In this document: positions 1-64,000 of the stretch, one piece after another
How the letters are laid out: each line of letters opens with the position of its first letter
Numbering within the stretch: position 1 is the first letter of the stretch
NCBI GenBank assembly: GCA_000473305.1
Contig: CP006772.1
Span: forward strand, 2,363,805-2,427,804
Direction of reading: 5' to 3'
DNA from: Bacteroidales bacterium CF
GTDB lineage: Bacteria > Bacteroidota > Bacteroidia > Bacteroidales > UBA932
DNA length: 64,000 nucleotides
The notes under the pieces: model-generated
Database searches by the model: none
Told to the model about the DNA's origin: nothing
What the model saw: only the letters and a program-made list of their open reading frames with translations
Position numbers and translations under genes: made by a program

Positions 1-533
1 GGGAATTCAAAGTTTTCGTTCACCAAAGCAGGAAACTCATTGAACTTATCAATGATTTTTTTGAGGTCGGCATTTTTTACAATTTGCTTTCCGTCCACCT
101 CTTTGTTGAAGTTGATACGGTCTTTGAAAATACCGGATAATGTATCAGGATTCGCATCTTCAATAGCATCCAATGCTTTGTTAAGCATCTGTCCAATGTT
201 GTTTTGAAGGTGCTTTATGGGTGGTTGCTCAACTCCATTTTCATCAGTGAAACCTGTATGCCATCTTGCCCGTTTGGGGACAAAAAAAGTTTCACCGTAG
301 GTTTGTTTGTCTTCTAAGATTGTATCTAAAATCGGATTGCCTACTAAATGCTTATAGTCGCTTTTGATAAGTTGTTCACGCATTTGATCGAATACATCCG
401 ACATACGCTTTATGAACAACATACCAAAAATATATTCTTTATATTCTGTGGCATCCATCTTACCTCTTAGGTCATCAGCCACATCCATCAACAGCCTTTC
501 GAGTCGTTTAAGTTTTATTTTTTCTTGTCTCAT
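1..533 (-). CDS. hsdM: Type I restriction-modification DNA methyltransferase HsdM, N-terminal part (cut by window edge)
   Basis: The minus strand from ATG at 533 stays open to base 1, about 177 codons, so only the N-terminus is present. It begins [15 protein letters not shown] and continues with [19 protein letters not shown], then a segment on QMREQL and [15 protein letters not shown]. This is the all-helical N-terminal domain (HsdM_N) of type I methyltransferases. The family methylates adenine with AdoMet and, with HsdS, forms the modification core of a restriction complex. The AdoMet-binding and NPPY motifs would lie left of the window. It follows the AbiE pair by 37 bases on the same strand, so the left edge looks like a defence cluster. 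Whether hsdS and hsdR follow cannot be seen. Confidence 0.88.
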
Positions 534-570
534 TTATAGTTAGATAATTCCTGCTAGGTAATCTATTTAA

Positions 571-1641
571 TTAGTTTTGTGCCATTTTATATATTTCATT
601 CCAATAAAAAAATGCTTCGATATTGGATTTCTTTAGTTTGTTGAGCTTCGTATTTAAAGGCTCTTTTATGACCGCATTACGCAAAAGATCAATGTTTTGG
701 GGATCAAAACGAACTGCAGTTGTTACTCCATTCGCAATCAACACAGAAAGATATGCGGCTTTTGAAGCGTTGGTTATGGCACGATCGATATTGAATTTTT
801 CGCCATGGATAAAGCTTTGTATTCTTTTTGTTCCTGTTTGAAGGAGTTTGAAAGTGTCGGGGTCTACCTGACCTCTCAAGCATATACAAAGTGAGGTTTG
901 GAAAATATCATCAAGTACCGGAGTTGTGTTCTCAGGGTCAAGACCTCGGTATTGCAATTCTACAGAGGCAAACTTTCGGAATGTTTCGGCAACTACAGTT
1001 AAATTGGTGGTTACATCAAACAAAGAAGCAATATCAAAAAGCTGTTTTATGATTTCCATAGAGCAATCTTTATCGCCTTTGAAATAAGGAATCCCCGTAG
1101 TGTTGGGTGCAAAGGCTGTTAGTTTATCGCCCAACATATCAGCCTTACTGGGAACATTAACCATAACCGGTTCACCTTCCAACTTAAAGAAACGGCTTTG
1201 AATTGGTAGTCGCTCAATGTCTTGATAATGAATATCCTCAAACAACACATCCAGAAGAATGCATTCTGTTTCGGTGTTTGTAATGTAAGTGACCTGATAA
1301 AAAAATTTGGCATGTGTCTTTGGGGTATTGTGTGCTGAAACACGTTCCACTAATTTCACATCGTTAAAACCATATTCCTGAGCATTTTTCTTTAAATATT
1401 CTTCAATTCTTGTACCAGGAGGGCAAATGATATCAACATCAATGGAAAGTCGCTTTGCGCTATCCATGTGAAGCATTAATGCTGTACCACCCTTAAATAC
1501 AAACGGACAACCTGATAATACCAAGGATTCGAGTAGTGAAAAAGCCCTTATCGATTTCTCAATAAGTGCTATATCTGAAAATTTATTCTCAGCAGCTACT
1601 TGTGTCATCCATTCGATTGTCCGACTGTCGGGGTGAATCAT
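571..1641 (-). CDS. abiEii: AbiEii-type nucleotidyltransferase toxin (type IV toxin-antitoxin)
   Basis: A 356-residue protein of the AbiEii/AbiGii nucleotidyltransferase toxin family. Visible motifs are GGTAL at residues 51-55 and the acidic pair in SIDVDI at 66-71, which together form the nucleotidyltransferase fold-defining GG...DxD signature, and DKLTAF at 172-177, the conserved second motif. AbiEii toxins transfer nucleotides to tRNA and stop growth during phage infection. The start overlaps the stop of the upstream gene by ATGA, the standard abiEi-abiEii arrangement, so the two are translationally coupled. Family and operon order are seen directly; anti-phage activity is inferred from characterised relatives. 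Confidence 0.88.
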   Translation of the reverse strand: MIHPDSRTIEWMTQVAAENKFSDIALIEKSIRAFSLLESLVLSGCPFVFKGGTALMLHMDSAKRLSIDVDIICPPGTRIEEYLKKNAQEYGFNDVKLVERVSAHNTPKTHAKFFYQVTYITNTETECILLDVLFEDIHYQDIERLPIQSRFFKLEGEPVMVNVPSKADMLGDKLTAFAPNTTGIPYFKGDKDCSMEIIKQLFDIASLFDVTTNLTVVAETFRKFASVELQYRGLDPENTTPVLDDIFQTSLCICLRGQVDPDTFKLLQTGTKRIQSFIHGEKFNIDRAITNASKAAYLSVLIANGVTTAVRFDPQNIDLLRNAVIKEPLNTKLNKLKKSNIEAFFYWNEIYKMAQN

Positions 1642-2360
1642 AATTTATTGGCTTTTATTAGTTGTTCGACCTCTTCCTTTCTTCCCCGGCGGGCAGCGTA
1701 GCGTAAGAGTTTGTTTTTATTTACTGGGTGTCTTTCAAAAATCGATGTATAAACATAATTAATCTCTGAACCTTGTAAAAAGGAAAACTCAACATCGCCA
1801 ACAATATCAACCAACACCTTTTCTATTGTAGGAGTATTGATTCCCTCTAGTAATTGTAATGGGGATTCAGATACTAAAGGACGAATTATTATTGCTTCGT
1901 TGGTACTTATGTATCGTTCAAAGTCTGTTGATGAAGGCAGCAAGAAAACCCGCTTCTTGTTACTAGTGTTTAGAAGATTAAATATCGACTCGGCGACTTC
2001 ACGTTCTACATCAACAAACAACAGATTCAAGTTTGGAATGTGGTGCATGTACGGCATTAGGGCTGAGGCATGCCAAAGACAAAAATTAACAAATGGAAAC
2101 TGTTTTTTTATTTGCCGGTTAATCTGTCTCATCTCTTCGGAACACACTACTGAAAAACTTTCGCCAGTGTCTTTAGCGAGTTTATAAACACCTCTTTCAA
2201 TGCGAGTTAATTGACCTGCTTTTAAAAGACGATTCAGTTGTTCGGAAAGATTTCCTGGCGATTTTATTTGATTCCTGCTTTCAAAATCAGACAATAACTC
2301 TTTGCGAGAGAACTCTTTATGTTTTAGCGCAAAATTTAATATTTCGTTTGTTGTTACCAT
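1638..2360 (-). CDS. abiEi: AbiEi-type antitoxin / transcriptional autorepressor
   Basis: A 240-residue protein upstream of and overlapping the AbiEii toxin by 4 bases. The first 65 residues form a winged-helix-like domain (SRKELLSDFE, then LNRLLKAGQLTRIERGVYKL), the usual DNA-binding N-terminus of AbiEi proteins. The rest is an alpha/beta domain with FCLWHASALMPYMHH. In characterised systems the antitoxin represses its own promoter by binding inverted repeats and neutralises AbiEii without direct protein contact. A 15-base inverted repeat lies just upstream of this start, which fits. The C-terminal domain is diverged from the best-known AbiEi proteins, so the call relies partly on context. 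Confidence 0.8.
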   Translation of the reverse strand: MVTTNEILNFALKHKEFSRKELLSDFESRNQIKSPGNLSEQLNRLLKAGQLTRIERGVYKLAKDTGESFSVVCSEEMRQINRQIKKQFPFVNFCLWHASALMPYMHHIPNLNLLFVDVEREVAESIFNLLNTSNKKRVFLLPSSTDFERYISTNEAIIIRPLVSESPLQLLEGINTPTIEKVLVDIVGDVEFSFLQGSEINYVYTSIFERHPVNKNKLLRYAARRGRKEEVEQLIKANKL

Positions 2361-2385
2361 ATAATATTAATACGCAGTAAATATA

Positions 2386-2428
2386 TCACAATTTTGGCAA
2401 CGAACAACATTTATTGCCAAATTTGTGA
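2386..2428 (-). promoter_or_regulatory. Probable operator of the abiE operon (15-base inverted repeat)
   Basis: The arms TCACAATTTTGGCAA (2386-2400) and TTGCCAAATTTGTGA (2414-2428) are inverted repeats with one mismatch, separated by 13 bases. They end 26 bases upstream of the abiEi start codon. AbiEi antitoxins are known to autorepress through inverted repeats at this position. A -7-like TATATTTA overlaps the start-proximal arm on the minus strand. Binding is inferred. Confidence 0.65.
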
Positions 2429-2558
2429 CAAAAAATATCCCAAGCAAAGGTTTCGCAAGCATTTCATTATCTGCCATGAACACTTTTATTCATTCGATAT
2501 CTGTGAAGGGATGCCGAATCAGGCCTATACTCTGTAAGAAAAACGAAGCAGGAGCAGT

Positions 2559-2790
2559 TGCAGACATAAAGTCGAAAAGACCTTGGTTTTTTAGTGAAAA
2601 TATAAAAATCGGCAATTTATTCTCTGATGCCGCTCATAAGTTAGTGTAGAAATAACAAATCAGGGCATTCAGCCGGAGGGAGTTTACGACTGAGGATGGA
2701 CAGCCCTGAGACGTTATTTCTACACAGTATAAAAAGCGGCTATCAAGAATAAATTAAGAAAAACCAGCGTCTTTGAGACTTATGTCTGCA
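2559..2790. repeat. Nested palindromic element, copy 1 (composite, about 230 bases)
   Basis: Three shells of inverted repeat enclose each other. The outer arms are GCAGACATAA...TTGGTTTTT at 2560-2591 and its imperfect complement at 2758-2790. The middle arms are GCCGCT (2629-2634) and AGCGGC (2735-2740). Inside is a perfect 13-base stem GTGTAGAAATAAC (2644-2656) with GTTATTTCTACAC (2713-2725), then CAGGGC/GCCCTG (2661-2666, 2703-2708) around an apex containing TCAGCCGGAGGGAG and CGACTGAGGATGGA. Flanks 2470-2558 and 2791-2870 carry fragments of the same family (for example CCTGATCCGGTATACC). The whole 538-base gap 2361-2898 holds only this and the abiE operator; I see no gene in it. Confidence 0.8.
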
Positions 2791-2898
2791 TCGCGACATC
2801 GAATGGACTGCCCTGATCCGGTATACCTCTGCCTTATGTTTAAGGGCTCTGTTTAGCAATGACAATTGACTTAATCAGCTTGAGGATTAATTAAATGA

Positions 2899-3777
2899 TT
2901 AGAAAATAGCTGGTTTATTTGCAGTTTTCTTTTTGTGCTGATCAAGCAAACATTGAAAATCATAATCGGCTTTGATTTTATCCAGTATAGTCGTTACTAC
3001 CTTATAAATTTCTTTATTTCTTGAATAATCTGCCGGGCAAACAAAATTCACTCTGTTTTCGGCAATTAGATTTTCTGATCGTTGTTTCTTATTGGAATTT
3101 CTGGGCTGATATACTGCTATGGAATGTCCTCCCATCTCCCTAACCAATTTCATACAAGGGACATCAGTTTCTCCATCACCGAAATATACCATTCGGCTAA
3201 AGGGAATTCTTCTGTCTTCTTTTTTAGTATATTTATTAACACCTATGGAATCGGCAACACTTTCTATCCCTTTATTTATTTTAAAAAGGAATTGAGTTTT
3301 TGTTGTGTAGTTAACTGCAACGCCGGGCCAATAGGCCTTACCGTCTACATCGTATAAATATGAACAAGCGAAAATTTTTTTAAATTCTCTGGCAATTGGT
3401 GTGCCTTCAATAATTTCAGCTAAACCGGAAGAATTGATATAGTGTTCAATAGTTATTCCGACATTTTGAGCATATTCATTTATCAACCCAAACCACTCCT
3501 CAACACCTTTAAACAACTTGACATCTTTTCCAAATTCTTGAAACTGTTCTCTTTTCAAAGAGATTTTCTCTGAAATTGCTTTCTGCATCATTAAATACAT
3601 ATATGTCAGAATCTGATCAGCATCATTATCATTGGATAATTTACTGTTTTCAGCCCAAAACTCTTTTGGATTTTTCTTCACAGCTTTGATAAATCCAAAT
3701 TCCTGCATATTCCCGGGGGAAAGCGTACCATCAAAATCGTAGATTAGTGCGACGATTATATTACTTTTCTTACTCAT
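2899..3777 (-). CDS. HAD-superfamily hydrolase (putative phosphatase)
   Basis: A 292-residue cytosolic protein with HAD motif I DFDGTLSP (nucleophile Asp14, general acid/base Asp16) and motif IV FGDGETDVPC, the Mg2+-binding acidic pair. Between them is a large helical cap domain (about residues 25-150) followed by the Rossmann-like core, as in phosphoserine-phosphatase-like HAD enzymes. The substrate cannot be told. The start lies 10 bases after the stop of a small membrane protein on the same strand, so the two form a likely pair. Its 3' end and flank were the source of the degraded duplicate at about 7.62-7.93 kb. Confidence 0.75.
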   Translation of the reverse strand: MSKKSNIIVALIYDFDGTLSPGNMQEFGFIKAVKKNPKEFWAENSKLSNDNDADQILTYMYLMMQKAISEKISLKREQFQEFGKDVKLFKGVEEWFGLINEYAQNVGITIEHYINSSGLAEIIEGTPIAREFKKIFACSYLYDVDGKAYWPGVAVNYTTKTQFLFKINKGIESVADSIGVNKYTKKEDRRIPFSRMVYFGDGETDVPCMKLVREMGGHSIAVYQPRNSNKKQRSENLIAENRVNFVCPADYSRNKEIYKVVTTILDKIKADYDFQCLLDQHKKKTANKPAIF

Positions 3778-3787
3778 ACTTTTGCAT

Positions 3788-4108
3788 CTATGGATTGGAA
3801 GACTTTGCTGTGTTCAACACTCTCTTGTTCCAGAAAAAATATGACAAAGAAAGCGCTAAGGCTATTGCTCCGGGAATTAACAATACTTCTCCGAGTGGAA
3901 AAATTTCCGCATTCCAGTAAAGAATCAATATTGCAGTTTTATCACCCCCATATACCGCACTTACAAGAAAAAGCCACCAAGGCCAGGCAAGAAAGAGAAC
4001 CGAAGTCGTAAAACGTTGTGGAAAATCCGGATTATTTTCCGATTTGACATTATGTATTGCAAGATACACGATGGCAAAATAAATTAAAACAATATAAAAC
4101 GCTATCAT
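3788..4108 (-). CDS. Small membrane protein of unknown function
   Basis: A 106-residue protein with three predicted membrane segments: the N-terminal IAFYIVLIYFAIVYLAI, a central VLFLAWPWWLFLVSAVYG, and VLLIPGAIALALSLSYFFW near the C-terminus. I do not recognise a family. It precedes the HAD phosphatase by 10 bases and is probably co-transcribed with it. The 3' third of the gene (3786-3902) is nearly duplicated at 7801-7925, where no functional copy remains. No signal for its role can be read from the sequence. Confidence 0.6.
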   Translation of the reverse strand: MIAFYIVLIYFAIVYLAIHNVKSENNPDFPQRFTTSVLFLAWPWWLFLVSAVYGGDKTAILILYWNAEIFPLGEVLLIPGAIALALSLSYFFWNKRVLNTAKSSNP

Positions 4109-4195
4109 AGAAATTTCCTAAACGATTATTTGTACTATAGATTACATTAAGATGTTGTGATAAAGATAATTAAAAAATTTTATAAATACTCACAC

Positions 4196-4325
4196 GCCGC
4201 TATCAAATTAGTGGAAAAAACTGAATCAGGGCATTTCTGCCGCAAATGGGATTTAGGAGCGAATGAAGACATAAGACCGAAAATGACTAAATAGAACTTA
4301 GTTTTTTAGTGATTATCTGCGGCCG
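4196..4325. repeat. Partial nested-palindrome fragment, left half plus outer-arm piece
   Basis: GCCGCT followed by ATCAAATTAGTGGAAAAA, CAGGGCATTTCTGCCG and GGAGCGAATGAAGACATAA reproduces the left half of the family element joined directly to an outer-arm piece (AGACATAAGACCGAAAA, then GTTTTTTAGTGAT). The matching right half is missing, so this copy is a broken or recombined one. It abuts the intact copy at 4322-4434. Together they fill the 353-base gap 4109-4461, which has no gene. Confidence 0.6.
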
Positions 4326-4434
4326 CTTACAAATTAATTGAGATATACCGGATCAGGGCAATTTTCAGCCGGAGCGAATGAAATGAGTGAGGATGGACTG
4401 CCCTTAGACGGTATATCTCAATTATAAAAGCGGC
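4322..4434. repeat. Nested palindromic element, copy 2
   Basis: GCCGCT (4322-4327) and AGCGGC (4429-4434) bound a perfect 15-base stem, AATTGAGATATACCG (4336-4350) with CGGTATATCTCAATT (4409-4423). Inside are AGGGC/GCCCT and the conserved apex TCAGCCGGAGCGAATG ... GAGGATGGAC. The stem sequence differs from copy 1 but is still perfectly paired, while the apex is conserved. It lies just downstream of the hipT stop codon on the minus strand. Confidence 0.82.
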
Positions 4435-4461
4435 TAAGCGGCCATCGAGAAGGAATCCATG

Positions 4462-5409
4462 TTAGATCTGTTTTATTCGCTCAAATCTTTCGATTAGTAT
4501 TTGCTTGTACTGACTCTTAAAATCATCAGTTAAGAAGCTAATATCTATTTGGGCTAACCACTTGGGCTTAGCTTTTTCCATTTTAGCGAAAATGTTTTCT
4601 TGTTGTTTTTCATCCAGCTTCAACGTATTCATTGCTGCTACAAAATCCTGTTTTTTTAGTCTCTTCTTTTTCCCGTTAAGATTTAGTGCCATCTCTTCAT
4701 CGTCTGACGGATTCACCAATGCTGTGTTAACCAAGTCGTAGGCCGGCGATAACACCATACCCAAACCAGGTTGCTCTAATAAGGAAAAGTTCTTCAGGTG
4801 CATATCGGCATTGCCTGTTAAAAAAGAGAATAACACCAGTTCAAAGAAATTTACCACGTCCAAGCCAGAAGTGGCAGAATATTTTTGAATTGCTTTACCA
4901 ATTTGTTCATAACTACCATTGTATTTATCTTCTGTAAGACGTTCGGTTAATTGGCACATGTCTTCCATTGCAAGTTTAATCTTTTTTACCCGGTCTACAC
5001 GTTTAGTAATATAAGCAAGGTTACCGGATGTTAATCGGACAAGACTATGTGTTGCTGTTTTTATATTAGCTATGCCGGCTAAATGCATGGTTAGATCTTC
5101 TACCTCTGGCATCTGTTTATATAATGCCGTTGGTGGTTTTAATATGTAGCCACCCCAAAGTCCAACGATGGTAAACCTTTTTCCCTTTTCTACACGGTTA
5201 TTGCTTGTTATATGAAGAGATAGTTTTGCTTGCACACCTGTTACAGCGGTTTGGCTTTGTATTACCTCCTTTGCCAATGGCTCTAAATCAGCTTCTGAAT
5301 AAGGCAATGCAGGGGGTAAGGGCTGCCCGAATATTTTTTTTGAGCATGAAACATGAAAGTCCAATTCATTATCAGCCAAGTGTTGATAGCAAAACAAGCA
5401 TCTGTTCAT
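4462..5409 (-). CDS. hipT: HipT-like serine/threonine kinase toxin of a HipBST-type system
   Basis: A 315-residue HipA-family kinase lacking the usual HipA N-terminal subdomain, which is encoded separately just upstream. Visible motifs are the glycine-loop region TAVTGVQAKLSL (about 54-65), the catalytic loop GNADMHLKNF at 199-208 (Asp202 and Asn207), and the metal-binding SPAYDLVNT at 221-229. HipT kinases phosphorylate an aminoacyl-tRNA synthetase (TrpS in the E. coli system) and stall translation. The N-terminus carries CLFC (Cys4, Cys7), His19 and Cys22, resembling a small zinc-binding knuckle. The start overlaps the stop of the 110-residue gene upstream by 4 bases. Target and activity are inferred. 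Confidence 0.85.
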   Translation of the reverse strand: MNRCLFCYQHLADNELDFHVSCSKKIFGQPLPPALPYSEADLEPLAKEVIQSQTAVTGVQAKLSLHITSNNRVEKGKRFTIVGLWGGYILKPPTALYKQMPEVEDLTMHLAGIANIKTATHSLVRLTSGNLAYITKRVDRVKKIKLAMEDMCQLTERLTEDKYNGSYEQIGKAIQKYSATSGLDVVNFFELVLFSFLTGNADMHLKNFSLLEQPGLGMVLSPAYDLVNTALVNPSDDEEMALNLNGKKKRLKKQDFVAAMNTLKLDEKQQENIFAKMEKAKPKWLAQIDISFLTDDFKSQYKQILIERFERIKQI

Positions 5410-5738
5410 AGTTTATCCTCCTCTTTTACCTCTTCCACACTTACTGCTCCTATGCAATCCTTACAACAAGCCAGCAGCAAGCCCATGCGGTCTCTCGGAT
5501 TTAACTTCCAATTTTTTTCGGCAATATCTAACAACCAACCCTCAGGAATCAAGCCATCAAAAAACGGGAATAACATATTGGATGTAAAGACTTTTTCTTG
5601 TAATGGCAGTGTTAAACTTATTGGCTTCGCATTGGGTTGACTTAAGTAAACCGGATCATATTCAAAATGATACCCGTTTTCATCTTGAGTAAGCCATCCC
5701 GCAATTTGAGTATCCATTTTAATAATTGCCTTTCTCAT
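5406..5738 (-). CDS. hipS: HipS-like small protein, HipA N-terminal subdomain (likely antitoxin)
   Basis: A 110-residue protein matching the N-subdomain-1 of HipA: YLSQPNAKPISLTLPLQ, then FFDGLIPEG and NPRDRMGLLLACCKDCIGAV. In single-protein HipA toxins this region is fused to the kinase; here it is a separate gene overlapping its neighbours by 4 bases on each side (hipB stop and hipT start). In the E. coli O127 HipBST system the equivalent HipS protein is the antitoxin. The typical FxxLLPEG motif appears as FFDGLIPEG. The role is inferred from gene order, length and similarity. Confidence 0.85.
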   Translation of the reverse strand: MRKAIIKMDTQIAGWLTQDENGYHFEYDPVYLSQPNAKPISLTLPLQEKVFTSNMLFPFFDGLIPEGWLLDIAEKNWKLNPRDRMGLLLACCKDCIGAVSVEEVKEEDKL

Positions 5739-5944
5739 AACTCATGCTCTTTATTTACAAGCACAGCACCTGCTTCATATCCAAATAAACGCAGTACCTG
5801 GTTTACTTTATCTAATCGTAAAGTTTGCTTTCCTTGCTCCAATTCACGAACAAAACGTAAGCCCACACCCGCCTTTTCAGCTAACTCCGGCTGTGTTAGG
5901 TTTACTGCTTTCCGCTTTTCCTTTACAAAATTTGCCAAGCTCAT
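5735..5944 (-). CDS. hipB: HipB-like XRE-family DNA-binding protein
   Basis: A helix-turn-helix protein of 69 residues from ATG at 5944. An upstream in-frame start at 5974 would add ten residues, but it lies inside the promoter and operator region, so I prefer 5944. The HTH runs through LTQPELAEKAGVGLRFVREL and is followed by EQGKQTLRLDKVNQVLRLFGY, the classic XRE/HipB pattern. It overlaps hipS by 4 bases and is first in the operon. HipB proteins bind palindromes in their own promoter; three copies of an ACCCT-TT-AGGGT palindrome lie just upstream. In HipBST systems HipB mainly acts as DNA-binding corepressor. Confidence 0.88.
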   Translation of the reverse strand: MSLANFVKEKRKAVNLTQPELAEKAGVGLRFVRELEQGKQTLRLDKVNQVLRLFGYEAGAVLVNKEHEL

Positions 5945-5948
5945 TTTA

Positions 5949-6044
5949 TACCCTTTAAGGTGCAAATATAACAATATTTTAATATTTCACACCCTTTAGG
6001 GTGCATATTTTTATAATTAAAAAATTTTTGCCCCCTTTAGGGTA
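5949..6044 (-). promoter_or_regulatory. hipBST promoter with three ACCCTTTAGGGT-type operators
   Basis: Three palindromes occur upstream of hipB: ACCCTTTAAGGT (5950-5961), CACCCTTTAGGGTG (5990-6003) and CCCTTTAGGGT (6033-6043), spaced about 40 bases apart, near four helical turns. On the minus strand TATATTTG (complement of 5963-5970) fits the Bacteroidota -7 element, placing transcription start about 12 bases before the hipB ATG and inside the first palindrome. The second covers the -33 region. This strongly suggests autorepression; binding is inferred. Confidence 0.7.
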
Positions 6045-6059
6045 TAATAATCGGTCGTT

Positions 6060-6145
6060 ACCAATTAATGCCCCCGAACGGGTATATCAGAAATTTTTCA
6101 GCCGGGACAGCGAAGCAAGTTAGGTTGGGCATCTTGTAAAAAGTA
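6060..6145. repeat. Degenerate fragment of the nested-palindrome family
   Basis: TTTTTCAGCCGGGACAGCGA followed by AAGTTAGGTTGGGCATC resembles the apex TTTCAGCCGGAGGGAGAGCAA...GGATGGACAGCCC of the other copies, with weak flanking complementarity. It is the poorest copy. The rest of the gap up to 6293 is AT-rich and I see no gene in it and no clear promoter for the Sel1 gene. Confidence 0.35.
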
Positions 6146-6293
6146 TCACCTCTTAGAATTTCTTTAATAACCTCAATATTATTTGTCTAACCACATCAAA
6201 ATTCTTAATTTTATATCATATTCTTCACACGTTTTTTTCCACCATTAACAAAAAAACAACTCATTATATAGACTAATCTAAAAAATACCGGAA

Positions 6294-7382
6294 ATGATAA
6301 AGCAAATGCATCTATTCACTAATACTATTATTTTTTTATTGCTTAATTTATCGCTTTATGCTCAGAATAATGACATTACCTCATTAATTAACAAAGCAAA
6401 TTCAGGTGACGCCAATGCCCAGAATGAATTAGGAGTTTGCTATGAAACAGGAAAGAGTGTTAATAAAAATTTTTACGAAGCAATAAAATGGTATCGAAAA
6501 GCTGCGGAACAGGGCCATGTCGCTGCACAATTTAATTTAGGGCTTTGTTATGGCAATGGACAGGGAGTGGAAAAAAACGATGCCATGGCTGTGTATTGGT
6601 ACAGAAAATCTGCGGAACAAGGATATGTTGATGCGCAGTACAATTTAGCGGTTCGCTATTATATTGGACAAGGTGTAAATCAAAACTATTCAGAAGCTGT
6701 TAATTGGTACAGAAAAGCTGCTGAGCAAGGGGATGCTCCGGCGAAATATAACTTGGGATTTTGCTATTATTATGGTTATGGAGTGGACAAAGACATTACC
6801 GAGGCTGTTAATTGGTATAAGCAAGCGGCAGACCAAGGATATGCAAGGGCTCAGATTGATTTAGGTATTTGTTATTGCAATGGAGATGGAGTGAAACAGG
6901 ATTTTACCGAGGCTGCTAAATTGTTTAGAAAAGTTGCAGAGCAAGGAGATGCCAGGGCTCAGTACAATTTGGGACTTTGTTATGACAATGGCCGGGGAGT
7001 TGAAAAAAACGATGCCATGACTATATATTGGTATAGCAAAGCGGCTGAACAGGGATTTGCTGATGCTCAATATAATTTAGGTGTCCGCTATTATTTTGGT
7101 CAAGGTGTAAATCAGAATTACTCCGAGGCTGTGAAGTTCTTCATGAAAGCTGCTGACCAGGGGTATGCCATGGCACAGTTCAACCTGGGGACTTGCTTCT
7201 ATAACGGTTTTGGATTAAAGCAGGATTATACTGAGGCCGCCAACTGGTACAAGAAAGCGGCAGAACAAGGATTTGACAAAGCTCAGTATTGTTTAGCGCT
7301 TTGTTATAGCTATGGACACGGTGTGGAAAAGGACGATGTCATGGCTTTATACTGGTACAAAAAGGCTACTGAAAACAGGTAG
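6294..7382 (+). CDS. Secreted Sel1-repeat (SLR) protein
   Basis: A 362-residue protein with a signal peptide (LFTNTIIFLLLNLSLYAQ) and nine consecutive 36-residue Sel1-like repeats of the form AQYNLGxCYxxGxGVxxNxxEAxxWYxKAAEQG, from about residue 40 to the end. Sel1 repeats form alpha-solenoids for protein-protein contacts. ATG at 6294 and a second Met at codon 5 are both possible starts. Repeats 2-3 closely match repeats 6-7 (GVEKNDAM then GVNQNYSEAV), so the array grew by duplicating a four-repeat block. It is alone on the plus strand inside the accessory island; binding partner unknown. Confidence 0.82.
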   Translation: MIKQMHLFTNTIIFLLLNLSLYAQNNDITSLINKANSGDANAQNELGVCYETGKSVNKNFYEAIKWYRKAAEQGHVAAQFNLGLCYGNGQGVEKNDAMAVYWYRKSAEQGYVDAQYNLAVRYYIGQGVNQNYSEAVNWYRKAAEQGDAPAKYNLGFCYYYGYGVDKDITEAVNWYKQAADQGYARAQIDLGICYCNGDGVKQDFTEAAKLFRKVAEQGDARAQYNLGLCYDNGRGVEKNDAMTIYWYSKAAEQGFADAQYNLGVRYYFGQGVNQNYSEAVKFFMKAADQGYAMAQFNLGTCFYNGFGLKQDYTEAANWYKKAAEQGFDKAQYCLALCYSYGHGVEKDDVMALYWYKKATENR

Positions 7383-7417
7383 ACCTTGCCAAAGTTTTTC
7401 GCAATAGCAGGATAATC

Positions 7418-7580
7418 AGACATAAGCCTCAAAGACACTGGTTTTTCTTAACGTGATTTGATTTCGTGTTTTTCCGGGGCTCCGAAACTCCTCCCTTCCG
7501 GTCGTCAGACATTCTCGCCCTTTTTCGGAAAAACACTCATAAAATCACTAAAAAACCAAGGTCTTTTCGGCCTTATGTCT
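7418..7580. repeat. Nested palindromic element, copy 3 (divergent inner stem)
   Basis: The outer arms AGACATAAG...CACTGGTTTTT (7418-7447) and AAAAAACCAAGGTCTTTT...CTTATGTCT (7550-7580) match the outer arms of copy 1. The inner stem is unrelated to copy 1 but perfect: GTGTTTTTCCG (7466-7476) with CGGAAAAACAC (7526-7536). The apex, read in reverse, contains CCGGAAGGGAGGAGTTTCGG, recalling CCGGAGGGAGTTT of copy 1. This lies directly after the Sel1 gene. Confidence 0.75.
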
Positions 7581-7589
7581 TCAATCGCT

Positions 7590-7660
7590 CCTTAAACCGG
7601 CTTCAACAGAAAATTTCCTGATTCGGTATATCTCTACTATTTGTAAGCGGCTGTTTAGCA
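7590..7660. repeat. Half copy of the nested palindrome, inverted
   Basis: Read on the minus strand this gives GCCGCTTACAAATAGTAGAG, ATATACCGAATCAGG and a GGAGCGATTGA end, matching the left half of copy 2. It has no right half. It borders the decayed duplicate, and the same half element borders the source locus (2813-2850), so it was probably part of the duplicated segment. Confidence 0.55.
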
Positions 7661-7925
7661 ATGGCAATTGACTTAATCAGCTTGCGGATTAATTTAGTGA
7701 TTTGAAAATAGCTGGTTAATTAACAGTTTTCATTTTGTGTTGATCCAGCAAGCATTGAAAATCAAAATCGGCAACGCTTTCTATCTCTTTGTCTATTTAA
7801 ATTTGTATCTATGGATTGGCAGACCTTGCTGTGTTCAACACTCTCTTGTTCCAGAAAAAATATGACAAAGAAAGCGCTAAGGCTATTGCTCCTGGAATTA
7901 ACAATACCTCTCCGAGTGGAAAGAT
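7618..7925 (-). pseudogene. Decayed duplicate of the HAD phosphatase / small membrane protein locus
   Basis: Bases 7653-7768 match 2860-2968 (HAD stop region and downstream flank), then 7769-7790 match 3257-3280 (HAD interior), then 7797-7925 match 3781-3902 (3' third of the membrane gene). Two internal deletions remove most of the phosphatase and the segment between the genes. The first deletion joins at AATCGGC, a 7-base repeat present at both ends in the source. The last 125 bases are about 95% identical to the source, so the event is fairly recent. No open frame of either gene survives. Confidence 0.78.
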
Positions 7926-8014
7926 ACTGGATATCTGGGCGTTTCAGCCGGCGGGAGAGCAACGACTGAGGATGGACAGCCCTGAAACAGTATTTTCCAC
8001 AGTAAAAAAGCGGC
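7916..8014. repeat. Nested palindromic element, copy 4 (left arm lost)
   Basis: The stem GTGGAAAGATACTG (7916-7929) pairs with CAGTATTTTCCAC (7988-8000) with one bulge. The apex is TTTCAGCCGGCGGGAGAGCA ... GACTGAGGATGGACAGCCC and the right border is AGCGGC (8009-8014). The left GCCGCT arm is missing; the element instead fuses at GTGGAAA to the decayed membrane-protein copy, which in the source also reads GAGTGGAAA. Confidence 0.75.
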
Positions 8015-8023
8015 TGAAGTGAA

Positions 8024-8092
8024 TGAAAAAATCCTTAACCTAATCACTCAACTGCGGTCCAATTCCGCAGACGTGGCTTTCGATTAAGGATT
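8024..8092 (-). terminator. Probable terminator downstream of tRNA-Leu
   Basis: On the minus strand AATCCTTAA (complement of 8084-8092) pairs with TTAAGGATT (complement of 8030-8038) and is followed by a run of T. A second hairpin CTGCGG/CCGCAG (8053-8073) sits inside. The stem plus T-run fits an intrinsic terminator for the tRNA transcript. Confidence 0.55.
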
Positions 8093-8139
8093 AATCTCGT
8101 GATTCATCCCTCCTAAGGGGATATCCTCATGTTTATTTG

Positions 8140-8225
8140 TGCTCGGGACGGGAATCGAACCCGTACGGACATTTCTGCCCACAGGATTTTAAGTCCTGCG
8201 TGTCTACCTATTCCACCACCCGAGC
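8140..8225 (-). tRNA. tRNA-Leu (anticodon TAA)
   Basis: The minus-strand sequence starts GCTCGGGTGGTGGAA and ends TCGATTCCCGTCCCGAGC plus discriminator A. The seven-base acceptor stem GCTCGGG/CCCGAGC is perfect. The anticodon loop reads ACTTAAAAT with anticodon TAA, and a long variable arm is present, as expected for class II tRNA-Leu. CCA is not encoded. The 3' end faces the accessory island. Confidence 0.95.
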
Positions 8226-8289
8226 CCTTGACTCGCTGCACCATTCAAATAAAACCCCTCGACAGGTGCATTAAGAACTTTTATATCCA

Positions 8290-8318
8290 AAAAAACCTCT
8301 CGTTGCGGAGAGGTTTCT
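8290..8318 (-). terminator. Intrinsic terminator after tRNA-Gly
   Basis: On the minus strand AAACCTCTC-CGCAAC-GAGAGGTTT is followed by TTTT. The hairpin directly follows tRNA-Gly and precedes tRNA-Leu, so read-through into tRNA-Leu is likely limited. Confidence 0.7.
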
Positions 8319-8324
8319 TCGTAG

Positions 8325-8397
8325 AGCGGAAAACGAGACTCGAACTCGCGACCCTAACCTTGGCAAGGTTATGCTCTACCAACTGAGCTATTTCCGC
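8325..8397 (-). tRNA. tRNA-Gly (anticodon GCC)
   Basis: The minus-strand sequence starts GCGGAAATAGCTCAGTTGG and ends GAGTCTCGTTTTCCGC with discriminator T. The acceptor stem GCGGAAA/TTTCCGC is perfect, the D-stem GCTC/GAGC is intact, and the anticodon loop CTTGCCAAG gives GCC. CCA is not encoded. Confidence 0.95.
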
Positions 8398-8409
8398 GTT
8401 TTGGGAATG

Positions 8410-8440
8410 CAAAAGTAGCAAATATTTTGCAACCTCCAAA
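8410..8440 (-). promoter_or_regulatory. Promoter of tRNA-Gly
   Basis: On the minus strand TTTG (complement of 8437-8440), a 19-base spacer and TACTTTTG (complement of 8410-8417) match the Bacteroidota TTTG / TAnnTTTG consensus exactly. It ends 13 bases before the tRNA. Confidence 0.75.
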
Positions 8441-8445
8441 AAATT

Positions 8446-9474
8446 TTAGACCTCTGTCTTAAATTCTCTCAAGAATCTTATGTCGTTTTCAAAATAGTGT
8501 CTCAAATCCTTGACCTGCCACTTCAGCATAGCGATACGTTCAACTCCCATACCGAATGCAAATCCGGAATAGATCTTGCTGTCGATACCCGAAGCTTCAA
8601 GTACATTAGGATCAACCATTCCGCAGCCCATTATCTCGAGCCATCCGGTACCCTTGCAGACATTACAACCCTTTCCCTTGCAAATATTGCAGCTTACATC
8701 AACTTCCGCGCTCGGCTCGGTAAATGGGAAATACGAAGGCCTTAGCCTTATCTGAGCATTCTCTCCGAACATCTCCCTTGCAAAGAGCAGGACAGCCTGT
8801 TTCAAATCTGCAAAAGAGACATTTTTGTCAATATAGAGCCCCTCTACCTGGTGGAATATACAGTGCGCGCGGGCTGATATGGCCTCATTTCTGAAAACTC
8901 TTCCCGGGCAAACCACTCTTATTGGGGGCTGTACCTTTTCCATTGTACGTACCTGTACGGAACTTGTATGAGTACGAAGTAAAATAGGATTGTTCCCGGT
9001 TGTTACAAAGAATGTATCCTGCATATCTCTTGCCGGATGCTCGGGAGGGAAATTAAGAGCTCCGAATACATGCCAGTCATCCTCAATCTCAGGGCCATCG
9101 GCAATGGCATATCCGAGTTTTGTAAATATGGAGAGTATCTCATTTCTTGTTATTGAGATGGGGTGTCTTGAACCGAATTCAAAGAGGTTTCCCGGTTTTG
9201 TGAGGTCATAGGCGGACTCCTTCGTCTCAGGATTCTCCTCAAGGACAGACTTCAACTCTTCGATCTTCTGTGCAGCGGCAGTTTTAAGTTTATTTAGCAC
9301 CTGCCCCAGTTCTCTCTTCTGCTCAGGAAGCACCTCCCTGAAGTCATCAAAAAGCTGTGTTATTTTACCCTTTTTCCCAAGCAGCCTTACACGGATCTCT
9401 TCGATCTCCTGCTCACTTTTAGCCTTTAATTCTTCAACCTCAGAAAGAAGTTGGTCTATTTTCTCTCTCATCAT
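8446..9474 (-). CDS. pheS: Phenylalanine--tRNA ligase alpha subunit
   Basis: About 342 residues from ATG at 9474 (MMREKIDQLL), the family's usual start. The frame is open 30 codons further upstream but that extension is not part of PheS and runs into the preceding gene. An N-terminal coiled coil (tRNA-binding arm) is followed by the class II catalytic core: motif 2 FRNEAISARAHCIFHQVEGL and motif 3 FAFGMGVERIAMLKW. An insertion CNICKGKGCNVC near residue 265 has four cysteines that probably bind zinc, as in many anaerobe PheS proteins. It charges tRNA-Phe with PheT, which is not in the window. Last gene of a minus-strand run from yraN. Confidence 0.95.
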   Translation of the reverse strand: MMREKIDQLLSEVEELKAKSEQEIEEIRVRLLGKKGKITQLFDDFREVLPEQKRELGQVLNKLKTAAAQKIEELKSVLEENPETKESAYDLTKPGNLFEFGSRHPISITRNEILSIFTKLGYAIADGPEIEDDWHVFGALNFPPEHPARDMQDTFFVTTGNNPILLRTHTSSVQVRTMEKVQPPIRVVCPGRVFRNEAISARAHCIFHQVEGLYIDKNVSFADLKQAVLLFAREMFGENAQIRLRPSYFPFTEPSAEVDVSCNICKGKGCNVCKGTGWLEIMGCGMVDPNVLEASGIDSKIYSGFAFGMGVERIAMLKWQVKDLRHYFENDIRFLREFKTEV

Positions 9475-9524
9475 AAATACGGAATGAACTGCAAAGGTAA
9501 TAAATCTTTTATATAACGGTTTTC

Positions 9525-10793
9525 TTACAATATCGACTCTCTCCTGAGAGGCATTGTCATACATCTTGCACCGCCGCCGCCTCGCGGGAGTTCAGAGCCG
9601 TCTATTGTCACGACACATCTCTTGTAATTTCCCAAATCCTTCTTACCTGAAATAACCTCCCTTGCTGTAATAATATCAAAACCGCTCTTTTGCATCTCGT
9701 TTAAAGTGTGGATATTCCTAGCATAGGACATAACCTTGCCCGGAGCAAATGCGAAAAAGTTTGCACCGCTGTGCCACTGCTCCCTCTCCTGATTCCACTC
9801 GTCTGCACTTCCCCCGCATGTCACAGGTTCAAGGTCCATCCCAAGTTTTTTAAGGACAGATAAGATATTGTTCACCGATTTTATTCTTGTAACCTTTCCG
9901 CCCTCTATTATGATATGCACAGTCTGATACTGGTTTTCGTTAAGGATCAATGGTTCAAATACCATTGCCCTGTCAACGTCAAGCATTGTGAAAACCATAT
10001 CGAGATGTATGAATGATTCAGGAGAACTTGGAAGTTGCTGAACTATAATATGTCTCTTTTCCGGCCCTGAAGACTTGCACAGTCTGTTAATGAGCATATC
10101 TATACCCTGACTGCTTGTTCTCATACCATTGCCTATCAGAAGGATATCCTCCCTGGCAACCAATACATCCCCTCCCTCCATATATATTTCGTTGTTTCCC
10201 GGCTGGAAGTCGTGAGCATTTATCAGATCACAATCAAAATAGCGCTTATTCCTGAATATAGCCTCATTGATTAGAGACTCCCTCATCCTGACCTTGCTCG
10301 CCATTCTGCAAACCAGCACCTTATTGCCTAATGAGACAGATGCGTCCCTCGTGAAGTAATAGTTATAAAGAGGGAAAAGTGCATAGTAGTCATCTTTGAG
10401 ATAGGCCGTCAAAGTATTTATTCTTGCCGGAAGCCCCTCAATCAGGACTGTTGCCAGAGCCTTTGAAGGCATATCCATAAGATATTCGAAATAATCGGTC
10501 ACCTCCTCTGTAACACAGATTTTTCCAATTAGTGCCTCTCTGTCTGTATGATTGTCAAGCAGATTTGTAAGAAGATCCTTTATCTGATATGTTTTACACA
10601 CCTTCGAAAGTACACCTGAAACCTGCTCGTACTCTTTCTGTGCTATTGACAGGTTTAGAATATCACTGTACAACGCTCTCTGTGCGTTTCTTGGAGTCAT
10701 GTTCTCCACCTCCGCACCGGGAGAATGCAGAAGAACCGCCTCAAGTTTCCCTATTTCAGATTGGACGTTTATAGATATCGATCCGTTAGCCAT
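9525..10793 (-). CDS. arcA: Arginine deiminase
   Basis: A 422-residue guanidino-group-modifying enzyme of the ArcA type, hydrolysing arginine to citrulline and ammonia. Motifs: SPGAEVENMTP near the N-terminus, FTRDASVSLGN, MEGGDVLVA, HLDMVFTMLD (catalytic His and Asp) and the C-terminal GGGGARCMTMPLRR with the catalytic Cys. The length is close to the usual 400-410. No ornithine carbamoyltransferase or carbamate kinase is nearby; instead a CtlX-type hydrolase and RocD at 29-31 kb could take citrulline onward. It sits 10 bases after manC on the same strand. Confidence 0.92.
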   Translation of the reverse strand: MANGSISINVQSEIGKLEAVLLHSPGAEVENMTPRNAQRALYSDILNLSIAQKEYEQVSGVLSKVCKTYQIKDLLTNLLDNHTDREALIGKICVTEEVTDYFEYLMDMPSKALATVLIEGLPARINTLTAYLKDDYYALFPLYNYYFTRDASVSLGNKVLVCRMASKVRMRESLINEAIFRNKRYFDCDLINAHDFQPGNNEIYMEGGDVLVAREDILLIGNGMRTSSQGIDMLINRLCKSSGPEKRHIIVQQLPSSPESFIHLDMVFTMLDVDRAMVFEPLILNENQYQTVHIIIEGGKVTRIKSVNNILSVLKKLGMDLEPVTCGGSADEWNQEREQWHSGANFFAFAPGKVMSYARNIHTLNEMQKSGFDIITAREVISGKKDLGNYKRCVVTIDGSELPRGGGGARCMTMPLRRESIL

Positions 10794-10803
10794 AAAAAAT
10801 ATT

Positions 10804-11895
10804 TTATTGATACTTTGACAATTCCTGCGTTGTAATGTCCGTCAGAACGGATTTAAACGCCTTCCCGTTGCGCGGGCATATCATTAAAGCATCTTTTGTA
10901 TTTACTATCATATAGTTTTCCAGTCCTTTGACAACAACCAACTTTTTCTCTTCAGAGATTACGATTGAGTCTTTTACCTCAAGGACTGTTTCCCCTTTTG
11001 AATTAACATAATTGTTCCCTTCATCCTTCTCAACATAGCTGTAAAGAGACTCCCATGTACCAAGGTCCGACCAGCCGAAACCTGCCGGATAGACTACTGC
11101 CTTGGATGTTTTCTCCATAACGGCATAATCGATTGATATGTTGACGCACTCCTGATAAACTCCACGTATTGATGAATTTTCCTTTGAAGTGTAGTAGTCT
11201 TCGGATATACTCTTGAAAAGGCCTGAAATCTCAGGTTGAAGAGTCTCCAGCTCCTTTTTTATTGCTTTCAGATTCCATGCAAAAATCCCGGAGTTCCACA
11301 AAAATTCCCCGCTTTCCACAAAAACCTTTGCCAACTGCTGATCCGGTTTCTCTGTGAAGGTCTTAATCTTGTACGCTACATTACCATCCACATCCACCAG
11401 CTCTCCCTTGTTCAACTGTATATAGCCATAAGCCGTTTCGGGTCTGGTTGGCTGAATACCGAGAGTCATAAGGTCGTCATGAGTCTCCGAATAATTCAAA
11501 GCGTTTACTATTGTAGAATGAAAAAGCTCCTCGTTTGTAATTATATGGTCTGAGGGAGCAACCACTACTGTTGCATCAGGGGATTTCTGCAACAGCTTGT
11601 ATGTGGCGTATGCTATACACGGAGCTGTATTTCTCCTGAAAGGCTCCAGAAGTATATGTTCAGGTAGTATTTCCGGTATTTGCTCTTTAACCAGATCTTT
11701 ATAATTTTCGGAAGTAACGATTAATATATTCTCTTTCGGTACAATCTTGCTGAATCGCTCGAAAGTAAGCTGCAGAAAAGTTTTTCCAAGCCCCAATATG
11801 TCAAGGAATTGCTTTGGCCTGTTATTTCTGCTGACCGGCCAGAAGCGGCTTCCGACACCGCCGGCCATGATAATACAGTAATGATTTTTGTTCAT
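10804..11895 (-). CDS. manC: Mannose-1-phosphate guanylyltransferase
   Basis: A nucleotidyltransferase of 363 residues from ATG at 11895 (MNKNHYCIIMAGG); a start seven codons upstream at 11916 would overlap yraN and is less likely. The pyrophosphorylase loop GGVGSRFWPVSRNNRPKQF is complete, as are VVAPSDHII, TFTEKPD and the GFGWSDLGTW motif typical of GDP-mannose pyrophosphorylases. It lacks the C-terminal mannose-6-phosphate isomerase domain of bifunctional ManC/AlgA. It makes GDP-mannose for surface glycans. Likely co-transcribed with yraN. Confidence 0.93.
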   Translation of the reverse strand: MNKNHYCIIMAGGVGSRFWPVSRNNRPKQFLDILGLGKTFLQLTFERFSKIVPKENILIVTSENYKDLVKEQIPEILPEHILLEPFRRNTAPCIAYATYKLLQKSPDATVVVAPSDHIITNEELFHSTIVNALNYSETHDDLMTLGIQPTRPETAYGYIQLNKGELVDVDGNVAYKIKTFTEKPDQQLAKVFVESGEFLWNSGIFAWNLKAIKKELETLQPEISGLFKSISEDYYTSKENSSIRGVYQECVNISIDYAVMEKTSKAVVYPAGFGWSDLGTWESLYSYVEKDEGNNYVNSKGETVLEVKDSIVISEEKKLVVVKGLENYMIVNTKDALMICPRNGKAFKSVLTDITTQELSKYQ

Positions 11896-11906
11896 ATTTA
11901 TGTTTT

Positions 11907-12305
11907 TTATCTCCATGTTGGTGTAAATGCTTTAGGGTAATACTCCAGTCTCTCCCCATAGGTTCCGAATGTTACTGAGACCACATCGAACTGTGTGTCG
12001 CAATTGAGATTGTTTTGGTAAATATAAGATCTTGCAGCTGCCATCACAGCTCTCTGTTTCTTATTTCCAACCGTTTCAAATGGCATCTTTCTTACTGGCT
12101 CTGTGAGAGATCTTACCTCGACAATATGAAGAATCATACCATAACGTTCATCTGTGCTCTCCATTATAAGATCTATCTCCTTGTGCCCGCTTCTCCAGTT
12201 CCTTGCCAGAAGCCGTTGTCCTCTTTCTATCAGATATTTAAGAGCCAACTCCTCCGCCTTTTTGCCGGTCTCTGCCCGCTCTGCCAACTCCTTTCTCATT
12301 GTCAT
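11907..12305 (-). CDS. yraN: YraN/UPF0102-family nuclease-like protein
   Basis: A 132-residue protein of the UPF0102 family, which has a restriction-endonuclease-like fold. Visible signatures are GKKAEELALKYLIERGQRLL, ARNWRSGHKEIDLI (E and D of the nuclease-like core), LHIVEVRS and VGNKKQRAVMAAARSYI. The cellular role is not settled; roles in DNA uptake or repair have been suggested for homologs. ATG at 12299 is an alternative start. The gene begins the run yraN-manC-arcA-pheS. Confidence 0.88.
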   Translation of the reverse strand: MTMRKELAERAETGKKAEELALKYLIERGQRLLARNWRSGHKEIDLIMESTDERYGMILHIVEVRSLTEPVRKMPFETVGNKKQRAVMAAARSYIYQNNLNCDTQFDVVSVTFGTYGERLEYYPKAFTPTWR

Positions 12306-12390
12306 TCAGCCACCATCCTTCCCGTCTATCATAACAAATATAGAAAACATTATCGGCATCCGCAAGGTTTTCCTCTTCCTTCAACCCGGC

Positions 12391-12425
12391 ATAAAAAAAG
12401 AGAGTGCCATAAAGACACTCTCTTA
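12391..12425 (-). terminator. Intrinsic terminator of the Oar receptor gene
   Basis: On the minus strand AAGAGAGTG-TCTTTATGG-CACTCTCTT is followed by seven T, 20 bases after the receptor stop codon. Confidence 0.85.
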
Positions 12426-12445
12426 AAACACTGTTTAAATATTTA

Positions 12446-15400
12446 TTAATTAAACATATACTTGATACCAAACATCATTGTCCAACGTGAAGACGATGAG
12501 ATGCTGTCCTTGAATGTGTCAGTTATGACCTTCTTGTTACTATCCAAAGCAGTTGAGAATGCAGGTGTATAGTTGTTTGAAGCAGAAGGTTTCTCTGTCA
12601 TAATCAGGTACTGGTACTGCTGGTTTCCAAGTACGGTTGTCTGTTGAACGCCCCAATCCTGGTTTAGTAGGTTAAGGAAGTTGTAAACATCGAATGAGAA
12701 TCTGATGGTGTGTGACTTACCATTTGCCTGTTTCATGATAAGGTCATGAGCGATGTTGAAGTCAAGTGAGTGTACATAAGGAGCCATACCACCATTACGT
12801 TCTGAATATTTACCCCTACGAGTCTTAAGATAAGGATCCTGATCAAAGAAAGAATCCATCTCTGCCCAGATCTGATCTGCTGTACGAGTATCGCCTGAAG
12901 CTGGTTTGATTCTGATCTGATCCTTAGTTGCAGGAATGTACATAAGGTCGTTATATGAGTATGAGTCGTTGTTTATGTCTCCGTTATATGCATATGAATA
13001 TCTGAAAGGCATATACATCTGGTATACAAGGCCTATAGATGTTGCAAAGTTAGGACCCCACTCTCTTCTGTAAGAACCTTGAACAAGTAGTCTCTGAGGG
13101 AATGAACCTGCTGAGAAACCAAGCTCTTCAGCATCCGGGTTGATTGCAGGACGATATTTGTATGAAGAAGAAGCTACTGAAGATGAACCATCTGTCACAC
13201 TCTTTGCCTCACCAAAAGTGTAAGAAGCATTAAGATATAAACCATCAAGCGGACCGCTTGTAAAGTTACGCTGTAACTGAAGTGTCGAGTAGATTGAGTA
13301 GCCCTCTGAAGAGTTAGTCATAAGAATAACATCATATGTCTGATCGTTCAAAGTATTGTCAATGAAATAAGGTCTCTGGTCTGCACCGCCGAGTTTTGTA
13401 ACCTTGGTTGCATCGTCCATGTTAGGGTGGTTGATATCCCTGTGGTATATAGCGTTAATATCCTTGTTGTAGAGCACCTCTGCTGTTGCTACCCATCCGT
13501 TGCCGAATTTATAGTCAACTGCAAGGTTTGTCTTCCAAAGCTGAGGATATTTGAAATCAGGATCAGTGATTGCTATATTAGCCTTAGGCAAGGTTGCACC
13601 TGTTGGTTTTGCAAGTTCTGTAACACCGTCAAAAGCGTGGTTCTTTGCAGTTGTAGATGCGAAAAGAATACCATTGTTTCCTGCTTGGTTAGAAAGCCAT
13701 ACATATGGAGGAGTTCCAGAGAATAAGCCTGAACCACCTCTAACCTGAAGTTTCTTATTTGAAAACACATCCCAGTTGAAACCAACTCTAGGTGATATCA
13801 TTGGTTTTGCTGAAGGGTACTTAGATACATCAATCTTACGACCATCCTGGAATGTAAGTCCTGCAACCAAATCATTTTTTGGAAGATCAGTCATGAAGAT
13901 AGGAAGATCCATACGAAGACCTAATGTAACCTTAAGATTATCCTTAATACTCCATTTATCCTGAGCATAGAAACCGAGAGACATTACATTAACCTCAGCA
14001 TACGGGAATTTCCCGTCATCTGTCATACTGTAAGTTTGTTTGTAGTAGAGAGCTGTGGTACCTGGTATGCTGTTTGGGTTTGAACCGGCATTCTTCCATG
14101 CCTGGTATGCAAGAAGGTCTGTTTTAAAGTCCGCAAGTGATGCAAATTGCCATTGGCCTGCATAACTGTTGGCGTAACCATTGACAAACATTCTGTAATC
14201 TGACTGTGTACCGAATGTAAGTTGGTGTTTATTGAGGTTGATAATGAAGTTATCCTGAATCTGGTAAATATCACTGTCCAGTTTATTACCGTACGAGTTT
14301 GCCTCTGTACCAAATGTTGTCAGTGAGTTTTTAGATGCTGTACCGTCTCCAATGTTTACTTCAGGGAAGAATCCGCCGTCCATCTCTCTATAATCTCTGA
14401 GTCTCGAGTAACCAACAGTTAAAGAGTTAGACATTTTCGAATTCACAATTGTATTCAACTCTGCAATAAATATGTTGAAGTTATTGTTCCTTCTATAATA
14501 TGCACTTGAGAAAGGAATTGCGTAACTATTAGGACCGCGGCCGTTTGACATAGCTCCCGATGGACTTGGATTCTGTGTATCGAAAGATTTAAGATAAAAA
14601 TACTTGAAGCTGAGTTTGTTCTTCTGGTTTATATTCCAGTCCAATCTTGCAGTAACCTTGTCAGCCTCGGTAGGTGTACTTGTTACGTTGTATGTACCGG
14701 GATTGTAATTGAAATTATCTTTTAACAACTGAACAATCTCATCGAGAGTCTCAACATCTGCTGCTGAGTAGTATCCTGTTACAGGTGCTGTTTTGTTTGC
14801 TCTTGGCCTCCAGCTGTTAGGAACTTCCTGACGGTCAAATTCAGCATTCACAAAGAAGAAGAGTTTATTCTTGATAATTGGTCCGCTGAGTGTGGCACCA
14901 TATTGACGGCTGAAAAAGTCAGTAACGGCAATGATTTCATCTTTCTGAATATACCCCCTTGTTGAAGGGCTTTTTGTATAGAAATATGCCGACCCTTCCC
15001 ATTTATTATTACCCGATTTTGTCACAGAGTTAATTGCACCACCTGTAAAGGCTCCGTTCCTAACATCGTAAGGGGCAATCATAACCTGAATCTGTTCAAT
15101 AGCCTCGAGCGAGATAGGTTCAATTCCCGATGCGCCTAAAGAAGAAGCCAGACCAAATGAGTTATTGAAAGAGGCGCCATCTACCGTAACGTTATTGTAA
15201 CGGTATGAGGTTCCTGCAAAATTACTTCCGCTTGACATTGGTGTCAGTTTGGTGAAGTCTGAGAGGGACCTGTTGATGGTAGGTATACGGGACATTCTGT
15301 CTTTGGTGAATATTTCCTGTGCCCCGGTCCTGTTAGAATTAATTGCGGGATTAATTTCTGCAGTGACAACTATTTCGCCAAGATTAACCGCCTCTTCTTT

Positions 15401-15730
15401 CAGTTCAAAATCAAATTTTGCCTCATCACCAAGTGAGAGTGTGACATCAGTAATCTTTGTAGTGGCAAAGCCCATACAAGAAGCTTCAATCTGATACTGG
15501 GAACCGATTTTCATTCCTGGGATATAGTACTGTCCGTTGTTTTGTGTTGAGACATAATAGACAGTTCCTGAAGGGGTATGTGTTGCCTTAACGACAGCAC
15601 CCATGACAGGATCGCCTTTCGTGTCTTTGACAAAACCGGAAATGCTCGCAGTGGTAACCTGTGCAATTGCTGCAAAGGCCACAAACAGCCCCATGGCTGT
15701 CAGGGCAAATCTTTTAATTGCTTGTTTCAT
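12446..15730 (-). CDS. Oar-like TonB-dependent outer-membrane receptor
   Basis: A 1094-residue outer-membrane protein. It has a signal peptide (FALTAMGLFVAFAAIAQ), then a carboxypeptidase-regulatory-like beta-sandwich (ASISGFVKDTKGDPVMGAVV, residues about 27-115), a TonB plug (NRTGAQEIFTKDRMSRIPTI, then NNVTVDGASFNNSFG and GAFTGGAINSVTKSG), and a long beta-barrel ending in aromatic MMFGIKYMFN. This is the Oar family common in Bacteroidota. There is no SusD partner, so it is not a glycan Sus system. Substrate unknown. It is transcribed alone, between its own promoter and a strong terminator. Confidence 0.92.
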   Translation of the reverse strand: MKQAIKRFALTAMGLFVAFAAIAQVTTASISGFVKDTKGDPVMGAVVKATHTPSGTVYYVSTQNNGQYYIPGMKIGSQYQIEASCMGFATTKITDVTLSLGDEAKFDFELKEEAVNLGEIVVTAEINPAINSNRTGAQEIFTKDRMSRIPTINRSLSDFTKLTPMSSGSNFAGTSYRYNNVTVDGASFNNSFGLASSLGASGIEPISLEAIEQIQVMIAPYDVRNGAFTGGAINSVTKSGNNKWEGSAYFYTKSPSTRGYIQKDEIIAVTDFFSRQYGATLSGPIIKNKLFFFVNAEFDRQEVPNSWRPRANKTAPVTGYYSAADVETLDEIVQLLKDNFNYNPGTYNVTSTPTEADKVTARLDWNINQKNKLSFKYFYLKSFDTQNPSPSGAMSNGRGPNSYAIPFSSAYYRRNNNFNIFIAELNTIVNSKMSNSLTVGYSRLRDYREMDGGFFPEVNIGDGTASKNSLTTFGTEANSYGNKLDSDIYQIQDNFIINLNKHQLTFGTQSDYRMFVNGYANSYAGQWQFASLADFKTDLLAYQAWKNAGSNPNSIPGTTALYYKQTYSMTDDGKFPYAEVNVMSLGFYAQDKWSIKDNLKVTLGLRMDLPIFMTDLPKNDLVAGLTFQDGRKIDVSKYPSAKPMISPRVGFNWDVFSNKKLQVRGGSGLFSGTPPYVWLSNQAGNNGILFASTTAKNHAFDGVTELAKPTGATLPKANIAITDPDFKYPQLWKTNLAVDYKFGNGWVATAEVLYNKDINAIYHRDINHPNMDDATKVTKLGGADQRPYFIDNTLNDQTYDVILMTNSSEGYSIYSTLQLQRNFTSGPLDGLYLNASYTFGEAKSVTDGSSSVASSSYKYRPAINPDAEELGFSAGSFPQRLLVQGSYRREWGPNFATSIGLVYQMYMPFRYSYAYNGDINNDSYSYNDLMYIPATKDQIRIKPASGDTRTADQIWAEMDSFFDQDPYLKTRRGKYSERNGGMAPYVHSLDFNIAHDLIMKQANGKSHTIRFSFDVYNFLNLLNQDWGVQQTTVLGNQQYQYLIMTEKPSASNNYTPAFSTALDSNKKVITDTFKDSISSSSRWTMMFGIKYMFN

Positions 15731-15763
15731 AGATTTTTAGATAAAATGTTAGTGTTTCTGTCG

Positions 15764-15796
15764 CAAAAATAACAAAAAGAGAGTAGAACTTACAAA
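15764..15796 (-). promoter_or_regulatory. Promoter of the Oar receptor
   Basis: On the minus strand TTTG (complement of 15793-15796), 21 bases, then TATTTTTG (complement of 15764-15771) fits the Bacteroidota consensus. It leaves a leader of about 27 bases before ATG 15730. Confidence 0.75.
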
Positions 15797-15851
15797 CTAG
15801 TTTGAGATTTTATTAACATTTTAACAATTTCGCAATAATTCATTTTTTTCT

Positions 15852-15880
15852 TTTGATTTAATTCAATTGTATTACATTTG
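15852..15880 (+). promoter_or_regulatory. Promoter of metK
   Basis: TTTG (15852-15855), a 17-base spacer and TACATTTG (15873-15880) match the Bacteroidota TTTG / TAnnTTTG consensus. Transcription would begin at about 15886-15888, immediately before the riboswitch, which supports both calls. Confidence 0.8.
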
Positions 15881-15888
15881 CATCCGTA

Positions 15889-15945
15889 TTGTGGAGGGAT
15901 TTGACTGCTTGCAACCACTTGAAAAAATGCTAAAATAGAGTCTTC
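15889..15945 (+). promoter_or_regulatory. SAM-II riboswitch upstream of metK
   Basis: The segment has P1 GTGG (15891-15894) pairing with CCAC (15915-15918), a loop with GATTTGACTGCTTGCAA, and downstream TTGAAAAAATGCTAAAAT. These line up with the SAM-II pattern: GATTTAAC, TTGCAA directly before the 3' strand of P1, and GCTAAAA forming the pseudoknot. It sits at the expected 5' end of the transcript and upstream of the gene that makes the ligand, S-adenosylmethionine. The distance to the start codon (about 75 bases) is longer than in classic examples. A covariance-model search would settle it. Confidence 0.82.
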
Positions 15946-16015
15946 CGGCACTACTTTTCTGCAAAATCAAACCCTTTCCCGATTTAAATGTTTTAGTAAT
16001 TAAACACTAATTATC

Positions 16016-17293
16016 ATGTCATATCTATTTACTTCAGAATCGGTATCAGAAGGACATCCGGACAAGGTTGCCGATCAGATTTCCGATGCTATCCTGGACG
16101 AGTTCCTTCGTCTCGACTCTAATTCAAAGGTTGCCTGCGAGACATTCGTAAGCACAGGTCTTGTAGTTGTAGGCGGCGAGGTCAATTCAAGAGCTTATGT
16201 TGATATACAGCAGATTGCCCGCAGGGTGATTAACAGAATAGGTTATACCAAAGCAGAGTATATGTTTGACGGCAACTCCTGTGGTATTCTGTCTGCTATT
16301 CACGATCAGTCTCCGGACATTAACCGTGGTGTAGATAAAGTTGATGAATCAGGGAATTCTGTTGCAACTGCAGATGAACAGGGTGCGGGTGACCAAGGAA
16401 TGATGTTCGGTTATGCCTGTACAGACACCGAAGAGTACATGCCTCTGGCTCTTACACTGTCTCACATTGCCCTGCTCGAACTTGCGAAAATAAGGAAGGA
16501 TACCATTCTTATGCCGTATCTCAGACCAGATGCAAAATCACAGTTTACTATTGAATATGACGAGAACAACAAGCCTCTCAAGGTTCATACAATCGTCATC
16601 TCCACACAGCACGACGAGTTCGACAAAGACGAGAAGATGCTTGCAACAATCAAGTCAGATGTTAAGGAGATTCTTATTCCGAGGATAATGAACAGACTTC
16701 CTGAACAGACAAGGGAGTTGTTCCGTCATGGATACAAATTGCTTGTAAATCCAACAGGAAAGTTTGTGATTGGTGGCCCTCACGGCGATACCGGTCTTAC
16801 AGGAAGGAAAATCATAGTTGACACGTACGGCGGCAAGGGTGCTCACGGCGGTGGAGCATTTTCAGGAAAAGACCCAAGTAAGGTAGACCGTTCCGGAGCC
16901 TATGCTGCAAGGCACATTGCGAAAAACATGGTAGCAGCTGGTGTTGCCAGGGAGGTTCTGGTTCAGATTGCCTATGCAATTGGAGTTGCACAACCTGTCA
17001 GTGTATTTGTAAACACTTTCGGAACTTGCAATATTCCGATGAACGACAGCGAGATCGCTGCTAAAATCAGTGAGATTTTCGACCTGCGACCTGCGAAAAT
17101 AATCGAGAGATTCCAGCTGAAAAACCCTATTTATGAAGTGAGTGCATCATACGGTCACATGGGAAGGGATCCGTTTACAAAGATGGTTGAAGTTGTAGAG
17201 AACGGAGTTCCTGTCCAAAAAGAGATTCAGTTCTTCGGATGGGAGAAGTTGGATTTCGTGGAGAAAATAAAGAAGAGTTTTGGAATTATTTAA
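16016..17293 (+). CDS. metK: S-adenosylmethionine synthetase (methionine adenosyltransferase)
   Basis: A 425-residue enzyme making AdoMet from methionine and ATP. The N-terminus [20 protein letters not shown] is the family signature; [13 protein letters not shown] carries the ATP-binding motif, and [21 protein letters not shown] the phosphate-binding glycine loop with Lys, Asp and Arg. The usual length is 385-430. It has its own promoter and a SAM-II riboswitch in its leader, so it is probably feedback-repressed by its product. Its stop overlaps by 8 bases the end of a convergent YhbP-like gene. Confidence 0.97.
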
Positions 17294-17726
17294 CGACTCC
17301 GTCGATTTCGTTCCAAAGAAGTTTCTTGCCAAAACCCAGACGGTTATCAGTAAATTTAGCCTCTGTGATCCTGAGTGTCCAGAGCTCTCCACCCTTGAGC
17401 ACGGCATAGGGAAACCTCTTCAAATACTTCAGCCGGTATCTGTTAGTCAGTGAATTATCGCATTTGTCGGCCACTGCCTTAAACTGAAGTCCGCGAATAA
17501 GACCTATCGTCTCTGTTTCGAGACATATTGCCCCGGCCACAAGACCGGGGTTTTTGTTTATAAGGGATATGTGTCTTGTCTTGTCGTCAGATGTGATTAC
17601 AAAAAGCAACTCATCCTCCACGAATGTATAGAAGGCATGAGAACACCATATGTCACTCCCGTCTGAAACGGCCAGGGTAAGGACATGATGCTCCTTTATG
17701 AAATCTACTATCTTGTCAGGAAACAT
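17286..17726 (-). CDS. YhbP-like (UPF0306) flavin-binding split-barrel protein
   Basis: A 146-residue protein matching E. coli YhbP end to end: [45 protein letters not shown] and the C-terminal [15 protein letters not shown]. The family has the pyridoxamine-phosphate-oxidase-like split-barrel fold; its reaction is not established. Its start overlaps the stop of the U32 gene by 11 bases, so it is the last gene of that operon. E. coli yhbP also lies near U32 peptidase-family genes (yhbU, yhbV), a conserved association. Its 3' end overlaps metK convergently. Confidence 0.85.
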
Positions 17727-18975
17727 GAGCCTCTTCCCAAATATAAATTTTATCCGATCTTCTGAGTTTCACACCAGCAGGTACAGGTATAGAGCAGTAC
17801 TCACCCTTGACGGCTTTCTCTGTAACCTTAAGGTCCACTCTTATCTCTTGTGCCTCACACTCAATCACACCTGTAGATGGGCCGGTAATGAGTATCTGTT
17901 CTCCCGTCCTGAGTTCGCCGGTTTCGATAAGCACTTCTGCAACCGAGAGATTTGAGAAGTAATTAGTGACCTTGCCGACATAACGTTTCTTTCTGGTTGC
18001 CTTGTTACCGTATACATCGCTCCATTCGCCAAGTTTTGCCCCCTGGTAGTATCCGTCCCAGAAACCTCTGTTGAAGACTGAAGAGACGCGGGCCTTAAGC
18101 TCACCTGACAGTTTACTGTCATATTTACCGTTACAAACAGCATCTGCTGCCTCACGATAGGCCGAGGTGACCCTCTTGACATACTCCGCAGCCCTTGCCC
18201 TGCCCTCTATCTTGAATACTGTCACCCCGGCGTCGATTATCTTGTCGACAAACTCTATTGTGCAGAGATCCTTGGGTGACATAATGTATTTATTGTCTAT
18301 CTCGAGTTGCATACCAGTCTCAAGATCAGTCACCTGATAGCCTCTTCTGCACAACTGATAGCATGAACCCCTGTTTGCAGAAGCATTATATTCATGAAGG
18401 CTCAGGTAACACTTACCTGAAACAGCCATACAGAGTGCACCATGGCAGAAAAGCTCAAGGGCAACCAATTTTCCCGAAGGGCCTTTTATCTGTTCTCCCT
18501 TAATGGCATCGCTGATTGCCTTTATCTGTACCAATGAAAGTTCCCTCGAGAGGACAATGACATCTGCAAATTGTGAATGATATCTTACACTCTCTATGTT
18601 CGAGACATTCAGTTGTGTGGATATATGAACCTCCACCCCAATCTTTCTTGCATAAAGGATCACTGCCATATCCGAGGCAATTATTGCAGAGACTCCTGCT
18701 TCATGTGCAGCCTCGACGGTTTTGCGCATAGCCTCCAGATCCGAGTCGTATATTACAATGTTGAGCGTTAGATATGACTTAACATTATTACTCCTACAAA
18801 TAGAAACAATCTCCGGCAAATCCCCGGCAGAGAAGTTATTGGCGGAATGCGACCGCATATTCAGCTCTCCTACGCCAAAATAGACGGAATTCGCCCCTCC
18901 CTGAATTGCGGCATGTAATGCCTCAAAATTGCCGGCAGGTGACATTATCTCGATATCTGTACTCTTTATGTTCAT
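17716..18975 (-). CDS. U32-family protein, TrhP-like tRNA/rRNA hydroxylation enzyme
   Basis: A 419-residue member of peptidase family U32. It begins IEIMSPAGNFEALHAAIQGG and has the family signature ELFCHGALCMAVSGKCYLS followed by NRGSCYQLCRRGYQ, whose four cysteines are thought to bind an Fe-S cluster. Well-studied members are RlhA (23S rRNA C2501 hydroxylation) and TrhP (tRNA U34 5-hydroxylation). The length and the lack of an RlhA C-terminal domain favour a TrhP-like role. It lies between GT9 and yhbP genes. Activity is inferred; the peptidase label is historical. Confidence 0.88.
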   Translation of the reverse strand: MNIKSTDIEIMSPAGNFEALHAAIQGGANSVYFGVGELNMRSHSANNFSAGDLPEIVSICRSNNVKSYLTLNIVIYDSDLEAMRKTVEAAHEAGVSAIIASDMAVILYARKIGVEVHISTQLNVSNIESVRYHSQFADVIVLSRELSLVQIKAISDAIKGEQIKGPSGKLVALELFCHGALCMAVSGKCYLSLHEYNASANRGSCYQLCRRGYQVTDLETGMQLEIDNKYIMSPKDLCTIEFVDKIIDAGVTVFKIEGRARAAEYVKRVTSAYREAADAVCNGKYDSKLSGELKARVSSVFNRGFWDGYYQGAKLGEWSDVYGNKATRKKRYVGKVTNYFSNLSVAEVLIETGELRTGEQILITGPSTGVIECEAQEIRVDLKVTEKAVKGEYCSIPVPAGVKLRRSDKIYIWEEAHVS

Positions 18976-18981
18976 TTCTGG

Positions 18982-19998
18982 TTACTCTCTTGAAGTTAGT
19001 GACAACACCTTATCCAACACCATTTGAGGCTTAATGTTCATAAGGCAGGCATAATCCCCCCTGTAACACTCCTTGTTGCCGAATACAGAGCATGGCCTGC
19101 ATTCCAGGTCAAGCTGCACGGCATTTTCCGGGTTCTGATTCCATCCGTAGAAGCCTGCATACGGATGTGTTGCGCCCCATATAGACATAACAGGCGTGCC
19201 AACAAAGGAGGCAAGGTGCATATTGGCAGAGTCCATGGATACCATAAGATCCAGGCTTTTAAGTATTTCCAACTCCTCCTCCAGAGTGTACTTGCCGGCG
19301 GCGGACTCCACGCCCGAGTATTTCTGTTCCATAGCATGTAGCAAAGTCTCTTCGGTACGTCCGCCGCCAAACAGAAAGATCTGGAACCGCTTATCCTCAC
19401 TTAGCGTTGAGACAACCTGCTCCATATATTCATACGGCCACGCCTTTCCTTTGTGTTTTGCAAATGGAGCAATTCCGATTCTAATATGTTCTCCGTTTTT
19501 CCTTGCTCTTGAAATATATTCTCTGCCTGCAAAGTTTATATTTTCAAGCCCGAGCCCTGCAAAAACGCTCTCATAGCGGCTCAGCATTGAGGGAAGCTGT
19601 CTGAGTTGCTTGTTTTTCTTTCTGGTGAGCTCTGATTTTTCCGCTCTTCCTTTATGAAGAAAAGCGATTTTCAGAAGATTGAAAAAAAAGTAGCCTCGTA
19701 GCACCCATGTGCGGGTAACATTATGCAGGTCGGCAATATCTGTAGGTCTTGTCCTCGAAAGATCCCTGTACAATCTTGTCAGGCCTCTGAATCCCCTGTA
19801 TTTTCCTTTGAAATCAACAGGGAAGAATGAGAGGTTATCAATTCCTGAAAACAGAGTTTCCAGTCTTGGTTGAGAAACCATCGTGAACCGCACTTGGGGA
19901 TTGGCTTCTGCATAGGCTCTCACCAATGGTGCTCCTATCGCAATGTCACCTATTGCAGAAAACCTGAATATCAGTATATGCCTAGCTCTTTTTTTCAC
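18982..19998 (-). CDS. Glycosyltransferase family 9 (heptosyltransferase-like)
   Basis: A 338-residue GT9 protein. It starts ILIFRFSAIGDIAIGAPLVR, the GT9 N-terminal Rossmann motif (R-SxIGDI), and ends with SMDSANMHLASFVGTPVMSI, the nucleotide-sugar pocket common to ADP-heptose transferases. It likely acts on lipopolysaccharide at the cytoplasmic face. It overlaps the DUF4254 gene by 17 bases; GT9 and DUF4254 are commonly neighbours in Bacteroidota. The donor sugar is not known. Confidence 0.9.
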   Translation of the reverse strand: MKKRARHILIFRFSAIGDIAIGAPLVRAYAEANPQVRFTMVSQPRLETLFSGIDNLSFFPVDFKGKYRGFRGLTRLYRDLSRTRPTDIADLHNVTRTWVLRGYFFFNLLKIAFLHKGRAEKSELTRKKNKQLRQLPSMLSRYESVFAGLGLENINFAGREYISRARKNGEHIRIGIAPFAKHKGKAWPYEYMEQVVSTLSEDKRFQIFLFGGGRTEETLLHAMEQKYSGVESAAGKYTLEEELEILKSLDLMVSMDSANMHLASFVGTPVMSIWGATHPYAGFYGWNQNPENAVQLDLECRPCSVFGNKECYRGDYACLMNIKPQMVLDKVLSLTSRE

Positions 19999-20596
19999 CT
20001 TGATATAACACCGGATTCAATGCCGGATCATTGTACATTTTCATCTGCTTGTAAAACTTCATATACTTCCTGCCTGACTCTATGTCGGCAAGGAGTTGGT
20101 CTATTGCAAGTGAAAGATCCTCTTTCTGAGTAAGAAGGGTCTGATATTTTTTTGTACAGTTGGCAATATGCTCTTCAGATGCATCTTTTCTCTCAGCCTC
20201 CACCCTCATATGGTATATCTTTAGTGCAAGAATCGACAGGCGGTCTATTGCCCATGCAGGAGTCTCCGTATTGATGGTTGCACCATCCTGTTGCCTGACA
20301 TTTGAGAAAAGATTCATGAAATAGCTGTCAATCATCTCAACCAAGTCTGTCCTCTCCTGATTTGACCTGTCAATCCTCCTCTTTATCTCTAAAGCCTCAA
20401 CAGGGTCAATGGCCGGGTTTCTTATGATATCCTCAAGGTGCCACTGAACAGTATCTATCCAGTTCTTCTTGTACAGGAAATATTCAATAGTTCCCGGTTC
20501 AAAAGGATCCGCCATGGTGGCATCTACATTGTCCCATTTGTGATAATCATTGACAGACCTCTCAAAGATCTCGTTGAATTTTGTACTGTACTTCAT
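19982..20596 (-). CDS. DUF4254-domain protein
   Basis: A protein of 204 residues from ATG at 20596 (MKYSTKFNEIFERSV); a start ten codons upstream would overlap the polyprenyl synthase gene and is less likely. The sequence is all-helical with YHKWDNVDATMADPFEPG, FLYKKNWIDTVQWHLEDIIR and VEALEIKRRIDRSNQERTDL, the recognisable DUF4254 core. Function unknown. Its constant association with GT9 heptosyltransferases suggests a role in outer-membrane glycolipid assembly. No signal peptide or membrane segments are seen. Confidence 0.85.
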   Translation of the reverse strand: MKYSTKFNEIFERSVNDYHKWDNVDATMADPFEPGTIEYFLYKKNWIDTVQWHLEDIIRNPAIDPVEALEIKRRIDRSNQERTDLVEMIDSYFMNLFSNVRQQDGATINTETPAWAIDRLSILALKIYHMRVEAERKDASEEHIANCTKKYQTLLTQKEDLSLAIDQLLADIESGRKYMKFYKQMKMYNDPALNPVLYQGEKKS

Positions 20597-20609
20597 ATAT
20601 AGCTTATTA

Positions 20610-21587
20610 TTATTTTTCACGATCAATCAACTTGTCGGCAAAGGTAATCAGTTGAGATTCCTGAGCCTTTGTCAGCCCGGCAGCAAGCACAATCTCCCTT
20701 GCTTCAGCATGATAGCCGGCAATTGCCTCCTCTGCAAGCTCCTTGACACCCAGATCTTTATATTTGGCCAACACTGCAGCAATCTTCTCTTCCGGAGATA
20801 TAGAATTATTTTTGAAAAGATTAAGCAGCGCATTTGTTTGCTCAGGGTTAGCTCTCTTAAAAGCTTCAACAAGCAGCCAGGTCTTTTTATTGCAAAGTAT
20901 ATCTCCACCGATAGCCTTACCGAATGTCAGTGTATTTCCGAAACTATCCAGATAGTCGTCTTTTATCTGAAAAGCAAGGCCCAGCTTATATCCATAATTG
21001 TAGAGCATATCTGACACCTTATCACCTGCTCCCGCTATCATTGCACCCATCTTTGCCGAACATGCAATCAGAACGGCGGTCTTCAGTGATATCATCTCTG
21101 TATAATCCTCTGTCGTAATAAATGGAACAGATTCATAATTCATGTCTATTTGTTGCCCTTCGCACACCTGAGCCGCTGTCCTTGAAAAAAGAGCCAGTAC
21201 TTTACTGAGCGAAGAGGCAGGCGAGTGTGTAAGGTATTGATATGATTTTATGCACATTACATCACCCGACAGAATTGCAATGTTGTTATTCCATTTTTTG
21301 TGGACTGTTGTCTGGTTTCTCCTTAAAGGAGCACCATCCATTATATCATCATGGATAAGCGTGAACCCGTGGAATATCTCAATAGCCAGTGCCGGATACA
21401 ATATTTCATTATCAATCCTGTCCGAAAAAAGGTTGTAAGTCATCAACGCCATTTTTGGCCTCAACCTCTTACCACCGATCGAAATCAAATACTCGATAGG
21501 TTCATAGAGCTCTTCAGGTTTCCCTTTAAGATCAAGCGTAATCACAGCCTTCTCTACAATAGCGTCAAGCTCTTCCAGTGTATACAT
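20610..21587 (-). CDS. Polyprenyl (geranylgeranyl/farnesyl-type) diphosphate synthase
   Basis: A 325-residue trans-prenyltransferase. The first aspartate-rich motif is in LIHDDIMDGAPLRRN and the second in FQIKDDYLDSFGN; GGKRLRPKMALM binds isopentenyl diphosphate. The residues before the first DDxxD (GFTLIH) do not allow a confident chain-length call. It makes isoprenoid precursors for quinones or carrier lipids. First gene of a five-gene minus-strand run ending in the YhbP homolog. A TAACTTTG -7-like element lies at 21612-21619 on the minus strand. Confidence 0.92.
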   Translation of the reverse strand: MYTLEELDAIVEKAVITLDLKGKPEELYEPIEYLISIGGKRLRPKMALMTYNLFSDRIDNEILYPALAIEIFHGFTLIHDDIMDGAPLRRNQTTVHKKWNNNIAILSGDVMCIKSYQYLTHSPASSLSKVLALFSRTAAQVCEGQQIDMNYESVPFITTEDYTEMISLKTAVLIACSAKMGAMIAGAGDKVSDMLYNYGYKLGLAFQIKDDYLDSFGNTLTFGKAIGGDILCNKKTWLLVEAFKRANPEQTNALLNLFKNNSISPEEKIAAVLAKYKDLGVKELAEEAIAGYHAEAREIVLAAGLTKAQESQLITFADKLIDREK

Positions 21588-21651
21588 GTTATTTAAACTT
21601 AATTAATCTTCAAAGTTAATCCTTTTTATACAATTTTGTATATTCGCAACC

Positions 21652-22587
21652 GTGGAAAAACAAAAACCAACGAGAGCAAGGGTTATCAAACATACTGGCA
21701 GTCACTATCTTGTAAGCAACTTACCGGATTGGAGTGTCACCCAGTGTACCGTACGCGGAAGATTGCGGCTGAAAGGTGTGAGAACTACCAATCCGATTGC
21801 AGTGGGAGATTTTGTTGATTATGACCGACAGGAAGACGGCAGCGGAATAATCACACAAATTCATCCGAGGACAAATTATATCATCCGAAAATCAACAAAC
21901 CTCTCTAGAGAGGCTCATATAATCGCTGCCAACATAGATCTTGCCTTAATCATTGTTACTCTTGACCTTCCACAAACACCTCTTGCATTCATAGACCGTT
22001 TTCTTGTAACATGCGAGGCATACAGAGTGCCTGTTAAAATAATCCTTAACAAAAGCGACCTATATAAAGACAATACGAAAAGCGTTAAGAGTTTCAGAGA
22101 GTTATACAACTCTGCAGGATATGAGGTAATTGAAGTTTCGTGCATCACAGGTGAGAACATTGATACTCTCAAAAAGGAGTGCAAGGATAAACTCACACTG
22201 CTTTCAGGAATTTCCGGCGTAGGGAAATCGACATTGATCAATACTCTGGACAGCACACTTAATCTGAGGACAAAAGAAATTTCTGAATATCATCTTCAGG
22301 GCAAGCATACAACCACATATTATGAAATCCATCCATTGAGCACCGGAGGCTTTGTAATAGACACACCTGGCATCCGGGGTTTTGGTCTTATCGAAATTAA
22401 ACCCGAAGAGCTTAGTCACTATTTCCCTGAAATGCTCAAAGTTCTTGACAATTGCCGCTTTGCACCATGCACCCATACTCATGAACCCGGATGTGCAGTT
22501 AAGACGGCTGTTGATGCCGGAGAGATTTCTGCAGACAGATATATATCCTATATAGGAATGCTTGAAGAGGAGGGCAAGTACAGGTAG
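21652..22587 (+). CDS. rsgA: Ribosome small-subunit-dependent GTPase A
   Basis: A 311-residue circularly permuted GTPase that matures the 30S subunit. It has an N-terminal OB fold (RVIKHTGSHYLV ... GDFVDYDR), then G4 LNKSDLY before G1 GISGVGKSTLIN and G3 DTPGIRGF, the order that defines the family. The C-terminal zinc knuckle CRFAPCTHTHEPGC is complete. The start is GTG at 21652; no ATG nearby would keep the OB fold. It is divergent from the polyprenyl synthase and is followed after three bases by a MATE exporter. Confidence 0.95.
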   Translation: MEKQKPTRARVIKHTGSHYLVSNLPDWSVTQCTVRGRLRLKGVRTTNPIAVGDFVDYDRQEDGSGIITQIHPRTNYIIRKSTNLSREAHIIAANIDLALIIVTLDLPQTPLAFIDRFLVTCEAYRVPVKIILNKSDLYKDNTKSVKSFRELYNSAGYEVIEVSCITGENIDTLKKECKDKLTLLSGISGVGKSTLINTLDSTLNLRTKEISEYHLQGKHTTTYYEIHPLSTGGFVIDTPGIRGFGLIEIKPEELSHYFPEMLKVLDNCRFAPCTHTHEPGCAVKTAVDAGEISADRYISYIGMLEEEGKYR

Positions 22588-22590
22588 CTT

Positions 22591-23892
22591 ATGATGAACA
22601 AAAGAATAATGAAGCTTGCAGGACCAAGCATCCTGGCCAACATCACAGTGCCGATAGTCGGGATGGTGGATGTAGCAATAGCGGGAAGACTTGGGGATGC
22701 AGCATATATTGGATCCATTGCTATTGCAACAATGCTCTTTGACCTCCTGTACTGGAACTTCGGGTTTCTTCGTGTCGGGACAGGGGGGCTGACAGCGCAG
22801 GCATACGGGAAAAGAGATTTCAGGGAAGCAATCAAGATTCTCATTCAGTCGGTCGGTACAGCTCTTATAGCCACAGCTGTAATATGGGCCATTCAATATT
22901 TTTTTGTTGAACTCTCCTTCATAGTAATAGACACCTCAGAAGAGGTAAAGAGTCTTGCATGTCAGTATTTCTACATAAGAATTTGGGCAGCTCCTGCCAC
23001 ACTCTCTCTTTTTGCCCTTAAAGGCTGGTTCATAGGTATGCAGAACACGATTTCACCTATGATATCTGATATAACAGTAAATGTTACCAATCTGCTTTAC
23101 TGCCTTTATTTTGCAATTTACCTCAAGATGGGTGTAGCCGGTATTGCATTGGGAACGGTGGCGGCACAATACACCGGTCTGGCTGTCACCTTGTCCATAC
23201 TGTACATATACTATGGAAAGCTTTTCAAACACATTGACATAAGAAGAAGTTTCAAAGTCAATGAGATAAAAAGTTTCTTTGTGATGAACAGCAACTTATT
23301 TATCCGCTCGATTTGTTTCCTGAGTGTATATGCCGGGTTTACCAGCATAGCGGCTGAGTACGGCGACACGCTGTTGGCAGTCAGCACCATCATGATGAAA
23401 CTTATGCTTCTATACTCCTATTTTGTAGACGGATTTGCCTATGCTGGTGAAGCATTAACCGGAAGATACATTGGGGCTCGTGACGGAAAAAATCTCAGAA
23501 AGTCAATAAAACTCATATTTTCATGGTGTATCGCAATAGGGTTAATATCAACCTTGGGGTATTACTTCGGCGGTGAGGCCCTTTTCAGACTTATGACTAA
23601 CAATGAAGTTGTAATCCGGGAAGCAAGGCAATTTCTCCCATGGCTGCTGATTGTCCCTATGGCCGGTTGTATCGGATTCACCTGGGACGGTATTTATGTG
23701 GGAGCAACATCTTCTGTTGCACTGCGTAACGTAATGATATTATCTGCAATCGCATTCTTCCTTTCATATCTTATATTTAAAAACAGCATCGGCATACAGG
23801 CACTTTGGCTTGGATACACCATGCACCTTGTGTTGAGGTCTCTTTTGATGTCCGTAAATGCAAAAAAACATGTTCTAAGCAAAGTTCTTTAA
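22591..23892 (+). CDS. MATE-family multidrug/Na+ exporter (DinF-like)
   Basis: A 433-residue inner-membrane protein with twelve predicted membrane segments in two homologous halves. The N-terminal KLAGPSILANITVPIVGMVD and AIAGRLGDAAYIGSIAIATM, and the mid-protein AYAGEALTGRYIGARD, are typical of the MATE family (DinF branch). Such transporters export cationic compounds using Na+ or H+ gradients; the substrate is unknown. It starts 3 bases after rsgA and is probably co-transcribed with it. Confidence 0.9.
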   Translation: MMNKRIMKLAGPSILANITVPIVGMVDVAIAGRLGDAAYIGSIAIATMLFDLLYWNFGFLRVGTGGLTAQAYGKRDFREAIKILIQSVGTALIATAVIWAIQYFFVELSFIVIDTSEEVKSLACQYFYIRIWAAPATLSLFALKGWFIGMQNTISPMISDITVNVTNLLYCLYFAIYLKMGVAGIALGTVAAQYTGLAVTLSILYIYYGKLFKHIDIRRSFKVNEIKSFFVMNSNLFIRSICFLSVYAGFTSIAAEYGDTLLAVSTIMMKLMLLYSYFVDGFAYAGEALTGRYIGARDGKNLRKSIKLIFSWCIAIGLISTLGYYFGGEALFRLMTNNEVVIREARQFLPWLLIVPMAGCIGFTWDGIYVGATSSVALRNVMILSAIAFFLSYLIFKNSIGIQALWLGYTMHLVLRSLLMSVNAKKHVLSKVL

Positions 23893-23934
23893 AAAGTTTT
23901 CATAACTTTGAGAAATACCTGGTTGACTATCCGA

Positions 23935-26900
23935 ATGAAGATCTGGAAAAAGATATCCCTTTCATTACTATTCATTCTCTTCTGGGGTGTGGTTTCATCT
24001 CATGATAAGGATGTCTCGTTCCCCGGATCTCTTGAATACACTTCAAAAACGACAAAGATTGCCGTTTTCTATTCCCGTAACCCGAGACATGAAAGACTCC
24101 GGGAGTTCACATCCGGAATATCTGCCTATATATCAAACAGAAAGATTAACTCTTTAGTTCACACTTTGAGTATAGATCCAACAGGAGAAAGAGATATTGA
24201 TGACAAGAGTGAAAGAATCAAAATTATCGCAAAAAACACAATAAACAGGAAGTATGCGGATGTAATAATTGCCACTGACCGCGAGTCACACAGGCTGATC
24301 TCTACAATTGACTCTTCGCTTTACGCAAACATGCCTGTCGTTTCTATATGTACGAAAACCAACCATATAGAACCACTTCCTCAGAATCTGATCTGTGAGA
24401 TTGACTGGAACTTTGAAAAGAATTTTCTGCTGGGCATGAAGCTTTTTCCCAGGACAAAAAGGGTGATTTTTATCTCTGACGACTCTGATTACGGATTAGC
24501 TGAAAGAAATCTGGCTCAGAATACATTATCAAAATACAAAAACAAGGTTAGAATAACATATATTTCCCCTCCATCAGAACATTTCGATCTGTTCATAAAT
24601 GAGATAACCAAGCAACCCGACAGGACTTTCATAATCCTCTCCTCGTGGTTACTGGATAATGTAGGTAATTATAACATAAAGGGGTCATATTATCCTTTTT
24701 TAAGCCGACTCGGCAACATACCGGTATTTGGGAACCAGAACCTCTCTCTGGGTTCCGGCATTTTGGGCGGCTACCTTACATCTATGTGGGATGTCGGAAA
24801 TATAGTGGCTGAAAAGGCTATTAAAATGGCGCGAGGCATGTTGGTCCCATCGACAATCTCAATTAACTGCGGCAAGCTTATATTAGATTACAATGTTATC
24901 AAACGACTCAATGTGCCGGAAGAAAGAATCCCAAGAGAAACCTCATATATAAACAAGCCTTTTAACATTTTTGATGATTACTCAACGGAGATAAATTTTA
25001 TAATCTTTATTATAGTAATTCTCTCTGTCTCTCTCATATCGCTTGCCTACTATCATTTCCGGTTTTTGAGAGTAAACAAGGACAATCTCAAACTTTCAAA
25101 AGAGAATGAAATAAGAAAAGAACTCCTGGACAAGACCCTCTCTGTAATGACCGAAGGCGTTATAACATTTGATCCGGGACTAAAGATTATCAATATTAAT
25201 AAAACTGGTGTAGAGATGTCCGGTTATAGCGGAGAATTTATTGGCCTTACTTTTGATGAAGTCTTTCATACATCAAGACCTCATAATGAAATCTCTGTTT
25301 CCGACGCCCTTATCAAATGTATCAAAGAAAAAGGGCGAGTCCAGATTCCTAACTCGACAAAAATTAATTATCCCGACAAAGAGTCCCGGATTATATCGGG
25401 AAATGTCTCCCCTGTTATAGACTCTGACGGACAAATCTCTCAGATTGTATTTGCATTTTACGATAGAACGGAATCCTTTACACAGCAGAGGTTTCTCAAA
25501 CTCGCCGCCGAAACTGCAAAATCTTACACCTGGGCATTCAACACACTGACCAAGAATATCTATCTGGATGAGAATTACTTCAAACACATAAAGGGAGAAG
25601 CTCCGGAAGAGTCTCTCATAAGGTTTTTCCTGTCAAAAATCCATCCAGATGACAGAAAAGCTTTAGTAAAACCTCACAATATCATGTCTAGTGAGACTAC
25701 CGGAGAGATGTATAAAATAGAGTTCAGGATGTCTGTTGATAACGGAGCTACATATGAATGGTGGGAGAGAAGAGGAATAGTATACCTGGAGAGGGAGGGA
25801 AGGAAGAATGTCCGGTATATATACGGGATGGATATAAATATTGATGATCACAAGAGGAGAGAGAAGGAACTTATTGAGGCAAGGTTGAGGGCTGAGGAGT
25901 CGGACAAACTCAAAACTGCGTTCCTTTCCAATATGAGTCACGAAATCCGTACGCCTCTGAACGGCCTGGTAGGTTTTGCAAATTTGCTGACAGAACCGGA
26001 TTACAGTGCTGACGAAAAACGGAGATTTGTTGAGGTGATTAATGAAAGTTCAAGAAAGCTCATGTCACTCATAAGTGATATTCTGGATCTCTCCAGGATT
26101 GAATCAAATGCTCTGCTCTTTGAAGTTAAACCATTCGATTTATCCGACAACATAAACGATGTTATATATTCATTCAAAAATCAGGAGAAATCAAACGTCA
26201 GGATAGTTGCTGAACTTCCTGAAAAACCCCTTACACTCTCTTTTGACGCATTTCGAAACAGACAGATTCTAAACAACCTTATAAGCAATTCCCTTAAATT
26301 CACCGATGTGGGAGAAATTCGTGTGGGTTACAAAGTATATGAAAAATTTGTGGAGGTTTTTGTAAGTGATACCGGTATAGGAATTGAGAAGAAAAATCTG
26401 TCTGCAATTTTCGAGCGCTTTTTCAAGATAAATGAATTTGTCGGAGGAACTGGGTTGGGATTACCTTTGTGCAAGGCAATCGTTGAAAAATTCGGAGGTC
26501 GTATATGGGCAGAATCGGAATTTGGGGCCGGAACAACAATAAGATATACTATAAACTTCCCTGATATTCCGGAATCTGACAAGACCGGTGAAATACCAGA
26601 AACCGAACAAAAGACAGAGAAGCCAGAACTTATGACAGACAATGATTTACAACCGCTCATACTTATCGCAGAAGATCTGGATAGCAATTACCAGCTTCTT
26701 CGTATTATGCTTAGTAAGTTCTATCGGCTCATATGGGCCAAAAACGGTGAAGAGGCAGTAGAGATGTACAAAATAAACAACCCGGCTGTTATCCTCATGG
26801 ACATTAAGATGCCGGTAATGGATGGTCTGGAAGCGACAAAAATAATCCGTAAATATTCAAAAGATGTCATCATCATTGCCCAGACAGCAAATGCTTTTGA

Positions 26901-27006
26901 ATCGGATCATAAAATAGCAATTGAAGCCGGGTGCAACGACGTGGTTACAAAACCAATCAGATCCACAGTATTGCTTGCAGCAATAAAAAAACACCTGTCA
27001 CAATAA
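23935..27006 (+). CDS. Hybrid sensor histidine kinase with periplasmic binding-protein-like sensor
   Basis: About 1023 residues from ATG at 23935 (a TTG nine codons earlier is unlikely). Order: N-terminal membrane segment; a periplasmic domain of about 310 residues (KIAVFYSRNPRHERL, VIFISDDSDYGLAERN, IPVFGNQNLSLGSG) resembling ABC-type sugar/ligand-binding proteins; a second membrane helix at about 353-377; two PAS-like domains; HisKA with SHEIRTPLNG (phospho-His 669); HATPase with NLISNSLKF, DTGIGIEKK and GGTGLGLPLC; and a receiver with LMDIKMPVMDG (phospho-Asp 956). There is no DNA-binding output domain, so a separate regulator or phosphotransfer protein must exist. Ligand unknown. Confidence 0.93.
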   Translation: MKIWKKISLSLLFILFWGVVSSHDKDVSFPGSLEYTSKTTKIAVFYSRNPRHERLREFTSGISAYISNRKINSLVHTLSIDPTGERDIDDKSERIKIIAKNTINRKYADVIIATDRESHRLISTIDSSLYANMPVVSICTKTNHIEPLPQNLICEIDWNFEKNFLLGMKLFPRTKRVIFISDDSDYGLAERNLAQNTLSKYKNKVRITYISPPSEHFDLFINEITKQPDRTFIILSSWLLDNVGNYNIKGSYYPFLSRLGNIPVFGNQNLSLGSGILGGYLTSMWDVGNIVAEKAIKMARGMLVPSTISINCGKLILDYNVIKRLNVPEERIPRETSYINKPFNIFDDYSTEINFIIFIIVILSVSLISLAYYHFRFLRVNKDNLKLSKENEIRKELLDKTLSVMTEGVITFDPGLKIININKTGVEMSGYSGEFIGLTFDEVFHTSRPHNEISVSDALIKCIKEKGRVQIPNSTKINYPDKESRIISGNVSPVIDSDGQISQIVFAFYDRTESFTQQRFLKLAAETAKSYTWAFNTLTKNIYLDENYFKHIKGEAPEESLIRFFLSKIHPDDRKALVKPHNIMSSETTGEMYKIEFRMSVDNGATYEWWERRGIVYLEREGRKNVRYIYGMDINIDDHKRREKELIEARLRAEESDKLKTAFLSNMSHEIRTPLNGLVGFANLLTEPDYSADEKRRFVEVINESSRKLMSLISDILDLSRIESNALLFEVKPFDLSDNINDVIYSFKNQEKSNVRIVAELPEKPLTLSFDAFRNRQILNNLISNSLKFTDVGEIRVGYKVYEKFVEVFVSDTGIGIEKKNLSAIFERFFKINEFVGGTGLGLPLCKAIVEKFGGRIWAESEFGAGTTIRYTINFPDIPESDKTGEIPETEQKTEKPELMTDNDLQPLILIAEDLDSNYQLLRIMLSKFYRLIWAKNGEEAVEMYKINNPAVILMDIKMPVMDGLEATKIIRKYSKDVIIIAQTANAFESDHKIAIEAGCNDVVTKPIRSTVLLAAIKKHLSQ

Positions 27007-27014
27007 TATATATC

Positions 27015-28973
27015 ATGAAAGACCTTAAGTATCTTAAACTTCTTTCCAAAAGCTTCCCCACTATTTCAGACGCAGCCACAGAGATTATCAATCTGGAGGC
27101 AATACTCAACCTTCCCAAAGGCACAGAGCATTTCCTTACAGATATACACGGAGAGCATGAGGCTTTCCAGCATGTTATCAAAAATGCATCCGGTGTAATT
27201 AAGAAAAAGGTCGAGGATATTTTCGGTCATACACTCAGGGAGTGGGAGAAGAAGGAGTTATGCACACTGATATACTATCCCGAGCAAAAACTTAAAATTA
27301 TAAAAGCCCGTGAGCATGATATTGAAGACTGGTACAAAATGATACTCGTCAGGTTGTTAAAAGTGTGTGAAAATGTTTCTTCCAAATATACAAGGTCAAA
27401 AGTACGGAAGGCCTTGCCAAAAGAGTTCTCATACATAATACAGGAGTTGATGCATGAGTCTTTGAATGAGCCGAACAAGCACGGCTATGTCGAGGCAATC
27501 ATCTCTACTATAGTATCTACCGGAAGATCGGAGAATTTTATCGTTGCCATAAGTAAACTCATTCAGAGAATGACAATCGATTCGCTCCATATAATCGGAG
27601 ATGTCTATGACAGAGGCCCCGGAGCGCATATAATAATGGACATTCTTTGTGACTATCACAATGTCGACATACAGTGGGGAAACCACGATCTTGTCTGGAT
27701 GGGAGCGGCTGCGGGAAGTGAGGCATGTATGGCAAATGTTATAAGAATGTCACTTCGTTATACAAATCTTGCCACTCTTGAGGATGGTTACGGGATAAAC
27801 CTCATGCCTCTTGCCTCATTTGCATTGGAGATGTATGGAGAGGATCCTTGCGCGGTATTCAAGCCAAAGATGAGTGAAGACGAGGTTGTAAAGCAGAAGC
27901 AGATAAGAATGATATCTCAGATGCATAAGGCAATATCTGTTATTCAGTTCAAACTAGAAGGTCAGCTAATAGAGAGGAATCCTGAGATGGACATGGACGA
28001 CAGGAGGCAACTCCATCTTATTGATTATGAAAAAGGTGCAATAAACCTCAATGGCAAAGTCTATCAACTCAAGGACAAGTCATTCCCGACAATAGACCCT
28101 CAGAATCCCTATGAACTTACTGAAGATGAGAGAGAGCTGGTTGACAAACTTATACACTCATTCACTCACAGCGAGAAGCTGAGAAAGCATATGAGATGTA
28201 TCTACGCTAACGGATCTCTTTATCTTGTAAGAAATTCAAACCTGCTTTACCACGGTTCGGTTCCTCTCAACGAAGACGGCTCTTTCAAAAGTGTGAAAAT
28301 TCAGGGCGCAGAATACAGCGGAAAGAGGCTATTCGATAAAATAGACCAAATAGTGCGTCAGGCATATTTTGAAGAAAAAAAGACCAAAGAGAAGCGATTC
28401 GGGCAGGATTTCATATGGTATCTCTGGTGCGGACCTTCATCACCTCCTTTTGACAAGGACCGGATGGCCACATTTGAGAGGTACTTTATCGCCGACAAGG
28501 AGACCCACAAGGAGAATAAGGGGCACTATTACCATCTAAAGGACAACCGTGAGATTTGTGAGAAAATCCTTGAAGAGTTCGGAATCCGGGACGAGCATTC
28601 TCACATAATAAACGGCCATATTCCTGTTAAAACCACTAAAGGAGAGTCGCCAATAAAAGCTGAGGGAAAGCTGCTGGTCATAGACGGAGGCTACTCAAAA
28701 GCATACCAGCCGGAAACAGGGATAGCCGGTTTTACGCTAATATATAACTCCCACGGACTTCAACTTGTTCAACATCAGCCATTCGTATCCACACAGCAGG
28801 CTATAGAGAACGGAGAGGATATAATATCCGAGACTACTGTGCTTGAATTCAGCAACAGACGAAAACTAGTACGGGACACAGACATAGGCAAGGAGCTCAT
28901 GCAACAGATAGATGACCTCACAAAGTTGCTTGATGCATATCGCAGCGGTTATCTGAAAGAGGATGACAATTGA
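27015..28973 (+). CDS. fbp: Fructose-1,6-bisphosphatase class III
   Basis: About 652 residues from ATG at 27015, eight bases after the kinase stop; the frame is open further upstream but inside the kinase gene. Signature residues are those of the calcineurin-like metallophosphoesterase fold used by class III enzymes: TDIHGEHEAFQ, IIGDVYDRGPGAHI, WGNHDLVWMGAAAG and, near the end, INGHIPVKTTKGESP with VIDGGYSKAYQ. It dephosphorylates fructose-1,6-bisphosphate in gluconeogenesis. This large class is typical of Firmicutes and Bacteroidota. Its stop codon directly abuts the stop of the convergent gene. Confidence 0.95.
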   Translation: MKDLKYLKLLSKSFPTISDAATEIINLEAILNLPKGTEHFLTDIHGEHEAFQHVIKNASGVIKKKVEDIFGHTLREWEKKELCTLIYYPEQKLKIIKAREHDIEDWYKMILVRLLKVCENVSSKYTRSKVRKALPKEFSYIIQELMHESLNEPNKHGYVEAIISTIVSTGRSENFIVAISKLIQRMTIDSLHIIGDVYDRGPGAHIIMDILCDYHNVDIQWGNHDLVWMGAAAGSEACMANVIRMSLRYTNLATLEDGYGINLMPLASFALEMYGEDPCAVFKPKMSEDEVVKQKQIRMISQMHKAISVIQFKLEGQLIERNPEMDMDDRRQLHLIDYEKGAINLNGKVYQLKDKSFPTIDPQNPYELTEDERELVDKLIHSFTHSEKLRKHMRCIYANGSLYLVRNSNLLYHGSVPLNEDGSFKSVKIQGAEYSGKRLFDKIDQIVRQAYFEEKKTKEKRFGQDFIWYLWCGPSSPPFDKDRMATFERYFIADKETHKENKGHYYHLKDNREICEKILEEFGIRDEHSHIINGHIPVKTTKGESPIKAEGKLLVIDGGYSKAYQPETGIAGFTLIYNSHGLQLVQHQPFVSTQQAIENGEDIISETTVLEFSNRRKLVRDTDIGKELMQQIDDLTKLLDAYRSGYLKEDDN

Positions 28974-29876
28974 CTAAATAAAGATCTCTGCAATCATACA
29001 GCGTACAGAACCTCCTCCGTTTGTCTCAATTGTTGAGACATCGGGGGCAAGGATTCTGCAATATGAAGACAGCCTTGCAATCTGACTGTCATCCAAAACC
29101 ATTCTCGCCCGTGCTGACATAATCAGCAAAGACTCCCCTTTATCATTTTTCAATTCCAGCATATTACCGGCAAAGTGTCCCATTTGCTCGAGGGATATTT
29201 CAATCAGCTCTTTATCATCGTCTTCCACAAGACCGATAAAATTTTCCCTCTCATTAATATCCTTGATTGCATCAATACATGCAAGAACGAATTTACTACC
29301 CACACACATCATCACATTGGTGTGATATATCGGCTGATCATTCTCGTCACTGGCACTAAAAAGAAAATAGTCATAATCCATCTCCTCGCAGAACTCCTCT
29401 AGTACCGACTCATCCGTCCTTGGCGAGGCACATGCATAAACAAGATTACTGTCTCTGTCAAGCACCATGCTTCCGGTACCCTCAAGAAAGAGAGATTCTG
29501 CCTCCCATTTGGTGAGGTCCACTACCCTCTTTACATCAAACTCCTTTTTGATGTACTCTATTACTTCAGGTTTTCTCTCTAGTCTTCTGTTCCCTGCAAA
29601 CATAGGATAGAGCACCAGAGTACCCCCTTCATGGGTTGAAAACCAGTTATTGGGAAATATCGAATCCGGAGTATGGGGCTCCGGCTTATCCTGTAGCACA
29701 TGTACATTCACTCCATTTTGTCTGAGGAGTTGCACATAGCTGTCAAACTCTTGAACAGCTATGCCATTTGTACCATCTTCATTGCTCTGCTTCTGGAAAG
29801 CATTATTAACCGCAGTCTCGGGATTATAACCAAAGTTTGCGGGCCTTATCATTAAAACTTTTGAGGTTGTCTGCAT
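28974..29876 (-). CDS. ctlX: CtlX-type citrulline hydrolase (guanidino-group-modifying family)
   Basis: A 300-residue amidinotransferase/deiminase-fold protein. Conserved elements are DSIFPNNWFSTHEGGTLVLY, FLEGTGSMVLDR, PIYHTNVMMCVG with the catalytic His, and the C-terminal NGGGSVRCMIAEIF with the catalytic Cys. It is shorter than arginine deiminase and matches the CtlX group, which hydrolyses citrulline to ornithine. Six bases separate it from ornithine aminotransferase upstream, and arginine deiminase is also in the window, which supports this substrate. Other members act on arginine or dimethylarginine, so the substrate is an inference. Confidence 0.8.
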   Translation of the reverse strand: MQTTSKVLMIRPANFGYNPETAVNNAFQKQSNEDGTNGIAVQEFDSYVQLLRQNGVNVHVLQDKPEPHTPDSIFPNNWFSTHEGGTLVLYPMFAGNRRLERKPEVIEYIKKEFDVKRVVDLTKWEAESLFLEGTGSMVLDRDSNLVYACASPRTDESVLEEFCEEMDYDYFLFSASDENDQPIYHTNVMMCVGSKFVLACIDAIKDINERENFIGLVEDDDKELIEISLEQMGHFAGNMLELKNDKGESLLIMSARARMVLDDSQIARLSSYCRILAPDVSTIETNGGGSVRCMIAEIFI

Positions 29877-29882
29877 ATAAGA

Positions 29883-31112
29883 TTAAGCTAGGGAATCCAT
29901 TGATACAATTATGATTTTTATGGCTTCTCTCAATTCTGCCTCAGATATGACCAAGGGAGGAGCAAAACGTATTATATGCTTGTGAGTAGGTTTTGCAAGA
30001 AGACCCATCTCAGCCATTCTCTCACACACATCCCACGCCTCCTTGCCATTGTGTGGCTGAACAACAATAGCGTTAAGCAATCCTTTTCCCCTTATCTGTT
30101 TTATGAATGGTGATTTATATTTCCCCATCTCTTCCCTGAAAATCTTGCCAAGGTACTCTGCTTTCTCCACAAGTTTTTCCTCCTTCACAACCTCCAGAGC
30201 CGCCATAGCAACACGGCAGGCAAGAGGAAATCCTCCGAAAGTGGAACCATGTTCACCCGGTTTAATCGTAAGCATAATATCGTCATCTGCCAGAACTGCA
30301 GACACAGGCAATACTCCGCCTGAAATAGCCTTACCTAGAATCACAACATCCGGACGGATCCCTTCATGGTCACAGCATAACATCTTCCCTGTCCTTGCTA
30401 TACCTGTCTGCACCTCATCCGCCATAAAAAGTACATTGTGCTTTTTACATAATTCATAGCATTTTTTCAGATACCCGTCATCCGGAACAAACACCCCTGC
30501 CTCACCCTGAATCGGTTCAACCATAAATGCCGCTACCTCAGCACCATGTTTCTCAAGAACAGAAGCCAGAGCCTGCGTGTCATTGTATGGAATCTTGACA
30601 AGACCGGGTGTAAAAGGGCCGTATTTATCATAAGAGTCGGGATCTGTCGAGAGTGAGACTATCGTTATAGTCCTTCCGTGGAAATTACCTTCACAGCAAA
30701 TAATCAAAGCTTTGTCCTCTGCTATTCCTTTCCTGACGTATCCCCATCTGCGGGCAAGCTTCAGGGCTGTCTCAACAGCCTCTGCGCCGGAGTTCATCGG
30801 AAGCACCTTGTCATAACCAAAGAAATCGTGTATATATTTCTCGTATGGCCCCAGGCAATCATTGTAAAAGGCTCTGGATGTAAGACACAGCGTGTCTGCC
30901 TGATCTTTAAGGGCTTTTACTATTTTTGGATGACAATGACCCTGATTAACGGCAGAATAGGCAGACAAAAAGTCAAAATATTTTTTACCGTCTACGTCCC
31001 ATACATAAGGGCCTTTGCCCTTAGACAACACTACTTCAAGCGGATGATAGTTGTGGGCTCCGTACTTTTCCTCACACTCGATGAAGTTCTTTGCATTTTT
31101 TGATAATTCCAT
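29883..31112 (-). CDS. rocD: Ornithine--oxo-acid aminotransferase
   Basis: A class III PLP aminotransferase of about 409 residues from ATG at 31112 ([19 protein letters not shown]); an ORF start 13 codons upstream lies in the promoter-like region and is not favoured. Signature regions: [62 protein letters not shown] and [15 protein letters not shown] with the PLP-binding Lys. It converts ornithine to glutamate-5-semialdehyde. Co-transcribed with ctlX, completing arginine/citrulline breakdown towards glutamate or proline. Confidence 0.93.
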
Positions 31113-31168
31113 GATTCTGAATTTTCTCAAAGATAGCCCTTTTTTCCTCAAAAAATGTTAATAAGGTG

Positions 31169-31199
31169 TTTGTAATTCAAATTAATAATCTTACCTTTG
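31169..31199 (+). promoter_or_regulatory. Promoter of the str operon (rpsL)
   Basis: TTTG (31169-31172), a 19-base spacer and TACCTTTG (31192-31199) form an exact Bacteroidota promoter. Transcription would start near 31206, leaving a leader of about 45 bases before rpsL. Confidence 0.85.
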
Positions 31200-31251
31200 C
31201 ATCCCAATTTTATGTGGCGAAAATACTTAAAGCAAAGAATAACAACCAATT

Positions 31252-31656
31252 ATGCCAACAATTCAACAGTTAGTCCGCATGGGCCGCACAGTGATCGTAG
31301 AGAAGAGTAAATCTCGCGCTCTTGATGCTTGTCCACAAAGACGCGGAGTATGTGTACGTGTTTACACAACAACTCCTAAGAAACCTAACTCGGCTATGCG
31401 TAAAGTAGCCCGTGTACGCCTTACCAACCAAAAGGAAGTAAACGCATACATACCAGGAGAAGGTCACAACTTGCAGGAGCACTCAATCGTGCTTGTGCGC
31501 GGCGGTCGTGTAAAAGACCTTCCGGGTGTACGTTACCACATCCTGCGTGGTGCATTGGATACTGCCGGTGTTGACGGTCGTAAACAAAGTCGTTCTCTTT
31601 ACGGAGCAAAGAGGCCTAAAAAAGGCGCAGCTGCAGCTCCTGCAAAGAAGAAATAA
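31252..31656 (+). CDS. rpsL: 30S ribosomal protein S12
   Basis: A 134-residue S12. It begins [12 protein letters not shown], with the conserved decoding-centre loops [20 protein letters not shown] and [20 protein letters not shown]. The two loop lysines whose change gives streptomycin resistance are both the sensitive wild-type residue here. The C-terminus has a lysine/alanine tail. First gene of the str operon, followed after 25 bases by rpsG. Confidence 0.98.
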
Positions 31657-31681
31657 TCCAACTAAACAAATTTTATAACAA

Positions 31682-32158
31682 ATGAGAAAAACGAAGCCTA
31701 AAAAGAGGATTCTACTTCCTGATCCAAAGTATCATGACGTATTGGTAACACAGTTCGTTAATAATCTTATGATTCAGGGGAAGAAGAGTATCGCCTATGG
31801 CATCTTCTATGATGCAATGGAAATCATCGGCGAGAAGATGAAAGATTCTGACAAGGCTCCTTTAGAGATCTGGAAAAAAGCACTTGAGAACATTACTCCT
31901 CAGGTCGAAGTTAAGAGCCGCCGTGTAGGTGGTGCAAACTTCCAGGTTCCTACAGAAGTGCGTCCTGACAGAAAAGTTTCATTATCTATTAAAAACATGA
32001 TCTTGTACGCACGCAAACGTTCTGCTCACTCAATGGCAGAAAAACTTGCAGCTGAGACAATGGCTGCATACAATAACGAAGGTGCTGCATACAAGAGAAA
32101 AGAGGACATGCATAAGATGGCAGAGGCTAACAAGGCGTTTGCACACTTCCGTTTCTAA
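31682..32158 (+). CDS. rpsG: 30S ribosomal protein S7
   Basis: A 158-residue S7, the usual bacterial length. It starts [19 protein letters not shown] and contains [18 protein letters not shown] and the signature [14 protein letters not shown]. It binds 16S rRNA to nucleate the 30S head and in E. coli also autoregulates the str operon; no such site can be recognised here. 18 bases separate it from fusA. Confidence 0.98.
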
Positions 32159-32176
32159 GCTCCAGAGAATAATTAG

Positions 32177-34297
32177 ATGGCAAGAGATTTAAAATATACG
32201 AGAAACATTGGCATCATGGCCCATATTGATGCCGGTAAGACTACTACATCCGAGAGGATTCTCTATTATACAGGCAAGACCCACAAAATAGGAGAAGTCC
32301 ACGAGGGTGCCGCTACTATGGACTGGATGGTTCAGGAGCAAGAGAGGGGTATCACTATCACCTCTGCTGCTACAACAGCTTTCTGGAACTATAGGAACGA
32401 ACAGTACCAGATTAATCTTATCGACACTCCAGGTCACGTTGACTTTACAGTTGAGGTTGAGAGATCATTGCGTGTACTAGATGGCACAGTTGCAACATTC
32501 TGTGCTGTAGGCCGCGTTCAGCCTCAGTCAGAGACTGTCTGGCGCCAGGCCGATAAGTATCATGTACCAAAACTAGCTTATGTGAACAAGATGGACCGTG
32601 TCGGAGCAGATTTCCTTGCTGTAGTAGAGGAAATGAACGAGAAGCTCGGCGCACACGCTATTCCAATTGTTCTTCCGATAGGTGCTGAGGATAAATTTGA
32701 AGGAATCATTGACCTCATATCAAATAAAGCATATTATTACAATCAGGACAGCAAAGATCTCGTGAACTATGAGATCAAGGATGTTCCTGCCAATATGGTT
32801 GAAGAGGTTGAAGAGTGGCGCGGTAAACTTGTAGAGGCTATCGCTGAATACAATGACTCGATTCTTGAAAAATTCTTTGACGATCCGGATTCAATTACTG
32901 AGGATGAGATTATCGAGGCACTCAGGAAAGCAACCATTGATATGGCTGTGGTTCCTACATGCTGCGGTTCTTCATTCAAAAACAAAGGTGTTCAGTATCT
33001 GCTCGATTCAGTGATGCGTTACCTGCCATCTCCTCTTGATATTGGGGATGTTCATGGCAAAAATCCTGATACTGAGAAGGAAGAGATTCGTAAATCGAAT
33101 CCGAAGGAGCCTTTCTGCGGACTAGTATTTAAAATTGCTACCGATCCTTTTGTAGGTCGTCTTGCATTCCTTAGAGCATACTCAGGAAAACTTGAGTCAG
33201 GTTCTTATGTACTCAACACACGATCAGGCAAAAAGGAGAGGGTGGCCAGACTTTACCAGATGCACTCAAACAAACAGAATCCTATAGATTTTGTTGAGGC
33301 TGGTGATATCTGCGCAGCCGTAGGTTTCAAAGACCTTCGCACCGGTGATACAATATGCGTTGAAAACCATCCTATAGTTCTTGAATCAATGACATTCCCT
33401 GATCCTGTTATCGGGCTTGCTGTTGAACCTAAGACTCAGAAAGATCTTGACAAACTCGGCATAGCGCTTGGCAAACTTTCTGAAGAGGACCCTACATTCA
33501 CTGTACGCTCTGACCACGAGACCGGCCAGACAGTTATCAGCGGTATGGGTGAGCTTCACCTTGAGATTATCGTTGACCGTCTCAAAAGAGAGTTCGGTGT
33601 AGAGATAAACCAGGGTGCACCTCAGGTTAACTACAAAGAGGCTATTCGCTCTACAGTACAACATCGCGAAGTCTTCAAGAAGCAGTCAGGCGGCCGCGGT
33701 AAATTTGCTGATATTATCTTTGAAATAGGTCCGGTTGACGAGGGTGTTTCAGGACTCCAGTTTGTTGACGAGGTTAAAGGCGGTAACATTCCAAGAGAGT
33801 TTATCCCTTCTGTAGAGAAAGGATTCAAGGCTGCAATGGCAAATGGTGTTCTTGCAGGCTATGAAGTAACATCACTTAAGGTTGTTCTTAAAGATGGTTC
33901 ATTCCACCCTGTTGACTCTGATGCACTTTCATTTGAAATTTGCGCAAGGCAGGCTTTCCGTAAATCGTGTCCTAAAGCAAACCCTGTTATACAGGAGCCT
34001 ATTATGTCTCTAGAAGTCGTAACTCCTGAGGATTACGTCGGAGATGTTATCGGTGACCTCAATAAACGCAGAGGCCAGATTACAAATATGGACTCAAAGG
34101 GTAATGCAAGAATCGTTAAGGCGAAGGTTCCGCTTTCAGAGCAATTCGGTTATGTAACGACCTTGAGGACATTGTCATCAGGACGTGCTACAAGCACCAT
34201 GGAATTCTCTCACTATTCAGAACTTCCTGCTTCTCTTGCAAAAGAGGTTATCGAAAGATCGAGCGGAAAGAAATCTGACAGTGATTTAGATGAATAA
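32177..34297 (+). CDS. fusA: Elongation factor G
   Basis: A 706-residue translocase GTPase. G1 is [13 protein letters not shown]2 is in [13 protein letters not shown]3 DTPGHVDFT and G4 [10 protein letters not shown]. Domains II-V follow in usual order, including the domain IV loop segment and [15 protein letters not shown] near the C-terminus. The N-terminal sequence [14 protein letters not shown] is that of canonical EF-G, and its place in the str operon also marks it as the housekeeping copy. Confidence 0.98.
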
Positions 34298-34330
34298 TAT
34301 TGAAAAATTAATTGGTTAATATAAAACAAA

Positions 34331-34636
34331 ATGAGCCAAAAAATAAGAATAAAGCTGAAATCTTATGATCATATGTTGGTTGACAAATCTGCCGACAAGA
34401 TTGTAAAAACTGTAAAAGCTACAGGTGCTGTTGTTAGTGGTCCTATTCCACTTCCTACAGATAAGAAGATTTTCACTGTTAACCGCGCCACATTTGTTAA
34501 CAAGAAAGCTCGTGAGCAATTCGAACTGAATTCTTTCCGCCGTCTTCTTGACATCTACAGTTCAACTCCAAAGACAGTAGACGCTTTGATGAAACTCGAA
34601 CTTCCAAGCGGAGTTGAGGTAGAAATCAAAGTCTGA
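34331..34636 (+). CDS. rpsJ: 30S ribosomal protein S10
   Basis: A 101-residue S10: [38 protein letters not shown] and [20 protein letters not shown]. It is a 30S head protein that also acts in transcription antitermination as NusE. In most Bacteroidota rpsJ is followed by rplC and the rest of the S10-spc cluster; here it is followed by a tRNA gene, a terminator and a repeat element. So the cluster is broken at this point, or its remainder lies elsewhere. Confidence 0.97.
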
Positions 34637-34661
34637 CTATAGGAAATTGACGGCAAATTAC

Positions 34662-34669
34662 TATCTTTG
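34662..34669 (+). promoter_or_regulatory. -7 element of the CAT-anticodon tRNA gene
   Basis: TATCTTTG matches TAnnTTTG and ends 13 bases before the tRNA. No convincing TTTG lies at the usual -33 distance, so the promoter is weak or atypical. Confidence 0.5.
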
Positions 34670-34682
34670 TCGTCCCGTTCCC

Positions 34683-34757
34683 GGGCCCATAGCTCAGTTG
34701 GTTAGTAGCACCTGACTCATAATCAGGGGGTCGTTGGTTCAAGCCCAACTGGGCCCA
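34683..34757 (+). tRNA. tRNA with CAT anticodon (tRNA-Met or lysidine-modified tRNA-Ile2)
   Basis: The acceptor stem GGGCCCA pairs with TGGGCCC, discriminator A. The anticodon arm CCTGA-CTCATAA-TCAGG gives CAT, and the T arm GTTGGTTCAAGCCCAAC is intact. The T-arm/variable region GGTCGTTGGTTCAAG resembles tRNA-Ile2 more than elongator Met, but both are possible. The D-arm reads GCTC-AGTTGGTTAG-TAGC: one extra base compared with the usual loop and one unpaired position in the stem. CCA is not fully encoded. Confidence 0.88.
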
Positions 34758-34761
34758 CAGA

Positions 34762-34797
34762 AAAGGCATCTTCGCTTTAGCGCAGATGCCTTTTTTA
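34762..34797 (+). terminator. Intrinsic terminator after the tRNA
   Basis: AAAGGCATCTTCGC-TTTA-GCGCAGATGCCTTT is a strong hairpin followed by a T-run, five bases after the tRNA. Confidence 0.88.
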
Positions 34798-34835
34798 TTG
34801 AAAATTCTTTAGTTTTACCTGATTTGTTTTGGATA

Positions 34836-34935
34836 GCCGCTTTTTACTGTGTAGAAATATCGTCTCAGGGCTGTCCATCCTCAGTCGTTGCTCTCCCTCC
34901 GGCTGAAATGCCCTGATCCGGTATTTTTCCACTTA
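34836..34935. repeat. Nested palindromic element, copy 5 (inverted, outside the island)
   Basis: Read on the minus strand it has GTGGAAAAATACCG pairing imperfectly with CGATATTTCTACAC, CAGGGC... GCCCTG, and an apex TTTCAGCCGGAGGGAGAGCA ... CGACTGAGGATGGAC nearly identical to copy 4. GCCGC at 34836-34840 marks one border; the other border is cut at the stop codon of the next gene. It occupies the gap between the tRNA terminator and a convergent gene. Confidence 0.8.
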
Positions 34936-36336
34936 TTAGAAAAGAATTGGAAACCCGAATGTCACTATTGTTGCCCAGATGATATAAACAGGGAGAAATC
35001 CTGAGATGGCCCTGCCGACTGTTTCAGGTTCTCCTTTTCCGGCTGCAGCTTTAAAAAGTTGAACAGAGACTATCAGGAGGTTGGCAAGGATTAAAAGGTT
35101 AGCACCCAATACAGCCGCCCTGTTCGGACTTATCCCCCACTCCGAGATCCTGAACAATATTGCTGACAAGGCTATTCCGTTTACTATGACAGTAACTGCC
35201 GATAATAAAAATAGAATCCATATCTGAAGACTTTTCTTTGTAACAGAAGTATCGCCTGCAACCGAGAAGAAAATCACAGCCATTACACCTACAAGCAAAG
35301 CATTGAATATCATGAGAAAATCCCTGTCATTGTATGGATTTTTTTCCGAATAAATAATTGCCACTAAATATACCAGCAACATAATCAAAACGAGAGGGCT
35401 GAAGATCCTGGCAATCACCGGAGTTATCCGGCCTACAAGATGAGGATTCTTCTCAATGAGATATGTGGCAATTACAGGTATTGCGGATAGTGCAACAATC
35501 CCAATGTAACTCATATAGAAATTCTCAATTTTCAGACCTAAAAGCTCGAACAGACCAATTGTCACTCCGCTCAATACCCCACCGGCTATTAATAATAGTC
35601 CTGACATAATCCCAAGATCTCCGTTAAATTTCAAATAGGCCAGCCTTTTCTCATGGAGGCTCTTTATGCTGCCGACAAATGCAAACCCAAGAACAGCCCA
35701 TAATAACAACAGAAGATGAATGCAAGAGAGTGTGGTGACATCGCTTTCAACGTCAGGCAGCAGATTTATAAATATTGCACACAATAAAAAAACCAGACCG
35801 ATAATTGATATGTTTAGCCTTGAGACTTTGTTCTTCCAGGCAAAATATCCTGCCAATACAGGAAAGACTATAAATCCGACATTTCTTACATAAAAGGCCT
35901 CCTCGGCCAGGCCAAGAATTGCCGGCAGCTTAGCAATTATAGCAGCCACTATAGAGGCTACTACTACAACAAGAAGCCCCTCACTTTTCACTATTCTTTC
36001 TTCACTTTTCACTATCCCCTCATCACTCTTCACTATCCCCTCTTCACTTTTCACTATCCCCTCCTCACTTTTCACTATTCTCTCATCACTCTTCACTATC
36101 CCCTCTTCACTTTTCACTTTACTCTTATCACTTATCACTATCCCCTCATCACTCAGCCTCTCATACCAGAACTCTGCAAGAGGGTTGTTGCTCAAATCAG
36201 GATAAACCTGAAGGAACTCCTTTTTGAATTGGACTCTGTTGCCTCTGTATAACATCTCAAGATACCCGGCATCATTCTGATGCTCAAGTATCTCCTTTCT
36301 AATGTTTGCGTTTAATTGTATGTCTGCTCTTTCCAT
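34936..36336 (-). CDS. Polytopic membrane protein with a heptad-repeat linker
   Basis: A 466-residue protein. Residues 1-65 are soluble (HQNDAGYLEMLYRGNRVQFK ... PLAEFWYERLSDEG). Then follow about eight copies of a seven-residue repeat, KSEEGIV / KSDERIV, up to about residue 120, encoded by a 21-base tandem repeat. The remainder holds about ten hydrophobic segments (LLVVVVASIVAAIIAKLPAI onward). I do not recognise the family with certainty. It lies 65 bases downstream of the winged-helix regulator gene and shares an operator-like site with it. Function unknown; the highly charged linker suggests a flexible tether between a soluble domain and the membrane. Confidence 0.7.
   Translation of the reverse strand: MERADIQLNANIRKEILEHQNDAGYLEMLYRGNRVQFKKEFLQVYPDLSNNPLAEFWYERLSDEGIVISDKSKVKSEEGIVKSDERIVKSEEGIVKSEEGIVKSDEGIVKSEERIVKSEGLLVVVVASIVAAIIAKLPAILGLAEEAFYVRNVGFIVFPVLAGYFAWKNKVSRLNISIIGLVFLLCAIFINLLPDVESDVTTLSCIHLLLLLWAVLGFAFVGSIKSLHEKRLAYLKFNGDLGIMSGLLLIAGGVLSGVTIGLFELLGLKIENFYMSYIGIVALSAIPVIATYLIEKNPHLVGRITPVIARIFSPLVLIMLLVYLVAIIYSEKNPYNDRDFLMIFNALLVGVMAVIFFSVAGDTSVTKKSLQIWILFLLSAVTVIVNGIALSAILFRISEWGISPNRAAVLGANLLILANLLIVSVQLFKAAAGKGEPETVGRAISGFLPVYIIWATIVTFGFPILF
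35976..36155. repeat. Coding 21-base tandem repeat (heptapeptide KSEEGIV)
   Basis: About eight units of 21 bases, consensus on the plus strand TTCACTATCCCCTCTTCAC plus a variable CT, run in frame through the membrane-protein gene. Units differ at a few fixed positions (E/D and G/R), so it is a mature but still recombination-prone array. Confidence 0.85.
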
Positions 36337-36364
36337 AATTATTAGATTTATTGTATCATTCTAA

Positions 36365-36388
36365 AAAGTACTTTGCTTTTCAAAGTTA
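36365..36388 (-). promoter_or_regulatory. Operator/promoter site A of the wHTH-membrane protein cluster
   Basis: AAAGTACTTT (36365-36374), six bases, then CAAAGT (36381-36386). On the minus strand the second part belongs to the -7 element TAACTTTG, so the palindrome AAAGTACTTT covers the transcription start. The same 10-6-6 arrangement recurs at 37327-37348. Confidence 0.5.
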
Positions 36389-36401
36389 AAAAATAAAAAA
36401 A

Positions 36402-36704
36402 TTAGTGTTTTCTGTTTGATTCCAGAAATTTCTCCAGCGCATCCAAATGACTTTTAAAGGCCTTTTTACCCGTGCTCGTCATAAAGTAACGTGTATTGGG
36501 TTTCTTCCCTACAAATGATTTCTCTACCCCGATAAATTTCTCTTTTTCCAATGCCTTTATATGACTTGCCAGGTTTCCGTCTGTAATATCCAGATAATCC
36601 TTCAGAGAATTGAAGTCAAGCATATCATTGACAGCCAGGGCAGACATAATACCTAATCTCACCCTGCTTTCAAATGCCTTATGTAGTCCTTCTGTAGGAA
36701 TCAC
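36402..36704 (-). CDS. Winged-helix transcriptional regulator
   Basis: A 100-residue single-domain winged helix: ESRVRLGIMSALAVNDML, then LKDYLDITDGNLASHIKALE (helix-turn-helix recognition region) and VEKSFVGKKPNTRYFMTSTG (wing). It resembles the small transcriptional regulators that pair with membrane proteins in Bacteroidota. The start overlaps the preceding gene's stop by 4 bases (ATGA), so the two are coupled. Probably autoregulatory via the repeated AAAGTACTTT site. The signal is unknown. Confidence 0.85.
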   Translation of the reverse strand: MIPTEGLHKAFESRVRLGIMSALAVNDMLDFNSLKDYLDITDGNLASHIKALEKEKFIGVEKSFVGKKPNTRYFMTSTGKKAFKSHLDALEKFLESNRKH

Positions 36705-37324
36705 TTCTCGTATTTTATATAAATGTAAATACCATAAACTATATGAGCTATACCAAAACCTACTGCCCAGATAAAAAGAGAATAATCAACCATAAATGTC
36801 GCTGCTAGTCCCAGAACAATCTCTACAAGTCCCAGGAATCGTACCTCGGCAAGAGTATGTGAACCCGCACTAAAGAGGCCCAGACCATAAAAAATCAATG
36901 TAAGAGGCGCGGCCAAACCAATGAGTCCATTCATAAGCAGCGCAATTATCAGTATTCCTCCGACTACCATAGGTACAAACATACTTGTAAGCAATCTCCT
37001 TGTGATTGGAGTCCAGATTTTCTCTCCCCTCTCTGAGGCTTTACGATATGAGAAATAAAAAGCTGTAGCGATGGCTGAGATAAGTACCACCGTCGCCAGA
37101 AGCAGTACCTTCACGACTAGTGAATTTAAAGGAGTTATGCCGGAAATCTGCAGTTCCTCACCCGGATTGAAATCCAGGATATAATAAGCTACAAAAGCTC
37201 CAATCAGAGCCAGTATGCCCGCTGTAATGCCGGCCCAACCCGAAAGCAATCTGAATTTAGATGAACGCTCCATCATTGAGCGAATCTCTGTTATATCCCT
37301 GATATAATCTTTCTCCTCTTTCAT
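36701..37324 (-). CDS. Membrane protein of unknown function paired with the regulator
   Basis: About 207 residues from ATG at 37324 (MKEEKDYIRDITEIRSMMER). A short cytosolic helix precedes six or so membrane segments (GWAGITAGILALIGAFVAYY, VVKVLLLATVVLISAIATAF, FVPMVVGGILIIALLMNG, TLAEVRFLGLVEIVLGLAAT). No enzyme motif is visible. It is first in a cluster with the winged-helix regulator and the repeat-containing membrane protein; a sensing or anti-regulator role is possible but unproven. Confidence 0.7.
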   Translation of the reverse strand: MKEEKDYIRDITEIRSMMERSSKFRLLSGWAGITAGILALIGAFVAYYILDFNPGEELQISGITPLNSLVVKVLLLATVVLISAIATAFYFSYRKASERGEKIWTPITRRLLTSMFVPMVVGGILIIALLMNGLIGLAAPLTLIFYGLGLFSAGSHTLAEVRFLGLVEIVLGLAATFMVDYSLFIWAVGFGIAHIVYGIYIYIKYEK

Positions 37325-37326
37325 TA

Positions 37327-37350
37327 AAAGTACTTTTATTTGCAAAGTAA
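37327..37350 (-). promoter_or_regulatory. Operator/promoter site B of the wHTH-membrane protein cluster
   Basis: AAAGTACTTT (37327-37336), six bases, CAAAGT (37343-37348), identical in layout to site A. The minus-strand -7-like TTACTTTG overlaps its right part, and TTTG occurs further upstream. The predicted transcript start is about 12 bases before ATG 37324. Confidence 0.5.
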
Positions 37351-37387
37351 GAAAAGATTATTTAAACCTGCAAATTATATCACATTT

Positions 37388-38587
37388 TTAGAACAATTTA
37401 TCTATACGTTCAGTGATTTCCCCATTTCCCACGGCCTCGATTATGCCTTTCGGATTAATAATCAACATTGTCGGATAGGCGTGCAGGCTATATAGTGAGG
37501 CAACTTTACCATTTTCATCAATCAGATTTACAAATCCCTGCATTTTGTGCTTTTCAATAGCACTTTTCCATGAACTCTCTTTATCTGAACAGGCAACAGT
37601 CAAAAAATTCATCTTTTCCTTGTACTTCTCATAATACTTCTGTATTTCCGGTATTGCTTCAATACACCATCCGCACCAACTGCCCCAAAAATCGACAAGT
37701 ATATATTTCCCTTTTAGTGAAGAGAGGGAAATTGTTTCTCCCTGATATGACCTTAAAGAAAAATCTGGAGCAGGCTTTCCTATGAGAGAGTTCAGTGTGC
37801 TGTCTTTTTTCTCCTGTTCTCTTTTTGCGGCTTCATAATTTTCCACCGAATATTTTTCTGCAGAACTAATAATATTAATAAAACTATATGCCAATGGCGA
37901 GACCATTACCTCATCAGAAAACTTTCCTCTATAAGTTAAAATCTTAGGGTAATCATCAGGGGTAAAATATAATTTAGATAAAATATATGGCGAAAGTGGC
38001 GAATTCATGTTTTTTGAAACATAATCCAATTGAATATCATGCAAGGATTTTATTGTCTCTTTAAGTTTAGCCTGCCCCTCAGTTAATGGTTTTTTTGCTT
38101 TTCGAAGTTCACCTATTTCCTTAAGACTCTCCCATCTCATACGTTTGGCATCCCATGTGGAAGAAAGGAATTCCGAATATGCCTCATTTAAAGGAGAACC
38201 TTTAAGGGTGTAAGAGATGATCCTCCCGTCAAAATCCGCATTAACCTTTATATTCTCTCCGCTGTGAAATAAGGTTATAAAATCGGAATAATATCCGATT
38301 CTTATTCCACTTTTTAAAATATGAATATTTGTGCCTAAAGGATACAAACATACTTCTTTAAAAAAACTATCATCCAGATTAAACCCGAATTTTCCATTTT
38401 TTAAAATCACGGTATCATAAAATCCGGATTTATTCAAATTAGGTCTTTCAGGAGAGTCTGATTTTAATGCTACATACATCGTATCGTTTTTCAATCCTGT
38501 AATTTTACCTGAAACAGAATATTTGGGAGAGCAAGAAACACTCAATGCTGCAAAGAGTATCCCCATGAAAATAATTTTATATCTCAT
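37388..38587 (-). CDS. TlpA-like thioredoxin-fold lipoprotein with DUF4369-type N-terminus
   Basis: About 399 residues from ATG at 38587. A lipoprotein signal peptide ends LFAALSVSC. Residues 20-120 resemble the DUF4369 beta domain (YSVSGKITGLKNDTMYVALK), and the C-terminal 140 residues are a TlpA/AhpC-type thioredoxin domain: GKPAPDFSLRSYQGETISLS, LVDFWGSWCGWC with the CxxC pair, and cis-Pro region HAYPTMLIINPKG. This layout is widespread in Bacteroidota and implies periplasmic disulfide reduction or exchange. Partner unknown. Start chosen because the earlier one would put charged residues before the signal peptide. Confidence 0.9.
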   Translation of the reverse strand: MRYKIIFMGILFAALSVSCSPKYSVSGKITGLKNDTMYVALKSDSPERPNLNKSGFYDTVILKNGKFGFNLDDSFFKEVCLYPLGTNIHILKSGIRIGYYSDFITLFHSGENIKVNADFDGRIISYTLKGSPLNEAYSEFLSSTWDAKRMRWESLKEIGELRKAKKPLTEGQAKLKETIKSLHDIQLDYVSKNMNSPLSPYILSKLYFTPDDYPKILTYRGKFSDEVMVSPLAYSFINIISSAEKYSVENYEAAKREQEKKDSTLNSLIGKPAPDFSLRSYQGETISLSSLKGKYILVDFWGSWCGWCIEAIPEIQKYYEKYKEKMNFLTVACSDKESSWKSAIEKHKMQGFVNLIDENGKVASLYSLHAYPTMLIINPKGIIEAVGNGEITERIDKLF

Positions 38588-38617
38588 ATCTTGATTTTGA
38601 ATCAAATATAAGTAATT

Positions 38618-39934
38618 CTAGTTATTCATGATCAATATTTCACGATATGTCTTCAAAGCTCTCTCTCTTGCAAAAGTGTGATCTACAATTGGCGAAGGGT
38701 AATCAGGGGTATCGTATTCGGGAATCCACCTCTTCACATAGACCATGTCCGGGTCATAACGTCGTTGCTGCTCATAAGGGTTGAAAATCCTGAAATATGG
38801 CGCGGCATCACATCCCGACCCTGCTGCCCACTGCCAATTCCCATTATTTGAAGAGAGCTCGTAATCCAGAAGCTTGGAGGCAAAATAGGTCTCTCCGGCC
38901 CTCCAGTCAATTAACAGGTGCTTTGTCAGGAAACTTGCGGCAACCATCCTTACCCTGTTATGCATCAGACCGGTTTGGTTAAGCTGTCGCATACCGGCAT
39001 CCACCATCGGGTAACCGGTCATTCCGTTGCACCATTTAAAGAACTCCTCTTCATCATTGCGCCAGCGTATCAGGTCATATTTTTTCTTGAAGCTTGTGTC
39101 AACCACATATGGAAAATTAGAGATAATCATCATGAAAAACTCTCGCCAGATTAACTCGTTTAACCAGGAGTCATTTAACCTCAATGCAACCGATACAATC
39201 TTGCGGATGCTCAATCTTCCGAACCGCAAATATATTCCCAGATTAGAGGTTCCTTCAACAGCGGGCAGATCTCTTGTCAATTGGTAGTTGGTGATTATAT
39301 CCTCTCTGATCAATGGGTTGACAGCCATTGTATCACACTCATAAAACCCGATTTCATTAATATCAGGAAGATGGCTTTTCTCTGTCTTAAAGAGAGAGCC
39401 CAGAAAATGCTCACTCGGAAATTCGGGTAAAGGGCTTTTTTGCAAAGCTGTTTTCCATGCCCGGGAGTATGGTGTGAAGACGGTGTAAGGACTCCCGTCA
39501 CTCTTAACGACCTCGGATTTTTCAAAAATCACCTGATCCTTGAATGTTCTGAATTCCACTCCTCTTACTTTCAAGAGTTCCTCGACAGATTTGTCACGAT
39601 TGATAGAATAGGGCTCGTAGTCTTGATTGGCGTATACAGAGACTATATTATACTTTTCCAGAAGCAATCTGAAAATATCTAGCGGGCTTCCGTACAAGAC
39701 CAGGAGTGTGCTGCCGTGCTTCTCGAATTCTCTTTTGAGATCCGAAACGGAGTTGTAGATAAATGCTACTCTTTTGTCACTTTGCTCAGTGAGCTTACCA
39801 AGTATTCCTGTATCAAATATAAATACAGGCAGCACTTTTTGTCCGCCAATAAGGGCATTATAAAGCCCGCAGTTATCATCAATCCTCAGATCCCTGCGGA
39901 ACCAGAACAGCGAAATGTCCGTTTTTTGTTCCAT
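38618..39934 (-). CDS. phrB: Deoxyribodipyrimidine photolyase (class I CPD photolyase)
   Basis: About 438 residues from ATG at 39934. The N-terminal alpha/beta antenna-binding domain begins ISLFWFRRDLRIDDNCGL. The helical FAD-binding domain has GYPMVDAGMRQLNQTGLMHN and RVRMVAASFLTKHLLIDWR, then LDYELSSNNGNWQWAAGSG, which is the photolyase signature including the tryptophans for electron transfer. It repairs UV cyclobutane dimers using light, suggesting the organism meets light at times. Transcribed 30 bases before the thioredoxin-like gene on the same strand. Confidence 0.95.
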   Translation of the reverse strand: MEQKTDISLFWFRRDLRIDDNCGLYNALIGGQKVLPVFIFDTGILGKLTEQSDKRVAFIYNSVSDLKREFEKHGSTLLVLYGSPLDIFRLLLEKYNIVSVYANQDYEPYSINRDKSVEELLKVRGVEFRTFKDQVIFEKSEVVKSDGSPYTVFTPYSRAWKTALQKSPLPEFPSEHFLGSLFKTEKSHLPDINEIGFYECDTMAVNPLIREDIITNYQLTRDLPAVEGTSNLGIYLRFGRLSIRKIVSVALRLNDSWLNELIWREFFMMIISNFPYVVDTSFKKKYDLIRWRNDEEEFFKWCNGMTGYPMVDAGMRQLNQTGLMHNRVRMVAASFLTKHLLIDWRAGETYFASKLLDYELSSNNGNWQWAAGSGCDAAPYFRIFNPYEQQRRYDPDMVYVKRWIPEYDTPDYPSPIVDHTFARERALKTYREILIMNN

Positions 39935-40024
39935 CACCGATAATTCAACAGAACAATATACAAAAATAAAGACATCTGCACAACTCGCACAGATGTCTGC
40001 CGCTAAATGAATTAATATGTAGGT

Positions 40025-41566
40025 TTAAGAATTCTGCTTGTCGGGATTGGTAAGAATCTCCTGAACAATCTTTGTAACGCTCCGGAAGTCAATCTTGCCG
40101 GAACTCATCATCGGAAGGTCTCTTACAACAATAAAGTGCTTAGGAAGTGCAATATTAGGCAACTCCTCTCCCATCTTTTTCAATAACTCCGATTTGTTAA
40201 CCTCTATTGTTACAGTAGCAATAATAGAAGAGCCCCTCTTCTCATCATGGACATCCACCACACAACAAGAGACGCCTACAGGTAAAAGCTTTTCAAGAGT
40301 ATTCTCAACTTTGACGAGGGAGACCATCTCACCACCTATTTTTACAAACCGTTTAAAACGACCTGCATGCCATAGATAGCCCTCCTCATCAAAGTAACCC
40401 ATATCACCGGTATTGTACCATCCGTCTGTAATTGCTTCCTCAGTAAGTTCAGGATCATCGTAATAGCCCTTCATCACAATATCCCCCTTCACGAGAATCT
40501 TCCCAACCTCTTTAACCTTGCAATCCTCTCCCGTCTCAAAATTCTCTATTCTGACCTTGACGCCCGGAATGACCTTTCCTGTACTGCCCGGTCTGTTATA
40601 CTCGTGAGAGTTTACAGAAATAACCGGAGATGTCTCTGTTGCTCCATATCCTTCGAGAAGTGTTACACCATGCTTTTCCATATATCCCTCTCTGAGAGCA
40701 TCCGGACACTTATCTGCACCTGAAACCATTACCCTTATTGAACTAAAGTCACCTTTTTCTGATTTATGAAGATAACCCCAAAAGAAACTAGGCGTCCCAA
40801 CCATTATTGTAGGCCTCTCCTCTCTGGCAATTGCACATATTGTCTGAAAATCGAGAGGATTGGAATAAGTAATCATAGTCATTCCCTTGTAGAAAGGGAC
40901 CCATAGATTGACTGTCAGACCAAAAACATGAAAGAAAACCAGGTTTGCAAGCATCACATCTTTTTCTGAAAAATGGATATGATTGCTAAAGCTTTCTATA
41001 TCTGATGATATATTTTTATGACTTAGCAGTACAGCTTTGGGATCCTTCTCACTCCCGCTTGTAAAAAGAACCGCAGCTGTATCATCATCACTGCCGTAAT
41101 ATACCCGTTTCTTTATGATATTTGTCGGAAGTTTTGAGATCAATGCCGCCTGAAGTTTGTCGAAAATGGTTATACCTGCCATAATATCTTCCAGAAAAAC
41201 CATCCCCTCAATTTTTGGGCATCCAATTTTTTCCAGAAGCGCTTTTGATGTAATAATTGTAGAGAACTTACATTTTTTCTGAGCGTATCTTGCATTTGCC
41301 TCTGCCCCCGTCGAGTAATTAATCATCACAGGAACTCTCCCGCTCATCAGAGCCCCCAGCGTAGCCAGAGCACATCCGGCTGATGTAGGTATCATTACTC
41401 CCAGGAAACCACTGTCAAAAGCCTTGAACTTTCTGCTCAAAATAATGGACGCTATCAAAGCTTTTGAATAGGTAACCCTTTTGTTCAAAGTTTTGTCTAT
41501 CACTGCCACCTTATCAGGGTACTGTTTGGCGATACCTATGAATTTCTGATGCAACTGCATATTCAA
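40025..41566 (-). CDS. AMP-forming acyl-CoA/acyl-ACP synthetase
   Basis: A 513-residue ANL-superfamily enzyme. Motif A5/A3 regions are VLFTSGSEKDPKAVLLSHKN (P-loop), EGYGATETSPVISVN, WYNTGDMGYFDEEGYL and RFKRFVKIGGEMVSLVKVE, and the C-terminal lysine motif is MSSGKIDFRSV. The sequence is closest in style to the acyl-ACP synthetase half of Aas and related fatty-acid ligases. It activates a carboxylic acid by adenylation; whether CoA or ACP is the acceptor cannot be told. No carrier protein is nearby. Confidence 0.88.
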   Translation of the reverse strand: MNMQLHQKFIGIAKQYPDKVAVIDKTLNKRVTYSKALIASIILSRKFKAFDSGFLGVMIPTSAGCALATLGALMSGRVPVMINYSTGAEANARYAQKKCKFSTIITSKALLEKIGCPKIEGMVFLEDIMAGITIFDKLQAALISKLPTNIIKKRVYYGSDDDTAAVLFTSGSEKDPKAVLLSHKNISSDIESFSNHIHFSEKDVMLANLVFFHVFGLTVNLWVPFYKGMTMITYSNPLDFQTICAIAREERPTIMVGTPSFFWGYLHKSEKGDFSSIRVMVSGADKCPDALREGYMEKHGVTLLEGYGATETSPVISVNSHEYNRPGSTGKVIPGVKVRIENFETGEDCKVKEVGKILVKGDIVMKGYYDDPELTEEAITDGWYNTGDMGYFDEEGYLWHAGRFKRFVKIGGEMVSLVKVENTLEKLLPVGVSCCVVDVHDEKRGSSIIATVTIEVNKSELLKKMGEELPNIALPKHFIVVRDLPMMSSGKIDFRSVTKIVQEILTNPDKQNS

Positions 41567-41586
41567 ATGTTTTATTTTTCGGCGGG

Positions 41587-41613
41587 CAAATATAAGAAAA
41601 TATTTTTGTCAAA
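41587..41613 (-). promoter_or_regulatory. Promoter of the acyl synthetase gene
   Basis: On the minus strand TATATTTG (complement of 41587-41594) fits the -7 element, with TTTG (complement of 41610-41613) 15 bases upstream, slightly short of the usual spacing. Confidence 0.5.
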
Positions 41614-41803
41614 TAAAACACCGGTATATTTTTGGTTATTTTTTATTTATTTGTTTTTCTGTTTATTATGCACTTTTTATCCTCAATATTGCGTGTTCAG
41701 TATACTTATAAATTGATATTTTTCAGATCAAAACATATTCTCGAAGCGTGTTTGCATGATTTTTTAACCCTATATTTATACTTTGAATTTTTATTAAAAC
41801 AGC

Positions 41804-43075
41804 ATGAAGCATCTTTACTATTTCCTTACAGCCGTTTTACTTCTTATTTCGGCATCTCTCCTTTCACAGACAACTAAAGAGGAGTTCCTCAAGGACCGGA
41901 GACACGCAAGTGGCATTTATCAGCCCTATTTCTTTGAGGCAACAAAATCAACGCCTGCACCAAAAGGTTACACCCCTTTTTATATCAGCCACTACGGCCG
42001 TCACGGCTCAAGATGGGTACAGACACCCGATACATACACCTACCCTCAGGAAATCCTGAGCAAGGCTCATAAAGAAGGAGTACTTACACCTCTTGGCGAA
42101 AGTGTGTATGAAAGGGTGGATGCTGCTGCAAAAGATGCCTGGAACAGATATGGAGACCTTTCTCAACTTGGAGCAAAAGAGCACAAGGAGATTGCTGAAA
42201 GGATGTTTTTATCCTTCCCGGAGGTATTCTCCACAAAAAACGGCAAGAGGTGCAAGATTTACAGCAGGTCGACTATTGTGCCGAGGTGCATATTAAGTAT
42301 GGCTGCGAATAATGAAAAATTAAAAGAGCTAAACCCTGAAATTGAATTTATAAGAGAGGCATCTGACAGAAACCGCTATCTCAACAACAAATATACACAG
42401 GCAAAAAAAGACTCCGTATATGCAATCCGTGACAATTTCCTGACTCGCAATCTTGATATCAATATGTTTGTGTCCAAGCTTTTCAAAGACACGGTTTATG
42501 CCGCAAATAATATCAGCAATCCTCTCTCTTTCATGAGAAGCATCCATCTTATTGCTACCGACATACCGTGTGTTGACTCTTTGGATTTCACTCTGCTCGA
42601 TATTTTCACAGATGACGAGCTTTTTACACTATGGCAGGGAAGTAATATGTCCATTTATTATGCCTGTGGACCATCGGGCGTAAATGGTAAAGTAGTCAGA
42701 GACAGCACTAAGTTACTTGTTAAAGATATTCTGGATTGCGCAGAGAGGGCTGTCAACGGGGGAGGTATCAGTGCAGATCTCAGATTTGGCCACGACTCAT
42801 ATGCCATTCCACTTATCTCATTTATGGACATCAAAGGGATGAATATAACGACCAATGATCCGGAAAAGATTTATCAGGTTTGGAGCGACTTCAAAGTGAG
42901 CCCAATGGGAGTAAATCTTCAGATTGTATTTTACAAAAGCAGTAAAAATCCGGAAATACTGGTAAAAATCCTCCACTGTGAAAAGGAGGTTGAGATCCCG
43001 GTAAAGAGTGATATAGCCCCATACTACAAGTGGGAGGATTTCAAGGCATATTACAAAGCCAAACTTGCAGATTAG
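41804..43075 (+). CDS. Secreted histidine acid phosphatase (MINPP/phytase-like)
   Basis: A 423-residue protein with a signal peptide (FLTAVLLLISASLLSQ). The phosphatase motif is YGRHGSRWVQTPDTY, with the nucleophilic His in RHGSR, and FGHDSYAIPLIS carries the downstream catalytic HD pair. Branch-2 histidine phosphatases with this layout in Bacteroidota include phytase-like enzymes that cleave inositol phosphates; those usually have HAE, whereas this has HD, as in acid phosphatases/phytases of the AppA type. Substrate unproven. Stands alone. Confidence 0.87.
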   Translation: MKHLYYFLTAVLLLISASLLSQTTKEEFLKDRRHASGIYQPYFFEATKSTPAPKGYTPFYISHYGRHGSRWVQTPDTYTYPQEILSKAHKEGVLTPLGESVYERVDAAAKDAWNRYGDLSQLGAKEHKEIAERMFLSFPEVFSTKNGKRCKIYSRSTIVPRCILSMAANNEKLKELNPEIEFIREASDRNRYLNNKYTQAKKDSVYAIRDNFLTRNLDINMFVSKLFKDTVYAANNISNPLSFMRSIHLIATDIPCVDSLDFTLLDIFTDDELFTLWQGSNMSIYYACGPSGVNGKVVRDSTKLLVKDILDCAERAVNGGGISADLRFGHDSYAIPLISFMDIKGMNITTNDPEKIYQVWSDFKVSPMGVNLQIVFYKSSKNPEILVKILHCEKEVEIPVKSDIAPYYKWEDFKAYYKAKLAD

Positions 43076-43077
43076 TT

Positions 43078-43120
43078 TTCAGCATTTTGTCAGCGTTTTA
43101 TCAGCATTTTGTCAGCATTC
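43078..43120. repeat. Short direct repeats TCAGCATTTTG
   Basis: Four 11-12-base units TCAGCATTTTG / TCAGCGTTTTA follow directly after the phosphatase stop codon. The rest of the 198-base gap to 43273 is AT-rich with no evident gene. Confidence 0.6.
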
Positions 43121-43273
43121 TTGTATCTGCTTAATATTGTGTCACATACAAAGTGCAACATGCTCTTTTTTACACTTATATTAAAAATTTATCTTTTTCA
43201 AACATAGGGTGTGATAGAAGGAAAAGCTTATATTTACAAGACAAACTAAACTATAACACTTCAAACTCACCCT

Positions 43274-44506
43274 ATGGCTAAGAGAATAAGGCTCGCTTTG
43301 CATTGGCAGATTCTGATAGGCATCTGTCTCGGTATCCTGTTAGGAATTTTCGGACATGAATATACCATCTATACAAAATGGATGGGGGATCTGTTTCTGA
43401 ACGGCCTGAAAATGGTTGTGATTCCCCTTGTATTCAGCGCTCTGGTCATGGGTGTGTCCAGCATAGGAGAGACAAAGGATCTTGGCCGGATTGCCGGAAA
43501 GACTTTCGGCTATTATGTTTTGACAACACTTATGGCATGTGTTATTGGGCTTGTGTTAGTCAACACATTCAAACCGGGAGAGGGAGTAGACCTCAACCTG
43601 CAGACAAAGGTTGAAAACATTACGACCACTGAGGTCTCTATGATAGATCAGATTGTAAACATTGTGCCTACAAATGTATTCAAGGCTATGGCCGACGGAA
43701 ATATGTTACCTGTTATTTTCTTCGCTATTATGTTTGGTACGTTCATAACTCTCTCCTCACAGAAATCCAGAGTCCTTCTGACCGATGTATTCAACAGTCT
43801 ATATGAGGTTATGATCAAGATGACTTTCCTGGTAATACGTTTTGCCCCTTTCGGCCTTTTCGGGGTAGTATCGTCAATAATAGGCTCCCAGGCGGGTGAT
43901 ACGGCTGCACTAAGTGAAATGTTCGGTAGTCTTGGCATATATGCGGCTATTATTGCCGGGGGTTGCCTTATACAGGGTCTTGGGGTCTTGCCGGCCATAT
44001 TCGTCACCCTTACCCGCAAGAATCCTTTTAAGTTTATGAACCAGATGGGCACAGGCTTGCTTACGACATTCTGCACTGCATCCTCTGCTGCATCATTGCC
44101 TATAACCATACCCGACATTCAGAAGAAAAGTGGTGTCTCGCAAAAAATAGCAGCTTTCTGTCTGCCACTCGGAAACACTGTAAATATGAACGGAACAGCG
44201 TTATTTGAGTGTGTAACAGCAATTTTTGTTGCACAAGTCTATGGAATAGATCTTACTTTAGGACAACAAATTGTTGTTGTCATGACCAGTCTTCTTGCAG
44301 CTGTCGGCGCTGCCGGTATACCTCTTGCCGGCCTTGTAATGCTTGCAGTCGTCCTGAATGCCGTTGGGCTTCCGTTAGAAGGAATCGGACTGGTCCTTGT
44401 CGTACAACAGCCACTTGACATGATACGCTCTGCAGTCAATGTATGGGGAGATCTTACAGGAGCTGCAATAGTAGCGCATAGTGAAGGAGAAAAATTAACG
44501 ATATAA
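43274..44506 (+). CDS. Dicarboxylate/amino acid:cation symporter (DAACS family)
   Basis: A 410-residue inner-membrane transporter of the glutamate/aspartate/C4-dicarboxylate family. It has FLNGLKMVVIPLVFSALVMG, the reentrant-loop serine motif TASSAASLPITI and GNTVNMNGTALFE, the second substrate/cation-binding motif. Eight membrane helices and two hairpins are expected. Substrate could be glutamate, aspartate, serine/threonine or dicarboxylates. It is followed after 2 bases by threonine synthase, which hints at an amino acid such as aspartate, the precursor of threonine. Confidence 0.92.
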   Translation: MAKRIRLALHWQILIGICLGILLGIFGHEYTIYTKWMGDLFLNGLKMVVIPLVFSALVMGVSSIGETKDLGRIAGKTFGYYVLTTLMACVIGLVLVNTFKPGEGVDLNLQTKVENITTTEVSMIDQIVNIVPTNVFKAMADGNMLPVIFFAIMFGTFITLSSQKSRVLLTDVFNSLYEVMIKMTFLVIRFAPFGLFGVVSSIIGSQAGDTAALSEMFGSLGIYAAIIAGGCLIQGLGVLPAIFVTLTRKNPFKFMNQMGTGLLTTFCTASSAASLPITIPDIQKKSGVSQKIAAFCLPLGNTVNMNGTALFECVTAIFVAQVYGIDLTLGQQIVVVMTSLLAAVGAAGIPLAGLVMLAVVLNAVGLPLEGIGLVLVVQQPLDMIRSAVNVWGDLTGAAIVAHSEGEKLTI

Positions 44507-44508
44507 AT

Positions 44509-45618
44509 ATGAAATGCAAATTTATCTGCCCTTCATGTGGGGCAGAATACTCTACCGACGAGCCAATCTGGCGTTGTAATTGTGGAAGTTACCTTGATCT
44601 AGACTACAATCCCGTTTTTGATAAAACCAAGCTTCCGGAAGAGAAGACATTATGGAGATACAGCCAGGTTCTCCCTTTGGACATAAAATCCGCTGTGTCT
44701 TTCAATGAAGGATACACTCCGCTGATAACAATGAATTTCTGGGGAATGGATGTCCTGGGAAAATTGGATTTTCTCATGCCTTCCGGCTCTTTCAAAGACA
44801 GAGGTGCTGCAATTATGATCAGCAAGTGCCGTGAACTTGGAATAAAAGAGATAGTTGAAGACTCATCAGGAAACTCTGCTTGTGCCATTTCAGCATATTG
44901 CGCAAAAGCCGGTATTAAGGCAAACATCTACATGCCGGCCGGCAATTCTGCCGGAAAAACAGTTCAGGTAAGGGCATACGGGGCATCCTTACATCTTATA
45001 GAGGGTAACAGGATTGATTGTGCCAATGCGGCACTTGAAGGGGCAACAAAGAGCTACTATGCAGCACACGCCTGGAATCCCTATTTCCTTCACGGGACCA
45101 AGACTGTAATCTATGAGATCCTTGAACAGATGGAGTGGCAAACACCGGATTATTTCTTTGCACCAGTAGGGAGCGGATCTCAGATTTTAGGAGTATATCT
45201 CGGTCTAAAAGAGCTTGTGAGTGCAGGCATCATCAAACGTATGCCCAAATTGATGGCTGTTCAGAGCGAGAAGTGCTCTCCTTTAAAAGACTATGTAAAC
45301 GGGATAGAGACTCCTGTCTCATCTCATAATCCATCAATAGCTGAAGGAATAGCAATTCACAGGCCTGTCAGGCTGAAACAGATTGTTGAGGCCGTAATCA
45401 AAACCGGTGGCGATTTTGTCACTGTTGATGATGATACAATTATTGAGGCGCTGAAAGCTTCTGCAGCCCAGGGTGTATATATCGAACCAACATCTGCATC
45501 CGCTGTTGCCGCTTTGAAACAATATGCAAACGACCTTCCTGCCGGCTCAAAAGTTGTCGTAGCCCTCACCGGAAACGGATTGAAAGCTTCAGCAAAAATT
45601 GACGGAATAATAAGCTAA
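44509..45618 (+). CDS. thrC: Threonine synthase
   Basis: A 369-residue PLP enzyme of fold type II. The N-terminus CPSCGAEYSTDEPIWRCNCG forms a four-cysteine zinc ribbon seen in many archaeal-type threonine synthases. GYTPLITMN, then LMPSGSFKDRGA (PLP-binding Lys in SFKDRG), SSGNSACAISAYCAKAG and ALTGNGLKA complete the core. It makes threonine from phosphohomoserine. Start ATG lies 2 bases after the symporter stop, so translation is coupled. Related enzymes such as cysteate or diaminopropionate lyases share the fold, but the signatures fit threonine synthase best. Confidence 0.88.
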   Translation: MKCKFICPSCGAEYSTDEPIWRCNCGSYLDLDYNPVFDKTKLPEEKTLWRYSQVLPLDIKSAVSFNEGYTPLITMNFWGMDVLGKLDFLMPSGSFKDRGAAIMISKCRELGIKEIVEDSSGNSACAISAYCAKAGIKANIYMPAGNSAGKTVQVRAYGASLHLIEGNRIDCANAALEGATKSYYAAHAWNPYFLHGTKTVIYEILEQMEWQTPDYFFAPVGSGSQILGVYLGLKELVSAGIIKRMPKLMAVQSEKCSPLKDYVNGIETPVSSHNPSIAEGIAIHRPVRLKQIVEAVIKTGGDFVTVDDDTIIEALKASAAQGVYIEPTSASAVAALKQYANDLPAGSKVVVALTGNGLKASAKIDGIIS

Positions 45619-45652
45619 AAGAGTTGCAGGATTAAAGCCTGCACTCTTTTAT
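45615..45652 (+). terminator. Bidirectional terminator between thrC and a secreted-protein gene
   Basis: AAAAGAGTTGCAGG pairs with CCTGCACTCTTTT around ATTAAAG, with T-runs on both strands. It overlaps the last codons of the convergent gene. Confidence 0.8.
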
Positions 45653-46225
45653 AATATATTTGGCCAACTCTCTTCCTGCCTTAGCAAAAGACTCCTGAAC
45701 CCTGTAACCGACATCATAGTCGTCACCCCAGAAGTTATTTGCAGAGGCATCCATGATTGTAATAACGGCAACTTCAGTGCCGTCACCCTTGTTGATAAGC
45801 CGACATGTCAGGTCAATAGAGGCATTTTTCCTTGCGACACCTACATTGAAACCGGGTTCGATGAAGTCTGCGTTGATTACAAACATGTAGTTTGCTTCTC
45901 CATTAAGATTGACACCCTTTTCTCCCAGATATTTGCCAAAAAGCTCGTTGAATTTAGGCTCATATCTGGATGCCCGGTCATTAATCCAGTTCTCATACCA
46001 AGTCTCCCCATAACCCGATTTTTTGTTATTGTACTCGCTAACCTTCTTCTTCACATATTCACTCTCGGTCAACTTACCCACTTTCATGTTATCATATGTA
46101 AACGAAGTGGCAACTACCTTCTCGCCTTTGAGAACTGCGAGAGACCCTGAACGCAACTTAATACTCTGCGCTCCGGCAGTCAGACAGAGCAACAGAATAG
46201 AAAAAGTAACCAACATTTTTTTCAT
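45632..46225 (-). CDS. Secreted protein of unknown function
   Basis: A 197-residue protein with a signal peptide (MLVTFSILLLCLTAGAQ). No lipobox Cys follows the cleavage site. The mature part is mixed alpha/beta: GSLAVLKGEKVVATSFTYD, YGETWYENWINDRASRYEPK and VGVARKNASIDLTCRLINKG. I do not recognise a family. It resembles periplasmic proteins with a beta-sheet stress-related domain but no catalytic residues stand out. Alone, between thrC and the Ehr operon. Confidence 0.6.
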   Translation of the reverse strand: MKKMLVTFSILLLCLTAGAQSIKLRSGSLAVLKGEKVVATSFTYDNMKVGKLTESEYVKKKVSEYNNKKSGYGETWYENWINDRASRYEPKFNELFGKYLGEKGVNLNGEANYMFVINADFIEPGFNVGVARKNASIDLTCRLINKGDGTEVAVITIMDASANNFWGDDYDVGYRVQESFAKAGRELAKYIIKECRL

Positions 46226-46266
46226 GGCCCTAAATATTATATGATTGTAGTATAAAGATAGTAATT

Positions 46267-47013
46267 TTATCTTCCTGTAAGATCAAGCAGCCCATTGATT
46301 ATTGTCAAAGGATGGGCAGGATTGCCGGGAATGTATAAATCGACCTTATGATTTTTCAGAAAAGATCTGTCAAGTTGGTCCGAATCCTCAAATATACCAC
46401 CACTTATAGCATCTGTTCCGACTAAAACCACAATCTTGGGTTCAGGAATAGCCTCGTAACATATTTCAAGTGCCTTTGCCATATTTTTGGTTATCGGTCC
46501 TGTTATCACAACACCGTCCGCATGTCTTGGAGATGCAACGAAATCTATTCCGAATCTGCTCATGTCAAACTGGACATTATTCGCAGCGTTCAGTTCCAGT
46601 TCACAACTATTGTCTCCACCTGCCGAAACCTGTCTGAGTTTCAACGATCTTCCAAACAGAGATTTTATCTCCTTCCTTATCTCCTCTTCATCAAACGAGA
46701 TCCGACCTTCTTCTCCCTCCTTTACAATCAGTCTCTCCCTGACATTTGAAGCTATTCTGTAATCCTTGGTAAACTGAATCTTTTCCGGGAACTTCAAAGA
46801 ACACTCCCCGCAGAAAGTACACCTCCCAAAATCGATTGATACAGGGGAGAGCCCTATCGCCTTGGTCGGGCATATAGCGGCAAGCGCGGCTCCGTCAACA
46901 GTAACTTTTGAGATTATGGGTCTTCCCCTGAAAATGCCCGGCACTTCCACACTCCTAACATCCGGTATAAACTGTTTACCTTGATGCCACAATATTTTCA
47001 AATGATTAAGCAT
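46267..47013 (-). CDS. Fused ferredoxin-like / NuoB-like small subunit of an Ehr complex (HyfH-HyfI fusion)
   Basis: A 248-residue fusion. Residues 1-80 are a NuoI/HyfH-like ferredoxin, but only one cluster's ligands remain: Cys48 (ICPT) plus Cys65, Cys68, Cys71 (CTFCGEC). The other cluster's CxxCxxC is replaced by TVDGAALAA, and its fourth Cys by Phe75 (FP). Residues 110-248 are NuoB/HyfI-like, yet the N2-type ligands are mostly lost: GDNSCE keeps one of two adjacent Cys, GTDAISGG has Asp201 for Cys, and PGNPAHP has Asn231 for Cys. In complex I this cluster hands electrons to quinone. It may carry a single cluster with no electron path to a membrane acceptor. Confidence 0.85.
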   Translation of the reverse strand: MLNHLKILWHQGKQFIPDVRSVEVPGIFRGRPIISKVTVDGAALAAICPTKAIGLSPVSIDFGRCTFCGECSLKFPEKIQFTKDYRIASNVRERLIVKEGEEGRISFDEEEIRKEIKSLFGRSLKLRQVSAGGDNSCELELNAANNVQFDMSRFGIDFVASPRHADGVVITGPITKNMAKALEICYEAIPEPKIVVLVGTDAISGGIFEDSDQLDRSFLKNHKVDLYIPGNPAHPLTIINGLLDLTGR

Positions 47014-47030
47014 AAGTGACTGTTTTTATT

Positions 47031-48503
47031 CTACAAATCATGACCGCAGTATGAAAGGTTAAAGCTCTTATTACATACCGGAAAATCTGAAATCTCATTA
47101 TTCCTCACTGCCTGCGCCAAAGCCATCCAGTTATGGAGAGAAGGATCCTTGATCTTATATTTTACCAGTTTTCCATCTTTATCTGTAAGTGCGCAATGTG
47201 ATATCTCCCCTCTCCACCCCTCAGTCAGGGATATTACAAAGGAATCAGCTTCCGGGCATACTTGTATGTCTGAAGGCTTTTCGAAATCAGGAATGTTATC
47301 CAGCATCTCTCTTATGTAGGCCAAAGTCTGGCGTATCTCCTCCCTCCTTATCTGTACCCTTGAATAGACATCCCCGTGCCTCTTTAACAGAGGTTCATGA
47401 TTTATCGTCTTTCCATACAGGTTAAAAGGGTGCGATTCCCTGATATCTCTCTTCAGTCCGCTTGCCCTGGCTGCCATTCCCACCGCTCCGATCTCTGACA
47501 TGACATCAAGAGTTACGACACCTGTCTTTTCAAACCTGGAAAGTGCACTTGGAAGGCTTGCAAGTTTTGAGGACATTTCATTAAAATCTGCCTCATATGC
47601 ATTGAGTGCTTCTCGCAACCTTTCAGCCAATTTATCTGTAAATGGGTAGTTAACCTTTGCCGGTCTGATAAGACCTTTTGAAAGCCTGTTACCGCACCAC
47701 TCCTGCATAAAATTTACAATAGGAGTCCTTAGTCTTCCATAAACTGCACTTCCAAGCTGGTATCCGATGTCTCCGCAAAGTGCAGAGAGGTCTCCCGTGT
47801 GAACAGCTACTCTCTCCAGCTCCATCGCAAGGGTTCTTGTAAAATCAAGGTAAGGCTTTCTCTCAAATCCGCACAGGGACTCCCATAAGTTGGAAAAGGC
47901 AGATGTGTGTCCAACGACGGTATCTCCAGCAATACCCTCTGCAAGTGTAGCCTTTTCGAGTATTCCATCCTTATGCCTCATCAAATCTTCAACACCTCTG
48001 TGCTGATATCCGAGAGATATCTCAAGATGCATTATCTGTTCCCCGTTACATATAAAACGGAAATGGCCGGGTTCAATAATTCCGGCATGTATAGGACCAA
48101 CCCCAACCTCATGAAGCTCCTCGCTTCCCGGCTTTAAAAAGGGGTAATCCTCAATTTTCCTGTATGGTTTCAACCATGGATGATCTGAATATTCAATGGT
48201 TAAACTCTCATGTATCTCCCTCTCAAAGTTTTCAAAATTGTGGTTTACTGCAGTAAGTGAAGGGTATTCCGTTTTTTTCACTACTACCGTTGATGAAACC
48301 AATATTTTGTGAGTCAGATCGTCTGCAATACAGCATATAAGAATTACCTTTTCTCCCTCCTCGAACCCGAAAAAGTTCACACAATGCCTTTGGGGCTGCC
48401 CTGAAAGCAATCCTGTATTCAGCTCGAGGAAATTCAGATAATCCAGTGTAGGAATATCTTTCCTGCAAACCTTTTCATTGTTGTATAGAGATATATAATC
48501 CAT
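47031..48503 (-). CDS. Large (NuoC-NuoD / HyfG-like) subunit without NiFe ligands
   Basis: A 490-residue fusion. Residues 1-120 are NuoC/HycE-N-like (FEREIHESLTIEYSDHPW). Residues 130-490 are NuoD/HyfG-like (VGPIHAGIIEPGHFRFICNG, YQHRGVEDLM). NiFe enzymes need a CxxC pair near the start and one at the end of this domain. Here the first site reads EGIAGDTVVGH (190-199) with no Cys, and the C-terminal site reads SFNLSYCGHDL, so Ser484 and Gly487 replace the two Cys. The protein cannot bind a NiFe centre as known. Group-4-type subunits lacking these residues are called Ehr (energy-converting hydrogenase-related); their substrate is unknown. Confidence 0.85.
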   Translation of the reverse strand: MDYISLYNNEKVCRKDIPTLDYLNFLELNTGLLSGQPQRHCVNFFGFEEGEKVILICCIADDLTHKILVSSTVVVKKTEYPSLTAVNHNFENFEREIHESLTIEYSDHPWLKPYRKIEDYPFLKPGSEELHEVGVGPIHAGIIEPGHFRFICNGEQIMHLEISLGYQHRGVEDLMRHKDGILEKATLAEGIAGDTVVGHTSAFSNLWESLCGFERKPYLDFTRTLAMELERVAVHTGDLSALCGDIGYQLGSAVYGRLRTPIVNFMQEWCGNRLSKGLIRPAKVNYPFTDKLAERLREALNAYEADFNEMSSKLASLPSALSRFEKTGVVTLDVMSEIGAVGMAARASGLKRDIRESHPFNLYGKTINHEPLLKRHGDVYSRVQIRREEIRQTLAYIREMLDNIPDFEKPSDIQVCPEADSFVISLTEGWRGEISHCALTDKDGKLVKYKIKDPSLHNWMALAQAVRNNEISDFPVCNKSFNLSYCGHDL

Positions 48504-48509
48504 TTTTAA

Positions 48510-49940
48510 CTAATTAATTATCCTGACAGCCTGTTCAATCATATTTATAAACCTTCCAGGCGTATTGTACGCAAAATATATAGATATAATAATAAGTACA
48601 TATTGTAGAACAGACTCCCATGGACTGATTTTTGGGACATTGGTCTCATCAAAAGATACCGGAGGAATAAAGAGAAGCCTGAACACATTTGTGGCAAATC
48701 CCCAAATTATAACAGTGAGTAATACCAGAAGTATTATCAGCAGAATAATGTGATGTGACTCAAAAAGGGATTGAAAAATCATGAATTCGCTGACAAAAAG
48801 CCCTGAAGGAGGCATCGCTGTCACAGAGAAAAAAGCTACTAGCATGAGTAGTGCTCCCGTTTTATTGTATTTAAAATAATTCCCCAGATCATATATGCTT
48901 TTACTGCCGTATACCCTGTAAATCTGGTTATATTGAAGGAAAAGTGCAGGTTTTATAAGTGTATGAAGCAGTATGTGCAATATTGAAGCATAGATTCCAA
49001 TACCTCCTGCTGCAAGTCCCAGCATTACAACCCCCATATGTTCAATACCGGAATAGGCAAAGAGCCTTTTGATATTTTTCACGCGTGTCATATATACTGC
49101 AGCAACAAAAACAGTCAGAATAGCTGCAATAATAATTACACCATTGGCCCAGCCATGATAAGGTGTGTGTGCAATTACTGCATAGGTTCTGTAAACAGAG
49201 ACAAAACCCACATTCATCAAAGCACTCGCCAATATGGCAGATACAGGACCCGGAGCCTTATCCTTGGCATCTATACCTGCAGTATACATAGGAACAAGCC
49301 CGAGTTTTGCGGTAAATCCGGTGAAAATAAATAGAAATGCCAATTTCAGCCAGAAAGGATTAAGGAGGCTGTAGTTCTTAATCAGAGAGTCGTATGACAT
49401 ATCGTCTATTCCGGCTTGTTTCATTGCCAGACTGAGGAAGAGAATGCCTACATATACCAACGTGATGCTTATAGCGCAGATGAAGACATATTTCCATGTA
49501 CCCTCAAGTGCCTTGACACTCCTGTGGTGATATATCAGCAATGAGGCACTTAGCGTGGTTATCTCGATTAAAATCCATGTTACTGCTATATGGTTTGACA
49601 AGTATGCAGCCCCGGAAGCAGACATCAGGATTGCCAATGCCCCGAAATACATTCCCCTCGAATGCGGAGTCTCACTTTCCTTGTGAAGTTCGATATATCG
49701 GTAGCTATGAAACAATACTGGTATGGAGATAATGCATAAGGCCGACAAGAGCAGAACCCCAAGTGAGTCTGGCTTGAAGAAGAGCGAATGAGAGATTCCC
49801 TGATTTACGAATTCGTATACCCCAAAGGTGACCAGCAGTATGCCATAAACTGAAACAAGCACATAGTTGACTAACCTGTTCTTGTTTATGAACAGGCCAA
49901 TAGCCAGAAGCGCCGAGCATACAAGAAACAGATACACCAT
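48510..49940 (-). CDS. HyfF-like antiporter-type membrane subunit
   Basis: A 476-residue protein with about 14 membrane helices, related to Mrp/NuoL/M/N antiporter subunits and to HyfF. Recognisable segments are ITTLSASLLIYHHRSVKALE, KAPGPVSAILASALMNVGFV and RLFAYSGIEHMGVVMLGLAA, the last being the conserved helix with the channel His/Glu. Such subunits carry the proton or Na+ channel. It lies 4 bases after the hyfE-like gene and 6 before the large-subunit gene, so translation is closely coupled. Confidence 0.88.
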   Translation of the reverse strand: MVYLFLVCSALLAIGLFINKNRLVNYVLVSVYGILLVTFGVYEFVNQGISHSLFFKPDSLGVLLLSALCIISIPVLFHSYRYIELHKESETPHSRGMYFGALAILMSASGAAYLSNHIAVTWILIEITTLSASLLIYHHRSVKALEGTWKYVFICAISITLVYVGILFLSLAMKQAGIDDMSYDSLIKNYSLLNPFWLKLAFLFIFTGFTAKLGLVPMYTAGIDAKDKAPGPVSAILASALMNVGFVSVYRTYAVIAHTPYHGWANGVIIIAAILTVFVAAVYMTRVKNIKRLFAYSGIEHMGVVMLGLAAGGIGIYASILHILLHTLIKPALFLQYNQIYRVYGSKSIYDLGNYFKYNKTGALLMLVAFFSVTAMPPSGLFVSEFMIFQSLFESHHIILLIILLVLLTVIIWGFATNVFRLLFIPPVSFDETNVPKISPWESVLQYVLIIISIYFAYNTPGRFINMIEQAVRIIN

Positions 49941-49944
49941 ACAA

Positions 49945-50574
49945 TCAATCCTTTAAATTTCTTAATACATTTACATCCGGATCATTCAGAACATCTCCGA
50001 TCTTGTTGAAGAATACACCCAGAATGAGTACACTGGCAAATATGTCCAGCATGACGCCAAGATTGACTAAAACGGGCATTTCGTTACCTACAGCAAGAGA
50101 AAGCACAAACACTCCATTTTCAACCACTATGTACCCTATAACGTGTGTTATTATCTTTTTCCTGGATACAATCAGATAGAGACCGGTAAAAAGCGTTGAT
50201 AGAGCCACCACAAAAAATGTCTTGTCAAGGTTGATATCCTTTATAGAGCCTGAAAGCACAATAGTGACCAGAATAATCAAAGTCACAACCATAAGTGAAG
50301 CAAAGTTGGACACATAGGGCTCCGCGACTCTTGTTATCTTATTCTTTTTAATTATATACCCTATAAACCATGGAACAGCAATAGCCTTGAAGACAATTGT
50401 CTCCAGCATTATAAACAACAGATTCGCTGTTTTGACCTCTGTAAGAGTCAGATATGTCGCACCAAAAAGCAAGAAACCCTGGAAAACAAGTATATTCAGA
50501 TATGTCTGTAATCGGTTTGCTATACTCATATAGAGCAGTGTCATGGCAAGTGTTATGAGGAGTATGTCTGTCAT
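49945..50574 (-). CDS. HyfE-like membrane subunit
   Basis: A 209-residue, seven-helix membrane protein corresponding to E. coli HyfE, itself NuoK-like at its core. Features are LLITLAMTLLYMSIANRLQT, VIGYIVVENGVFVLSLAVGN with the conserved membrane Glu (VENGVF), and LGVMLDIFASVLILGVFFNK. It ends with a cytosolic tail DPDVNVLRNLKD. It sits between the HyfC-like and HyfF-like genes, the same order as in the hyf operon. Confidence 0.85.
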   Translation of the reverse strand: MTDILLITLAMTLLYMSIANRLQTYLNILVFQGFLLFGATYLTLTEVKTANLLFIMLETIVFKAIAVPWFIGYIIKKNKITRVAEPYVSNFASLMVVTLIILVTIVLSGSIKDINLDKTFFVVALSTLFTGLYLIVSRKKIITHVIGYIVVENGVFVLSLAVGNEMPVLVNLGVMLDIFASVLILGVFFNKIGDVLNDPDVNVLRNLKD

Positions 50575-50586
50575 CTAAGGTTCATG

Positions 50587-51492
50587 TTAAATAAAAACTC
50601 CTTTTACCATAAGAACTCCGAAGAAAATAAGCATCGACACAGATGTGAGAATTAATATAAACTGCGGATTGTGAGACATTCTGAACCTTGCCATAAACGA
50701 TTCTATTATGCCGGCAGAGACAGCAAAACAAAATTGAACGGCAAAGAACAGTGGAATTGAAACTGAAAGCGGAAGGGCTCCTATGAAAAAATTGGAGATA
50801 ATCGCTCCATACATCGCAAATTTTAGATTGGTAGTATAGAGTATTGTTCCCAGATTAAATCCGCTGTTGTCAAGAATCATCACCTCATGAATCATTGTAA
50901 GTTCAAGATGTGTTTTAGGATCATCCACAGGCATCCTGCTATTCTCAATCATCGCAATCATAACAAAAACAAAAGTTGCCAGCGCACCGAGCATATAGGA
51001 GATGTTATCCTCATAATGAAGAGTGCTGAACAGGTCATGAAATGATGTATGACCGGTAAACAGTGCAAGAGAACCCATCAGAACAAAAAAAGCGGGTTCC
51101 GCAAACAATGAGAATAGAGCCTCCCTGCTTGCCCCCATACCCTCGAAACTGCTTCCCGTATCAAGGGCTGAAATTATGGCCATAAACCTTCCGCACGCCA
51201 ATAAATAGGCGAACATCACAAAATCTCCGTCAAAAGATATCACTCCTGGAATGCCCCCGTGAGGTATCATTAATATTGCTGTCAGGACAGAAGAAATGTA
51301 TATAATGGGTGATATCCTGAATATGAATGATGTCTCCTTGCTGAACACAGAACTCTTTTTCCATAATCTGAAGATATCCCACATAGGCTGAAAAAGACCC
51401 GGCCCCTTGCGTCCCGAACATAGGCTCTTTGTCTTTACCACAACACCCATAAAAAACAGGCTGGTTATCAATATGAGTATCAGACTAACCAT
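50587..51492 (-). CDS. HyfC/HycD (NuoH-like) membrane subunit
   Basis: A 301-residue NuoH-family protein with eight membrane helices. Signatures are VVKTKSLCSGRKGPGLFQPM, WDIFRLWKKSSVF, and DNSGFNLG preceded by MIENSRMPVDDPKTHLELTM, the conserved loop with acidic residues that in complex I couples redox chemistry to ion pumping. It anchors the soluble arm to the membrane. The stop-to-start distance to the HyfB-like gene is zero, so expression is coupled. Confidence 0.9.
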   Translation of the reverse strand: MVSLILILITSLFFMGVVVKTKSLCSGRKGPGLFQPMWDIFRLWKKSSVFSKETSFIFRISPIIYISSVLTAILMIPHGGIPGVISFDGDFVMFAYLLACGRFMAIISALDTGSSFEGMGASREALFSLFAEPAFFVLMGSLALFTGHTSFHDLFSTLHYEDNISYMLGALATFVFVMIAMIENSRMPVDDPKTHLELTMIHEVMILDNSGFNLGTILYTTNLKFAMYGAIISNFFIGALPLSVSIPLFFAVQFCFAVSAGIIESFMARFRMSHNPQFILILTSVSMLIFFGVLMVKGVFI

Positions 51493-53520
51493 CTATATCC
51501 TTATTAATAATTTGAAAAAATCAGAAATCTGCTCTGCGATAAATGGTATCAGGAGTACAAATCCTATAAAAATCAATCCATAAAGTATATATGCCTGAAT
51601 ATTTCCATTCTGCAAAAAAGCAAATCTATTCAGCAACCATCTCAGAAGGAACAGCGGTTTATCAATAAGTCCACTCTCTATCCGATCTTCAGGATGGGTA
51701 ATGTGAACTACCTTTTCAGGATACAATCCCGTGGCCTCTGATTTATGTTTATTCACTTTAAGTATAGATCCTGCTATCTTCCTGTATGATCTCACATATG
51801 AAGATGCAGTGTATTGCATTCCTGAAGCATCTCCAGTGTAGCCGCAACCCCATGTGGGTGCCGTAACACTATACTTTCCTGAAATGCGCTTCTGACTTAC
51901 ATAATAGATTATTATCGCGAGAACTGCAAAACCGGCAGAGCACCACCCGGTAGTTGTTATTATGCCTGTGATACGATTTATCACATCGCTCTGATCTGCA
52001 ATAAAACCGAACATTGAGACCTGTTTCATTATTACAGGCATGAACAACATCGGAAGAATCCCTATAAGAATTATAAAGAAGGCAATTGCATACATCGGAA
52101 CCACTCTTCCGGCGTTTTCATCCGGATGACACTCCTGCTCTTTATTCCGGGAGTGGCCGAGAAAAACAACACCAAAAGCCTTTGTAAAACAAAGAAGAGC
52201 CAATCCGCCAATAAGTACAAGACCTATCAATGCAAGTAAAATAGTCAGAGAGGAGAGGTAGTGCGTTGCCATCACCCCTTTTATGAGGCCTGAATAGATC
52301 AAAAACTCGGAAACAAATCCATTAAATGGAGGAAGGCCACAAATAGCAAGCGAGGCAATAAGAAAAAGGAAGGCGGATTGCGGCATTTTCTTTATCAGCC
52401 CACCCATCTGCTCGATATTCATGCTATGAATAGCCTGGTAAATATTACCGGTTGCAAAGAAAAGGAGAGACTTGAAAAGAGAGTGGTTAAGCGTATGTAA
52501 CAACGCCCCGCCGTAGCCGCAGACCATCATTACGGAGTTACCGTAACCGGACCCAAGTGCTCCTATTCCAAGACCAATACCTATAATCCCTATATTTTCT
52601 ATGCTATGATAGGCAAGAAGTTTCTTCAGATTGTGCTGAACTATCGCAAGCATGACACCATATATACCTGTTATTACAGATACTGCCAGAATAAAGTAAC
52701 CCACAGTTATCATATCCGTCTTAACCAGCAACAACATTCTTACAATTCCGTAGATTCCGATCTTAATGATAACCCCCGACATTATTCCCGAAATATGAGC
52801 CGGTGCAGCAGGATGGGCCAATGGAAGCCATGTATGGAATGGCACAAAACCGGCCTTGATTGCAAACCCTGAAAAAAAGATCAGGAATAGTCCAAGACCG
52901 AATGAAGGAGGTTGGCTTGCAGTATATTCTGTTATGGCAGCAAAATCAAAAGAACCCGTTTTTATCTTAACCCACATAAAACCAATTGTGAGCAGAAGGA
53001 TGCAAATGTGTGACTGAATCAGGTAATTAATCCCGGCTTTTATAGTCTCCTTTTTCTCGTGTTCAAAAATCACAACAACCAATGAAGAGAGAGCCATAAT
53101 CTCCCATATGACAAGCAATAGGAAACCATTTTGAACGATACAAATATCAATCAGAGATGTATATGTAAATATAAGTGCTACAGCATGAAAAGCAATCTCC
53201 CGGCTACGATCTCTGTAACCCTTCATATATTGAAAACCGTACCACGTTCCAGTGAGAAATGTAAAACTCATGATTAACATAAACCAGGCTGAGAGGTAAT
53301 CAATCTTTACCGATATCTCACCAGAAATCCAGGAACCGGGGTAGGAAAACTCTATCGGTCCATGAGAAAACACGGAAAACGCAACAAAAGCACTTAATAT
53401 AACCTGGAGTGTAACCACAAGCAACGTAGTAATCCCACGTCCCTTTGTCCTGAGAAAAGGAAAAACCCAAACCGCCGTTATTGCCAGCAAGTTTACTATC
53501 TCTGCAAAAAATTTCTCCAT
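51493..53520 (-). CDS. HyfB-like antiporter-type membrane subunit
   Basis: A 675-residue protein with about 16 membrane helices, matching HyfB. It has LMSFTFLTGTWYGFQYMKGY, GFVPFHTWLPLAHPAAPAHI (conserved HTWLP.AHP.AP loop), SGVIIKIGIYGIVRMLL, KLLAYHSIENIGIIGIGLGI and a C-terminal cytosolic segment. These are the ion-channel helices shared with NuoL. It is the first gene of the operon and starts behind a strong promoter at 53534-53565. Only two antiporter-like subunits (this and HyfF) occur; a HyfD counterpart is absent. Confidence 0.9.
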   Translation of the reverse strand: MEKFFAEIVNLLAITAVWVFPFLRTKGRGITTLLVVTLQVILSAFVAFSVFSHGPIEFSYPGSWISGEISVKIDYLSAWFMLIMSFTFLTGTWYGFQYMKGYRDRSREIAFHAVALIFTYTSLIDICIVQNGFLLLVIWEIMALSSLVVVIFEHEKKETIKAGINYLIQSHICILLLTIGFMWVKIKTGSFDFAAITEYTASQPPSFGLGLFLIFFSGFAIKAGFVPFHTWLPLAHPAAPAHISGIMSGVIIKIGIYGIVRMLLLVKTDMITVGYFILAVSVITGIYGVMLAIVQHNLKKLLAYHSIENIGIIGIGLGIGALGSGYGNSVMMVCGYGGALLHTLNHSLFKSLLFFATGNIYQAIHSMNIEQMGGLIKKMPQSAFLFLIASLAICGLPPFNGFVSEFLIYSGLIKGVMATHYLSSLTILLALIGLVLIGGLALLCFTKAFGVVFLGHSRNKEQECHPDENAGRVVPMYAIAFFIILIGILPMLFMPVIMKQVSMFGFIADQSDVINRITGIITTTGWCSAGFAVLAIIIYYVSQKRISGKYSVTAPTWGCGYTGDASGMQYTASSYVRSYRKIAGSILKVNKHKSEATGLYPEKVVHITHPEDRIESGLIDKPLFLLRWLLNRFAFLQNGNIQAYILYGLIFIGFVLLIPFIAEQISDFFKLLIRI

Positions 53521-53533
53521 TGGATTTGTATAA

Positions 53534-53565
53534 CAAAGTTAGAGTATAATAATTAATAACCCAAA
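53534..53565 (-). promoter_or_regulatory. Promoter of the Ehr operon
   Basis: On the minus strand TTTG (complement of 53562-53565), a 20-base spacer and TAACTTTG (complement of 53534-53541) match the consensus exactly. The leader is short, about 8 bases to ATG 53520. Confidence 0.8.
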
Positions 53566-53576
53566 AGATTTAAAGC

Positions 53577-53584
53577 TATCTTTG
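53577..53584 (+). promoter_or_regulatory. -7 element of the GT90-like gene
   Basis: TATCTTTG fits TAnnTTTG. It places the transcript start near 53591 and so rules out the upstream in-frame ATG at 53582 as a start; translation should begin at ATG 53606. Confidence 0.6.
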
Positions 53585-53605
53585 TATAATACGGCTTTAC
53601 AAGAA

Positions 53606-54631
53606 ATGACTATAATAAAGAGCATTTTCCATATACCAAACAGGAAAAACAACAAGGTCTCATATTATTTTATAAACTGTATCAGGTATATGATTCCCGG
53701 GATTTTCCCGAGAATGACGAGAGATTTGATACTGAGAAAGTATGACAATCTCGATCTTTCAACAAAGAATGAAATTTCAGATCGAGTCAACTATTACAAC
53801 AAACTTGAAGGAGTTGTGCAATATCCTGAATCTGCCTCTGATGGTTCCGAAATGGTCTCCATCGGCAATCTTCGTCTCAAAGCAACAATTTCCGGCAAGA
53901 AAGCAAAAAGTGTGTATGTGTTCGACTCCCACAGCTATATGCGTTACTTCAAAAAAAGCCTGAAAGCCGGCTTCCTGTTTGGAGACATTACACATGTACC
54001 TGAAATTCCATCTTTTGTCAAGAGCCGTCCCATCAATGGAGACAATTCTCACTCCATATTGCTGCCTCTAAACAAAATAAGGCACTTCACAACGGTGAAG
54101 GATAAATGGAAATTTACAGAGAAAAAAGACATGTTGGTTGGAAGGGCATATGTTGCACAACCTCAGCGCATCAAATTCTGGGAGATGTACTTTAACCACC
54201 CCATGTGCAATCTGGGAAATATCAATCAAAAGCTCGAAGGTCATCCCGAATGGAGTGTCAGACCAATGTCAATTGAAGAACACTTGAAATATAAATTTAT
54301 CCTTTGCATTGAGGGTAATGATGTAGCAACAAACCTTAAGTGGGTAATGTCTTCAAATTCACTGGCAGTAATGCCTAAGCCAAAGTACGAGACATGGCAT
54401 ATGGAGGGACATCTGATTCCCGGATATCACTATGTGGAGATCAAAGATGACTATTCTGATCTTGAAGAAAAGCTAAAATACTATATTGAACATCCCGAAG
54501 AGGCAGAAAAAATCACAAAAAACGCAAATAGTTACATTAAAAAATTCACTGACAAAAAAATTGAAATAATTATCTGTTTGATGGTGATTAATAAATATTT
54601 CCAGTGTACAGACCAGTCCCGCCGCGCATAA
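53606..54631 (+). CDS. GT90-like (CAP10/LPS-modifying) glycosyltransferase
   Basis: About 341 residues from ATG at 53606; the ORF opens 8 codons earlier but within the promoter. The catalytic region YKFILCIEGNDVATNLKWVM, then SLAVMPKPKYETWHMEGHLI and PGYHYVEIKDDYSDLEEKLK, is that of the CAP10/GT90 family, which transfers xylose or other sugars to surface polysaccharides. There is no signal peptide or membrane segment, so it acts in the cytosol or at the inner membrane face. It diverges from the Ehr operon. Acceptor unknown. The C-terminus has no obvious added domain. Confidence 0.83.
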   Translation: MTIIKSIFHIPNRKNNKVSYYFINCIRYMIPGIFPRMTRDLILRKYDNLDLSTKNEISDRVNYYNKLEGVVQYPESASDGSEMVSIGNLRLKATISGKKAKSVYVFDSHSYMRYFKKSLKAGFLFGDITHVPEIPSFVKSRPINGDNSHSILLPLNKIRHFTTVKDKWKFTEKKDMLVGRAYVAQPQRIKFWEMYFNHPMCNLGNINQKLEGHPEWSVRPMSIEEHLKYKFILCIEGNDVATNLKWVMSSNSLAVMPKPKYETWHMEGHLIPGYHYVEIKDDYSDLEEKLKYYIEHPEEAEKITKNANSYIKKFTDKKIEIIICLMVINKYFQCTDQSRRA

Positions 54632-54708
54632 TGTAAAATTTTGAGTCAATTTTGCAAAATTATTTCGATTTTTTATCAACAATTCTTGCATTAATTTGTA
54701 ATTATATC

Positions 54709-54716
54709 TAAATTTG
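54709..54716 (+). promoter_or_regulatory. -7 element of the LruC lipoprotein gene
   Basis: TAAATTTG matches TAnnTTTG and lies 21 bases before the ATG. A TTG at the expected -33 distance (54686-54688) gives a partial match. Confidence 0.55.
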
Positions 54717-54737
54717 TAGACTAATAAAAAGACTAAT

Positions 54738-57209
54738 ATGAAAAAAATCGTCACAAAACTAGCACTATTGCTGTCCATCACTTCAGCCGTCCTGATAGGA
54801 TGTGTGGATTTAAACCCTGACGACAAACCGATTGTTTCTCCTATTGGCGTAATCCCTTCAGACTTTGACTGGAAGACCGTGACAACAATCAAATGCACCG
54901 TTCAGGTGCAACCTGTAACCGGTGTCAGCAACACCTCAGCAAGGACAATTAAAATATTCAACAGCGCCACTCTCAGTTCGTCTTCTTTGATAGCTTCCGG
55001 ATCTGCAAAACCCGGAATACCTTATATTGCCACGATAACACTTCCTCAGGCTTTAGAAAAGATATATATTCTGGAGACACTCCCGAATGGCTCAAGCACA
55101 GTACAAACCGTAAATATCACATCAACTAATCTGACTGTAGCATTTACAAAATCTGCCGGGACTCCTTTCGGAGCACCATTGATGCTAGGAGCCGATCCTA
55201 TCCCTGCTGTAACAATTCCAACCAATTTTGATGCAAATATTACTACATCAACAAGTGGGTCACTTTCCGGATTCGATGCCAGTCAGACAAGTGCATATGG
55301 TAACAAATATAAAGCATATTACCTTCCTTCAGGTGTGACAAACACCAAGATAACCGGCCTTAACGGATATAACAACCATCTTATTTTATATGTTGCAGGA
55401 ACTCTGAAAATTTCTAACTTCTCTATCTATCGCGGATCAATTTTCATTCTTGATGGGGGTGTCGTAGAGGTTCCGAATCTTAGCACATCATCACCATTGG
55501 TAACAGATGTCCCGGCAATCTATGTTGCACCAGGCGGTACTCTGAAACTCACCAGTACCAATTCCGACACAGGCCTCGGTGATGGTGTATATTCTATAAA
55601 TAAAGGCACAATTACAGCAGCGAATAATTTCACTGTTAAAACCGGAACTGACTTTTATAATGTGGGTACTATTACACTATCAAACACCAAGAAATCCGCA
55701 AAACCGACATTATTCATCACAAATAGCTCAAGCTTATATAACAGTGGCACCATTAATGCCTACGGAGTTGATTTTACCAGTACCTCAAATGTTACAAATA
55801 TTTCCGGTGCTGTAATAGATGTTACCAGCTATTCTCAGACCAACAGCACAATCGTTAATAACTACGGTGAAATTGCTGCAAGTGAGACTTTTGTGACATC
55901 CTCTACTGCAACACTCAACAATTATTGTCACATAACGACTGATGCTGCTACCATACAAGGCATAACATTAAACATGTATGACGGCTCTTTGTTCCATTGT
56001 CAGTCTCTTGCTCCCAATAACTTGACCTTAAATCTTTTTGGTGGCAGCATGATGCTTGTAGACGGAAATATTACCACAGTATATAATTGGTGGATAAACA
56101 ACAATTCAAGTTCATTCTCACTTCTCAAGTGCTCTGGAACAATAAGCAATGGATTTACTTCAACTTACGGAGCCGGCTCAACAGCTGTAAACGGAAAGAT
56201 TGAGTTAGTCCTTACAAATCTTACCGAAGGTTCCGGAACAAACGGCAGGTTGCGCTATGAACCGGTATTTTCAAATGGAGCTATCCTCACATCTGTACAG
56301 TCTCAAAATATACCTGCTACAACATGTAACGCTGGTCTTGGACAAATTTCCGGCGGCGGTGGCAGCTCATCCGATGCAGATAATGACGGAATACCTGTAG
56401 GTACTGACATAGATGACAATGATGCCAATGTTGCTTTTGTATCATACTTCCCGGCAGAAGGTACCTGGGGTACTTATGCATTCGAAGACTTATGGCCATC
56501 TAAAGGGGATTACGATGTGAACGACATTGTGATGGACTTCAGGATTGCAACCTACACTAATGCTTCTAATCTTGTAACAAAATTGAAGATTGACTACAAT
56601 GTAAGGGCAAGTGGTAGTACACTTGTTCTGGGAGCTGCTTTCCAACTTGATCAGGTCAATTCTTCCAATGTTGCCTCTGTCACAGGCCAGAGTTTAGGCT
56701 CTTCAGGATATTTTTCAACTGCCGCAAATGGTGCGGAAAATGGCGTATCCCTTGCTGTAATTCCTCTTTTCAACAGCCAGAGAGGACTCATGAGCTACAG
56801 CGGATTCTTGAATACTGAACCAGGCGGGACCCACTACAACACTCCTGATAAATCTGTAATAGTAACATTCAATACAGGGTTAGATCAGTCCAAACTATCA
56901 ATGGATGCACTTAACTTCTTCATAACAGCATCATCCAGAGGAAACGAGATACACCTTCCTGGTTACACAACTACATCAAATTTCTCATCAACAGGAGGAT
57001 CATCAAGCGGTGATATCTATAAGTATGCAGACGGAATGATGTGGGGTCTTATGATACCTCAGACATTCAGCCATCCGATCGAGAGATCTCCTATTAACAC
57101 AGCATATCTGCACTTTGCAGAGTGGGCTACATCAGGTGGATCATCTTACGCAGACTGGTATATGCCAAAAACCGGTTATACAAATGATGAATTAATATAC
57201 TCGTATTAA
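54738..57209 (+). CDS. LruC-domain lipoprotein
   Basis: An 823-residue surface-type lipoprotein. The signal peptide ends in the lipobox LIGC with the lipidated Cys at about residue 22. Residues 30-530 are rich in Ser, Thr, Asn and Gly with short repeats (TSTSGSLSGFDAS, LYNSGTINAYG) and probably form beta-strands or a beta-solenoid. DADNDGIPVGTDIDDNDA, a Ca2+-type motif, precedes the C-terminal LruC domain (about 560-823), with FEDLWPSKGDYDVNDIVMDF as its signature. Function is unknown; LruC proteins occur singly or with other surface proteins in Bacteroidota. Monocistronic. Confidence 0.85.
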   Translation: MKKIVTKLALLLSITSAVLIGCVDLNPDDKPIVSPIGVIPSDFDWKTVTTIKCTVQVQPVTGVSNTSARTIKIFNSATLSSSSLIASGSAKPGIPYIATITLPQALEKIYILETLPNGSSTVQTVNITSTNLTVAFTKSAGTPFGAPLMLGADPIPAVTIPTNFDANITTSTSGSLSGFDASQTSAYGNKYKAYYLPSGVTNTKITGLNGYNNHLILYVAGTLKISNFSIYRGSIFILDGGVVEVPNLSTSSPLVTDVPAIYVAPGGTLKLTSTNSDTGLGDGVYSINKGTITAANNFTVKTGTDFYNVGTITLSNTKKSAKPTLFITNSSSLYNSGTINAYGVDFTSTSNVTNISGAVIDVTSYSQTNSTIVNNYGEIAASETFVTSSTATLNNYCHITTDAATIQGITLNMYDGSLFHCQSLAPNNLTLNLFGGSMMLVDGNITTVYNWWINNNSSSFSLLKCSGTISNGFTSTYGAGSTAVNGKIELVLTNLTEGSGTNGRLRYEPVFSNGAILTSVQSQNIPATTCNAGLGQISGGGGSSSDADNDGIPVGTDIDDNDANVAFVSYFPAEGTWGTYAFEDLWPSKGDYDVNDIVMDFRIATYTNASNLVTKLKIDYNVRASGSTLVLGAAFQLDQVNSSNVASVTGQSLGSSGYFSTAANGAENGVSLAVIPLFNSQRGLMSYSGFLNTEPGGTHYNTPDKSVIVTFNTGLDQSKLSMDALNFFITASSRGNEIHLPGYTTTSNFSSTGGSSSGDIYKYADGMMWGLMIPQTFSHPIERSPINTAYLHFAEWATSGGSSYADWYMPKTGYTNDELIYSY

Positions 57210-57219
57210 AAAACAATCC

Positions 57220-57251
57220 CTTGTAATGAAAACCCTTTTGGGTTTTACAAG
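57220..57251 (+). terminator. Hairpin after the LruC gene
   Basis: CTTGTAATGAAAACCC pairs with GGGTTTTACAAG over a TTTT loop, with a small bulge. There is no T-run, so it may stabilise the mRNA end instead of terminating. Confidence 0.5.
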
Positions 57252-57262
57252 TTGAAATAAAT

Positions 57263-57298
57263 AAAAAACCGGCAGATATTATTTGCCGGTTTTTTATT
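57263..57298 (+). terminator. Intrinsic terminator after the LruC gene
   Basis: AAAAAACCGGCA pairs with TGCCGGTTTTTT around GATATTATT, followed by ATTTAT. The stem is symmetrical and may also serve the minus strand. Confidence 0.85.
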
Positions 57299-57424
57299 TA
57301 TATCTTCCTCTATAATATGCATTTACACCTGTCCGGATATCGGCATATTTTCATAGTAGCTAAGTCTTTTTGGATTATCAACATCACATTGATATTGTAA
57401 AAAGTACAATATTTGTCTTATAAA

Positions 57425-58039
57425 TCAGGGTTTCATTATGTTTGCCAGCGGGGCAATCCAATAGTTTCTCAGTCCGAATCCTCCCGATTTTCCCTGAACT
57501 CTTTCTGTAAATAGAATCCTCTTTGTCTTCACATTAAAACATACAATAACAAAGCGACCTATTGCATCCTGGCGATCCAACATCTCTGCAACATAAAGAA
57601 CGCCATATCCTGTGTCTTTTCCTGTATTGAAAGATTTTATCAAGGTTGATACCTCCTGGTCTGATAATTTGTACTGTTTATTGTATGTACTCATACTATT
57701 TCCGTCCATAACACGGCTTCTGTAGATAGCTTCGTCAATGTTTACATTGTCAAAGCTTTCGAACCTCTGTCTCTTAAGCTCAGCTGCATTATCCAATTCG
57801 TGGGCATATTTGGTAAAAAATGTTGTAAAAGGATATTTGCCGGACTCTGTTATAATTAGTTTATTAATCTCTTCAAAGGCTTGAATGAATTTATCAGGGC
57901 TCTCTTTAGCACCAAATACCTTCACCATTGAAAAATCAACGCCATAATAATTCATTTTTGGCGCATTCTGCGAACCATTGCCCGCAAATAGATTGCTTGC
58001 CGATACGAACAGAACAATCAGGATAATTATCTTCTTCAT
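57425..58039 (-). CDS. Secreted protein of unknown function
   Basis: A 204-residue protein with a signal peptide (IIILIVLFVSASNLFAG) and no lipobox. The mature chain has FSMVKVFGAKESPDKFIQAF, TKYAHELDNAAELKRQRFES and YGVLYVAEMLDRQDAIGRFV followed by the beta strands VIVCFNVKTKRILFTERVQG. I do not recognise a family. It lies 42 bases after the last gene of the efflux operon on the same strand and could be its terminal gene, but the gap and different nature of the product leave that open. Confidence 0.6.
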   Translation of the reverse strand: MKKIIILIVLFVSASNLFAGNGSQNAPKMNYYGVDFSMVKVFGAKESPDKFIQAFEEINKLIITESGKYPFTTFFTKYAHELDNAAELKRQRFESFDNVNIDEAIYRSRVMDGNSMSTYNKQYKLSDQEVSTLIKSFNTGKDTGYGVLYVAEMLDRQDAIGRFVIVCFNVKTKRILFTERVQGKSGGFGLRNYWIAPLANIMKP

Positions 58040-58081
58040 CGCTTTGCTTGTTAGGTTTATAACAAATTTAAGAATTATTTT

Positions 58082-59173
58082 CTAATTTTTCTTTTTATAA
58101 CTTATTATTGCCCACAAATTAAAAGTAAAGGCAAACAGCAACAAAGCTGCAACCTGTCTTGTAAGGTCTGCCAGACCGCTTCCTTTGAGATAAAGCATAC
58201 GCATGATCTCAATAAAATATCTCATTGGATTGAATCCTGAAATTACTTGAGCCCACCCCGGCATACTATCTATCGGCGTGAAGAGACCGGCCATCATAAT
58301 CATTACAAGCATAAAGAAAAACATAACAAACATCGCCTGTTGCATCGTGTTTGAATAGTTGGATATGACCAGACCGAGACCTGAGACAACAAGAACAAAA
58401 ACTGAAGCAAGAAGATAAAAAATGGCGAGAGATCCTACAGGGGATACTCCGTAGATGATTTTTGCCAGAATTATGACTATGGTAAGTACAATGAATCCAA
58501 TAATCCAATACGGAATCAGTTTTGACAAAATAAAGGTAAACTTTGGTATCGGAGTCACATTTATCTGTTCTATCGTACCAGCCTCCTTTTCCGAGACAAT
58601 ATTCAAAGCAGGTAAAAAACCGCACAGCATGGTCAATAACATTGTCATCAGTGCAGGCACCATGAATTTCTTGTAATCCATTGTCGGGTTATATCTAGTC
58701 TGAGTTGCTACATCAATAAGAGCAGCCTGACCTGATCCGCTCTTTTGGGAAAAGAATTCCGATATAATATTTGAAAGATATGCCCCACCCATAGCACCTC
58801 TGGTTCCATTTACAGCATTCACGGAAATATTGACCTTTGCACTATTCTCTCTTATTTGATCCTTTTCATAATTTTCAGGAATTTCCAAGATGAGATCAAC
58901 CTCATTGTTTTGAATCATCTCTTTCGCCTCTTTGTAGCTAACTGCATACTTCTCAACAATGAAATATGTTGAGGAATTGATCTTATTTACAAGCTCCATC
59001 GATAATGGGCTTCTGTCATTGTCTACAACAGCAACTTTAATATCCTTTATGTCAAGATTTGCTGCCCAAGGCATCAGCAGCATCATCACTACCGGGTACA
59101 CCAGTATAAGCTTCGGGAGGAACTTATTCCTCATTATAACCTTGAACTCTTTCTCTATCAAATATTTCAGCAT
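58082..59173 (-). CDS. ABC-2 type permease (YbhR-like)
   Basis: About 363 residues from ATG at 59173; a TTG start three codons earlier overlaps the preceding gene and is less likely. The layout is a membrane helix, a large extracytoplasmic domain (LDIKDIKVAVVDNDRSPLSM ... SVNAVNGTRGAMGGAYLSNI) and five C-terminal helices (KFMVPALMTMLLTMLCGFLP onward), with EKEAGTIEQINVTPI, the coupling helix. This is the YbhR/YbhS permease family. It follows the sister permease gene by 1 base, so the two form a heterodimeric pore. Confidence 0.88.
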   Translation of the reverse strand: MLKYLIEKEFKVIMRNKFLPKLILVYPVVMMLLMPWAANLDIKDIKVAVVDNDRSPLSMELVNKINSSTYFIVEKYAVSYKEAKEMIQNNEVDLILEIPENYEKDQIRENSAKVNISVNAVNGTRGAMGGAYLSNIISEFFSQKSGSGQAALIDVATQTRYNPTMDYKKFMVPALMTMLLTMLCGFLPALNIVSEKEAGTIEQINVTPIPKFTFILSKLIPYWIIGFIVLTIVIILAKIIYGVSPVGSLAIFYLLASVFVLVVSGLGLVISNYSNTMQQAMFVMFFFMLVMIMMAGLFTPIDSMPGWAQVISGFNPMRYFIEIMRMLYLKGSGLADLTRQVAALLLFAFTFNLWAIISYKKKN

Positions 59174-59174
59174 A

Positions 59175-60272
59175 TCAGGCAAGTCTTATCCTGAATTTCT
59201 TCAGGCTTATTGTTGTAAATACTACAGCCATCCCAACAAGTACAGATATCTCGGTCAGAACATATCCCACAGGCAAGCCCTGTATCATAAGTTTTTTTAC
59301 CGCCAGGATGTACCATTTTGCGGGTATGAATTGAACTATCGCTCTCAAAATAAAAGGCATATTTTCCACAGGGAATATCATACCTGAAAGTAGCATTACC
59401 GGCATCATGAAGACAAGGCCGGAAATCAGCATTGCTGCTACCTGTGTGTCCACCAAAGTAGAAATCAGAAGCCCTATGGAAAGTGCAACCAGTATAAAGA
59501 TCACAGAGACGATGATTAGCCAGAAGATGCTTCCACTGATTGGAACACCCAGAAGAAATACAGAGAGAAGCAGGACTGTTGTCAGGTTTACCAATGAAAG
59601 TGTGAAATATGGAACCGCCTTTGACAGTATTATATATATCGGTTTCATCGGAGATACCAGAAGAACTTCCATCGTTCCGACCTCTTTCTCCCTAACGATA
59701 GATATAGAGGTCATCATTGCACATATCAGCATCAATATCATCCCCATAACACCGGGAACAAAACTGTACGAGCTCTTCATCTGAGGATTGTACAACATAC
59801 TTAGCTCCGCAGTAACTGGTAAGGCTATATGTGTCATATCCAACTGAGCCTCACCTATAATTGCCTGCACATATCTTGTAACAGCATTCGATGTATTAGG
59901 ATCCGTTCCGTCAGTAATTATCTGAACACTACCTCTGCCTTCATGGAGGATTTTATTGTACAAATTGCTTTCAAACACAGCAACTACCTTAGCCTTGCCA
60001 GATTGAAGCAACTTATTGGCATCATTCAGGTTGTCCACAGATGCAACAAGGTTGAAATAGGGACTTTCGCTGATTTTGCGGATTACCAGCCTTGAAGCAG
60101 CGTCATGAGACTGATCGTATATTGCTATGTCTATATTTTTCACTTCATTAGACAAAGCAAAACCAAAGAGTATTATCTGAATAGCCGGCATCAGCAATAA
60201 AATCAGAATTGTCCTGGAATCTCTGAAGATATGCATGAACTCCTTCTTTACAAAAATCAGAAACTGTTTCAT
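59175..60272 (-). CDS. ABC-2 type permease (YbhS-like)
   Basis: About 365 residues from ATG at 60272 (MKQFLIFVKKEFMHIFRDS). It has a first helix LILLLMPAIQIILFGFALSN, an extracytoplasmic domain with NLNDANKLLQSGKAKVVAVF and ITDGTDPNTSNAVTRYVQAI, and a C-terminal bundle with REKEVGTMEVLLVSPM as coupling helix. It closely resembles the neighbouring permease in plan but not in sequence. It follows the ATPase gene by one base. Confidence 0.88.
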   Translation of the reverse strand: MKQFLIFVKKEFMHIFRDSRTILILLLMPAIQIILFGFALSNEVKNIDIAIYDQSHDAASRLVIRKISESPYFNLVASVDNLNDANKLLQSGKAKVVAVFESNLYNKILHEGRGSVQIITDGTDPNTSNAVTRYVQAIIGEAQLDMTHIALPVTAELSMLYNPQMKSSYSFVPGVMGMILMLICAMMTSISIVREKEVGTMEVLLVSPMKPIYIILSKAVPYFTLSLVNLTTVLLLSVFLLGVPISGSIFWLIIVSVIFILVALSIGLLISTLVDTQVAAMLISGLVFMMPVMLLSGMIFPVENMPFILRAIVQFIPAKWYILAVKKLMIQGLPVGYVLTEISVLVGMAVVFTTISLKKFRIRLA

Positions 60273-60273
60273 T

Positions 60274-61035
60274 TTAAATCTCCTTTCTATTTGCTCCCCT
60301 TGCAAGCTTGAGGAAAACGCCCTCCATCCCTTCTACATTGAATTTTATCTTCAGATTACGGGGAGTATCAAGAGCATCAATTCTTCCGTCCACCATAATT
60401 GAGACTCTGTCACAATACTCAGCCTCATCCATGTAATGTGTAGTTACAAAGACCGTAATCCCATCATGTGCTGCCTTATATATCAACTCCCAGAACTGTC
60501 TTCTTGTTGACGGGTCTACTCCTCCGGTCGGTTCATCAAGAAAGACAACCCTGGGTTTGTGGAATATTGCAACAGAAAATGCCAGTTTTTGCTTCCACCC
60601 CAAAGGGAGTGACTTGACTAAAGTCTCCTTTTCTGACATGAATCCCAGTTCATCAAGCATCAAATTACTCTTTTCAGCTATCTCTTTTTCATTCATCCCG
60701 TATATCCCGCCAAACAGCCTGAAATTTTCCCACACCTTAAGATCCTCATAAAGAGAAAATTTCTGACTCATATAACCAATGTTAGACTTGACTTTATCTG
60801 ACTCTCTCATCGTATCGAAATTTGCTACAAGAGCAGTTCCTGATGTTGGAATACTCAGAGCACAAAGCATTCTCATTGCAGTTGTCTTACCGGCCCCGTT
60901 TGCTCCCAGAAAGCCAAATATCTCCCCTTTATATACATCAAATGATATATTGTCAACAGCAGTAAAATTCCCGAATTTCTTTGTCAATCCTGAAACCTCT
61001 ATAACCTTCTCCCTATCTGAAAAACCCTTACTCAT
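60274..61035 (-). CDS. ABC transporter ATPase (second)
   Basis: About 253 residues from ATG at 61035; the ORF opens further upstream but the ATGA overlap with the preceding gene makes 61035 the likely start. Walker A is GANGAGKTT, Walker B VVFLDEPTGGVDP, and the signature is SLPLGWKQKLA, in place of the canonical LSGGQ. This degenerate signature is common in YbhF-type ATPases. It pairs with the first ATPase gene, which overlaps it by 4 bases. Confidence 0.9.
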   Translation of the reverse strand: MSKGFSDREKVIEVSGLTKKFGNFTAVDNISFDVYKGEIFGFLGANGAGKTTAMRMLCALSIPTSGTALVANFDTMRESDKVKSNIGYMSQKFSLYEDLKVWENFRLFGGIYGMNEKEIAEKSNLMLDELGFMSEKETLVKSLPLGWKQKLAFSVAIFHKPRVVFLDEPTGGVDPSTRRQFWELIYKAAHDGITVFVTTHYMDEAEYCDRVSIMVDGRIDALDTPRNLKIKFNVEGMEGVFLKLARGANRKEI

Positions 61036-61964
61036 ATCCTTGCCTGATTTTCTGAATTTATTTTTGACAGTATCATATAGCAATCTTCAATATTTGCCTC
61101 AATTTCACTTACCTCCAGGCCAGAAAAACCAAGATCTCCCATCTTTTTTTCCACATCCTCTGTTGTTGCGGTCGAATCCTTGAGTGTTATATGATGCATG
61201 TCCCCAAAAGCAAAGGCAGCCTCAACAAACGGCAACTCGCGCAAAGCCTTAAGAATAGGATACATATCGTCGCCCTTGACAGACAATATCCTCTTTTCCA
61301 GTGAGCCGACAATCCCTGTGGGTGTATCGATCTTCAGAAAGGTTCCCTCATTGATGAGTGCTATTCTGTCACACAATTTTGCCTCATCCATATAAGGAGT
61401 TGAAACAACGATTGTTATACCTTGTTCTTTAAGCCTTCCTAACATTCCCCAGAACTCTTTCCGGGATACCGGATCTACACCTGTTGTAGGTTCATCAAGA
61501 AAAAGGACTGACGGCTTGTGTATAAGAGCACAACTGAGCGCCAGCTTCTGTTTCATTCCACCGGAGAGATCCTTGGCCTTCCTCTTCTTAAATGGTTCTA
61601 TCTGGCTGTATATATCTTTAACCAGCGAATAATTCTCTTCTACTGTCGTTTTAAAAAGAGTTGCAAAGAAATTGAGATTTTCCTCAACGGAGAGGTCCTG
61701 GTAAAGGGAGAACTTACCGGGCATATATCCCACTCTCTCCCTGATACTCTTATAATTTTTTATCACATCAAACCCGTCAATAGTTACGCTTCCGGAATCC
61801 GCCAACAGAAGTGTTGTCATAATCCTGAACAGAGAAGTTTTTCCTGAGCCATCCGGTCCGATCAGACCGAACATTTCACCCTTAAGGGCCGAGAAACTCA
61901 CCCCTTTGAGCGCCCTGACGGCTCCGTAAGATTTTGTTACATCCCTGACAATAATTGATTCCAT
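61032..61964 (-). CDS. ABC transporter ATPase (first)
   Basis: A 310-residue ATPase with Walker A GPDGSGKTS, signature LSGGMKQKLALS and Walker B VLFLDEPTTGVDP. The C-terminal tail of about 90 residues (LSVKGDDMYPILKALRELPF) is an accessory domain. In E. coli, YbhF holds two such ATPase halves in one chain; here they are separate genes with a 4-base overlap. It follows the HlyD-like gene's stop with no gap. Confidence 0.9.
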   Translation of the reverse strand: MESIIVRDVTKSYGAVRALKGVSFSALKGEMFGLIGPDGSGKTSLFRIMTTLLLADSGSVTIDGFDVIKNYKSIRERVGYMPGKFSLYQDLSVEENLNFFATLFKTTVEENYSLVKDIYSQIEPFKKRKAKDLSGGMKQKLALSCALIHKPSVLFLDEPTTGVDPVSRKEFWGMLGRLKEQGITIVVSTPYMDEAKLCDRIALINEGTFLKIDTPTGIVGSLEKRILSVKGDDMYPILKALRELPFVEAAFAFGDMHHITLKDSTATTEDVEKKMGDLGFSGLEVSEIEANIEDCYMILSKINSENQARI

Positions 61965-62888
61965 TTACTTCTCCTTTAAAAACAGCAACTCCCCGTACAT
62001 ACCGATTTTAAGGTAACCGTCATTCTTTACTCTGACCTTTAATGCATACACGAAATTTTCGCGCTCTTCTTTTGTTTGGATAGTTTTCGGGGTAAATTCA
62101 GCCTTATCAGATATCCAGGAAATAATTCCTTCATACTCCCTTCTCTCTTTCTCTCCGAAATCTGCAAAAACCCTTACCTTATCTCTAAATTTCAATTTTG
62201 TCAGCTGGCTCTGTGTCACATATGCCTTCAAAGTAATTGTATCAAGATCAGCAACTTTAAAAAGAGGTTTTCCCACTGTAGTGAACTCTCCCTCCTCGGC
62301 ATACTTTCCAATAATGGTTCCCTTGACCGGGGAATAGATCCTACAGCGGCTGATCTGATCTTCCAACTGCTTTATCTGTACCTCTATAGCAGAGCCTTCA
62401 CTATCTGCGCTTGAATTGTTCCTTTGCATGGATGAAAGTTGCGCACTCCTCTGTTTCTTCAGCGTTGATATCTGGGCATTTATATCGTCAAGGGTCTTAG
62501 TATTGCCCGCTCCCATCGAAATCAACCTCTCTGCCCTGTTTTTCTCAACCTCGAGATTAAATATCTGTTGATCAACAGCAGCAATCTGCTTTGGAATATC
62601 CGCCTTTCTGCTTCTTACAGCCTGAGCACTTGACAGAAGCCTCTCTTTCTGCAATTGTAATTGGACTGTATCAACATAGCCCAATTGGACATTGAGATCA
62701 ACATCCTGCCCCTCTTCTACAGCAAGAGTTAATATCTTACCTGTTGCTTCGGATGAAACGATTATCTCTGTTGCCTCAAAGTTCCCGGATGCATCAAAAT
62801 TTGCATCTTTATCACTGCACGAGTAAGCAGAAAATAGCATCACAGCAAATATCATACAACTTATTAATCTATTATTCATTGTATTCAT
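61965..62888 (-). CDS. HlyD-type membrane fusion lipoprotein (YbhG-like)
   Basis: A 307-residue periplasmic adaptor. The signal peptide ends LFSAYSC, a lipobox. Lipoyl-like and barrel strands (GNFEATEIIVSSEATGKILT, then GTIIGKYAEEGEFTTVGKPL) flank a long coiled-coil hairpin (about residues 75-185) rich in Lys, Glu and Gln. It bridges the inner-membrane ABC transporter to the TolC-like outer-membrane channel encoded just upstream, with 2 bases between. Confidence 0.9.
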   Translation of the reverse strand: MNTMNNRLISCMIFAVMLFSAYSCSDKDANFDASGNFEATEIIVSSEATGKILTLAVEEGQDVDLNVQLGYVDTVQLQLQKERLLSSAQAVRSRKADIPKQIAAVDQQIFNLEVEKNRAERLISMGAGNTKTLDDINAQISTLKKQRSAQLSSMQRNNSSADSEGSAIEVQIKQLEDQISRCRIYSPVKGTIIGKYAEEGEFTTVGKPLFKVADLDTITLKAYVTQSQLTKLKFRDKVRVFADFGEKERREYEGIISWISDKAEFTPKTIQTKEERENFVYALKVRVKNDGYLKIGMYGELLFLKEK

Positions 62889-62890
62889 TT

Positions 62891-64000
62891 TTAATTATTT
62901 GTAGTATTTTTAAAATTGTATATAGCCAAAATTAATTCCACCTCGTGCTTAGCTTTAATGACTCTTGCTGCATCAAGCTGATTCATTTCATGTATAAAGT
63001 CTGACACAGATATTGTTCCCTCTCCCAGTTTTACCTCTGCTGACTTTTGTATCTTCTCTCTGAGAGCAATAACTTCATCATCTCGATACATTAACTCCCT
63101 TATCTTTTTTATCTCTTCTGATTGCATTACTATCTGGAGGTTTGTATTGTATATGAAATTCTCTCTTGAATTCTCCACACTCTTTTTGTTAAGCTCTATT
63201 AACCCCAGATCGCGTTTTTTCGTATAAAAGCCTCCGAGATTCCATACAGCTTTAAATCCGGCTATATAAAAGGGGGAAAATGTGTTATTCAGCATATTCA
63301 GTCCGGGGCGACCGTATCCTGCCTGAAAATATGCACCTAATTTAGGATTCAGTTGTGATTTGATTAGCCCGCTCTGGGTATCCAGAAGCTCTCCCTGAGT
63401 GTCAAGCATTGTTAATTCCGGTCTTTTAATCTCTTTTGAAGTCACGGTGTCCTGAGGTATCTCGAATGTTGAACTATAATCCGGATCAACACCCATCATT
63501 GCAGAAAGAACTGAAATATAAGCCTTTCTCCCCGCCTTAAGTTCTGTCTCCTTTTGCCTTGCATTTAATACCTCGACATTAATCACATCTAAATCCGATT
63601 GATTGGCAAGTCCACTACTCATAAATGCATTTATTCTTGCTACATTTCTTTCCAAATCTTTAAGAAGCAATGACACCTGCTCTATCTGTTTGTCTATCAA
63701 TATTATTCCGAAATAAACCTGATTAACTCTCTCTTTTACGGCATACATATCAACATCCAACCTTCCCTTTTCAAGATCGGACTGCTTTTTAATCACGCTC
63801 TTACGTGAAGATGTTGCTCCTCCGTCCCATATTATCTGATCGACCTGCATAACTGCACTGTACTGGTCTTTATTAAATGGTTCGATATTTACTCCGGGCA
63901 AAGAAAATGGCAGTTCTGTAACCTCAGATTGATATGATGCCTTTGCCTGTAATGTGACCTGAGGCAAATAGGCCATGTTTGCATTCTTCAGATTGAAAGA
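62891..64000 (-). CDS. TolC-like outer-membrane efflux protein (5' end cut by window edge)
   Basis: The minus-strand frame is open through base 64000, so the N-terminus and signal peptide are outside. The visible 370 residues carry SFNLKNANMAYLPQVTLQAK at the left end, then QVDQIIWDGGATSSRKSV, and NQSDLDVINVEVLNARQKET, the outer-membrane efflux protein (OEP) pattern of two repeated alpha-barrel/beta-barrel segments; the internal ATG at 63976 is not the start. It would form the trimeric exit channel of the efflux system that follows. Substrate unknown. Confidence 0.85.
   Translation of the reverse strand, partial: SFNLKNANMAYLPQVTLQAKASYQSEVTELPFSLPGVNIEPFNKDQYSAVMQVDQIIWDGGATSSRKSVIKKQSDLEKGRLDVDMYAVKERVNQVYFGIILIDKQIEQVSLLLKDLERNVARINAFMSSGLANQSDLDVINVEVLNARQKETELKAGRKAYISVLSAMMGVDPDYSSTFEIPQDTVTSKEIKRPELTMLDTQGELLDTQSGLIKSQLNPKLGAYFQAGYGRPGLNMLNNTFSPFYIAGFKAVWNLGGFYTKKRDLGLIELNKKSVENSRENFIYNTNLQIVMQSEEIKKIRELMYRDDEVIALREKIQKSAEVKLGEGTISVSDFIHEMNQLDAARVIKAKHEVELILAIYNFKNTTNN

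Follow-up and report, generated by a model that had tools for sequence, protein, structure and literature searches.

A genus-wide family of intergenic hairpins in Bacteroidales with a conserved non-canonical tip on lineage-specific stems

Element X, a nested hairpin with four copies in the window (the whole 64,000-nt stretch of DNA analysed here), belongs to a family that is real and genus-wide but lacks two defining features of the tagged, RAYT-linked REP families. We place at about an even chance the reading that these are miniature non-coding mobile hairpins of REP/REPIN-like kind in which the conserved part has shifted from the foot and stem to the tip. As the best explanation it rests on dispersed copies, covariation in both stem and tip, lineage-specific stems, intergenic and unoriented placement, and differences between species in the presence and interior of copies. 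No description of these elements was found in the open literature searched.

RESULTS AND DISCUSSION

Copies of element X in the window

From the outside inwards, X consists of a copy-specific outer stem, a foot of GCCGCT/AGCGGC, about 7–10 unpaired nt, a variable stem of about 21 pairs, a GGGC/GCCC clamp and the tip, the hairpin being about 116 nt long. Two models were used: R1 for the full element and R2 for the tip alone, the latter restricted to Bacteroidales and built from 23 tip sequences of several lineages. R1 finds four copies in the window, which comes from genome G000 (2.66 Mb on a single contig), and each of their tips is also found by R2. The features, in window positions, are as follows.

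2551..2597, + strand: left Y arm (outer, around copy 1), 89% over 47 nt to the Y5 piece
2628..2743, + strand: X hairpin copy 1, complete (foot, stem, GGGC/GCCC clamp, tip), R1 112.5 bits
2664..2704, + strand: conserved tip of copy 1, R2 47.5 bits
2754..2797, + strand: right Y arm of copy 1, 86% over 44 nt
2803-2830, + strand: right-hand X remnant after the right Y arm of copy 1, matching X_L020 73-100
4224..4314, + strand: X left-arm remnant joined to a left Y arm, 74% to L018 query 125-208
4321..4437, + strand: X hairpin copy 2, complete, R1 123 bits
4360-4401: tip of copy 2, R2 53.7 bits
7418..7651, - strand: truncated long form without X tip (Y arms around a Z core, plus half an X arm)
7905..8017, + strand: X hairpin copy 3, R1 58.5 bits
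7939-7980: tip of copy 3, R2 48.4 bits
34833..34948, - strand: X hairpin copy 4, R1 76.4 bits
34870-34911: tip of copy 4, R2 57.8 bits

The R1 scores of copies 1 and 2 (112.5 and 123 bits) are partly by construction, because both copies are rows (L010 and L025) of the alignment behind R1, referred to as A2, which holds 29 X copies from G000 and its near relative G006; neither copy 3 nor copy 4 (58.5 and 76.4 bits) is a row of it. The original prediction had counted five copies. Four of its sites hold up, that at 2559-2790 being an X copy inside Y arms (2551-2597 and 2754-2797), but the fifth, 7418-7580, has no R2 match and is part of a truncated reverse-strand relative with another core, Z (match 7556-7441, 77%). 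This relative aligns at 83.6% over 238 columns to query 96-324 of L018 (L018:1265-1493), and the inner fold of 7418-7580 is weak (z -1.8, with 10 of 200 shuffles as good). Compared with shuffles, three of the four core stretches fold far better (z -7.9 for copy 1 at 2626-2740, then -7.8 and -5.2) and 7916-8014 moderately so (z -3.5). The predicted GCCGCT/AGCGGC border is absent to the left of 7905-8017, where copy 3 adjoins a duplicated stretch (7802-7925), and at one end of 34836-34935, where a border of copy 4 is lost at the end of the ORF at 34936-36336.

Two repeats are found in this part of the window, 7651-7772 being a copy of 2849-2970 (89%) and 7802-7925 a copy of 3781-3904 (95%), so that the 7418-8017 cluster looks like a duplicated, partly deleted copy of 2559-3904. 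Elsewhere the window contains a SAM-II riboswitch (15885-15943, 64.9 bits) and a 362-aa ORF with 108-nt repeats (6294-7382), which we take to be Sel1-like.

Copy number and genomic placement

The genome-wide search suggested by the original prediction succeeds. Pattern GACTGAGGATGGACNGCCC, with up to 3 mismatches, has 34 matches in G000, 17 on each strand, against none for the reversed control; G006 has 22 matches at up to 2 mismatches, where the reversed control gives 0 in G006 and 1 in all 60 genomes. Stems remain paired and the tip is kept across the genus, and neither of the findings that had been named in advance as evidence against a family, unpaired stems or a few copies without a conserved apex, was obtained.

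The copies lie on a 2.66-Mb, chromosome-sized contig and not in a plasmid leading region. None of the 30 copies examined (of the 34 matches) is contained in an ORF of at least 120 aa by a simple ORF test, and heuristic gene calls place 17 of them between tandem, 9 between convergent and 4 between divergent genes. The expectation that copies lie at the 3' ends of genes is thus borne out as regards intergenic placement, but a 3' end is not always involved. Within tandem gene pairs, 9 copies are in sense and 8 in antisense orientation.

A bias between leading and lagging strands was not significant (13 versus 20 of 33, p = 0.30), assuming that dnaA marks the origin; 33 of the 34 matches entered this test, one doubtful place with 3 mismatches being dropped. 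The origin itself is uncertain because dnaA (1.63 Mb) and GC skew (switch near 1.3 Mb) disagree. Distance of the copies to dnaA, taken over 23 clusters, gave p = 0.15. The region of G000 from 1.06 to 1.93 Mb, within which dnaA lies, has no pattern matches.

Covariation and the structure of the tip

Stems that vary between copies while remaining paired were the core of the original prediction, and this is confirmed in A2, where 90.8% of cells are paired and two-sided change occurs at 22 of 41 pairs. Two-sided cells number 123 against a shuffled mean of 43.5, and none of 500 shuffles scored as high on any of five measures; in slid controls, with partners moved by 1–3 columns, pairing drops to 34–44% and only 3–10 pairs have two-sided change. 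Many X stems are near perfect, and some copies have decayed: L044/L050, at the locus of window copy 4, have lost their pairing. In the inner stem, read on the strand with the purine tip, G.T cells outnumber A.C cells by 26 to 11 (24 versus 9 distinct events, p = 0.014); this count covers 33 of 37 copies, with L040, L049, L013 and L044 dropped as foreign, truncated or broken.

The tip is non-canonical, with G.A pairs and a bulged G. As read, it runs T.G, C-G, A-T, G.A, C-G, C-G, bulged G, G.A, A.G, G.U, S-S, G.A, A.G, R-Y, Y-R and a triloop. Among the copies of A2, 17 have G-C and 12 have C-G at the S-S pair, and the R-Y and Y-R pairs switch too, while across lineages one tip pair is A-T in 14, G-C in 6 and C-G in 3 of 23 sequences. 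The G.A beside this three-type pair, one A.G and three C-G pairs are invariant in 24 of 24 tip sequences. The tip alignment has 21 two-sided cells against 5.4 after shuffling, a value that none of 500 shuffles reached; the counts of pairs changed on both sides (4 versus 2.9 shuffled, 75 of 500 as high) and of pair types (156 of 500 as high) do not rise above shuffles. A strict plan of GA, two base pairs, triloop and GA fits 34 of 68 distinct tips, and 15 of these 34 have a GNA triloop, a class of terminal loop described in PMC4686876 as extraordinarily stable in DNA.

Nesting, a second core and differences between loci

A second core, Z, about 118 nt long, has matches of at least 100 nt in 15 of 25 genus genomes, at 72–92% identity, in the list as we read it. 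G000 and G006 have similar outer Y arms around both Z and X, and Y/Z is found within the X tip as well. One locus carries X with a short tip in G006 and, in G000, the same X arms enclosing a Y/Z interior of about 190 nt; apart from two letters at the far left, the arms and the flanks shown do not differ, and beyond these flanks the genomes are 78% alike further left and 98% alike to the right. Another locus has Z in G006 and X in G000, and at L175 a stretch of about 240 nt (Z plus arms) is present in G006 and absent from the G000 site. Such differences represent turnover, whether by insertion, deletion or exchange, and could be losses. As to the marks of insertion sequences and MITEs, a target-site duplication was not established, and the outer arms vary from lineage to lineage and from locus to locus. 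In the Z copies of G000 and G006 (L172-L178, L235) each locus has its own paired outer stem, of about 20 bp, around a core 79–96% identical to the consensus.

The idea that the tip of Z is a circularly permuted X tip was dropped; the Z consensus fold has the same terminal plan, C-GA-CC-GAA-GG-GA-G. The order GAGGA...CCGAA in Z is still peculiar, and at that point the consensus fold, taken over 27 copies, is loose.

These observations bear on whether the paired changes reflect selection for structure, as originally proposed. The covariation stands, but selection need not be its sole cause, as template switching from arm to arm could also produce covarying stems. We consider it possible, though on the unlikely side, that complementarity is maintained by mutation, through such switching (quasi-palindrome correction) or through conversion between copies. 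Loci that differ by entire interiors, the numerous near-perfect stems and the locus-specific outer stems beside a conserved core in the Z copies would all be consistent with this. However, correction between arms would neither preserve the non-complementary G.A and A.G positions of the tip, two of which are constant in all 24 sequences and among which the three-type pair sits, nor favour G.T over A.C.

Distribution and stems across the genus

R2 finds the tip in 18 of 25 genus genomes, the richest having 41, 38 and 33 matches, and R1 is positive in 7 of 149 family genomes, four of them with weak scores only (25.7–36.5 bits). Across 393 genomes of the order R2 found only G000, in a less sensitive run that scored 16 candidates per genome (150 each in the 25-genome run) and included only two known genus members. 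Viral contigs searched with two patterns gave 0 stretches and phages had no match to the full element; the tip alone has 13 weak matches in phages, one of them in microvirus RP_34, inside an annotated gene.

Beneath the shared tip the stems are lineage-specific, and several lineages set the tip on unrelated stem sequence. G021, G003 and G011 have a common stem near CATTGCCAACTAATTGATGAGGGC and a common outer arm near GGCGGCGAGTTG. By eye, another stem set with further nested stems is seen in G015, G008, G009 and G016 and a third in G010, G024, G022 and G012, with three forms in G017. Comparison of 24-nt left arms among 16 representatives agrees at 18–22 of 24 positions within G021/G003/G011, 14–17 within G015/G008/G009, 20 for G024/G012 and 3–14 otherwise. 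Stems vary widely within a lineage too, given that the representatives of G000 and G006, which belong to one family, share only 6 of 24 left-arm positions. For 9 of the 16 representatives none of 200 shuffles equals the pairing of the arms; in G011, G015, G009 and G001 pairing exceeds the shuffled mean and not the shuffled maximum, and G010, G022 and G012 yielded no usable arm alignment, G022 having been read on the wrong strand. Alignment A3 was left out because it mixed both strands. In G010, G024 and G022, tips also occur at several places in direct arrays with a period of 97–100 nt.

Relation to REP elements and Y1 transposases

Like REP, REPIN and BIME elements served by RAYT (TnpA-REP), X is dispersed, extragenic, palindromic and lineage-specific, and by computation it folds as a hairpin of one strand. 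Unlike these elements, of 20–40 bp with a conserved foot and stem, X is a nested hairpin of about 110–190 nt that is conserved at the tip, and it has neither the GT[AG]G tag nor a consistent CGTC tag. GT[AG]G occurs within 8 nt of the foot in 0 of 29 copies, in agreement with the earlier view that this is not a simple REP; CGTC, TGTC or CCTC occurs there in 4 of 29. According to PMC3733652 (Di Nocera et al. 2013), REP units can form part of longer palindromes, and the stem/loop-modular GTAG families have short, mostly GC-bounded loops under a constant GTAG tag; X differs from those families in sharing a non-canonical tip of about 30 nt.

A linked RAYT/Y1 gene, which the original prediction had proposed looking for, was not found. 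Y1 transposase genes (PF01797) are present in 14 of 14 genomes searched, and neither the tip nor the probed stems of five lineages occurred within 1.5 kb on either side of any of 30 Y1 loci (30 of 41 matches). Nor did any recurring transposase-like family lie beside the copies among the best 25 groups of 421 neighbouring ORFs, the widest group being presumably elongation factor G. G000 itself has two Y1 genes (L031 and L032, at about 1.714 and 0.426 Mb), each framed by its own palindromic repeats (GTGGCACTGATTTTTCTAA; CACTTTGGCGCAGTTTGAGGTA). Repeats of these types also adjoin some X copies (e.g. L009 and L035). The arrangement resembles the TIRtron, the TIR-flanked tyrosine transposases described in PMC3733652, both around the two Y1 genes and beside some copies; the TIRtron-like repeats have sequences of their own, unlike X.

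It is unlikely, in our estimate, that X is a true REP family mobilised in trans by a Y1 (RAYT/TIRYT) transposase of the genome. The ubiquity of Y1 genes and the REP-like character of these extragenic, dispersed, lineage-specific palindromes would be in keeping with such an origin, as would a Bacteroidetes RAYT subclass with atypical flanking structures, described in PMC6006769, but the absence of the element from the 30 Y1 loci, the different repeats at both G000 Y1 genes and the missing tag argue against it.

Plasmid hairpins with a similar tip core

Hairpins on Arsenophonus nasoniae plasmids are identical to the tip over 26 nt (E 2e-3 with a 118-nt query, 1e-4 with a 34-nt query) and score 33.8 and 32.0 bits with R2; the tip alone also matches, more weakly, plasmids of Stenotrophomonas, Microbacterium, Sphingobium, Sinorhizobium, Xanthomonas and others. 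At the other plasmid places R2 scores run from 25.3 down to 11.8 bits, stray matches in the same searches reaching 12.6–13.5, and at E up to 5 there is no match in L318, L319, L320 or the F region L321. The likeness of the plasmid places to the tip is selected, since the tip itself served as the query that found them.

The match lies outside annotated genes in 7 of the first 8 plasmid regions, and in 5 of the 8 (L302, L303, L305, L307, L309) the predicted DNA fold sets it atop a long hairpin with another stem; Rfam gave no match at E up to 1 at the hairpin places in L302-L309. The 50 nt around the plasmid tip occur at 389 places in 277 of 72,556 plasmid records, with hosts in Pseudomonadota and Actinomycetota and one Bacillota plasmid. 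In 15 aligned plasmid places, GTGGAATACCG-S-A and AGG[AC]TATGCCGCGAAAG are retained with the exception of one letter. Covariation is present by cells (9 two-sided cells versus 2.9 shuffled), and the number of pairs with two-sided change is 3 versus 1.8 shuffled, 89 of 500 shuffles being as high.

In 11 of 15 regions chosen from the 277 records, the closest annotated gene to the left of the hairpin begins 50–424 nt from it and faces it, although the 15 regions are not independent, L310, L312 and L317 holding one hairpin and L311 and L314 being nearly alike. Among these 11 genes are four DNA methyltransferases, one that is ArdC-like and two mobV genes, and in two further regions ssb follows; L302, L309, L312 and L315 do not fit the arrangement. 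The leading-region position of the plasmid relatives is taken from gene content only.

Across L302-L320, plasmids of three phyla carry hairpins of the form GTGGAATACCG...AGG[AC]TATGCCGCGAAAG whose stems are unrelated; often these hairpins lie upstream of genes for a methyltransferase or an ArdC-like protein, or of ssb or mob genes. Individual hairpin places include L310:5990-6054(+), 9351-9420(-) and 10671-10740(-), and L321:5010-5059(-), which corresponds to about 54015 of the F plasmid record. Some copies overlap annotated hypothetical ORFs. The F copy has two letters changed and lies about 108 nt before a DNA methylase gene, inside such an ORF, and a 136-nt probe taken from a copy on an E. 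coli plasmid has matches in 4,666 E. coli records, likewise over an annotated hypothetical protein.

In their presumed action as hairpins in single-stranded DNA, and in the frequent position of the plasmid relatives before entry-type genes, the elements resemble the Frpo/ssi single-strand promoters, as described in PMC7736820, PMC11541004 and PMC9849209; chromosomal X elements, being dispersed repeats, are unlike them. An identification of the F copy as Frpo1 or Frpo2 was not supported, the known F single-strand promoters given in PMC9849209 being unmatched and the motif not being present in the F stretch upstream of ssb where Frpo2 is reported. No -10/-35 (sigma-70) boxes were recognised by eye in the plasmid hairpin sequences.

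One could propose that a plasmid-type entry or priming hairpin was recruited to the chromosome, with a host factor (RNA polymerase, primase/PriA or an SSB partner) acting at the tip, and that it spread via second-strand synthesis or transcription start on a single-stranded intermediate. We find this doubtful. The identity with the Arsenophonus plasmids, the number of plasmid records that have the tip and the facing methyltransferase, ArdC-like and mobV genes speak for it; against it, the plasmid and chromosomal families differ outside the core, the remaining R2 scores sink to the stray level or vanish (L318-L321), the 15 regions hold near-copies, inspection by eye revealed no sigma-70 boxes, and the F copy falls within an annotated ORF and is neither Frpo1 nor Frpo2.

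Equally speculative is the notion that the tip core, A(G)CCG[GC]A / GAGGAT, would be a phylum-spanning 'address' in single-stranded DNA, read by a widely conserved putative factor. Such an address would comprise C-G pairs, a bulged or mismatched A, a bulged G and S.A and A.G pairs, followed by a variable mini-hairpin, a make-up that we put forward with the same reserve. It would, with no greater assurance, be used by conjugative and mobilisable plasmids of Pseudomonadota, Actinomycetota and Bacillota, on hairpins with unrelated stems that often precede their entry genes, and have become, in one Bacteroidales genus, the fixed part of a self-spreading chromosomal hairpin with freely changing stems. 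The lack of an R2 match in L318-L321 and the F copy within an annotated ORF weaken this proposal. The likeness between plasmid and chromosomal tips may be homology or convergence, and is the boldest and least settled part of this work; a similar tip core on plasmids of other phyla is nevertheless a hint that something may read the tip in single-stranded DNA.

The folded molecule

The original prediction had left the choice between a DNA cruciform and RNA, and the evidence narrows it. The excess of G.T over A.C on the strand with the purine tip is better explained by a single folded strand than by a two-strand cruciform, and the random orientation to neighbouring genes (9 sense versus 8 antisense) argues against an element of the 3'-UTR or mRNA. 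Together with the GNA loops, these observations make single-stranded DNA the molecule that we would prefer. A role for X as a hairpin in transcripts, be it as 3'-UTR stabiliser, as terminator or as small RNA, seems improbable, for although low folding energies, wobble pairs outnumbering A.C and covariation would suit it, orientation is random, stems differ between lineages and no Rfam family falls on the elements at gathering score. Below that score, 8 loci gave only matches of the kind of eukaryotic microRNA precursors, the best being MIR5998 with E 8e-7 and 44.9 bits where the cut-off is 180.

A model for the hairpin family

For the preferred reading, a mobile hairpin conserved at its tip, we envisage that when a locus becomes single-stranded, at a replication fork or during repair or transfer, the purine-rich strand would fold into a long hairpin in which a stem of nearly any sequence could lift the non-canonical tip. 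A candidate protein would recognise this tip, and the element would then be copied into other intergenic sites, moving as single-stranded DNA. Hairpins may also swap or accept interiors at the tip, which would give rise to the nested forms. The direction of the locus changes and the identity of any enzyme are parts of the model that we infer.

The usual basis for classing REP-like repeats is their foot tag and their stem. A REP-like repeat with a conserved non-canonical tip and lineage-specific stems separates scaffold from recognition site, and its many natural variants of tip and stem are a resource for finding what reads single-stranded DNA. If the plasmid link proves to be homology, many plasmids, F among them, would have in their entry region a hairpin signal that has been little described.
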